Source: a virus
Direction: 5' to 3' (one strand)
DNA: 31,991 nt
Virus record (IMG/VR): IMGVR_UViG_3300025684_000043
Coordinates: 1-31,991 of that record
Below are positions 1 through 31,991 of the stretch, piece by piece (positions within the stretch are counted from its first letter, which is position 1; the number at the start of each line of letters is the position of its first letter). Under the pieces are notes generated by a model. It searched no databases, was not told the origin of the DNA, and saw only the letters and a list, made by a program, of their open reading frames with translations. The position numbers and the translations under genes were made by a program.

Positions 1-1
1 G

Positions 2-409
2 GACGCGATCCGCAAGATTGGTGGTGCAGAGATGCAGCCTATCTTCCAGCTTGACGATGATGGCGAGCGTCTGTTCAATATCGTCGTGGACTACCTCACC
101 GATCGCGGCTTGATCGAAAGCGTCGACGTGATTACAATCACGATGTTGGCCAAGTCCCTTGCCATCTACATTGAAGTGGCACGTCACATGCACGGCTATG
201 GTGATGCCATCCAGATCTACCCCAACGGCACGAGCAACGTGTCGGGCGCTTTCACCGCCTTGAGCAAGGCCCAGGACCAGGTACTTAAGCTTAGTGCCAA
301 GCTTGGCCTGAGCCCCATGGACCGTTCACGTATCCTGGGTGCGGCTAGCAATGCCAGTGTCGCCAAGACCAAGAGCAGTGAGGGAGATGACATCGACGAT
401 TTGACATAA
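2..409 (+). CDS. terS: Terminase small subunit, P27-like (5' partial)
   Basis: The small terminase recognises phage DNA and hands it to the large terminase for packaging. The frame is open to the left edge, so the gene is probably cut; the first internal ATG is at 32, leaving 125 aa. The C-terminal half has the LGLSPMDRSRI signature that ends P27-family small terminases, before a short acidic tail (EGDDIDDLT). The middle is helical (LAKSLAIYIEVARHM), as expected for the family. It lies 2 nt upstream of the large terminase, the usual order. The family call comes from the C-terminal signature and synteny. Whether translation starts at 32 or outside the window cannot be decided here. Confidence 0.85.
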   Translation, partial: DAIRKIGGAEMQPIFQLDDDGERLFNIVVDYLTDRGLIESVDVITITMLAKSLAIYIEVARHMHGYGDAIQIYPNGTSNVSGAFTALSKAQDQVLKLSAKLGLSPMDRSRILGAASNASVAKTKSSEGDDIDDLT

Positions 410-411
410 TC

Positions 412-2172
412 TTGAGTATTGATGTAAAAGCTTTGAACAGGATGTGGGACTACGTCGAAGATGTAGTCGAGGACCGCATCGTGTCTTGCAGTTACATCAA
501 GAAGGCGTGCGAGCGTTTTATCGCTGACTGTGATCGTGATGACTGGGAGTGGGAGTTTAACATAACATCTGCCGCTAGGTACATCAACTTCATAGAGAGG
601 GTTTGTGTCCACACGAGGGGTGAGATTGCTGGAAAGAAGTTTATCCTCGCTCCATGGCAGGTGTTCTTCGTTGGCCAACTCTTTGGCTGGGTCGACAAAG
701 CCGATCACAAGCGCAGGAGGTTTACGACAGCCCACCTATTTGTCGCACGTAAGAATGGTAAGTCGCAGCTGGCGGCAGCCATCGCCCTTGCTATGGCCGT
801 CCTTGACGGTGATGGGGCTCCTCAGTTGGTTACCGCTGCCACCAAGCGCGACCAGGCACGCGAGGTCTTTGACGAAATATGCCGCTGCATTAAGGTTAGC
901 GAGCCTCTGTCCAAGAGGTTCAACGTGCACAGGGCTGAGGTAAAAGCCCCTCGATCGGGTGTCATCAAACCTCTGTCATCTGACGCAAACACCCTTGACG
1001 GTCTCAATTTGAATCTCGCGGTGGTCGATGAGTTCCATGCTATGAAGAACGCGGACCTCTACCGAGTCCTGGCCTCCTCTATGGGTTCGCGCAAGTCACC
1101 AATCATGCTGGCCATCACGACAGCCGGTTTCGTAGCTGACGGTCCATGCGCCATGTTTATGTCGGCTGGCAAGTCTGTACTGGAAGGTATAAAGCAAAAC
1201 GATAGGCTTCTCATCCTCCCCTACGAGATTGACGAAGGGGACGACTGGGACGATCCCTCTGCGTGGGCCAAGTCGAACCCCAACATCGACGTCTCCATCT
1301 CGAAAGAATACTTGACGACTCAATGCCAAAACGCAAAGCTGTACGGCAGCCGCTCCATCACAGAATTTATGGTCAAGCACTTGAATGTCTTCGTGGGCTC
1401 AAGTGCCGTCTGGATCCCCGACGACGACTGGATGGTGGAGGGCAACTGCCGCGAGGTGCGCGATACTCACGTCATCGACGAGAAAACGAGCAAACCCGTC
1501 GCCTATCTAGGTCTCGATTTGGCCGCCACTGATGACATGACGGCACTAGCCATTTGCACTGGCAACGAAGAGGTGGGGTGGGGATTCGAGATGCACTACT
1601 TCCTCCCCGAGCGAGCGGTAGAGCGTCGCATCGACAGGGATGAAAACACCATGTACTTGCGGTTTAAGGAGCTTGAGAACGTACATATGACGAAGGGCAA
1701 CGTCACCGACTACAATGTCATCCGCCGCATGATCAGCGGCCACTACGTTATGGACGGCAAGGTAGAATACGATGCCGACAACCTAATGGAGAAGTACCTG
1801 ATTAAGGGGGTGGCCTACGACAGGTGGAACTCACTCAACCTGATCAGGGACCTTGAGGGGGATGGTGTCCCTTGCGATCCATACGGCCAGGGCTTTGCCA
1901 GCATGTCGTTCCCATCGAAAGAATACGAGAAGGCCGCACTCCAGGGTAAGCTGGTCCACGCTAGCGACGAGGTGCTCCGTTGGATGATGGGCAACGTGAC
2001 GCTACGCTTAGACCCCAGTGGCAACATCAAACCCGACAAGGCTAAGAGCGGAGACAAGATCGATGGCGTTGTAGCAGCCGTCATGGCTATTGGCGAGGCA
2101 CTTACCTTTGAGGAGGAGACGACCAATGACTTTGAGTTCTTCATGGCGGTAGTAGGTGGAGATAGTGTGTGA
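412..2172 (+). CDS. terL: Terminase large subunit (HK97-type packaging ATPase/nuclease)
   Basis: This is the motor ATPase and endonuclease that fills the prohead and cuts concatemeric DNA. The 586-aa length fits the Terminase_1 family. Walker A is VARKNGKS at residues 111-118 and Walker B is VVDEF at 204-208. The C-terminal nuclease domain shows its acidic residues in GLDLAATDD (D369), AYDRW (D470) and DKIDGV (D551). The start shown is TTG at 412, two bases after the previous stop. An in-frame ATG at 442 would begin MWDYVEDVV, close to where homologues usually start, and is a real alternative. The next gene, portal, follows after 50 nt. Confidence 0.95.
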   Translation: MSIDVKALNRMWDYVEDVVEDRIVSCSYIKKACERFIADCDRDDWEWEFNITSAARYINFIERVCVHTRGEIAGKKFILAPWQVFFVGQLFGWVDKADHKRRRFTTAHLFVARKNGKSQLAAAIALAMAVLDGDGAPQLVTAATKRDQAREVFDEICRCIKVSEPLSKRFNVHRAEVKAPRSGVIKPLSSDANTLDGLNLNLAVVDEFHAMKNADLYRVLASSMGSRKSPIMLAITTAGFVADGPCAMFMSAGKSVLEGIKQNDRLLILPYEIDEGDDWDDPSAWAKSNPNIDVSISKEYLTTQCQNAKLYGSRSITEFMVKHLNVFVGSSAVWIPDDDWMVEGNCREVRDTHVIDEKTSKPVAYLGLDLAATDDMTALAICTGNEEVGWGFEMHYFLPERAVERRIDRDENTMYLRFKELENVHMTKGNVTDYNVIRRMISGHYVMDGKVEYDADNLMEKYLIKGVAYDRWNSLNLIRDLEGDGVPCDPYGQGFASMSFPSKEYEKAALQGKLVHASDEVLRWMMGNVTLRLDPSGNIKPDKAKSGDKIDGVVAAVMAIGEALTFEEETTNDFEFFMAVVGGDSV

Positions 2173-2222
2173 TTGGTTTTCACTCACATGACTTGATATA
2201 ATTTCGCAACAAATCCCACTCT

Positions 2223-3455
2223 ATGGCCGAGAACCGAGGGGCCCCCAGCATTTTCAAACGTATCTTCGACAGCTTCACCGAGAACCGCTATACTGCGGAG
2301 CACTCGCCGCTGTCCTTCATGGGCCCCTCAAGTTTGCTTAACAACACCCTGGTGGGCGTTAGTTCTGGGGCCGAGTCATTGCAGCTTACTGCCGTGTACG
2401 CATGTGTCAGCCGTATCTCTGATACTATCGCTATGATGCCGGCTTCTGTGATTAGGGTTGGCCGCGACGGCTCGCGCCGTAAGATGGATAACAACCCTAT
2501 CCACCAACTTGTCTCTCGGGAACCTAACGAGTTCATTGGGGCCTATGAGTTCTGGCAACGCTTGGTCAGCGACGCCCTGCTCTACGGAACGGGACATGCC
2601 TATATCGATCGGTCTGGCTCTAAGGTGCAGATGTACCACATCCCAGCCAGCCGTATCTCCTACACGACCAATCCTCTCACTGGAGAGAAGTTTTACAGTT
2701 ACGATGGGGCACCGAGCAAGATTCCCCAGCGTGACGTACTAGAGATCCAAGCCTTCCGTGGCTTGAACCCGACACACGTCCAGATCCAGAATCTCGGTAC
2801 GGCCAAGGCTGTGCAGGACTTTGGATCTACGTTCTTCAAGAATGGTGGTATGCTCGGAGGCATCCTGTCCACCAAAGAACACATGACTGCTGAGCAGATG
2901 AAGCAAGCGCAGTCCACATGGGAGCGTGAATACACGGGTAGCCGTAACGCCCACAAGGTTGCTATCCTCGGTGGCGGTTTCCAATACCAGCCCTTGAGCG
3001 TACCTCTCGAGCAGTTGCAGTTCCTTCAGATGAAGAAATACAGCACCGAAGAGATTGCGCGTATCTACCAGGTCCCACCCGCTATGATCGGGATGGAGAG
3101 CAACACGGCGTACAGCAACTATGAACAGCAGGTCCTCCAATTCCACCAAGGATGTATCCTCCCCTGGGTGCGACGCATCGAGCTCGAAGTCGAACGCAAG
3201 CTCCTGCGCGGCGACAAAGCTTTGCAGTGCACCTTCGACGTCGACACGTTGTTGCGGGCGGATAGCGGGAACCGGGCTAAGTTCTACCATTCCCTCTTGC
3301 AAGACGGCGTCATGTCCATCAATGAGGTTCGCAGCCGCGAAGGATTTGGTCCGGTTGATGGCGGCGATGAACACCACATCCTTATGAACTCTATCCCGCT
3401 GAGTCGCATGAACGACTACGCCGACTCGGTGACTAACAAAACTAGCACTGAATAA
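2223..3455 (+). CDS. Portal protein (HK97 gp3-like)
   Basis: The portal is the dodecameric ring at the unique head vertex through which DNA enters and leaves. At 410 aa it matches HK97-type portals. Diagnostic stretches are the N-terminal SLQLTAVYACVSRIS (about residues 52-66), where homologues read AV..CV..I, and the C-terminal YSTEEIARIYQVPPAMIG (about 282-299), followed by YSNYEQQ and the long helix PWVRRIELEVERKLL. It sits between the large terminase and the head genes, and its stop overlaps the next start as TAATG. The ATG lacks a Shine-Dalgarno sequence (leader aacaaatcccactct). Confidence 0.95.
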   Translation: MAENRGAPSIFKRIFDSFTENRYTAEHSPLSFMGPSSLLNNTLVGVSSGAESLQLTAVYACVSRISDTIAMMPASVIRVGRDGSRRKMDNNPIHQLVSREPNEFIGAYEFWQRLVSDALLYGTGHAYIDRSGSKVQMYHIPASRISYTTNPLTGEKFYSYDGAPSKIPQRDVLEIQAFRGLNPTHVQIQNLGTAKAVQDFGSTFFKNGGMLGGILSTKEHMTAEQMKQAQSTWEREYTGSRNAHKVAILGGGFQYQPLSVPLEQLQFLQMKKYSTEEIARIYQVPPAMIGMESNTAYSNYEQQVLQFHQGCILPWVRRIELEVERKLLRGDKALQCTFDVDTLLRADSGNRAKFYHSLLQDGVMSINEVRSREGFGPVDGGDEHHILMNSIPLSRMNDYADSVTNKTSTE

Positions 3456-3853
3456 TGGCCGTATATCACTATCACCTCGAAGTTTACGATGCTCGTAAGC
3501 AAAATCAAAAATCCGCTACCGCTACTACTGGCCATCGTCGTCAAGGCGGTGTGAATTGGGTTTTTCAATTTACTAGCGATAACCTCGCTAGCCAGTCTTT
3601 GGCAGAGGCAGATTTTCTTGATGCCTTGGATACCGCCAAGGCTTCTGCACCGATCCCACATATTCGCCGACTTTCTGGTGATTTGAAGGCAGCGCTTGAC
3701 ATTTCTGCCACTACAGGTTCTGACAGCGTTGCAGCTAACGGACCTTGGTCGGAGCGTGTCGGAAAATCCGTATTTGGATATTTTATCGGCGTTTCTACCA
3801 CAAGTCTTGCTGCCGCAAAGAACACACAGGGCACAGATCACAACGTGGCATAA
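3455..3853 (+). CDS. Unrecognised 132-aa protein between portal and head genes
   Basis: I do not recognise this protein. It is coupled by TAATG overlaps to portal upstream and to the next gene downstream, so it is very likely translated. It opens with a beta-like, His/Tyr-rich segment (MAVYHYHLEVYD), continues polar and Ala/Ser/Thr-rich, and has no membrane segment or signal peptide. Its codons are visibly more AT-ending (aat, aaa, gct, ttt) than in portal or capsid, which hints at a different origin. By position it could be a minor head, decoration or scaffold-associated protein, but no motif shows that. Confidence 0.7.
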   Translation: MAVYHYHLEVYDARKQNQKSATATTGHRRQGGVNWVFQFTSDNLASQSLAEADFLDALDTAKASAPIPHIRRLSGDLKAALDISATTGSDSVAANGPWSERVGKSVFGYFIGVSTTSLAAAKNTQGTDHNVA

Positions 3854-4173
3854 TGGCTGACACCTACGGAGGATATCCCGACTCAGCTAAGGCTGCCGCT
3901 CGCAAAGCCCTGCGTCATCGCGACGAGAAGGGCAGCAAGTGCGGGACCACTGTGGGGTGGGAGCGTGCCAATCAGATCGCTTCTGGAGAGAAGCTTTCTA
4001 TGGCTACGATCAAACGAACATTCTCATTCCTTAGCCGCGCTGCCGAGTACAACCAAGGCAAGTTCTACGACGAGGACGGCAAGGAGATCTGCGGCAGCGT
4101 GATGTATGCTGCTTGGGGTGGTAGCTCTATGAAGAGCTGGTGCTCCGGGATCATCAATAAAAACGATAAATAA
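3853..4173 (+). CDS. Small conserved phage head-region protein (GT.VGW.RA / WGG domain)
   Basis: A 106-aa protein resembling a small domain often found in phage head modules, alone or fused to prohead proteases. Visible landmarks are the N-terminal AAARKALRHRDEKGSKCGTT (residues 13-32), VGWERANQIASGEKLS, the helix TIKRTFSFLSRAAEY, and the C-terminal AAWGGSSMKSW. The biochemical role is not known to me. An open frame reaches back to 3745, but ATG 3853 is preferred because it makes a TAATG overlap with the previous stop, the dominant junction type here. It lies 11 nt before the protease-capsid gene, which supports a head assembly context. Confidence 0.75.
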   Translation: MADTYGGYPDSAKAAARKALRHRDEKGSKCGTTVGWERANQIASGEKLSMATIKRTFSFLSRAAEYNQGKFYDEDGKEICGSVMYAAWGGSSMKSWCSGIINKNDK

Positions 4174-4184
4174 CCCTAGAAAAT

Positions 4185-5966
4185 ATGGCTAACAATGTAG
4201 AGAAGCGATTCTTGCCTGGCAGCTTTGAGGTTCGCACTGACGAGGGTAAGCCCACCGTAGTGGAGGGTTATGCCGCCGTCTTCAATGACGAGACTGTCAT
4301 TGGCGGATCTTTTGCTGAACGCATCGATCGCGGCGCCTTCGATGGCGCAGACATGTCCAACACCGTAGCGTTGTTCAATCACGACATCAACAAGCCCCTT
4401 TCCCGTGCAGGTCACGGACTGGAGCTCACCGTTGACGAGCGTGGCTTGAAGTACCGCTTCGAGGTAGGCAACCAAAGCTACGCCCAAGATCTGGTAGAGA
4501 ACATCCGTATGGGTAACGTCTCGACCAGCAGCTTCGGCTTTACTATCAAAGATGACGAGTGGGAGATGCGTGACGGTGGTATGAACCTCCGCACCATCAA
4601 AGAGGTGGATCTGCTCTTCGACGTGTCACCCACTACGCAGGGTGCGTACCCCACCACCGAGGTGGGCTTGCGTTCTATGGAGCTGGCTATGGCCAACGCC
4701 GAAGTCACCGAGATCGAAGAGGAAGAGGTGCGATCTGAAGAGGTGGTAGAAGAAGAGGTAGTAGCAGAAGTTGAGGAGGCAGACGAAGAAGACTGCGGCT
4801 GTGAGGATAACGAGGTTAAGCCCGTGCCACGCAGCGAAGAAGTAACGCTCGAAACGGCGGACGCCCCCGTCGCCGAAGAGAGTGATAAAATTATTGAACG
4901 GGGCGCAGAATCTGAAATCTCTATGAACGAAGAGAAAAACGCACCCGCAGTGGTGCAAGGATTGGGCGACAAAGTCCAAAACGTCCGCGCCCGTTTTGAT
5001 TTGGGCAAAGCTATCCGTGAAGCGGCTACCGGTAGCTTGTCAGGACTCGAAGCCGAGATGAACTCCGAAGCTGTCAACGAGTTCCGTCAAGCTGGTATCA
5101 GCGTGGCTAACGGTATCAACATCCCTGCTATGATGTTGCGTGACGCTGTGCCTATGGCTACGGAAACCGTGGCTACCGTATCGGCTGCTGTCAACCAAGG
5201 CGTCCAGACCGACATCGGAGGCCCTATCGCTAACTACCGTCCTGTGACGTTTGCTGACAAGATGGGTGTACGCAAGCTCACGGGCTTGACGGGCGATGTG
5301 TCTATCCCTGTTCAGTCTCAGAACGTGACGGCGGCTAAAACTACGAACGAAGCCGACCCTGTTGACTCTACCAACATCGCTCTGTCTTCTGTGTCTCTGT
5401 CTCCAGAGCGCTTGTCTGCTCACACGAAGGTGTCGCAGCAGTTGCTCGCTCAGAACAGCTTCGACTTGCAAGCGTTCTTGGCTGACGACATCCGTCGCGG
5501 CTTGGAGTTGGCATACAACACGGAGTTGAAGGGTATCATCGAAGGTATCACCGAGACCGACGGTACTGGCGTTGACCCAGCCGATGTGCCTTACTTGTTG
5601 GAGGAGGCTTTGCGTGATGCCGGTGTGGACTACGAAGGAGCATACTTCTTGATGGAAGCCGGTGCCTTTAAGACCCTCCGTCGCGCTACCCTCGATGCAG
5701 GTTCAGGATTGATGGCCGCTCCCGATCGCAACAACGTGATTGGCTACCCCGCGCTCGTGAGCTCTTTGTTCACGGACGACAACGTATACATGGTTCAGCC
5801 TGCTGACCTCGTGTGCGCTGAGTGGGGCGGTATCAACATCATGGTTGATCCTTACACGGAGGCCCACAAAGACGTGGTTCGCATCGTGGCCAACATGTAC
5901 ATGGACTGCGCAATCTTGCGCACAGCTGGCGTGAAGGGCTACAGCAACTTGGGTGCTACTGCCTAA
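4185..5966 (+). CDS. Prohead protease-major capsid protein fusion (HK97-like)
   Basis: One 593-aa polyprotein carries the maturation protease and the major capsid protein. Residues 1-165 are a U35/S78-type prohead protease: VEGYAAVFND (26-35), catalytic His66 in FNHD, catalytic Ser near 116 in STSSFGF, and EVDLLFDVS (140-148). Residues about 172-245 form a Glu-rich, low-complexity linker with a DCGC motif (203-206), probably a scaffold-like delta region. Residues 270-593 are the HK97 capsid fold, with IGGPIANYRPVTFADKMG (344-361), VSIPVQ, the E-loop-side segment and a C-terminal A-domain. An internal Met at 247 (nt 4923) could start a capsid-only product. A terminator follows directly. The ATG is preceded by an A-rich leader (gaaaat). 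Confidence 0.93.
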   Translation: MANNVEKRFLPGSFEVRTDEGKPTVVEGYAAVFNDETVIGGSFAERIDRGAFDGADMSNTVALFNHDINKPLSRAGHGLELTVDERGLKYRFEVGNQSYAQDLVENIRMGNVSTSSFGFTIKDDEWEMRDGGMNLRTIKEVDLLFDVSPTTQGAYPTTEVGLRSMELAMANAEVTEIEEEEVRSEEVVEEEVVAEVEEADEEDCGCEDNEVKPVPRSEEVTLETADAPVAEESDKIIERGAESEISMNEEKNAPAVVQGLGDKVQNVRARFDLGKAIREAATGSLSGLEAEMNSEAVNEFRQAGISVANGINIPAMMLRDAVPMATETVATVSAAVNQGVQTDIGGPIANYRPVTFADKMGVRKLTGLTGDVSIPVQSQNVTAAKTTNEADPVDSTNIALSSVSLSPERLSAHTKVSQQLLAQNSFDLQAFLADDIRRGLELAYNTELKGIIEGITETDGTGVDPADVPYLLEEALRDAGVDYEGAYFLMEAGAFKTLRRATLDAGSGLMAAPDRNNVIGYPALVSSLFTDDNVYMVQPADLVCAEWGGINIMVDPYTEAHKDVVRIVANMYMDCAILRTAGVKGYSNLGATA

Positions 5967-5982
5967 TAGCTAACAACTAACG

Positions 5983-6014
5983 AAAGGGGCTAGGAATTGG
6001 CCTGGCCCCTTTTA
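5983..6014 (+). terminator. Intrinsic terminator after the capsid gene
   Basis: The arms aaaggggc (5983-5990) and gcccctttt (6005-6013) pair perfectly over 8 bp and extend inward through a T-G wobble and agg/cct to a 6-nt loop. A T-rich tract follows (ttttatctctctc). It lies 16 nt after the capsid stop and 12 nt before the next start, so it can lower read-through from the capsid gene into the neck genes. Confidence 0.85.
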
Positions 6015-6025
6015 TCTCTCTCTGC

Positions 6026-6664
6026 ATGAATATCAAAGTCACACGATCGTCCCTTACTAGTACGGAGCTGTTTGCTGCTGCCGAGGCTGACGCCTTGGCT
6101 TTGATGCGTAATCACGTCCGCGCTATCGACGACAGTGATGACGACCTGCTCAAGGTATACCTTGACGCAGCCATCGATTACATGCAGTCTCTCACCGACC
6201 GCTTGTTGGGCACCCACTCCGTCGAGGTCCTCGTAGACTACGACGAGCTGGAGCACCCTGTTGAATTGGCTGGCGTAAACAACATCGACGGCGCCACGAT
6301 CACGGTAAAGTACCGTCTTGCTGACGGTACGCTCAGCACTGACGTTACAGACGATTCGCCATCGACCGACTACCTAGCCGATCTCAAGTACATCGTAATC
6401 GAGGATATCTATCCCGCGTACATCTACTTTGAGAACTTCAGAGACCTCGTCTCCGATACAGCTACGGAGTACAAGAAGGGTTACGTCAAGGTCAGCTTCA
6501 CTGCTGGCGTCGCCTTGTCGAGTGCGCCTCTCCAATACAAGCAAGCAGCCCTGCTCCTTGTGGGTCACTACTACAACATGCGTGAAGCCGAAGCTATTGG
6601 CGGTATCACCATGGAGTTGAAGGAGGGCGTCCAACGTCTCATGGCAAGCGCAAGACAGTACTGA
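6026..6664 (+). CDS. Head-tail connector protein (HK97 gp6-like)
   Basis: This protein forms the first ring under the portal in HK97-like phages. The 212-aa sequence has an N-terminal helix of the type ALMRNHVRAIDDSDDDLL and KVYLDAAIDYMQSLTDRLLG, typical of gp6/gp15 connectors (helical hairpin, D-D-LL acidic patch). It ends with QYKQAALLLVGHYYNMREA, the helix that precedes the C-terminus in this family. The middle is longer and more acidic than in the shortest relatives. Its stop overlaps the next ATG (TGATG). Position after capsid and before the head-tail adaptor fits the call. Confidence 0.85.
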   Translation: MNIKVTRSSLTSTELFAAAEADALALMRNHVRAIDDSDDDLLKVYLDAAIDYMQSLTDRLLGTHSVEVLVDYDELEHPVELAGVNNIDGATITVKYRLADGTLSTDVTDDSPSTDYLADLKYIVIEDIYPAYIYFENFRDLVSDTATEYKKGYVKVSFTAGVALSSAPLQYKQAALLLVGHYYNMREAEAIGGITMELKEGVQRLMASARQY

Positions 6665-7020
6665 TGAGAGCGGGGGAACTCAACGAGAAGATCGACATCA
6701 AGCGCGTCACGCGTAGCGTCAACGACTACGGTGACGTCATCGATGCCGCTACCACCTGGAAGGAGGGTATCCGCTGTCGGGTTATGCACCTGGGCACACC
6801 CTCTGCTGGGGCTAGCGAGTTCAGTGACGATGATCAGACGGTGGCCGAGATGAAGGCTGAGTTCCGTTGCCGCTATATCAGCGGCCTTCGCTTTGACGAC
6901 ATCGTCGTTTGGAACGGTGCCGAGTTCGATATCTATTCCATCATCCCCATTGGGAGGCGCGAGGGCATGAATGTCCGTGGCCGCTTCCGCGACAATGAGG
7001 GAACAGTACCTACCACCTGA
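6664..7020 (+). CDS. Head closure / head-tail adaptor protein (SPP1 gp16-like)
   Basis: A 118-aa protein of the phage head-tail joining family, which forms the stopper ring closing the filled head. Family landmarks are the start MRAGELNEKIDIKRVTRSVN, a Gly-Asp turn and TTWKEGIRCRV, the AEMKAEFRCRYISGL strand, and the closing WNGAEFDIYSIIPIGRREG segment. Length and order (connector, adaptor, gp10-like) match HK97-type neck clusters. It is TGATG-coupled at both ends. Confidence 0.87.
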   Translation: MRAGELNEKIDIKRVTRSVNDYGDVIDAATTWKEGIRCRVMHLGTPSAGASEFSDDDQTVAEMKAEFRCRYISGLRFDDIVVWNGAEFDIYSIIPIGRREGMNVRGRFRDNEGTVPTT

Positions 7021-7499
7021 TGCCGACATTCGTAGGAAAGGGAGGTAGCTTCCGCGTACAGATGGAGATCGAAGGTATCGACAGGAACGATGTGTTCCCT
7101 CGTGCTGTCCGCAGGATGAAGAAGATTAAGGACCGTAAGAAGTACCTGAACCGTATCATCCGCAGATCTTTGGAGCCTATGCGTAGGGATATGTCGAGCC
7201 TGGCACCTGTCGATACAGGGGCCTTGCGCGAGTCGTTCCGCATCCGCTCTATCAGCAAGACGCCACCCAATGTATGGGCTTGGCGCGTAGGTGGAGTGAG
7301 CGGCGAAGGCGTAGGCGTAGGTGGCTTGTCGTATTCTCTGGCTGGGTGGCGCGACCACTGGGCGGAACTGGGTACGGTGAACCACGAACCTACACCGCAC
7401 ATCGCGCCAGCCATCAGCCAAAACGTGGCTGAGGTGAGAAAGAATATAGACTACGAAATCTTACGTTTTCTAGACGACCTGCTTTACGGGAATCTGTAA
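7020..7499 (+). CDS. HK97 gp10-like neck protein
   Basis: A 159-aa member of the HK97 gp10 family, a tail-completion or neck component. The signature APVDTGALRESFRIRS (residues 62-77) is the family core, and WAELGTVNHEPTPHIAPAIS (about 120-139) matches the conserved E-GT, P and PA positions before the last helix. The N-terminus is basic (RAVRRMKKIKDRKKYLNRIIRR). It is TGATG-coupled to the adaptor gene and followed by the tail tube genes after 29 nt. Confidence 0.87.
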   Translation: MPTFVGKGGSFRVQMEIEGIDRNDVFPRAVRRMKKIKDRKKYLNRIIRRSLEPMRRDMSSLAPVDTGALRESFRIRSISKTPPNVWAWRVGGVSGEGVGVGGLSYSLAGWRDHWAELGTVNHEPTPHIAPAISQNVAEVRKNIDYEILRFLDDLLYGNL

Positions 7500-7528
7500 G
7501 TGGGCGTACAAACCCCTTAAAAAAAACC

Positions 7529-8161
7529 ATGGCACTACTTAATGCAAACTATATGGGGCTTTACGCCCTGTCTAAAGGATCGACAGATCCATTCACTATT
7601 GGCGTAGGAGCTACATCTTCTGCCGCCATTTCCGATGCTTGGACTAAGAACGGTTCTACCACTGGCGACGCCATCTTGGTTGACTCTATTGATGACGTGT
7701 ACAAAATTTCTGGCCAACCAGCTATTGCCAGTGTGACTAGCTCTTCCGCAGCATCTCCACAAGCCTTGAGCCTTTTGGCCGCAGCTACGAGCACGTCTCT
7801 CGACTTGAGCAATACGGTCAATGAAGTCGTGGCTCGTGACGGCTCGTGCGGAAGCGAGACATTTATCGTTTCGGGAGCGCAGAGCTGGACCCTGTCTGCT
7901 GATGGTCTTATCCAAACTGGCGGTGTCGCTGGCTATGGAGCTATGAACTTGATGGACTACGCCCGTGCTGGCGAGTACGTCTTCGTGCGCTTCGTACTCA
8001 ACAACGCGGCTATGGATGATGCCACCGACAATGACGAGAACGTAAGCTACCTCGGTCAGGCGTTGATCGAAAGCGTCAGCCTCTCCGGCGGCTTCGATGA
8101 GACATCTACTTACAGCGTGAGCTTGAGCGGATACGGAAAGCTTTACAAATACCAAGCATAA
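7529..8161 (+). CDS. Major tail tube protein, copy 1
   Basis: A 210-aa protein in the tail tube position. It is beta-rich and Ser/Thr-rich with no membrane segment. The C-terminal half (about 95-210) aligns along its length with the next gene: both have SLDLSNTV/TIDFSNTV, ARDGS, SW T.S.DGL, SYLGQALIESVS/SYVGQALIDNVS and a closing TYSVSLSG...LYK. These features fit TP901-1-type tube proteins, but the call rests mainly on order and abundance-type signals: a strong A-rich leader (taaaaaaaaccatgg) and a terminator after the pair. The N-terminal 90 residues are more divergent. Confidence 0.78.
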   Translation: MALLNANYMGLYALSKGSTDPFTIGVGATSSAAISDAWTKNGSTTGDAILVDSIDDVYKISGQPAIASVTSSSAASPQALSLLAAATSTSLDLSNTVNEVVARDGSCGSETFIVSGAQSWTLSADGLIQTGGVAGYGAMNLMDYARAGEYVFVRFVLNNAAMDDATDNDENVSYLGQALIESVSLSGGFDETSTYSVSLSGYGKLYKYQA

Positions 8162-8170
8162 CATAACACC

Positions 8171-8719
8171 ATGTCAGTACTTAACGCAAACTGCCTCGCT
8201 ATCTACTTTCATGGTAGCGGGAGCGAAAACAAATACACGGTCCTTAACGACTACGATAGTATCGATACTGCTGAAGTTGGCGTCACCGCCGATGTCTCAG
8301 ACAACCTTATCGTTGCCACCAACAATTCCACGTTCCTAGGCTTCGGGTCTATCGTGGCTGCAACAGACACGTTTACTGAGACTGCACTCACCCTGGCCGC
8401 AGCAGCTACTACTAGCACCATCGACTTCAGCAACACCGTTGAAGACGTAGCTCGCGACGGATCGGGAGGCACGCTCCAGCAGAGCGACAACTCCTGGACG
8501 GTCTCGTGCGACGGCCTCGTGAAGGCTACCAACGATACGGGCGAGGACTTCCTCGACTTGGCTCGCGACGGCAAGTACGTCATCGTGAAGTTCGATGTCG
8601 ACGACCTCTCATACGTGGGTCAGGCTCTGATCGATAACGTGAGCATCACGGGTAACGTAGACGAGATTGCTACATACTCTGTGAGCTTGACGGGTATCGA
8701 CGAGCTGTACAAAGCATAA
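8171..8719 (+). CDS. Tail tube protein, copy 2 (paralogue)
   Basis: A 182-aa paralogue of the preceding protein. It begins with the same M..LNAN pattern (MSVLNANCLA against MALLNANYMG) and ends with the same GQALID.VS...DE.ATYSVSLTG..ELYK block. It is about 28 residues shorter, mostly lost near residues 80-140 where copy 1 has extra loops. Only 9 nt separate the two genes, so they are co-transcribed. One copy may build the tube and the other may be a minor, terminator or decorated tube protein; the sequence does not say which. A terminator follows. Confidence 0.78.
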   Translation: MSVLNANCLAIYFHGSGSENKYTVLNDYDSIDTAEVGVTADVSDNLIVATNNSTFLGFGSIVAATDTFTETALTLAAAATTSTIDFSNTVEDVARDGSGGTLQQSDNSWTVSCDGLVKATNDTGEDFLDLARDGKYVIVKFDVDDLSYVGQALIDNVSITGNVDEIATYSVSLTGIDELYKA

Positions 8720-8726
8720 TCATAAC

Positions 8727-8761
8727 GGGCGGCGGCACAGGGTCGTCGCCCTTCTTTTCTT
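8727..8761 (+). terminator. Intrinsic terminator after the tail tube pair
   Basis: The arms gggcggcg (8727-8734) and cgtcgccc (8744-8751) form an 8-bp stem with one G-T wobble and a 9-nt loop, followed by ttcttttctt. It lies 8 nt after the copy 2 stop and before the tail chaperone gene, a position that would keep tube expression above that of downstream minor tail genes. Confidence 0.85.
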
Positions 8762-8773
8762 AAACCAACCACC

Positions 8774-9112
8774 ATGAACAACACTCTGCGAGGGGAGTTC
8801 TCCTTCAGCATCGGAAAGAAGAAGTACGATGCGTCTCTGACACTCAACGCTCTGCGTATTATGTGTCAAGCCCACAACCGTAAGATCGACGAGATCGACA
8901 AGTGGATGTCCGACGACCCTCTTACTGCCGTATGTGCCTTCTGCTACTTCGGCGTTAAGAACGATGGGCTCCGCAAGGGCAAGGACCCTAAGCTCCCCGA
9001 CTTTGAGACTTTCTGTGCTCAGGCCCTCGACGAAGAGGAGACTATTTCTGCTATGATGGATGCGGTGACGCAAGCCATCGGCGGAGCTGAGGACGTGAAG
9101 TCGGGAAACTAA
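8774..9112 (+). CDS. Tail assembly chaperone, short form (lambda gpG-like)
   Basis: A 112-aa protein directly upstream of the tape measure, where siphophages encode the chaperones that coat the tape measure before tube assembly. It has a short beta start (LRGEFSFSIGKKKYDASLTL), a helical middle and an acidic helical end (EEETISAMMDAVTQAIGG). Sequence similarity to gpG is not obvious by eye. The call rests on position, length and the frameshift: the stop TAA at 9110 follows immediately after a slippery heptamer, so a fraction of ribosomes would continue into the -1 frame. Confidence 0.8.
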   Translation: MNNTLRGEFSFSIGKKKYDASLTLNALRIMCQAHNRKIDEIDKWMSDDPLTAVCAFCYFGVKNDGLRKGKDPKLPDFETFCAQALDEEETISAMMDAVTQAIGGAEDVKSGN

Positions 9113-9432
9113 CGCATTCCCAGGGAGATTCCAAGGAGGAGTTGACCTGGGATTCTATGTACAAGGCTGGTTTTGAGATGGGGCTGACACCCGATCAGTT
9201 CTGGAACATAACCATGCGCGAGTATTCATACATGAGGGAGGCTTACATGTCCAACCTCAGCGCACGATGGGATCACACCGCATCGATCATGTCGCTGATA
9301 GCTAATGTAAACTCCGTCAAGGGTAAGAAATTTGAGCCGAAGGACTTCCATCCCTTCGAGCGAATGAACAGTCAGGGGGTGTCCTCTACTCAAGAGGCTA
9401 TGGAGCTCCTGGAGAAACTAAAACATTTCTGA
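8774..9432 (+). CDS. Tail assembly chaperone, long frameshifted form (lambda gpGT-like)
   Basis: Programmed -1 slippage at GGGAAAC (9103-9109) fuses the 112-aa upstream part to the -1 frame, which is open from 9091 to the TGA at 9430-9432, giving about 219 aa. The extension starts LTHSQGDSKEELTWDSMYKA and continues MGLTPDQFWNITMREYSYM, which resembles T-domain chaperone segments (helix with W/Y residues) that contact the tail tube. A free-standing gene from TTG 9142 is less likely: no AUG-type start exists there, the frame is open upstream exactly to the slippery site, and the stop overlaps the tape measure ATG (TGATG). Treat as join(8774..9109,9109..9432). Confidence 0.82.
9103..9152 (+). 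other. Programmed -1 ribosomal frameshift signal
   Basis: The heptamer G GGA AAC (9103-9109) is in the correct phase for a tandem slip and is followed at once by the zero-frame stop TAA. Eight nt downstream, tcccagg (9118-9124) and cctggga (9146-9152) form a perfect 7-bp stem with a 21-nt loop, at the usual distance for a stimulatory structure. The loop contains aaggagga (9133-9140), which looks like a Shine-Dalgarno sequence. Heptamers of the GGGAAAx type drive the G-T frameshift in lambda. Confidence 0.85.
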
Positions 9433-12400
9433 TGCCGAACATTGGTAATACCAGCAGACTAGCGTTTATTGTCAGTCTCGACAACAGCAACTTTCTCAGG
9501 AACTCTGAGATCCTGGAGAACAGGCTCGGCAGGTTTGGGGTTGCGGCATCACGCTTTGGTCAAGGCCTTACAAGAAGTCTGTCACTTATCACGGGCCTCT
9601 TGGAGGGCTTTGCCGTTGCTACAGCGGCTACTTTTGATGAGATTGCATCTCAGCTTGAAGCTGTTAGTGGGGGTCGGGGTTTCGAAGCTCTCATCCAAAA
9701 TGCTCGTCAGTTAGGACGATCGACCAAGTTTACCGCCGTAGAAGTTCTCACCCTCACCCGAGAACTTAAAAAACTTGGACTTAGTAATGAGCTTGCAGTA
9801 TCAGCTGTAGAAAAAACCATTGATATTGTCACCATCTTTGGTGGTGAACTCAACACTACTGGCGATGCTATTGCGGGGTTGACTCGTCAGTTTGAGGATC
9901 TGACTTTTTCTAGGGCTGCCGATGTCCTGTCTGTCGCCTTCCGAAAGACCGCTCTCGGAACAGACAACTTCCGAGAAGCGTTTAAGAACGTAGGTACTGT
10001 AGCTGACGCTACTGGCCTTTCTTTTGAGAAGAGCGTTGCAGTGCTGGGTGGTCTGGCTAATGCCGCACAGAGAGCTGGCATCGGCGGTACACGCTTTAAG
10101 AGCGTATTGACTAATCTGGCCAAATCGGGTTATGACGCCAGCGAAGGATTGCTGGCTATACAGGCTGGTGGTAATGATTTTACCGAACTCCTTGATATAT
10201 TCGGACTCAGAGGCGTTCTTGCGGCAACTACAATTCAAAACCTTGGCCAAGAGATTGAGGAGCTAACACTCCTATTCGATGATGTCGATGGGGCAACTAG
10301 CGCCTTCGCCGACACCATGAGAGATAAGCTCTTCTTCCAGGTGGCTCGGTCGAAAGCTGCCATCCAAGATATTGGCATCTCTCTCGGATATTCTTTGAAG
10401 CCGGTCATTGAAAAAGTAGCTGACCTTCTTGAGTTCCTTGCCGACAAGTTTGCAGCGATGAATGCCGAAGAGGCTCAGGCACTAGCTGGCAATGCGCTTT
10501 TCGTCATAGCCATCGGTCCGCTCATCTTTGCCATGGGTCAGCTAGCTATTGCTGTTACTGCTTTGCTCACACCCATCGGGCTTTTGACAGCCGGATTATT
10601 TCTTGTTGCTGCTGCTGCTGTTAGAACTTACACCAAGAACCTTCTGCTCGAAAGCTCCTTTGAAAAGAGCAAGCAAGTCCTAAAGGAATATAGGGATGAG
10701 CTTAAAGAAGTTCAAGGAGATCTTAAGGCATTTAGCACTGGTGAACTAGAGGGTAAGCTGGCCAAACTCAAGGGCCAGTTTGCTCCAGGTGACGATAGGC
10801 TGCTCATTGAGCAGCAGCTGCTGGATGATTTTTACAGTAGATCTATACCTACACAATTCCTTGCGGATATTGCTGCCGTAGATGGATTTCTTCAGCCTTT
10901 TTATAATTTCTTTGCTTCTATCGTAGGGGTCTCCAGCGATCAACAAGACAGACTCGCAGAGCAGATGAATCGATCTGCTGATCGTCGACGGAAATATCTC
11001 GAAGAGATAACAAAGATTGAAAAGGAGCTTGAGGATCGTGAGACGGAGCGGGCGGCTATTGCGGCAGAGCGACTGCGTATCCAAAAAGAGCTTGGCCTCA
11101 TCGGTGAAGGTGCGCTAGAAGCCAACGAGGACCTCTTTGCCCAGACTATCGACAAGCTCAAGGGGGCTGTATCCGAGTTCGCCGTCAGCGCCGAAGAGGC
11201 CAAGCGGGCTATCGGCGACCTCAACCAGCTCGATCTGGCCTCCTTCGAGCAGGCTATGATCGGTAACTTTCCCCAGCTCCTTGATGAGTTTGGCGGGCTG
11301 GCTACCGTAAGCAACGCGCTAGGTGTGTCTGCTGAGGCAGCGCGTGCTGTAGAGCAGCAGTTCCGTGGTGCGGCTGAGGCGTTCCTGAAGCTAGGCAACC
11401 AGAAGATAGCAGACTTCTTCATCGAGCTGGCTAACAGCTACGAGCGCACGGCCAAAGCCTTCGAGCAGTCCGACCTGGTACAAGAGCTTAAGAACACAGG
11501 CGAAGAAGCTGCCAACCTCAATCAGAGTCTTCAGGACTTAGGCCGACAGGGACTTAGCGATACGCTCAAGTCTAGGCTCAGCACCCTCACGACCGAGCTC
11601 AAGAGCTTGATCGAGATTGAGGATCCTACAAGCGCCACGAAGGATCGCATCAGAGAGGTCAACGACGAGATTGACGACCTGAACACGACGATTGAAGCTA
11701 CCGATATTGGCAAGAAGCTCGGTGACATCCTCTTTGCTAAGCCTGGACAAGACTTTGATTCGGATCTGTTCAGCCCATTTGCAGATCCCGATACAGCCAG
11801 TAAGTCATCGGATAATATCCGCCGTATCACCAAGGAGATATCGGACCTCCGAGAGAACCTTGCCCTGGCAAAGACAGCTGGCGTAGACCCCTTCTTTATC
11901 GCTATTGGCGAGCGGGGGTTGATGCGTAAGTTTGAGGAACTTTACAATCTGTTCCAAGAGTTTGAGATCAACAAGTTCAATGACGGGTTGGCCGAGGTCG
12001 AGTCGAGGCTCAAGGCTTTGGGTGCTCTCGAAGCTGAGGGGCTGGTCAGCGGATTCGATGAAGCCGAGGAGCGCGTCAAGCTGCTGACCGAGCAGATTGA
12101 GAAGGCCACCATCCTCACCGACGCTGGCGTAGTCATTGACCCTGACAAGGTAGCGGAGCTCAAGGAGCGCTTGAAGGAAGCCACGCAGGAGCTACGCAAC
12201 TTCTACTTGGCGGGACTCTTGCTCCGTGCCGTCCAGGGATTCGCCAATCAGATCGCTGACGCCTTCCGCCAGGCTAAGGAGGAGGGTCGTCGCTTTGGTG
12301 AGGTACTCAAGGAGAGCTTGCAGCGTACCTTCCGCGAACTCATCGCCAAGCTTATCGTACTTACCAGCCTCTTCCTCTTGCTCTCAGTACTCTCTGGCGG

Positions 12401-12632
12401 CACAGGGGCTGTCGCTGGTGTAGCACGCACTGCTATCTCTGGCGGCTTCGGAAGCTTTATTGGGGAGGGTCTGATTGGCGGAGGTCCAGGCATCAGGAAC
12501 CTCGGCATCACAGGCGGTGGCGGAGGAGCGGGCTCAGCCCCATCGTTGCGAGTGGAGGGCTTCCTGTCTGGCAACAATGTCGTTATTGCTAATCAGCGCG
12601 GTACACGCGCTATCGACCGTACATTTGGGTAA
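9432..12632 (+). CDS. Tail tape measure protein (TP901 family core)
   Basis: The 1066-aa tape measure sets tail length and helps DNA entry. The TP901-type core lies at about residues 65-235: ATFDEIASQLEAVSG, FTAVEVLTLTRELKKLGLS, GLSFEKSVAVLGGLANAAQR and GIGGTRFKSVLTNLAKSG. A hydrophobic block at about 350-398 (two likely membrane-crossing segments) and another at about 970-990 precede a Gly-rich C-terminus (GGGPGIRNLGITGGGGGAGS). Coiled-coil stretches fill the rest. By the usual 1.5 angstrom per residue rule the tail would be near 160 nm. The first half is visibly more AT-rich in codon choice than the second. Both ends are coupled (TGATG, TAATG). Confidence 0.95.
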   Translation: MPNIGNTSRLAFIVSLDNSNFLRNSEILENRLGRFGVAASRFGQGLTRSLSLITGLLEGFAVATAATFDEIASQLEAVSGGRGFEALIQNARQLGRSTKFTAVEVLTLTRELKKLGLSNELAVSAVEKTIDIVTIFGGELNTTGDAIAGLTRQFEDLTFSRAADVLSVAFRKTALGTDNFREAFKNVGTVADATGLSFEKSVAVLGGLANAAQRAGIGGTRFKSVLTNLAKSGYDASEGLLAIQAGGNDFTELLDIFGLRGVLAATTIQNLGQEIEELTLLFDDVDGATSAFADTMRDKLFFQVARSKAAIQDIGISLGYSLKPVIEKVADLLEFLADKFAAMNAEEAQALAGNALFVIAIGPLIFAMGQLAIAVTALLTPIGLLTAGLFLVAAAAVRTYTKNLLLESSFEKSKQVLKEYRDELKEVQGDLKAFSTGELEGKLAKLKGQFAPGDDRLLIEQQLLDDFYSRSIPTQFLADIAAVDGFLQPFYNFFASIVGVSSDQQDRLAEQMNRSADRRRKYLEEITKIEKELEDRETERAAIAAERLRIQKELGLIGEGALEANEDLFAQTIDKLKGAVSEFAVSAEEAKRAIGDLNQLDLASFEQAMIGNFPQLLDEFGGLATVSNALGVSAEAARAVEQQFRGAAEAFLKLGNQKIADFFIELANSYERTAKAFEQSDLVQELKNTGEEAANLNQSLQDLGRQGLSDTLKSRLSTLTTELKSLIEIEDPTSATKDRIREVNDEIDDLNTTIEATDIGKKLGDILFAKPGQDFDSDLFSPFADPDTASKSSDNIRRITKEISDLRENLALAKTAGVDPFFIAIGERGLMRKFEELYNLFQEFEINKFNDGLAEVESRLKALGALEAEGLVSGFDEAEERVKLLTEQIEKATILTDAGVVIDPDKVAELKERLKEATQELRNFYLAGLLLRAVQGFANQIADAFRQAKEEGRRFGEVLKESLQRTFRELIAKLIVLTSLFLLLSVLSGGTGAVAGVARTAISGGFGSFIGEGLIGGGPGIRNLGITGGGGGAGSAPSLRVEGFLSGNNVVIANQRGTRAIDRTFG

Positions 12633-15472
12633 TGGCTGTTTCATACCTATTCGACTCCACCTACGGGATTAAGCAGACGCCTAGTGGCGACACTGGCGCA
12701 CACCGCATAGTCATTGGCTGTACGGATAGTGTTGGCGGTACCCTCAGCGAGCTCGTCATCTACGACCCAGGTATCAATCTTCAATACCAGGGCGACACCG
12801 ACAGGTTCTCAAAAGCTATCATGGGCTCTACGCTGTCCTTCACGGCACGTATCAATGACAGCCAGCTTGCTACGTGGGACACACTGCTCAACAAAGATGA
12901 GGGCAAGGTCTTCTGCCTCTTTTTCAATGACGACAATCCGACTTCTCTGCCGTACTGGTATGGCCATCTCGTCATCGAGAATGCAGCTATCTCTATCAGC
13001 AACCAGTACCACGACGTAGACCTGTCGTTCACAGATGGGTTGGCTTCTCTGCGTGGTCAGAATTGGGTTGACGATAATGATGGCGAGAGGTACACTGGCT
13101 TCAAGACGCTGGAGTTCTTCCTGAAAGAAATTGTCTTCAAGCTGCCTGCTGTGGCTGGATACCTCGACTATGTAGAGAACGAGCTTACCACCGCTAGCGT
13201 ACCCCTCTTCTCGGAGGTCGGTCTCCCTTGGCCATCTTCGGACTACCAGGGCACCTTTTACGATTGGCACGAAGACGACCCCATCCTTCAGCACTTGCGC
13301 GTCAAGGCCCAGACGTTCGATAAGCCGAAGAAGAAGGTCGATCGCTTACGTGAGGTCAGCCCCCGCCCCGACTTCTTCAGTACAGCCGATGTCCTCGAGG
13401 ATATATGCAAAACCTTTGGTGCGGTAGCTGTGATGTTTAATGGTAGAGTAAACATCGCCTGCCGACAGGAGATGGCTTTCTTCCGTGGGCAGAACGTATA
13501 CAGCACTACCTACGATTTCAATAGGTCGGCGCAGACATATGCGCGTAGCACCTCGGCTTCTGCCTACTACAACACAGCTTTCGACTCCACGTACAAGATC
13601 GCCAATGGCGCTGTGCGCCGTAGGAGCATGCCCTACTCGCAGGCCCTCCTCGTCCACGAAGACGGGGGTAGCGACAACTTGGTGCAGTATGGATACTTCG
13701 ATCCTCGCGGTGCGGCGGAGAGCGGTGGACGCCCAAACATCTTTACCTCTAGTGGCGAGGGGCTGATGAATACGGGGTACAGATCGTACATCAGATACGT
13801 CTTTGAGAACCCCGCTCCTTGGAACGAACTCGACGACCTGCCTTTGGGTGTCGACGAGGATTACCTCAAGTATCCTGCCGATCCATCGGGATACCTAGGC
13901 TTCCCCGAGCAGACGGCCACCGACATAGAGGCTTTTAGTGGAGAGAACGTGAGGCTCACGTTTGGTGGTAACGTAGAGTTCAGGAACTACAACGATACGA
14001 CGGGCTTGCCCACGCCTTTAGCTAAGAACATGTGGGGCGGCACTATGGTCGTTCGTGTCAGGCTCGAGTTCACTACCATCGATGACGTCACCTACCGACT
14101 GAGTCGCACTGTGCAGACTCACGTATTGAGCAATGCTTCGGTTGACTACATAACCATCGATGCTGGCACGCTTGGGCAGGCCGACGACCGCTTTTACTTC
14201 CGTAAGCTTTACAACGAGCTCAACTGGATCGCGCAAGGGGAGGATGGGTATGACGACTCTTGGTACGAGATCATGGTTCCTCATGGCGACACCAACAATA
14301 CGGGTGACGACTGGGGTGCTAGCATCCACGCACTCACTGTTCCATATGCGAACCAACTTGCTTACGCACCTATGGGCGTGAAGATACAGGGCGAAGACGA
14401 TGGTACTGGTGTGACCCTCGAGAAGCAGGTGTCAGACGCCCATATGTTCCACTACTTCCGTGAGGATATACAGCTCGAGCTACCCTATGGCGCAGGCGAC
14501 ACGGTATTGAATTTTGATACAGTTCGTTTTGAGATGGGGGCCGCTATGTACGAATCAGATAACGGGCCACGACCCAACACGACAGGCGGCAATAGCGGAT
14601 CTCCACAGTATGATGGCGAGACTCCCGTCTGGCGCAGCGCCAATGCTGACGGCACGGGAGGTTCCAAGCTCTATTCTACAGGCGCATACTACATGGCTGA
14701 GCCGTGGCACATCGAATTTGTCGGTGCGCGAGTGGCGTTAGGTGACGGGTCTGAATCGGCGGACATCACCACCAAGTTTACGGGGGGCAGCGGATATGAA
14801 GTCTTTGACATGGGGTCTTCGCGCCTTGGATCGAGAAAGACTTTCTACAACAGGCACAATGCCGGGACGCTATGGGCTCCCGTCAAGACTGCAAATACAG
14901 CGGGCTCCTTCCTACAGGCTGCTGGCCAGACCGTATACAGCGAGAACTTGCAGTGGCAGGGGCATAACAACGATGAGCCCACCTACGGTGATGGCGAATC
15001 TTACGATGCCCTGCACACCTACGTGGCGCACAGCCACCTGCAACTTTTGGGTCGTAGCACCGACATATACAGCATGACGCTGTATCCTCACCCTGGCGCC
15101 AACGTCAATACCCTTATGTCGCCACTGTTGGCTTCGTTCACTTCGCAGCTGACGCTGTCTACCGACACCTACCTTATCCCCCTCAACCTTCGTTGGAATA
15201 GTGCGGGTGAGTTGGCTGGCGACTTCCTCAAGGTGGGAGCGTCGCGCGACCTCAGCACTGTCCAAGAAGTCTTTGAGAATAGCAGCAAGGGTTCTGGACC
15301 TATCGGAGGTCAGCCAGGCCACGGCATCGTGGGGGTGATCGATAAGATTCAGCAGTCACGTTTGGATACGTCTACCAACTCCACCAACATCAACGTAATC
15401 GACGGTAAGATCACTGACCTTGATACGGCCAAAGACGACCTCGAAGCGCAATCCTTTTTCCTCGAACGATAA
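12632..15472 (+). CDS. Large tail-tip / baseplate protein (distal tail or hub candidate)
   Basis: A 946-aa protein directly after the tape measure, where siphophages place distal tail and hub proteins. The N-terminal 150 residues are beta-rich (IVIGCTDSVGGTLSELVIYD, YWYGHLVIENAAISIS, HDVDLSFTDGLASLRG), which fits a tube-like or Dit-like ring domain. The middle is large, Asp/Tyr-rich and beta-type with no catalytic motif that I recognise. The C-terminal 50 residues (NINVIDGKITDLDTAKDD) look like a trimeric coiled coil and may connect to the fibres. I see no lysozyme or peptidase motif. It is TAATG-coupled at both ends. Confidence 0.7.
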   Translation: MAVSYLFDSTYGIKQTPSGDTGAHRIVIGCTDSVGGTLSELVIYDPGINLQYQGDTDRFSKAIMGSTLSFTARINDSQLATWDTLLNKDEGKVFCLFFNDDNPTSLPYWYGHLVIENAAISISNQYHDVDLSFTDGLASLRGQNWVDDNDGERYTGFKTLEFFLKEIVFKLPAVAGYLDYVENELTTASVPLFSEVGLPWPSSDYQGTFYDWHEDDPILQHLRVKAQTFDKPKKKVDRLREVSPRPDFFSTADVLEDICKTFGAVAVMFNGRVNIACRQEMAFFRGQNVYSTTYDFNRSAQTYARSTSASAYYNTAFDSTYKIANGAVRRRSMPYSQALLVHEDGGSDNLVQYGYFDPRGAAESGGRPNIFTSSGEGLMNTGYRSYIRYVFENPAPWNELDDLPLGVDEDYLKYPADPSGYLGFPEQTATDIEAFSGENVRLTFGGNVEFRNYNDTTGLPTPLAKNMWGGTMVVRVRLEFTTIDDVTYRLSRTVQTHVLSNASVDYITIDAGTLGQADDRFYFRKLYNELNWIAQGEDGYDDSWYEIMVPHGDTNNTGDDWGASIHALTVPYANQLAYAPMGVKIQGEDDGTGVTLEKQVSDAHMFHYFREDIQLELPYGAGDTVLNFDTVRFEMGAAMYESDNGPRPNTTGGNSGSPQYDGETPVWRSANADGTGGSKLYSTGAYYMAEPWHIEFVGARVALGDGSESADITTKFTGGSGYEVFDMGSSRLGSRKTFYNRHNAGTLWAPVKTANTAGSFLQAAGQTVYSENLQWQGHNNDEPTYGDGESYDALHTYVAHSHLQLLGRSTDIYSMTLYPHPGANVNTLMSPLLASFTSQLTLSTDTYLIPLNLRWNSAGELAGDFLKVGASRDLSTVQEVFENSSKGSGPIGGQPGHGIVGVIDKIQQSRLDTSTNSTNINVIDGKITDLDTAKDDLEAQSFFLER

Positions 15473-16872
15473 TGGCAAACAACTTTAAGAGCAAGGAGAT
15501 ATTTTGGAGCTCGGACGCAACAAAGCTTCTTTTGACATGCACGACGACGAGTGCTATTGTAAGTAGTATCACGCTTCAGTCGACTCAGGATTCAGACCTA
15601 GATATAAATCTGAAGTTCTACAAAAATGGTAGCACTTTCCGAGACGTAAAGATACTTAAAGCAATTGGGTCGAGCGCCCAAGAGCTCCTTACCAAGTCTT
15701 GGGTTATGGAGAATGGCGATCAGTTTCAAATGACTGTCAGCAACCTTAGTGAGACCCTCGTTGCGACCATTCACTACATGGAGAAGACGGCTAGTGCGGC
15801 AACGTCAGAGACCTCCGACCTTTCTGATGTCACCTCCGATGCGCCGGCAGACGGAGAAATCTTAGTCTTCAACTCAAGCCTTGGGAAGTACGAGCCAGTC
15901 AGCATCTCGGGCGGACTTGGAACGGCGGTGGATACGGGAGACTTACCGGCAGAGACTATTGCTGATGGCGGCTCAGAGCCGCTCAACAGGTACATGAAGA
16001 ATATCGGGGGGCTTGACGACCTTACATCTGGCGGGGCAAGCTCTGCGGCCACCCTCTATTCAGACGCTGCAAAATCAAAGTTCGTTGTGGAGCACGACGA
16101 CGAGAACGTGGTTCAGAAAGTGTCTTTTGCCGACATCATTGCGGCTATCATCCAGGTCGGGGCAAATGATATCGTGGCTGCCGGCTATGGTGATGCGAGC
16201 GTGTTTACTGGTCCTACAGGTATTTATGGGGATCTCGATGGCAATGGAGCTGTCGGCACGCAGGACTTGCTTGAGTTCTTGACCACCTTTGGAAACACGT
16301 GGGGCACAACAAGCAGCTTGTTTACTTCGACTCAAATCGGAGTTTTAGACAGTGTGGGTTATAGTAGGACTATTTGCAATGGAACTACTATTCAGATGGT
16401 TTTGCCACCATCTGGCTATGTGAGTGTTACGCAGGGGACTCAGACAGTCCTCGTGGACTACGCAAACGAGTTAATATCCATTGAGAGCGCGTCGAGCGCA
16501 GTGCCTATAAGTGCCTGGACTAACATGAAAGTTCAGGTCTCTGGAAGCATTGGATGTGCTACTACAGTCGCCTCAGATTCAGTATCTGTTGAATTAAGAT
16601 ATACGCTGTACAACTCCACGGGAGGGTCGATCGGCAATGGAAATACATATATTGTCGATAATGTCGCTGTAGATGAGGCTGGTCCCGACACCGAAATTTC
16701 TTTTTCCTTAAACCTAAACAGCGCGACTCTTGAATCACAAACGCAGCTTGATGGCGGCTGGACCAATGCTGATATCGACAAAATTGAATTTAGTTTTTAC
16801 GCAACGTCAACTCTTCCAGCAGGTTTCTGGTTTAAACGTGTCGATTTTGACATGAACATCAACCAAGTATAA
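15472..16872 (+). CDS. Tail fibre-like protein with a dockerin-like calcium-binding segment
   Basis: A 466-aa protein, probably part of the receptor-binding apparatus. Residues 1-105 form a beta-rich, fibre-type head. Residues 116-147 contain DLSDVTSD...DGEILVFNSSLGKYEPV, a motif often seen in phage fibre proteins (DLSDV...DG..L..N...GKW). Residues 252-275 hold a dockerin/EF-hand-like segment, YGDLDGNGAVGTQDLLEFL, with Asp/Asn ligands at the expected spacing. Residues 285-466 are a beta-sandwich-type domain, perhaps carbohydrate-binding. Codons in this last part are more AT-rich than in neighbours, which suggests an acquired domain. No signal peptide. TAATG-coupled at both ends. Receptor binding is inferred from position and composition. 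Confidence 0.65.
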   Translation: MANNFKSKEIFWSSDATKLLLTCTTTSAIVSSITLQSTQDSDLDINLKFYKNGSTFRDVKILKAIGSSAQELLTKSWVMENGDQFQMTVSNLSETLVATIHYMEKTASAATSETSDLSDVTSDAPADGEILVFNSSLGKYEPVSISGGLGTAVDTGDLPAETIADGGSEPLNRYMKNIGGLDDLTSGGASSAATLYSDAAKSKFVVEHDDENVVQKVSFADIIAAIIQVGANDIVAAGYGDASVFTGPTGIYGDLDGNGAVGTQDLLEFLTTFGNTWGTTSSLFTSTQIGVLDSVGYSRTICNGTTIQMVLPPSGYVSVTQGTQTVLVDYANELISIESASSAVPISAWTNMKVQVSGSIGCATTVASDSVSVELRYTLYNSTGGSIGNGNTYIVDNVAVDEAGPDTEISFSLNLNSATLESQTQLDGGWTNADIDKIEFSFYATSTLPAGFWFKRVDFDMNINQV

Positions 16873-17651
16873 TGGCTAGTATTAAATTCGTATCTAAGCA
16901 GAACGGCGTGGCCATAGTCCTGCCCACGTCAAAAACTTTCCTTGGCGACCCTGACGGCGACTTCGTTGCAGAAGCCGGGGCTATCAGCACTCAGATCAGC
17001 ATTAAAAGGAGTATTGATGATTTCTATATCATCAAGAACATCGACTACGCGTACATCAGGGATAGTGGAGGTGTTCAAATCGGCACGTCTCGCGACAACT
17101 GCGTCAGCGTACTGAATAGCAGCTACCTGGACAGAACGTCGAAGCTGAATGAGATTGATGACATCGACTACCAGAACCCAACGCTTGTCAAGGGGCAGGT
17201 TCTGAAGCTCGTTGACATCGGAGGCGGCACCTTGCGATGGAGCAATGAGCTTATCACGCAATACAACCATATCAACGGGTGCTTCTTTGACAACTCCATC
17301 CGCGATGTCTACTTGCCTATCCAAGGCGGTGAGAACGAGTACACGACATTGCAAAGGTGGAACAAGTGGGTTGCCCCATACGATTGCACGATTGTAGAAT
17401 TCCAGTTCCGCAGGGAGTACACGGCCGCCACCTCGGGCAATGTTCAGTTTGGTGTGTTCAGCGTCAATACAGGAAGCACAGTGACCCTGATTGACTCGGC
17501 AGTCATCACTCCCAACTATGCCTCGGGTACAACTAACAGCATCACTGTCGATGCCGCCGTCTCTAAGGGCGACACCATCGCATTCCAGTTACGAAACCAA
17601 CTCAACGTTGCTATGGGCAACTGTATGTTCTCAATTACTCTCAAGCTATGA
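16872..17651 (+). CDS. Fibre-like structural protein, unrecognised
   Basis: A 259-aa protein with no signal peptide or membrane segment. The N-terminal half has regular beta strands (MASIKFVSKQNGVAIVLPTS). The C-terminal 100 residues look like a compact beta-sandwich (APYDCTIVEFQFRREYTAA, GNVQFGVFSVNTGSTVTLID, GDTIAFQLRNQ), a form common in phage fibre tips and collar or spike domains. Its position after the tail-tip and fibre genes, with TAATG upstream and ATGA downstream, supports a virion role. No family could be named with certainty. Confidence 0.6.
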   Translation: MASIKFVSKQNGVAIVLPTSKTFLGDPDGDFVAEAGAISTQISIKRSIDDFYIIKNIDYAYIRDSGGVQIGTSRDNCVSVLNSSYLDRTSKLNEIDDIDYQNPTLVKGQVLKLVDIGGGTLRWSNELITQYNHINGCFFDNSIRDVYLPIQGGENEYTTLQRWNKWVAPYDCTIVEFQFRREYTAATSGNVQFGVFSVNTGSTVTLIDSAVITPNYASGTTNSITVDAAVSKGDTIAFQLRNQLNVAMGNCMFSITLKL

Positions 17652-17800
17652 CATTCACAAGCCAAGCCCTTCAGACCCTGACGTCTGATGCCGAGACGGA
17701 CATCACCGATCACAACTTCCTCATTCCAGTCTTGCAGGAGGTAGACACCATCCTCGCGGATCTGGAAGCACGAGTAGCAGCCCTCGAAGCACGACGCTAA
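17648..17800 (+). CDS. 50-aa coiled-coil protein
   Basis: A short gene starting at ATG 17648 inside an ATGA overlap with the previous stop and ending in a TAATG overlap with the protease gene. The product is 50 aa: a polar N-terminus (MTFTSQALQTLTSDAETDIT) and a C-terminal heptad-like helix (VLQEVDTILADLEARVAALE) ending in ARR. Coupling on both sides is the main evidence that it is real. Function is unknown; it could be a fibre attachment or trimerisation peptide, or a translational spacer before the secreted proteins. Confidence 0.7.
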   Translation: MTFTSQALQTLTSDAETDITDHNFLIPVLQEVDTILADLEARVAALEARR

Positions 17801-19701
17801 TGAAACAACTTTTCCTCCTCTCTCTCTTCACTCTTTTCTTTAACGCAATCACAGCTCAAGAGGAATGCTCCATCCTCTTTGAGCCTAAATTCATGGGGCT
17901 TGAGGCGAATCGAGTAGAGGTGGATTTGAACGATGTGGATACGGTGACTATTCCCATCGTATTTCATATTGTACATACTGGTGCTGGGGCGGAGAACAAC
18001 ATCTCCGACGAGCAGGTCATGTCGCAGGTCGACGTCTTGAACGACGAGTTTCGTGATAGCAAGATCCAGTTCTGCATGGCTTCTCGCGATCAGGACAATA
18101 ACCCCACCAATGGCATCACTCGCACCGACTACAGCTGGAACAAGTCTTACCTTGCTGATGGAATTAGCAATGGCTCAGGCAGCGGAGCCGATCAGACACA
18201 AGTCAAGAGTGACGCCGGGTGCTGGAACCCGTCTGAGTACATCAACTACTATGTTGTCAGCGAGATTAACGGCAACGACGGTGGCTGGGGCATTCAGGGC
18301 TTCGCTTACCTAGGGCCTACGGGTGACTGCCGCGACGGTGTTGTGTGTTTGTATAATGTGACGGGGAATGTGGGAACGCTCAAGCCTGGAAGAGAGCTTG
18401 GTTTTACAGGCGTTCATGAGATGGGCCACCACCTTACGCTCTGGCATACCTTCTCCAATTCGAACGACTGCGTAGAAACCAACTGCGAGACGCAGGGAGA
18501 TCAAGTATGCGACACACCACCGACCCTTCCTAACGATCAGGGATGTGTTGCCGTTGACTGTCCTGATGCTTTGATCGAGAACTTCATGGACTATACGCCG
18601 GAGACGTGCCGTGAGAGTTTTACTGTGGGTCAGGCTGAGCGTATGCACGAGTGCTTGCAGGGATCTCGAAGTGGGCTTCTCGACAACCTATCTTGTGTCC
18701 CCGTTGTGGACTACGACGCCACCCCGCTGACAGCCTACTACCAGCAGACGTGGTGCACACCTACTCAAGACATTTGGATCGACGTGGTAAATCAGGGTAC
18801 GCTCCCTTTGGACGTCATCGAGGTGCAGCTCTACGTCAATGGAAACCAATACGTCGAGTACTTATATGACGTTCCTACTGGCACCCACGAGGTTATGTTT
18901 GAGGGAGTATATGTTGATGGAGCCCAGATGTTCGAGGTGCAGGTGGTCAGCGAACTTGACCAGTTCCAAGACAACGACTACGCTTGGTGGACTATTGAGA
19001 CCGTATCCGGCGAGGTCATGGACATTGTAGTGGGCACAGACAACTGGGCTAACGAGGTTGACTGGGTGCTTTACGATGAGTTTGGGGAGGTCGTGATTGG
19101 GGATGGTGGCTATCCTCTGGGAGAGGCCACCTACGAGTACGAGGTCTGCGTGTACGAGGGGTGCTACACCTTCGAGGCTACCGACACCAACGGCGACGGT
19201 ATGTGCGCTTTTGATTTTGGCAACGACGGGATCTGCGACTTTGGGGGTGAGGGAATCACGGCCACCGTCGGGGGCAACGTCATCTTCGCTACGGAGCAAA
19301 CGGAGTATTCTCTTTTCGACACGACCTTCTGCTTCTCTATTGGGGATTGCCCTCTCGACTTCGATGGTAATGGTGCTGTAGGCAATGGCGACATCCTTGA
19401 GATGATGCTTGAGTACGGGTGTGAATCTGGTTGCCAGACGGACCCCAACAACGATGGCATCGTGAACGTCATGGACCTGCTCTATATGCTTACCAACCTC
19501 GGGGATTGTCCACTGGAGCAGGACTTCAGCACGGGGACGCTCAAGGACCTCACGGTGCAAGCGGCCAGCCGTGACTACGGCGGAAAGCCTCGCATCTACG
19601 ATATGTCCGGGCGCCGAGTGCGTGGCGACATCGATCAGCTCGCGACAGGTGTCTACATCCTGAAGTGGGGAACTGTAACCAAAAAAGTCTTTGTGCAATG
19701 A
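17800..19701 (+). CDS. Secreted M43 (pappalysin-like) metalloprotease with T9SS sorting domain
   Basis: A 633-aa predicted extracellular zinc protease. A signal peptide spans residues 1-19 (MKQLFLLSLFTLFFNAITA). The M43 domain (about 48-295) starts with IPIVFHIVHTG and has the zinc motif HEMGHHLTLWH (206-216) and the Met-turn FMDYT (262-266) followed by FTVGQAERM. The usual Gly of HExxHxxGxxH is Thr213. An Ig/CARDB-like domain (305-400) and a Cys-containing domain with GCYTFEATDTNGDGMCAFD (454-472) follow. Two dockerin-like segments (DFDGNGAVGNGD at 520-531, DPNNDGIVNVMD at 548-559) precede a type A T9SS C-terminal domain (about 582-633: YDMSGRRVRGD, GVYILKW, KKVFVQ). Export would be Sec then T9SS of the host. 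TAATG upstream and ATGA downstream place it in the late operon. The target is unknown. Confidence 0.9.
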   Translation: MKQLFLLSLFTLFFNAITAQEECSILFEPKFMGLEANRVEVDLNDVDTVTIPIVFHIVHTGAGAENNISDEQVMSQVDVLNDEFRDSKIQFCMASRDQDNNPTNGITRTDYSWNKSYLADGISNGSGSGADQTQVKSDAGCWNPSEYINYYVVSEINGNDGGWGIQGFAYLGPTGDCRDGVVCLYNVTGNVGTLKPGRELGFTGVHEMGHHLTLWHTFSNSNDCVETNCETQGDQVCDTPPTLPNDQGCVAVDCPDALIENFMDYTPETCRESFTVGQAERMHECLQGSRSGLLDNLSCVPVVDYDATPLTAYYQQTWCTPTQDIWIDVVNQGTLPLDVIEVQLYVNGNQYVEYLYDVPTGTHEVMFEGVYVDGAQMFEVQVVSELDQFQDNDYAWWTIETVSGEVMDIVVGTDNWANEVDWVLYDEFGEVVIGDGGYPLGEATYEYEVCVYEGCYTFEATDTNGDGMCAFDFGNDGICDFGGEGITATVGGNVIFATEQTEYSLFDTTFCFSIGDCPLDFDGNGAVGNGDILEMMLEYGCESGCQTDPNNDGIVNVMDLLYMLTNLGDCPLEQDFSTGTLKDLTVQAASRDYGGKPRIYDMSGRRVRGDIDQLATGVYILKWGTVTKKVFVQ

Positions 19702-20672
19702 AGAGGCTGCTTTGGTTCCTGATTCCTATCCTGTCCTATGGGCAATGCGACATCGAGATCGTAGGGTTCAACCCTATCTCGACGGATATGACCATCACGG
19801 TCCTCGGTGGGGCGTGCATGACTGAGAACGACAGCGTAGGCGAGTTCCTGCTGGGCCTTACCTTCCAGCCACCTATAGAAAACCCACAGGAAACCTGGCC
19901 GTGCTTCTATCCTGACGGGTGGGCGTATCTCATCTTCCCTCTCAACTTCCCCGGCTTCGACATCGGTGAAGGCGACGACCAGATTCTCCAGACGGGGGAC
20001 ACGGTGACGTTCAACCTCCTCGAAACTCCGTGGGCGGGGTCGGGGACGGCCAACTGCTGGATCGAGATCTTTCAGGACGCAGCCTATTTTGAAGAGTGCG
20101 TCGTGACGGCTGTCACCCAAGTCAACGACAATCAGGAGTTCGGAGACGACAACCTCTTCAACAGCTGGATTACGTGGAGCCTCAACGGAGCGTGTGACCC
20201 ACCTCCTCCGCCTGTCGTGATAGGCTGTACCGACATGTTCGCATACAACTACAACGTAGAAGCCACGGAAGATGATGGCTCGTGTGTGTACCAGGGCTGC
20301 GTAGACCCAGCCGCCATCAACTACTGCGAGGAATGTACTATTGTAGGGCCGTGCGAATACTACCCGGAAGCGGGAGAGAACTGCAACGACCCACTTATCT
20401 TCTGCCCAAACACCTTTACCCCTAACAACGACGGAAGCAACGACTACTGGAAGCCCGTCACGACATCGGCGTGCTGGTGGAAGTGGGAGTGCCGCGTCTA
20501 CAACAGGTGGGGTACACTTGTGTGGATCAGCTACGATCCGGACGACAAATGGCTAGGCAACAGGCTTGCCGCCTTCGTCCCGGACGGTGTGTATGTGTGG
20601 ACCATCAAGGCCACAACCTTTCAATCAACAAAAGCCGTTGAGATCAACGGAACAGTAACAGTATTCAGATGA
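19698..20672 (+). CDS. Secreted GCTD-repeat protein with CHU_C / gliding-motility C-terminal domain
   Basis: A 324-aa predicted surface or secreted protein. ATG 19698 overlaps the protease stop (ATGA) and begins a signal peptide, MKRLLWFLIPILSYG, with likely cleavage before QC; an upstream in-frame ATG at 19665 would bury it. Residues 17-165 are a Cys-containing beta domain. At 177-222 sit GCTD-type modules (GCTDMFAYNYNVEATEDDGS and GCVDPAAINYCEEC), common in marine flavobacterial exoproteins. Residues 234-324 match the CHU_C/gliding-motility C-terminal domain: NTFTPNNDGSNDYWKP, VYNRWGTLVW, VPDGVYVWTIKA, TVTVFR. This domain directs T9SS export (type B). A lipobox is absent. It may act with the protease, anchor at the cell surface or bind virions; which is unknown. 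Confidence 0.88.
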   Translation: MKRLLWFLIPILSYGQCDIEIVGFNPISTDMTITVLGGACMTENDSVGEFLLGLTFQPPIENPQETWPCFYPDGWAYLIFPLNFPGFDIGEGDDQILQTGDTVTFNLLETPWAGSGTANCWIEIFQDAAYFEECVVTAVTQVNDNQEFGDDNLFNSWITWSLNGACDPPPPPVVIGCTDMFAYNYNVEATEDDGSCVYQGCVDPAAINYCEECTIVGPCEYYPEAGENCNDPLIFCPNTFTPNNDGSNDYWKPVTTSACWWKWECRVYNRWGTLVWISYDPDDKWLGNRLAAFVPDGVYVWTIKATTFQSTKAVEINGTVTVFR

Positions 20673-20872
20673 ACGTAGACGCAATCGTAGGACTTGTCCC
20701 CTCTCTCGCCGCCGCCATTGGAGTATGGGTTTCTCTCAATAGTGAGGTGGCCAAGTTGAAGGGTCGTGTCTATAGACTAGAGAACGACCAGAGTGAGCTG
20801 AAGGGTATGCTCAAGGAATGCGTTGAAGGCATCCACGAATTGAAGCTGCTGCTCGCCAAGAAAGGCCTGTGA
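20669..20872 (+). CDS. Holin-like one-TM small protein
   Basis: A 67-aa protein with one hydrophobic segment at residues 4-23 (DAIVGLVPSLAAAIGVWVSL) followed by a charged coiled coil (EVAKLKGRVYRLENDQSELK) and a basic end (LLLAKKGL). It overlaps the previous stop (ATGA) and the amidase start (TGATG). A small membrane protein next to an endolysin is the usual holin or holin-accessory arrangement. No family signature is visible, so a role as spanin-like or anchoring protein is not excluded. Confidence 0.6.
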   Translation: MNVDAIVGLVPSLAAAIGVWVSLNSEVAKLKGRVYRLENDQSELKGMLKECVEGIHELKLLLAKKGL

Positions 20873-21402
20873 TGCGCGACATCAAGAGACTCATCGTACA
20901 TTGCTCGTACACCAAGCCTAGCATGGACATAGGTGTAGAAGAGATAAGGACCTGGCATGTCGAAGAAAACAAATGGACGGATGTGGGATACCACTACGTC
21001 ATTCGCCGAGACGGCACGATCGAAAATGGTAGGCCACTGGAACGACCTGGGGCTCATGTTAAAGGTGCGAATCACGATTCCATTGGCATCTGCTGGGTCG
21101 GAGGCATGGCCCAGGAGACTTCGGTGGCGGAAGACAATAGAACGGCTGACCAAAGCAAAGCTCTTTTCGATCTCCTTAAAGACCTTCAGGAAAAGTTCCC
21201 GGGGGCCGGTGTCATAGGGCACCGCGACGTCAAAGGCGTCACTAAAGAATGCCCGTGCTTCGATGTGCGGGAATGGTATACTGAATCATGCAGAGAAGAA
21301 AGCCAAGAAGAAAGAACGGTTCGCCCGAGCACGATATTCAAGTTCTTGTTATCGATCACCTGGAAGCTATGGAGGTACCACCGCTCTACTCGGCAACGGT
21401 AG
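20872..21402 (+). CDS. N-acetylmuramoyl-L-alanine amidase endolysin (T7 lysozyme-like)
   Basis: This enzyme cleaves the amide bond between MurNAc and the stem peptide and is the likely endolysin. The Amidase_2 fold spans residues 1-137. Zinc ligands are His10 (LIVHCS), His117 (GHRD) and Cys127 (KECP), with Lys125 and Tyr41 (GYHYVIRRDG) matching the T7 lysozyme active site. There is no signal peptide. Start ATG 20872 (TGATG) is preferred over a GTG one codon earlier. The last 38 residues, including FKFLLSITWKLWRYHRSTRQR, lie outside the fold, are amphipathic and basic, and are encoded in a 115-nt overlap with the next gene. Confidence 0.92.
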   Translation: MRDIKRLIVHCSYTKPSMDIGVEEIRTWHVEENKWTDVGYHYVIRRDGTIENGRPLERPGAHVKGANHDSIGICWVGGMAQETSVAEDNRTADQSKALFDLLKDLQEKFPGAGVIGHRDVKGVTKECPCFDVREWYTESCREESQEERTVRPSTIFKFLLSITWKLWRYHRSTRQR

Positions 21403-21674
21403 GCGGGGTACGCGTAGCTATGCACACAGCACTCAAGATGAAACAGGCGGGATACAAGAAAGGTATCCCCGACCTCCTCATCTTCGAACCCAGCAACGGG
21501 TATGTGGGGTTGGCCATAGAGATCAAGACACCCACAGGCAGGGCTAGTGAGCACCAGAAAGACTGGGTAGACAAGCTACGGGATAGAGGGTGGAGGGCAG
21601 AGATATGCAAGGGGCTTAACGCTTGCGTAACGGTGATCGACGAATACTTCGGCGAGTCGAACGACGTACTATAG
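21288..21674 (+). CDS. VRR-NUC domain nuclease
   Basis: A 128-aa stand-alone VRR-NUC (PD-(D/E)XK) nuclease. Catalytic positions are Glu14 in SPEHDIQ, Asp62 in GIPDLLIF (59-66), Glu78 and Lys80 in AIEIKTPTG, and Gln90 in SEHQKDW. The family cleaves branched or flap DNA and in phages is usually linked to replication, recombination or packaging. The basic N-terminus (MQRRKPRRKNG) may bind DNA. The start lies inside the amidase gene in another frame (115-nt overlap), required because Glu14 is near the N-terminus. It is the last gene of the plus-strand operon. Confidence 0.88.
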   Translation: MQRRKPRRKNGSPEHDIQVLVIDHLEAMEVPPLYSATVGGVRVAMHTALKMKQAGYKKGIPDLLIFEPSNGYVGLAIEIKTPTGRASEHQKDWVDKLRDRGWRAEICKGLNACVTVIDEYFGESNDVL

Positions 21675-21695
21675 ACTTCATTGTGGTTGGTGAAG

Positions 21696-21717
21696 GACGG
21701 CAGCTATAGCAGTCGTC
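21696..21717. other. Imperfect hairpin at the convergent junction
   Basis: The 22-nt segment gacggcagct atagcagtcgtc folds into GACGGC-A-GC / GC-A-GTCGTC with a TATA loop, one A-A mismatch and one G-T wobble. It lies just upstream of the TTCG-loop terminator and could add to transcription stop or RNA 3'-end protection. Confidence 0.45.
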
Positions 21718-21720
21718 GGG

Positions 21721-21742
21721 AAGGGGGCTTCGGCCCCTTTTC
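21721..21742 (+). terminator. Terminator between convergent operons (TTCG tetraloop)
   Basis: The arms aagggggc (21721-21728) and gcccctttt (21733-21741) flank a ttcg tetraloop, with one G-T wobble, then tctatt follows. It ends the plus-strand late operon 46 nt after the nuclease stop. It lies only 3 nt beyond the stop of the last minus-strand gene, and may serve that strand as well, although the T-run there is poor (ttccc). Confidence 0.82.
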
Positions 21743-21744
21743 TA

Positions 21745-22038
21745 TTATTCCAAACTGTCGTACCAGTAGTCGAGGATGTCAGCCTTCTTCTCTTCAGCCG
21801 ACCCTTCAAACGTGTACATGTAGATAGGCGTGTTGGGCCCGACGTAGGAGCCCCACACGTTGTACTCGCAGAACTCCAGCGCGTCCTCGTAGGACATGTC
21901 GGGGTCCTGGTTCCTAACGACATTTACCATCTCGTACTTGTCGTACACGACATGGCTAAAGTCGTCAATCTTCAAGATGCCAATGATGCAGCTATCAAAG
22001 CCGTCGGCAAACATCAACTCATCGTCTTCTAGGTTCAT
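21745..22038 (-). CDS. Conserved phage protein of unknown function (GFD..IIG / N..GSYVG.NTPI family)
   Basis: A 97-aa acidic protein. The pattern LMFADGFDSCIIGI near the N-terminus, VVYDKYEMVNV in the middle and EFCEYNVWGSYVGPNTPIYM near the end matches a small protein I have seen in many unrelated phages, with no known function. No catalytic motif, membrane segment or signal peptide. It is the last gene of the minus-strand operon and overlaps the metallophosphoesterase stop region by ATGA coupling (22035-22038). Confidence 0.78.
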   Translation of the reverse strand: MNLEDDELMFADGFDSCIIGILKIDDFSHVVYDKYEMVNVVRNQDPDMSYEDALEFCEYNVWGSYVGPNTPIYMYTFEGSAEEKKADILDYWYDSLE

Positions 22039-22787
22039 CGGATAGTGCGGTTTTCGACGTGAACATATCCCTTCTTGGTGACTTCTACAAGCGCGTATCC
22101 GTGCTGCCAGTCATTGCGTGGGTGGTAGTTGGGAGTAGGATCGCCCAGGTGCCCCACTACGTGGCACTGGATCAGCTTGCCCGCTCCGTCTCTGGTGTAG
22201 AAACTCTCGGGGCGATGCAGGTGGCCGCACATGGCGCTCTTCTTCATCTTGCCGTACAGCTTGCGTGAGGGGTTGACACCTCCGATGCCGCGCATCTCGT
22301 GACCGTGGATGAACGACATGTCGCCGCAGTGGATGAACCCATCGGCCACGTACTTGATGTCCTGCGCGTGCAGATCGAGGAGCCGCTCAAGCCGCAGGTC
22401 GGGCAGATCGTAGAACTCGGCAGCGTTATTCTGGATGTATGCGTCCAGACGCACCTCGTGGTTGCCTTGGATGTAGAAGATCTCCGCATCTCTGAACGCT
22501 TCGCGGATGGCGAACAACATCTGGTTGCCCACCTCTATCTCTTCGGCAAAGGTCAGTGTGCCTGGGTCGTTGGGGTAGCGGCTGATGCGGTGGAAGTCCA
22601 TGATGTCTCCCAACAGCATAATGCTGTCAACGCCACACGACTTGCCCATCTCTATGGCCGTTGCAATCGCAGCCATGTCGTGGTAGGGACAGTGTAGATC
22701 GGAGAGTACGAGGAACGTCCGACCCTTGCTGATCGTCAAGTCCTTCTTGCGCTTCTTGTAGTAGCTTCTTGGTAGGATGTCAGTCAT
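22035..22787 (-). CDS. Calcineurin-like metallophosphoesterase
   Basis: A 250-aa cytoplasmic phosphoesterase with all five family motifs: DLH at 30-32, GDIMD at 60-64, GNHE at 108-111, His161 (FIHGHE) and GHLH at 188-191. These bind the two-metal centre. The N-terminus (YYKKRKKDLT) is basic. Phage members of this group lie in replication regions and may act on nucleotides, nucleic acid ends or 2',3'-phosphates; the substrate cannot be told from sequence. Start ATG 22787 overlaps the previous stop by 8 nt, and its stop overlaps the following start by ATGA. Confidence 0.9.
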   Translation of the reverse strand: MTDILPRSYYKKRKKDLTISKGRTFLVLSDLHCPYHDMAAIATAIEMGKSCGVDSIMLLGDIMDFHRISRYPNDPGTLTFAEEIEVGNQMLFAIREAFRDAEIFYIQGNHEVRLDAYIQNNAAEFYDLPDLRLERLLDLHAQDIKYVADGFIHCGDMSFIHGHEMRGIGGVNPSRKLYGKMKKSAMCGHLHRPESFYTRDGAGKLIQCHVVGHLGDPTPNYHPRNDWQHGYALVEVTKKGYVHVENRTIR

Positions 22788-23307
22788 GAATATCTAACTT
22801 GTAGTTCTCGAGAATAACCTTAGCCATCCACCCACCGCGCGGTAGGCCAATTGTGATAAGCAACTCATCGACCAACTCCACCTGATCTGGCTCGTTGTCG
22901 ACCTCGTCAAACCATCCACACGCCTTCTGCGCGGACCACTGTAAGTACGCCCTGTCCTTCACGTCAAGGACCATGCTCAACTCCCTGTTCTTCGCACCAA
23001 AGTTCTCTCTAGACAGGTCGTCCATGTTCTCGATGTATTCTCGGTATGCCTCATTCATAGTCACCGGCACGCGGCTCTCATCGGCAGCATCCTTCATTCT
23101 GGTGATCGTCTGGTTCACATGCCATCGGCGTCGACCGAATAGCTCACCCACAAGCGAGCACGGCAGGTATAGAAACTCTACCAAGTAGTACTGGATAGCG
23201 GCACCTTCGGCCCTGCCAAATCCATCTTCACATTCATACGCTACCCGGTACAGATCGAGCAGCTTGCTGACCTCTTCCGCATTAAAGAAATGTTCCTTAC
23301 CCTTCAT
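22780..23307 (-). CDS. DNA-binding protein with DnaA domain IV-like HTH (tentative)
   Basis: A 175-aa protein. Residues about 38-72 (IQYYLVEFLYLPCSLVGELF followed by GRRRWHVNQTITRMK) resemble the helix-turn-helix of the DnaA C-terminal domain, where the loop reads FGRDHSTV; here the loop is GRRRWHVN. The rest is helical and acidic. A replication-initiator or origin-binding accessory role next to the SF3 helicase is attractive but unproven. The start chosen is ATG 23307, which overlaps the upstream stop as TAATG; a second ATG at 23313 would add two residues. Confidence 0.6.
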   Translation of the reverse strand: MKGKEHFFNAEEVSKLLDLYRVAYECEDGFGRAEGAAIQYYLVEFLYLPCSLVGELFGRRRWHVNQTITRMKDAADESRVPVTMNEAYREYIENMDDLSRENFGAKNRELSMVLDVKDRAYLQWSAQKACGWFDEVDNEPDQVELVDELLITIGLPRGGWMAKVILENYKLDIHD

Positions 23308-23552
23308 TAACATACGTTTACATCAAAGCCATGAAACCCGTGGTATCCATAACCCTCGTACACTTCGACTAGCACGTCGTCTCTCCTACGGCTTATGATG
23401 TAGGTGAGAAATCCAAATGAGCTAACCCACCGCCCGTTGTCGGGGTAGGCATCCGCTAGCACGCGGGCCATATCTACCACTTCTTCATGTGAGATGTAGT
23501 GGTCGTCTAGGTCGAGGTATATGTTGATGTTGATATCCACTGGAGTCTTCAC
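23307..23552 (-). CDS. Hypothetical 81-aa protein (GTG start)
   Basis: I do not recognise it. The product is 81 aa with a beta-type start (VDININIYLDLDD), a helix (HEEVVDMARVLADAYPDNG) and an aromatic-rich end (EVYEGYGYHGFHGFDVNVC). The only plausible start is GTG at 23552, since the nearest upstream ATG in the leader runs straight into TAG. Its stop overlaps the next start (TAATG). It sits between the SF3 helicase and the DnaA-like HTH protein. Confidence 0.65.
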   Translation of the reverse strand: MKTPVDININIYLDLDDHYISHEEVVDMARVLADAYPDNGRWVSSFGFLTYIISRRRDDVLVEVYEGYGYHGFHGFDVNVC

Positions 23553-23578
23553 AAAATACTAGTGCATTATGTGAGAAA

Positions 23579-25051
23579 TCAGATAAGCCGCACAATCTGA
23601 GAGACCTTGGCTAGATTCAAGTCTTTTACATAGAAGTAGTAGGCGTGCTTACCCCCGTGCCTACCCTCTTCGGCGAGGTTGAGCGCACGCAAGCGGCTCT
23701 TAAAGCGGCGTATGCTCCATGGGTTGTACCCAGAGTTGGCGCAGTAACTCTTAAAGCTGTCGTGGGCCCTGTCTTGGTGTACCTCCACCTGATTCTCATA
23801 AGAGGCATCGACCGTAATCCCGCTGGCTTCCATCCAGCTCATGAATGGATCGCCTTCGATACGCAGTCTGTCGATCTCGTGCAGCACCACGTCGGGACGC
23901 TCAAGCTTTCCACCGCCACGCTTCACCTCTTCGAGAAGCGCCATGCCCAGGCTTACACCTATCCCGGCACGTGCCTCTGCCGTGGCTAACTTCTCATGCA
24001 GGGCTATGTCCCTTTTCTTCCAGTCTTTCGCCGTCTTGAAGTTAATGATGTCGAAGCGGCGTGCGACGCCAGGGTCACTGAGCACATAGCTCAGGCCCAT
24101 CTCATTAGAGGCGACCACGAGGCACGCACGCGGCGTAATCTCCATAGGCTCGGCGTACAGCTTGCGGGCTATGATAGGCTCCTTGGACACGATCATCTTC
24201 AGCGCGTCCTTGTCACCGATGTTTTCGCTGGCATCGGCACTCACGCAAAGCGTGGCATGGGCCAACCGCATCCTGTGTCGGCTGTCGTCGCGCGTTATCT
24301 GCGCGAGGTTGTCGGTACGCATAACGTTCTGGCTGCCTATGCAACCCACAATGGCTTCGATCATGGTGGACTTACCTGCACCTGCGGCACCGATAAGAAG
24401 CATGATCTTCTGTGCGTTCATAGGGTCGCCGGCTATAGCGTTACCGAACATACCAAGAAGGTATCGACGGGTATCCTCGCACGGCATAGACTCGATAAGG
24501 AATTGATCCCACACGCTGCTGTCATCTTTCCTATCCCAGTAGGCAGGGATGCAGTAGGTGGTAAGGTCTTCGGGGCGGTGGCCACGAATGAACGCTTCGT
24601 TCTGTCCGCGTATCGTGAGGACCCCGTCGATGTAGTTTATCCCACGTATTGGCCTGGCCTCGTGGCCAAAAACCGAAGAAGGCTTGCCGTGCGAAGAAAA
24701 GCTTTTGTCAAACTCCCGTGCGAAGTCTGACGTAAGGATGCTCGGCTTAAGCAATCCCCCACCTTTGGCAAACGCCTTCACAAGTCGCGACATCTGAGCA
24801 TCAGCTAGAGGTTCGTAGTGCGTACCTGTCCACACACTACGGAAACCACCTAACTCCAAGAGGGGGCTGCCGCACAGCTTGCTGAGCTGAGGCATAGCGA
24901 TACCGAGCATAGCGGCTGCGCTCTTCGCGCTGCACTTGTCGGGATCGTAGGGTACCTCAACTACTTCAATAATCTTTTCTGGAGAAACGACGTTCTCAGC
25001 AAGAGCACAGAGGTGCTCCACACACTGGTCAACTGTCGTTTGATTTACCAT
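23579..25051 (-). CDS. SF3 helicase / D5-like replicative ATPase
   Basis: A 490-aa replication protein of the D5/SF3 group. Walker A is GAAGAGKS at 221-228, preceded by KIMLLI. A B-type strand is TLCVSADAS (267-275), and the sensor strand with Asn is LVVASNE (311-317), followed by the arginine-rich GVARRFDIINF (328-338). The part before residue 190 carries the D5_N-like segment (YIDGVLTIRG, DFAREFDK). I see no TOPRIM or archaeo-eukaryotic primase motif, so priming may depend on another protein. The C-terminal 90 residues include a winged-helix-like RRFKSRLRALNLAEEGRHGG. The N-terminus overlaps the preceding gene by 23 nt. Confidence 0.88.
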   Translation of the reverse strand: MVNQTTVDQCVEHLCALAENVVSPEKIIEVVEVPYDPDKCSAKSAAAMLGIAMPQLSKLCGSPLLELGGFRSVWTGTHYEPLADAQMSRLVKAFAKGGGLLKPSILTSDFAREFDKSFSSHGKPSSVFGHEARPIRGINYIDGVLTIRGQNEAFIRGHRPEDLTTYCIPAYWDRKDDSSVWDQFLIESMPCEDTRRYLLGMFGNAIAGDPMNAQKIMLLIGAAGAGKSTMIEAIVGCIGSQNVMRTDNLAQITRDDSRHRMRLAHATLCVSADASENIGDKDALKMIVSKEPIIARKLYAEPMEITPRACLVVASNEMGLSYVLSDPGVARRFDIINFKTAKDWKKRDIALHEKLATAEARAGIGVSLGMALLEEVKRGGGKLERPDVVLHEIDRLRIEGDPFMSWMEASGITVDASYENQVEVHQDRAHDSFKSYCANSGYNPWSIRRFKSRLRALNLAEEGRHGGKHAYYFYVKDLNLAKVSQIVRLI

Positions 25052-25412
25052 ACAATCGCTTCTTGTAGTCTGATTCTAGAGTGTTGATCTTCGCGTTCAG
25101 TGCATAGATACATGCCTCGAGCAATTCGATGCGGGCTATTGGATCAAAGGTTTCCAACATGCCGCTGTGGAAAACGGAAGAAAAGTCGTAGCATACGTTG
25201 AGACCATCGTCGTCTACGTCAATGACACCTGGCTCCATCTCGCTCTCTTCGAAGTTGTCTACCTCTTTATACATCTCATAGAAGTGTAGCTTGTTGAGGA
25301 AGATCTGATATACTGCTTCGGCATCGCTGCCCCCCATTCCGTCCTTTCCAAAGTATGTATCGATTGCCGATTTGAATTCGGTCTTGAGCTTGTTGATGGC
25401 TTTGTGTGTCAT
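25029..25412 (-). CDS. Hypothetical acidic helical protein upstream of the helicase
   Basis: A 127-aa protein, MTHKAINKLKTEFKSAIDTY at the start, acidic in the middle (EESEMEPGVIDVDDDG), and with a C-terminal helix (PIARIELLEACIYALNAKIN) ending basic (YKKRLYGKS). The frame stays open to 25475, but a start there would run through the terminator hairpin at 25428-25454, so ATG 25412 is preferred. No known domain. Its stop lies 23 nt inside the helicase gene, which suggests coupling to replication. Confidence 0.7.
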   Translation of the reverse strand: MTHKAINKLKTEFKSAIDTYFGKDGMGGSDAEAVYQIFLNKLHFYEMYKEVDNFEESEMEPGVIDVDDDGLNVCYDFSSVFHSGMLETFDPIARIELLEACIYALNAKINTLESDYKKRLYGKSNDS

Positions 25413-25420
25413 AGTAGTGT

Positions 25421-25454
25421 GAAAGAAGAGAGGGCCAGCTTGGCCGACCCTCTC
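25421..25454 (-). terminator. Intrinsic terminator or attenuator between SSB-like gene and replication genes
   Basis: Read on the minus strand, gagag-gg-tc-ggcc-aagct-ggcc-ctctc forms a nested hairpin (outer arms 25428-25434 and 25448-25454, inner ggcc/ggcc), followed by ttctttc. It lies 24 nt after the SSB-like stop and just before the 25412 start, so it separates the SSB-like gene from the helicase genes and could set their ratio. Confidence 0.75.
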
Positions 25455-25478
25455 ACTGTTTAACCTATACCCCAAGCA

Positions 25479-25808
25479 TCAGAAAGGGAGGTCGCCGCTC
25501 GCATCGGCTGCTCCCTCTGAGTGGGTCTGTTGCACAGGCGCCCCACCATTACTCTGGCCTTGAGCTTGCTGCTCCTTCAACCAGTCCGGTACCGAAACGT
25601 TACCGAGGATGGGGTCCTTACGGCCAGCTTCACGCTCCTCTTTGGGAAGACGTTGAGTGACCATGCAGTCGTTGTATTCGTTGTTAGGCGTAGCCTTCAC
25701 ACGAATAGGAATGTACTTACCATTCTTACCCTCTCGAATCAAGTTCTTGTCAATTTCGGTGAGGTAGATGATGCCGTCCATGACATCGGGGATGCTGATT
25801 TCACTCAT
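25479..25808 (-). CDS. Putative single-stranded DNA-binding protein with SSB-type acidic tail
   Basis: A 109-aa protein. The N-terminal 75 residues look beta-rich (PDVMDGIIYLTEIDKN, KYIPIRVKATPN, CMVTQRLPKEE), compatible with an OB-like fold. It then has a Gln/Gly/Ser-rich disordered linker and ends ASGDLPF, like the acidic-aromatic tip with which SSBs recruit replication and recombination enzymes. No classical SSB fold motif is clear, so the call rests on the tail, composition and neighbours. ATG 25808 is preferred to the upstream start at 25919, which would cover the gene before it; the overlap is then 8 nt. A terminator follows. Confidence 0.62.
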   Translation of the reverse strand: MSEISIPDVMDGIIYLTEIDKNLIREGKNGKYIPIRVKATPNNEYNDCMVTQRLPKEEREAGRKDPILGNVSVPDWLKEQQAQGQSNGGAPVQQTHSEGAADASGDLPF

Positions 25809-26094
25809 ATCTGGTGATCTTTTTAATGTGGTTGGTGATTTCTCGTTGGGAAGGAGCATAGAAGTCCATACTGCTTTTCTGATTGAGTTGTAGGCGGACG
25901 ATGATTTCTTGGATTTCATCTGATGTCATTTCGATATTGAAGTCCAACAGCGTATCGATTAGATCTTCCTGCTCTTCGTTCATCAGGGTAGAGGTTCGGC
26001 ACAGTGACGAAGCAAAGCGACGTGAGTTGTGATACACGTTGCTGTAGTCGTTCTCTGGACCTGCGTTAAACAGTTCGTCAATCCAATCGGCCAT
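25801..26094 (-). CDS. Hypothetical 97-aa helical protein
   Basis: Unrecognised. A 97-aa helical protein starting MADWIDELFNAGPENDYSNV, with an Asp/Glu-rich central helix (EEQEDLIDTLLDFNIEMTSD) and a basic end (ITNHIKKITRYE). No membrane segment or cysteine motif. It begins one base after the stop of the 23-aa membrane ORF and its stop overlaps the SSB-like gene by 8 nt, so it belongs to the recombination/replication transcript. Confidence 0.65.
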   Translation of the reverse strand: MADWIDELFNAGPENDYSNVYHNSRRFASSLCRTSTLMNEEQEDLIDTLLDFNIEMTSDEIQEIIVRLQLNQKSSMDFYAPSQREITNHIKKITRYE

Positions 26095-26095
26095 A

Positions 26096-26167
26096 TCAGT
26101 ATCGCTTAAGGGCTAAGGCTCCACTTACAGTAAGGATGAGAGCAAGTGTAATATACAACGGTGTCAT
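26096..26167 (-). CDS. 23-aa membrane microprotein
   Basis: A very short frame coding MTPLYITLALILTVSGALAL and KRY: one hydrophobic segment of about 18 residues with a basic C-terminus (positive-inside would place the C-terminus in the cytoplasm). Its ATG forms an ATGA overlap with the stop of the preceding gene, and its TGA is one base from the next ATG (TGATATG). It fills the only gap in this part of the cluster exactly. These junctions are the evidence; function is unknown. Confidence 0.55.
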   Translation of the reverse strand: MTPLYITLALILTVSGALALKRY

Positions 26168-26604
26168 GAGTTTTCAATCTCATCCTCACCATAGATACCC
26201 ATCTCGTAGAGGTCGGCACTCTTGAGCACAACCCTCGACAAGGCTCTCTTCTCCGCCATAGCTACAGGGTAGGCGTTACGGCAGTTCTTAGGAGAGGCTT
26301 CGCCATAGCTCTCGACATAGTGCTGAACCTCACCTGGCTTACCAGTCTTCTCGTTCATAAAGGTAGTAGACCTTACGGCCACAGCCTTGATAACGTAGTG
26401 GCCAGACTCTACGTTGCACAGGGTGTCAACCACTTCGTACTGAACCACCATCTCGAGTCCACGCTGGATCTTCTCTATCCCAGTACGGGTGATGATCACA
26501 AAACCCTGCGGCGCCTGGAAGAAGTCGTCCTTGTCAAGACCGTACTTGTCGGTGAGCAACCTGAACTTTTGTTTCTGCTGCTCGCTGATGTTTGCTTTAG
26601 CCAT
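26164..26604 (-). CDS. Putative recombination / ssDNA-annealing-type protein
   Basis: A 146-aa protein. Visible features are a helical start (NISEQQKQKFRLLTDKYG), a beta-hairpin region (GFVIITRTGIEKIQ, VVQYEVVD, HYVIKAVAVR), ESYGEASPKN (98-107) and the conserved-looking helix YPVAMAEKRALSRVVLK (112-128) before the EDE tail. The AEKRALSR helix recalls the AETRAxxRALR helix of Erf and Rad52-like annealing proteins, and the SSB-like gene lies two genes downstream, but the match is too short for certainty. ATG 26604 gives an 8-nt overlap with the previous gene; the longer frame (to 26691) is just overlap. Confidence 0.55.
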   Translation of the reverse strand: MAKANISEQQKQKFRLLTDKYGLDKDDFFQAPQGFVIITRTGIEKIQRGLEMVVQYEVVDTLCNVESGHYVIKAVAVRSTTFMNEKTGKPGEVQHYVESYGEASPKNCRNAYPVAMAEKRALSRVVLKSADLYEMGIYGEDEIENS

Positions 26605-26869
26605 AGTTCTTACTGATGATCTCTTTAAGTGTCGTCTTATTGAAGTCAAGCTCACGCTGCGTACTCCACAACGTAGCCTTGATGTGATCACGCTGCTCTA
26701 GCAGAGCATTGATAGCTGCCTCACCGGCAAACAGGAGTCGATACAACTCCTTGTAAGCTTGTAGCTTTTCAGAAGGAACTGACTCCGGATCGTACTCCAG
26801 AGTCAGCTCCATTTGCGTTGCTTTGTTGCCAAGCTTCATGGCAACTCCAATAAGTTCAGCTGTCGTCAT
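26597..26869 (-). CDS. Hypothetical helical 90-aa protein
   Basis: Unrecognised. A 90-aa, almost fully helical protein: TAELIGVAMKLGNKATQMEL, SEKLQAYKELYRLLFAGEAA and a coiled-coil-like end (INALLEQRDHIKATLWSTQR). Its start is coupled by ATGA to the 56-aa membrane protein and its stop overlaps the annealing-protein candidate by 8 nt. Such small helical proteins can bind recombinases or nucleases, but nothing in the sequence shows it. Confidence 0.68.
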   Translation of the reverse strand: MTTAELIGVAMKLGNKATQMELTLEYDPESVPSEKLQAYKELYRLLFAGEAAINALLEQRDHIKATLWSTQRELDFNKTTLKEIISKNYG

Positions 26870-27036
26870 TTCTTCTTACGACGGTCACCAGTGATGGCCG
26901 TAATAAGGACATCGAGGTAACCAAAGATCTGATTGTCAGCCTCGGTGGGAGTGAGATTGACGACAATTTTTGCAAAGGCCATCACGCCGATGACGAGCTC
27001 GGCCCAGTGGTCGAGGAAAAAGTTAGTAGGTTCCAT
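26866..27036 (-). CDS. 56-aa small membrane-associated protein
   Basis: A 56-aa product starting MEPTNFFLDHWAELVIGVMA, followed by FAKIVVNLTPTEADNQIFGY and ending LDVLITAITGDRRKKK. One hydrophobic segment (about 13-27) and a basic tail are visible. The pattern (helix, LTPTEADNQIFGYLD, basic end) is like small phage membrane proteins seen near replication and lysis genes of marine phages, with no known role. The ATGA overlap with the following gene supports the reading. Confidence 0.68.
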   Translation of the reverse strand: MEPTNFFLDHWAELVIGVMAFAKIVVNLTPTEADNQIFGYLDVLITAITGDRRKKK

Positions 27037-27038
27037 GA

Positions 27039-27374
27039 TCAGTAATCATAAATTTCACCGTCGTTATCATAAAGGACGATTGTTTCAGTAGTAAGCTTCC
27101 TGCTAGCCAACTTGATGACGAGACACCAGAATGGCTTGAGGCTGCCATCGACAAAGATAGTGTCAATGGATGAGGACATCTTGTAACCCTCACGTTCTTG
27201 ATACTCCATAGGTATCTGATGGGTAAGTCTCGACGGTATGACGCCGGTGTTGATCATGTCGTGATCGAGAAGCACACTCTGTGGTGTGCTCTGTCTCGAT
27301 GAATACTTACGGAACTGATGGAGCAGGAACAAAGTGGGAATGCCAGCGAGGCATAGGCTAACGAATAACATCAT
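27039..27374 (-). CDS. Membrane-anchored small protein A (C-terminal Y..NDGEIYDY)
   Basis: A 111-aa protein with an N-terminal hydrophobic segment (MMLFVSLCLAGIPTLFLL, residues 1-18) followed by a basic stop-transfer run (HQFRKYSSR). The rest is likely periplasmic or cytoplasmic beta-type, ending in FWCLVIKLASRKL and VLYDNDGEIYDY. The end resembles that of the 129-aa protein two genes upstream (VIPVYKNGKIYDQ), and both have an N-terminal TM, so the two may be paralogues. Start ATG 27374 (ATGA overlap); a second ATG is three bases later. Confidence 0.65.
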   Translation of the reverse strand: MMLFVSLCLAGIPTLFLLHQFRKYSSRQSTPQSVLLDHDMINTGVIPSRLTHQIPMEYQEREGYKMSSSIDTIFVDGSLKPFWCLVIKLASRKLTTETIVLYDNDGEIYDY

Positions 27375-27688
27375 AATGGTAGGGGTTGGGTTTCTCTGTC
27401 TGCTATTCTAAAGATTTCTTCTTGGATACGCAAGGCTTCGGCATCATTTTTTAGTATGCCATCGATGGCTGCCTGGAATGTAAGCCAGCCTATAGCTTCG
27501 TGACAGAGCATCCAGTGTTTACGTCTCATGCGAGGAGACTCCGTGATGTGACGTAGATGGTACAGACTTTTGTGAAGAACCCGAAGTCGGGCGGTGTAAC
27601 GCTTACCCTTACTCGGGCGCAGTGAAGCAGCTTCGATGCCGCTGTGCCGTACCCAATAGAAGATACGCTGATCGATGTCGTTTCTCAT
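27371..27688 (-). CDS. Hypothetical basic 105-aa protein
   Basis: Unrecognised. A 105-aa, Arg/His-rich helical protein: MRNDIDQRIFYWVRHSGIEA, then RPSKGKRYTARLRVLHKSLY, SPRMRRKHWMLCHEAIGWLT and an acidic-ending helix. The basic composition could suit nucleic-acid binding. ATGA overlaps join it to membrane protein genes on both sides. Its first five codons share a 17-bp exact sequence with the start of the gene at 31586-31789. Confidence 0.65.
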   Translation of the reverse strand: MRNDIDQRIFYWVRHSGIEAASLRPSKGKRYTARLRVLHKSLYHLRHITESPRMRRKHWMLCHEAIGWLTFQAAIDGILKNDAEALRIQEEIFRIADRETQPLPL

Positions 27689-28074
27689 TGGTCATAGATT
27701 TTTCCGTTCTTGTATACAGGGATGACAACGTAGTAGCTAGGCTTACTGCTAGCTGTAGTCTTAAAGCCAACACGTAGCTTCCATACTCTCTCGCCATTGT
27801 ACCTAGCGGGGAGGATGGTGCAGGACAATCGCCCTGGCACCGCCCTGTAGTGTTCGTCGAACATGCCGCTGGGGTGAGCCCTCAAGGTATCCCAATACCT
27901 TCGGGGTGGTTTACCTACTTCGAACTTCTCTTTGACACGTTGCAAAGCCTTCGGTGGTTTCGGCGATGGATCATCGAGGTACCACCTGAGCGTGTTCCCA
28001 AAGAGAGAGAAAGCAACGATACATATCAGAGCCTTCTCGTAGAAGATAAGACCGAACTCTACAGTGTTCCCCAT
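27685..28074 (-). CDS. Membrane-anchored small protein B (C-terminal YKNGKIYDQ)
   Basis: A 129-aa protein with an N-terminal hydrophobic segment (about 10-26, FYEKALICIVAFSLFGNTLR region), then Pro/Lys-rich sequence (DDPSPKPPKALQRVKEKFEV) and a beta-rich end (RLSCTILPARYNGERVWKLR, YYVVIPVYKNGKIYDQ). The end and topology resemble protein A at 27039-27374. No enzymatic motif. The start overlaps the Myb-like gene stop by 16 nt. Confidence 0.65.
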   Translation of the reverse strand: MGNTVEFGLIFYEKALICIVAFSLFGNTLRWYLDDPSPKPPKALQRVKEKFEVGKPPRRYWDTLRAHPSGMFDEHYRAVPGRLSCTILPARYNGERVWKLRVGFKTTASSKPSYYVVIPVYKNGKIYDQ

Positions 28075-28298
28075 AGGATCTTAGTTGCGGTGTACGACAC
28101 CATCTTCTCCGTAGCTGTGCTTCCCGGGAATTCACCCAAGCTCAAGCCAAGCTTACGTCGACGCTCATAGATAGCTATGGGTGTTCTGCTTAGGACCTTG
28201 GCAATCTCGAAGTTGTTCTTGCCTTTCTTGGCCAGTGTTGCAAGGATGCGACTGTCGCGAGCATCCCATCGTTTACGGGTGATCTTTGTTTTACCCAT
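28059..28298 (-). CDS. Myb/SANT-like HTH DNA-binding protein
   Basis: A 79-aa protein whose residues 10-52 read WDARDSRILATLAKKGKNNF, then EIAKVLSRTPIAIYERRRKL and GLS. This is the pattern of small phage Myb/SANT-like or Sigma70-r4-like HTH proteins (W.. ED..L, IA..L.RT..AI..R...LGL). A role as local regulator or DNA-end-binding factor is possible. The longer frame to 28382 is rejected because ATG 28298 lies just inside the upstream gene's stop (8-nt overlap), like its neighbours. Confidence 0.7.
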   Translation of the reverse strand: MGKTKITRKRWDARDSRILATLAKKGKNNFEIAKVLSRTPIAIYERRRKLGLSLGEFPGSTATEKMVSYTATKILWGTL

Positions 28299-28842
28299 GG
28301 TTGTATTGGATTTTGTGATAGTGAATACATACGTCATCGTCATCGAGGGTGACGTACTTAAGAATGTTTTCGTCCATGTCATCGAGTTGGTAGAAGACGT
28401 GCTCGTACAGCTCGTGTGTCAACTCGTTGAACCTCATGAAGTCTTTGTCGAATCCTCGGGAGTGCAGAGCTATGTTGGACACATGGCATCGTAGTTCCAC
28501 GTAGTCCCATAGCCACTCGACACCAGAGTAGATCTGATCGTAAGCCAGGTACTTCGGCATCACGTAGGAGCCATCGTCTTTCATGACGGGTTCTACTTGG
28601 TAGATGATAAACAGGTAGCCCTCGTCATCCTTGTTCGAGAGATTCCACAGCGTGCGCCTGTTCTTGCCATCGTACTTGATGTCGTTGTTGTCTATGCTGT
28701 ACCCATCGTTGAGGAAGGGCAGCATCTTCTTCGATAGGTATTCGAAAGCGAATCCATAGTCATCGAAGGTGGCGAACGTTGGGTCACTGTACCCTTCGCA
28801 AAGGGTAGCAGTGGTCCCAACTACTACAAACTGATCCTTCAT
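28291..28842 (-). CDS. Hypothetical acidic 183-aa protein
   Basis: Unrecognised. A 183-aa, Asp/Tyr-rich protein with many aromatic residues: MKDQFVVVGTTATLCEGYSD, DEGYLFIIYQVEPV, YDQIYSGVEWLWDYVELRCH and LTHELYEHVFYQLDDMDE. No signal peptide, TM segment or metal-site pattern is evident. It might be a host-takeover or DNA-mimic type acidic protein, but this is only composition. Coupled to its neighbours by short overlaps. Confidence 0.6.
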   Translation of the reverse strand: MKDQFVVVGTTATLCEGYSDPTFATFDDYGFAFEYLSKKMLPFLNDGYSIDNNDIKYDGKNRRTLWNLSNKDDEGYLFIIYQVEPVMKDDGSYVMPKYLAYDQIYSGVEWLWDYVELRCHVSNIALHSRGFDKDFMRFNELTHELYEHVFYQLDDMDENILKYVTLDDDDVCIHYHKIQYNHG

Positions 28843-29045
28843 ACCTCTACCTCTAGGGGTTCGTGCTGAACGATACAGAATGTGTTTACGATGTCGATCC
28901 TACTCAAGTGTGGGTAGATCTCGGACAGGAAGTTGACGGCTTCACGTTCCCCGTGAAAGACGAGGAGCTTACCGTGTTCGTCGTGAGCCCACTCGTGTTT
29001 GTTGAGGGCATCACCGTGGGTTGGTCGGCCAATTTTGTAACTCAT
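28839..29045 (-). CDS. Hypothetical 68-aa protein
   Basis: Unrecognised. The 68-aa product starts MSYKIGRPTHGDALNKHEWA and contains LLVFHGEREAVNFLSE, ending HEPLEVEV. ATG 29045 is preferred to 29111, because the longer version would overlap the previous gene by 50 nt. The leader carries the TATAGGTATTAA-type element (on the plus strand 29054-29065) shared with the gene at 30529. Its end overlaps the next start by ATGA. Confidence 0.6.
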   Translation of the reverse strand: MSYKIGRPTHGDALNKHEWAHDEHGKLLVFHGEREAVNFLSEIYPHLSRIDIVNTFCIVQHEPLEVEV

Positions 29046-29061
29046 GATGCAATTATAGGTA

Positions 29062-29265
29062 TTAAAGGTTAGACTTGCAAGATAATGTTGCGTAGAAAAT
29101 TCTGTTGACACAGTCGACTACCACTGACTTTCGTTGTGGCGATTTTTGTAGATGCAGATGGAGCTGCCGTGTGGTTTCTGGTGCCTCACGCTCGATGTAA
29201 TTCACTCTGTTGATGTAGTCTCCATCGTAAGGGTTGGCACTGATCAGGTCATTGACTCTAGTCAT
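29062..29265 (-). CDS. Hypothetical 67-aa protein
   Basis: Unrecognised. MTRVNDLISANPYDGDYINR at the start, Arg/Gln-rich middle (TTRQLHLHLQKSPQRKS) and a Cys-containing end (VVVDCVNRIFYATLSCKS). Start ATG 29265 forms an ATGA overlap with the preceding gene. Nothing more can be said about function. Confidence 0.6.
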   Translation of the reverse strand: MTRVNDLISANPYDGDYINRVNYIEREAPETTRQLHLHLQKSPQRKSVVVDCVNRIFYATLSCKSNL

Positions 29266-29552
29266 GACGTGATATTGTAGTAGATAGAGGCCAGGTCTTC
29301 GTAGAGCTTTGGTAGCTCCTCCGATGGATCGAAGAGCATATCGTCCTGCCGTGCTGACATATACGCATCCATAGCTTCTAGGAACTCACAACCTGATTTG
29401 TGGTAGTTGATGTCGTCACGGTATGGGTTGCTGTCCTGTCCGTTCTTTTCAACTAGCCTTTCGAGGAAGTCGATACGCTTGACCATGTCGATCATCTTCT
29501 GATCCTTGTCGTGTAGTTGCTGCGTAAGCAACTCGTATGTTGAGTTATTCAT
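29262..29552 (-). CDS. Hypothetical coiled-coil 96-aa protein
   Basis: A 96-aa acidic helical protein. The N-terminal half is coiled-coil-like (ELLTQQLHDKDQKMIDMVKR, IDFLERLVEKNG) and the C-terminal half has EFLEAMDAYMSARQDDMLFD and EELPKLYEDLASIYYN. ATGA overlaps occur at both ends. Unrecognised. Confidence 0.62.
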   Translation of the reverse strand: MNNSTYELLTQQLHDKDQKMIDMVKRIDFLERLVEKNGQDSNPYRDDINYHKSGCEFLEAMDAYMSARQDDMLFDPSEELPKLYEDLASIYYNITS

Positions 29553-29869
29553 CGTCTTCGATTGATTTTGAGTTCACGAATCTTGTCGCGGAGCTGAATC
29601 TCCAGTGCAGTGAGCCGCTCCTTGTCTTCACGGAGCTTAGCATTCTCTGCTTCGAGGGAAGCCTCATCGTCTTTGGTTACTGTCCAGTTAAAGATGAAGT
29701 CCTCGAGTTCTTCGGGGAGGTTCTCCATGTCGGTATGGAGTATGACCTCTTCGCGATCGACGAGAAGCTTGTGTAGTTCGGTGTAGGCACCGGTGTAGTT
29801 CAGCACATGGCTGATACGTTCGATCAGCTTGACTCTCTCGAGGTCGCTGAAGTTACGTGTGTGTCTCAT
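29549..29869 (-). CDS. Hypothetical coiled-coil 106-aa protein
   Basis: A 106-aa helical protein: MRHTRNFSDLERVKLIERIS at the start, a central acidic part (TDMENLPEELEDFIFNW), and a C-terminal coiled coil (EASLEAENAKLREDKERLTA) ending basic (KINRRR). Its start lies directly after the leader CCTATACCCT (13-bp match through ATG with the gene at 30529). Unrecognised; function unknown. Confidence 0.62.
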   Translation of the reverse strand: MRHTRNFSDLERVKLIERISHVLNYTGAYTELHKLLVDREEVILHTDMENLPEELEDFIFNWTVTKDDEASLEAENAKLREDKERLTALEIQLRDKIRELKINRRR

Positions 29870-29879
29870 AGGGTATAGG
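29867..29879 (-). repeat. Repeated leader/start-codon element, copy 1
   Basis: On the minus strand this reads CCTATACCCTATG, the ATG being the start of 29549-29869. The same 13 bases occur at 30679-30691 at the start of 30529-30681. Confidence 0.5.
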
Positions 29880-29888
29880 GTTTGGGGT

Positions 29889-30035
29889 TCACAATTCTTC
29901 GATCTTGTCCCAGTAACGAACGATGTCGATAGGGACTTGATAGTACTTTTCAGTTACAGGGTCTCGCCATGTTTCATGTTCACCTGCATATGTTTCTTCA
30001 ACATACACAAGGCGTTTGCGTATTTCTTTATTCAT
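29889..30035 (-). CDS. Hypothetical 48-aa protein
   Basis: A 48-aa product (MNKEIRKRLVYVEETYAGEH, then ETWRDPVTEKYYQVPIDIVR and YWDKIEEL). The start chosen is ATG 30035, with an 8-nt overlap with the previous stop; the longer frame to 30131 would lie inside the MGFFSW gene. Unrecognised. Confidence 0.5.
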   Translation of the reverse strand: MNKEIRKRLVYVEETYAGEHETWRDPVTEKYYQVPIDIVRYWDKIEEL

Positions 30036-30357
30036 CGTAGAAGTATCCTTGGTTAATGCAGGGATCGGGAGCCTTGCCATCGTAGTAGTCGCCACATCGT
30101 GACAGCGATGGTGACTTGTAGGGCTGGCCACTGAATGCTATCGAGATACCTCGATCCCTTTCGCCATAGCCACCATTCATCTCGTCGAGCAGTTCATAGA
30201 AGTCCTTGCCTCCGAAGATGCCGTAGCCTCCGTAGTCCTCCTCTCGCCACTTGTTGCCCTTGTCGTCTGTCATTGTGACGGAGAATGTAGGTCGAATGCT
30301 GTAGTTACAGGAGATGCTCTGACCTGTGTCTTGTGTAATCCAACTGAAGAATCCCAT
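30028..30357 (-). CDS. MGFFSW-family conserved phage protein
   Basis: A 109-aa protein of a widespread phage family that starts MGFFSWITQDTGQSIS; relatives read MGFFSWKTADT.(R/E)SI. Other landmarks are EEDYGGYGIFGGKDFYELL (39-57 region), RDRGISIAFSG and the terminal CINQGYFYDE. Function is unknown in the family. The ATG at 30357 is fixed by this signature; a longer frame to 30408 is only an open extension. It follows the 51-aa gene after 4 nt. Confidence 0.78.
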   Translation of the reverse strand: MGFFSWITQDTGQSISCNYSIRPTFSVTMTDDKGNKWREEDYGGYGIFGGKDFYELLDEMNGGYGERDRGISIAFSGQPYKSPSLSRCGDYYDGKAPDPCINQGYFYDE

Positions 30358-30361
30358 GGTG

Positions 30362-30517
30362 TTATTGGTTATTGGGTTGAAGTTGTGGTACGAGTGAGTA
30401 GAGACCATAGCCTCCGTAGTACTTCTCGAGCATAGCGTCGATGTAGTCGAGGTCGTCTTGGTGTTTGCACTGACGACGCATGGCGATCAGTTGCTGCTCT
30501 GTTACTTTGCACGGCAT
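30362..30517 (-). CDS. 51-aa hypothetical protein
   Basis: A short gene coding MPCKVTEQQLIAMRRQCKHQ, then DDLDYIDAMLEKYYGGYGLY and SLVPQLQPNNQ. It fits tightly between the neighbouring genes (4 nt before the MGFFSW start, 11 nt after the 50-aa gene), which supports translation. Helical with two cysteines (C3, C17). Function unknown. Confidence 0.55.
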   Translation of the reverse strand: MPCKVTEQQLIAMRRQCKHQDDLDYIDAMLEKYYGGYGLYSLVPQLQPNNQ

Positions 30518-30528
30518 TGTTGATGATG

Positions 30529-30681
30529 TTAAAGGTTATTAAGTTCATGGTTGTACTCTTTCATAAGAGTTTCGACGGTCAATCCATCGTTCAGAAATTC
30601 GGGTCGAGCGTTCAGCCAGTAGACTAAACCACGGAGGTAGTTGGCTGCGTAGTCGACAGCTTCTTCTTTAATGTGAGACAT
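30529..30681 (-). CDS. 50-aa hypothetical protein
   Basis: A short gene coding MSHIKEEAVDYAANYLRGLV, then YWLNARPEFLNDGLTVETLM and KEYNHELNNL. It starts right after the leader TTAATACCTATACCCT and shares 13 bp through its ATG with the 29549-29869 gene, which supports it as a real translation start. Helical. Function unknown. Confidence 0.55.
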   Translation of the reverse strand: MSHIKEEAVDYAANYLRGLVYWLNARPEFLNDGLTVETLMKEYNHELNNL

Positions 30682-30697
30682 AGGGTATAGGTATTAA
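30679..30697 (-). repeat. Repeated leader/start-codon element, copy 2
   Basis: On the minus strand this reads TTAATACCTATACCCTATG. Its last 13 bases match copy 1, and its TTAATACCTATA part (plus strand tataggtattaa, 30686-30697) recurs at 29054-29065 before the gene starting at 29045. It may be a shared promoter, operator or translation-start element. Confidence 0.45.
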
Positions 30698-30711
30698 GGG
30701 TTGTTTTGTTA

Positions 30712-31323
30712 TCAGTGGAAGACCAAGCCGACCTTGTTGCTGTCATTGAACCACTTGGTAGCCATCACATCTGACGCCATAGCATCGACGTACCCTGCGG
30801 CATTCATGTCGTCGTAGGTGTCGAAGATGCGAGCGTGGCGGTGGTTGGTTGTGTCGATCAGATCGTCACGTGTACCACCCTCCGAGAAGATGATGTCGTA
30901 GTTGGGTGGGATGTCGTCACGGTCAAGGAACAATGGCACCGACTTGGTGTAGCTGTAGAACCTGACGTGGGGTAGTGCACGAGCGATGGCAAACCACTTC
31001 TCGATATACTTTCTACTGTAGTAGTCACCGCTGTCATGGACGCGGATCATGTCAGCCTTGGTACGTTTGACTTCGGCAATCATGACGTCTACGAACGTGT
31101 CACATTTGGTGGCTTCGTATCGTCGGATGAATGCGGGCTTGACGTTAGACCACGTGTATGCACCCTTCTGTGCATAGCAGAACTTAGCACATGACCCTGC
31201 GAAGGGACAGGTGCGTCGCCCTGAGTCGGGGTCGACTAGCGCAGGGATGCCGAAGTTCATGACCTTGAGGCCAACAGCCTTGGAGGTCTTTTTGAGCTTG
31301 GAGTTTTGGGTTAATAGGTTCAT
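30712..31323 (-). CDS. Gene product 88-like protein with three-Cys cluster
   Basis: A 203-aa protein of the phage gp88-like family (unknown function). Landmarks are CPFAGSCAKFCYAQKGAY (39-56, cysteines 39, 45 and 49, spacing C-x5-C-x3-C), VKPAFIRRYEATK, IRVHDSGDYYSRKYIEKW (93-110) and VRFYSYTKS (120-128). The cysteine trio and RVHDSGD suggest metal or Fe-S binding; the spacing is not the canonical radical-SAM C-x3-C-x2-C. Start ATG 31323 abuts the next gene (one-base overlap). It belongs to the early-type minus-strand cluster. Confidence 0.78.
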   Translation of the reverse strand: MNLLTQNSKLKKTSKAVGLKVMNFGIPALVDPDSGRRTCPFAGSCAKFCYAQKGAYTWSNVKPAFIRRYEATKCDTFVDVMIAEVKRTKADMIRVHDSGDYYSRKYIEKWFAIARALPHVRFYSYTKSVPLFLDRDDIPPNYDIIFSEGGTRDDLIDTTNHRHARIFDTYDDMNAAGYVDAMASDVMATKWFNDSNKVGLVFH

Positions 31324-31589
31324 CAGTATGGGAAATGATGGTTAAATATGTCGTCTTTGATGGAGTCCTTGTCGAGTGTGTCCCAATGAAGGTCGAACAC
31401 AGGAACACGGACGTCGGGTTGTGTCTTGCGACTGATGAGATAGAAGCCGTCCTCTATCTCTACTTCGGGGGGATCGGGTGGGGTGAGGTAGTCGCCCGGA
31501 CAACCTTCGTGCAATTCGTACACCACGATGAGGTGTACATCTTCGTCGTGGTATCCCACCTGTGTGTCAACTATCCAGTGTCGTGTCAT
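31323..31589 (-). CDS. Hypothetical 88-aa protein
   Basis: Unrecognised. MTRHWIVDTQVGYHDEDVHL, then IVVYELHEGCPGDYLTPPDP and EDGFYLISRKTQPDVRV. Such short proteins with a Pro-rich PPDPPEVEIEDG segment occur in phage early clusters without assigned function. ATG 31589 overlaps the preceding stop (ATGA) and is preferred to TTG 31595. Confidence 0.6.
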   Translation of the reverse strand: MTRHWIVDTQVGYHDEDVHLIVVYELHEGCPGDYLTPPDPPEVEIEDGFYLISRKTQPDVRVPVFDLHWDTLDKDSIKDDIFNHHFPY

Positions 31590-31789
31590 GACCAATTGTT
31601 TGCGTGTCCGTTCATCACGTCAGTGTAGTAGAGAAGGGACATGGGTTTGTATATTCTGTTGATGTGCGCTACCTCCTTGATGAAGGCTTGCATTTCTTGA
31701 CGTGTGTACATATAAGCGTTGGGGGCTTTGAACCATCCGTCGGTGTACACGATGCCGTGCTCTGTTTGGTGCTTGATGTCGTTTCTCAT
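31586..31789 (-). CDS. Hypothetical 67-aa protein
   Basis: Unrecognised. MRNDIKHQTEHGIVYTDGWF, then KAPNAYMYTRQEMQAFIKEV and AHINRIYKPMSLLYYTDVMN. ATG 31789 gives ATGA overlap with the stop of the next gene upstream and is chosen over 31807. The first codons share a 17-bp exact sequence with the start of 27371-27688. Confidence 0.6.
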   Translation of the reverse strand: MRNDIKHQTEHGIVYTDGWFKAPNAYMYTRQEMQAFIKEVAHINRIYKPMSLLYYTDVMNGHANNWS

Positions 31790-31980
31790 TGTGGTCGGTG
31801 CATCCAATGAATGTTATCTAGGTCGTATCCGCCGCCGTCGGGACAGCACAACCACTGCTCGACGTCGTTGTACCTGCTGACAGGGAACGGATCGGGAAGG
31901 TTGAGTATATCGACTTGGGACGTGACGAAGTTGAGGACTGCGATTTGGTCGTAGTCCAGCTCGATGCTAACTGATTTCAT
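31786..31980 (-). CDS. Hypothetical 64-aa protein
   Basis: Unrecognised. MKSVSIELDYDQIAVLNFVT, then DPFPVSRYNDVEQWLCCPDG and LDNIHWMHRPQ. It has a CC pair (residues 45-46). It is the first complete minus-strand gene in the window; its promoter, if separate, lies beyond 31980. Confidence 0.6.
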   Translation of the reverse strand: MKSVSIELDYDQIAVLNFVTSQVDILNLPDPFPVSRYNDVEQWLCCPDGGGYDLDNIHWMHRPQ

Positions 31981-31991
31981 AGTACTTGGGT

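Follow-up and report, generated by a model that had tools for sequence, protein, structure and literature searches.

Two adjacent and diverged genes for tail tube proteins, called A and B here, are kept side by side in a set of uncultured phages, and each has lost a motif that the other has retained. The best explanation, to which we give a probability of roughly one half, would be that one long tail tube is built from A and B as two subunits that depend on each other. Purifying selection on both genes, the absence of a consistently minor copy and the complementary loss together favour this reading. Known tail tubes, as described in the portions of the literature consulted, consist of a single repeating subunit or of fused or lengthened forms of it, and paired tail genes have been noted elsewhere. 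What is new to us is a series of one, two and three copies combined with complementary loss; the open-licence literature searched, in the portions consulted, contained no description of tail tube copies with complementary loss, or of such a series.

Two tandem genes of a tail tube family

By the window we mean the whole stretch of viral DNA that was analysed, 31,991 bases long. The sequence-only reading of it had pointed to adjacent, related tail tube genes with a common start M..LNAN, and both ORFs are as it described. The proteins begin with MALLNAN (A) and MSVLNAN (B) and end with TYSVSLSGYGKLYKYQA (A) and TYSVSLTGIDELYKA (B). Nine nucleotides lie between the stop of A, a TAA, and the start of B, which has its own ATG. 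BLASTP aligns residues 1-207 of A with 1-181 of B (73/207 identical, 35%; 85.5 bits, E 9e-26), and the Smith-Waterman score of the pair is 268, compared with a mean of 42.1 (SD 7.8, maximum 77) for 1000 shuffles of B. The likeness is therefore far above chance and extends over nearly the whole length. The C-terminal half had been singled out as collinear; the similarity there is real, and it is not limited to that half. The difference of about 28 residues noted at the same time is also real: it amounts to 28 residues, distributed over seven gaps, the largest of 12 residues (A156-167). A search of the window with A found A and B as its only tube copies.

Both proteins score above the cut-off of 23.8 bits for Phage_tail_2, the family of TP901-1-type tail tube proteins (PF06199), A with 32.6 bits (E 9.5e-8) and B with 31.6 bits (E 1.9e-7), and both match phrog_1407, major tail protein (E 1.8e-12 for A, 4.3e-16 for B). 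AF2 models built from ten-sequence alignments reach moderate confidence (A pLDDT 66.6, pTM 0.66; B pLDDT 71.7, pTM 0.70). The best Foldseek match of both is the monocin tail tube (E 1.7e-4 for A, 7.1e-4 for B), at TM-scores of only 0.33-0.45, and other tubes come next. VIA, a second aligner, gives the tubes of 80alpha, GTA, monocin, SPP1 and lambda at Z 7.6-10, and 9j1j_B at Z 9.4 (A) and 9.3 (B); its top row for B is a tied one, the hypothetical S. aureus protein 4qxz. Among PDB sequences, a profile search again finds the monocin tube (E 6.6e-5 with A, 0.0012 with B). Differing predicted folds had been named beforehand as a point against a common role; the models of A and B both match tail tube proteins.

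By family and predicted fold, then, A and B are tail tube proteins. They share family, predicted fold and gene position with the PF06199 / phrog_1407 tail proteins, with monocin MttP (8qhs) and with the GTA tube (6tba, 6toa). A single copy of the tube gene is usual in phages of the PF06199 type, whereas the phage group of the window has two or three diverged tandem copies per genome.

A fusion of A and B by readthrough or frameshifting was considered and rejected: one TAA separates them in the window, and no conserved fusion signal was seen among the copy-to-copy junctions of the relatives. Of the 47 junctions listed, 33 are in frame (6 of them with two in-frame stops) and 14 are out of frame. 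The in-frame share, 33/47, lies above one third in contigs that are related to each other; window 8159-8170 is an example.

Table 1. Positions in the window of A, B, their motifs and the neighbouring genes
Feature	Position	Strand	Remarks
Ne1, tail completion / neck protein (HK97-gp10-like)	7020..7499	+	directly upstream of A; PF04883 E 3.8e-4; phrog_5 E 2.2e-12
ORF A, tail tube protein paralogue 1	7529..8161	+	210 aa
A long loop, residues 99-120, full ancestral length	7823..7888	+	aligned with single-copy relatives; model residues 94-117 of low confidence
A last-hairpin turn GGFDETSTY	8087..8113	+	ancestral VD[ED]IATY lost; alignment
A C-terminal motif GYGKLYK	8129..8149	+	ancestral form kept; alignment
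ORF B, tail tube protein paralogue 2	8171..8719	+	182 aa
B long loop, residues 92-109, shorter by 1+3 residues	8444..8497	+	columns 155 and 166 gapped in 29/29 B rows; three-residue gap in the rows shown
B last-hairpin turn GNVDEIATY	8651..8677	+	ancestral form kept; alignment
B C-terminal motif GIDELYK	8693..8713	+	ancestral GxG.LYK lost; alignment
112-aa protein	8774..9112	+	directly downstream of B; orthologue also downstream of tube genes in relatives
Likely tail assembly chaperone	9142..9432	+	PF06223 E 5e-5 and PF09550 E 2.1e-4, both just under curated cut-offs
Tape measure protein, 1066 aa	9432..12632	+	PF10145 PhageMin_Tail E 2.1e-20

Gene neighbourhood

The gene order is fused protease-capsid, Ad1, Hc1, Ne1, A, B, the 112-aa protein, a likely chaperone and the tape measure protein. 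A and B lie between the neck genes (Ad1, Hc1, Ne1) and the tape measure gene, as expected for PF06199 tube genes. The 112-aa protein is probably a tail assembly chaperone, judging from its position; it has no Pfam match, and its four PHROG matches, phrog_2115 'tail protein' among them, stand at E 0.07-0.2. The product of the following gene is likely a tail assembly chaperone as well.

One suggestion made from the sequence was that a copy has become a specialised terminator, taking over the role of the protein that ends the tail, such as lambda gpU or SPP1 gp17. A directly follows Ne1 (window 7020-7529), with no recognised terminator gene between them, and no terminator family was matched among the scanned ORFs of the window. 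The fold of terminators is also described, in the text consulted, as related to the tube domain (PMC11784142). However, Ne1 adjoins the tube gene in 45 of the 46 single-copy contigs in which Ne1 was found, and the flanking proteins scanned in two contigs (L045 and L082) gave no terminator match. Since single-copy relatives likewise pass from Ne1 to the tube gene without such a match, the second copy does not track the loss of a terminator. A and B themselves match each other and tube families, and no terminator family in profile searches at E up to 1, and the fold matches listed for them include no terminator either; the phages with three copies would require yet another role. The suggestion did not find support, and we consider it very improbable.

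Between Ne1 and the tube gene of contig L103 there is a 189-aa ORF (1058-1627) with clusters of cysteine and histidine, presumably resembling an inserted HNH/NinG-type gene. Unassigned extra sequence has enlarged the head closure gene of L045 (1844-3331) to 495 aa and the head-tail adaptor of L009 (1810-2877) and L082 (3158-4195) to 345-355 aa. In the window, prohead protease (S78) and capsid domains are fused in one ORF of 593 aa (4185-5966). Such a fusion is also present in Damascus and Count, cultured phages with several tube genes; this may be a coincidence. A protein with a peptidase M43 domain (window 17800-19701; PF05572, E 2.2e-16) is encoded downstream of the tape measure gene. The product of window 19665-20672 has a type IX secretion signal domain, CHU_C (PF13585, E 2.9e-14), which points to Bacteroidota as the likely host phylum.

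Copy number in relatives and history of the duplication

Relatives were sought in IMG/VR with alignments of A, of B, of single-copy proteins and of middle copies. The scans gave 99 contigs, which with the window make 100 viral contigs; the first 63 contigs held only 50 distinct ones. The raw census of the 100, in which one scan contributed the best 80 of 86, counts 49 contigs with a single copy, 37 with two, 14 with three and none with more, and both flanking genes were recognised in 44/49, 30/37 and 13/14 of these, respectively. Two of the raw singles (L059, L090) are copies cut at contig ends that score higher with the B profile, and three others (L051, L121, L141) have one flank missing. 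Among the raw doubles, L081 is a cut triple, and L111 and L089 go back to separate duplications, which gave copies other than A and B. The corrected census has 34 A/B doubles, the window included, and 15 triples; five of the doubles have one copy cut, the first in L053, L055 and L068 and the second in L003 and L023. In A/B doubles and triples, the A profile gives the best score for the first copy, and the B profile for the last. The tube duplications in L111 (4998-6241) and L089 (4389-5576) are independent ones, with ancestral turn and C-terminal motifs in both copies.

Outside IMG/VR, there was no tblastn match to A or B at E 0.01 in 50,697 records of isolated phages, and phage records resembling the protease-capsid and portal of the window are distant only. 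Two scans of prokaryote genome contigs, one with the B alignment and one with the single-copy alignment, confirmed no relative.

In a maximum likelihood tree of 95 rows, made without copies under 150 aa, the first and middle copies form an A clade (47 rows, support 100/97) and the last copies a B clade (37 rows, support 100/99), with stems of 0.69 and 0.66; the single-copy proteins belong to neither. In a larger quick tree, to which more single-copy rows were added, A again stays together (23 rows, support 88), as does B (18 rows, support 97). Since A and B form separate clades in many contigs, a recent or artefactual duplication is ruled out. In a quick tree of six other genes from 53 contigs, 27 of 28 doubles fall in one clade and 13 of 13 triples in another; the remaining double, L017, stands apart with four singles near it, and seven singles together with L089 are on the far side. 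The simplest reading of these trees would be one old, kept duplication that gave A and B, followed by a later duplication of A that gave the triples.

The old duplication may be older still. When A and B were forced into one clade against nine outside rows (8 single-copy proteins and the second copy of L089), the AU test disfavoured this arrangement, with p 0.0276. The duplication may therefore predate the single-copy group S1, which would then have lost A. This group comprises L082, L084, L086, L091 and, by the larger quick tree, L093; the evidence for its loss of A is modest and involves long branches. Near-duplicates and cut rows were left out of the sets used for the AU test, the ancestral columns and the motifs, and some long branches were also left out of the AU and motif sets.

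Complementary loss of ancestral motifs

Three features mark the single-copy proteins: the last hairpin has VD[ED]IATY at its turn, GxG.LYK stands close to the C-terminus, and the long loop has its full length. A has lost the turn motif and kept the C-terminal one, and B has done the opposite (Table 1); the loss is complementary. Counts of the diagnostic residues refer to distinct sequences, with rows missed by the pattern read by eye from printed ends. All three of V, I and G are kept in 39 of 40 single-copy sequences, the fortieth being cut. In A, the V position is occupied by F in 34/36 sequences and I is lost in 35/36, with G kept in 36/36; the middle copies have F and G in 10/10. B keeps V in 33/33 and I in 31 of 32 readable sequences, and its G position holds D in 30 of 32 readable sequences, with one N and one G. 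The positions of the loop that are gapped in B rows (29/29) hold residues in most A and in the single-copy proteins.

In the independent duplications of L089 and L111, V and G are kept in all four copies. The split therefore belongs to the A/B pair and not to every duplication. One contig, L044, breaks the rule for B with GVG, and its A alone has FE instead of FD; this would fit co-change of the two proteins, as an anecdote.

No mutual exclusion is claimed for the proteins as a whole. The 71 inferred ancestral columns divide into 36 retained by both copies, 12 by A only, 10 by B only and 13 by neither; retention in A and in B is positively associated, so that shared constraint dominates. Sharp switches, in which a column is kept at >=0.75 in one copy and at <=0.05 in the other, number about nine, five of them A-only and four B-only. 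Charge complementarity between A and B was also considered and rejected: all copies are acidic, A from -8 to -23 and B from -12 to -21.

Selection, codon usage and co-variation

We calculated dN/dS for 18 hand-chosen contig pairs. Where dS exceeds 0.3, nine pairs give ratios of 0.08-0.16 for A and ten pairs give 0.12-0.29 for B. Pairs that are very close give noisy ratios, as high as 0.86, and one of the B pairs is saturated. Both genes are under purifying selection and both are maintained. Twelve double-copy pairs have changes in both genes, and in 9 of them dN is higher in B, meaning that B is somewhat freer and that the copies are not wholly symmetric.

These values bear on the suggestion of a decorated variant, that is, a duplicate diversified to alter the tail surface or to escape host sensing of tube proteins. 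A does have longer internal insertions than B, and the DSR2 defence binds a tail tube protein, as the title of PDB entry 8zc9 has it. But neither protein has an added domain or a match to an FN3/Ig domain in Pfam and PHROG searches, and their length difference is scattered over the alignment. Low dN/dS is not what diversifying selection leaves, and the pairs and their gene order have been kept. This idea, too, went without support and seems highly improbable to us.

The share of C in NNY codons served as a rough proxy for expression, over unthinned rows in which L089 and L081 were labelled A and B by position. The shares are nearly the same, 0.705 for A and 0.715 for B (n=49, p=0.68). In the 43 contigs compared with the tape measure gene they are 0.701 and 0.719, with 0.572 for the tape measure, and in a set of 25 they are 0.686 and 0.698, slightly over the connector genes (0.66) and well under the capsid (0.807). 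The middle copy of triples, at 0.632, is below B at 0.701 (n=14, p=0.005). The p-values are optimistic, because the rows are related and partly redundant. A has the higher share in some lineages and B in others, and by codon usage there is no consistently minor copy.

This matters for the possibility that one copy forms a specialised ring of low abundance, such as a tail-tip initiator, a neck ring or a receptor-contacting variant, and that the other is the major tube protein. T4 gp48 and gp54 share the tube fold. Their hexameric rings are described, in the text consulted, as the hub for tube polymerisation (PMC8718954), and the authors of the work on phage G leave a comparable option open for its two tube candidates in the part of their paper seen (PMC8570332). 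One copy has a clearly higher NNY share in some lineages, and the freer evolution of B would also suit a special role. The codon bias is nevertheless not consistently lower in either copy, A and B have retained similar numbers of ancestral columns, and their stems are alike in length. A specialised ring is in our opinion distinctly improbable.

Distances between contigs also suggest an evolutionary link between A and B. Among contigs that have all seven genes, L017 excepted, the partial distance correlation of A and B is 0.57 in 18 doubles, the highest of 21 gene pairs; with triples added (27 contigs) it is 0.49 and second of 21, behind that of the 112-aa protein with the tape measure protein. 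These rows are related and partly redundant. The correlation lends weak support, because adjacent genes can share a history through recombination.

A possible mixed tube

Of the three readings offered from the sequence alone, the tube made of two subunits has fared best: the copies are old, conserved and complementary. How such a tube might have arisen can be suggested as follows. A single tube gene, which still occurs alone in relatives, would have been duplicated, and A and B would then each have lost a different part of the ancestral contact surface. If this is correct, neither A nor B should build a tube well alone. In the model of A the last two strands comprise residues 172-186 and 193-208, with the turn at one extremity of the long final hairpin and the C-terminal end at the other. 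Supposing that the motifs make contacts between subunits, the C-terminus of A paired with the turn of B would be the preserved ancestral contact, and the C-terminus of B against the turn of A would be a new, co-diverged one. Going by these sequence patterns, the arrangement would most likely be an alternating one, with A and B taking turns around each ring (A3B3 being the simplest case) or along the axis. In phages with triple copies the tube would contain three subunit types. Both A-type copies of the triples carry A-type motifs, and simple A-B alternation must therefore be extended for them.

The main rival is a segmented tube. Homohexameric rings of A and homohexameric rings of B would be stacked in separate parts of the tail, for instance in the body as opposed to the head-proximal or tip-proximal part. 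The tape measure is longer in the multi-copy groups, as if each copy had added a length of tube, and rings stacked in a fixed order would also be consistent with complementary loss at axial faces. Among tape measure ORFs taken from stop to stop in contigs with an uncut 3' end, the sizes are 1056-1098 aa in 15 A/B doubles, 1022-1384 aa in 12 triples, 816-833 aa in 3 S1 singles and 599-988 aa in 26 singles of S2. The lengths are 1090 and 1104 aa in two contigs whose tube genes are cut. Overall the length rises with tube copy number, from about 870 to 1070 and 1270 aa, with exceptions: 786 aa in the double L017, and 937 and 968 aa in L111 and L089, the independent doubles. These exceptions speak against the segmented tube. 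In addition, doubles (27/28) and triples (13/13) each belong to one clade, and so the trend may simply be inherited. A sharp border between segments needs only one layer of A-B contact, which poorly explains complementary change in nearly all A and B. We regard the segmented tube as unlikely.

A stronger form of the two-subunit reading can be put forward tentatively. The tube would be an obligate hetero-oligomer of two (in one clade three) alternating paralogues, each without a different half of the ancestral contact surface. If this is true, phages alive today with one, two or three copies represent a natural series of stages by which a ring machine acquires components, and the paired tail genes of unrelated tube families would point to a repeated origin. 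It would also be a phage counterpart of the fungal V-ATPase ring, with interdependence acquired by complementary loss. Since single-, double- and triple-copy relatives share the same gene order, the transition from a homomeric to a heteromeric ring is directly testable here.

Relation to known systems

The fungal case concerns an unrelated protein and machine. There, according to the text consulted, a subunit of the V-ATPase c-ring was made essential by reciprocal loss of complementary interfaces between paralogues (PMC7982386), and ancestral reconstruction was used. Closer in fold is the type VI secretion system of Bacteroides fragilis, in which, going by PDB titles (9vne, 9vnd), two paralogous tube-fold proteins, Hcp2 and Hcp3, share one ring. 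The structural match to the Hcp2-Hcp3 heterohexamer 9vne has Z 8.7 for A and 8.4 for B, and heterohexameric Hcp assemblies of Bacteroides are mentioned in a 2026 paper (PMC13323088). This system, from Bacteroidota, the likely host phylum for the window, is a T6SS tube and not a phage tail, whereas the hetero-ring of A and B is proposed from genes.

Other tails are known to contain two forms of tube domain. T5 pb6 is described as a fused pair of tube domains that is trimeric and makes pseudo-hexameric rings (PMC5717097); it is one chain, whereas A and B are separate genes. The tail of SPP1 is reported to consist of gp17.1 and a frameshifted form extended by FN3, in a ratio of 3:1, the extended form being dispensable (PMC8718954). 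SPP1 thus has two tube forms per tail, from one gene with a frameshift, whereas B is a complete tube domain with a start of its own and without an FN3/Ig match. Phage G, a contractile giant phage unlike the group of the window, has in common with it two tube candidates at the position of the tube gene, gp179 and gp180 (242 and 189 residues), whose roles its authors, in the part of the paper seen, call unclear (PMC8570332).

Several candidates for further paired genes did not stand up in the excerpts consulted. JBD30 has two neighbouring copies of one protein instead; T5 and 80alpha have two domains in one chain; PMBT5 occurs as a mention in a reference; and 'tail tube A and B' belongs to a podophage type or T7-like context. 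Two major tail proteins are also reported for Staphylococcus sepunaviruses, with no relation between the two stated.

Actinobacteriophages offer the nearest parallels, in that related tail genes are likewise kept. All 56 Gordonia phages of cluster DJ are reported to have two related major tail protein genes, with 43% identity and differing lengths in FortCran (PMC12859696); one gene lies between them, whereas A and B are directly adjacent. The Microbacterium phage Damascus (cluster EL) has two major tail proteins and a fused capsid-protease, a combination said to be common to several clusters in the text consulted (PMC11080557). From the cluster EL phages listed in that paper, as far as seen, we chose Count. 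Its record (L164 6016-8948) has three annotated major tail proteins, all of phrog_2645, as opposed to phrog_1407 for A and B; the two that were compared are 47% identical. A fused capsid-protease is present, and another gene lies between the first two tail proteins. The three proteins have no Pfam match, and BLASTP found no similarity between Count gp24 and B. The triplet of Count shows that tail tube genes have multiplied in at least one other tube family. Count is a cultured phage and a ready test system for mixed tail tubes.
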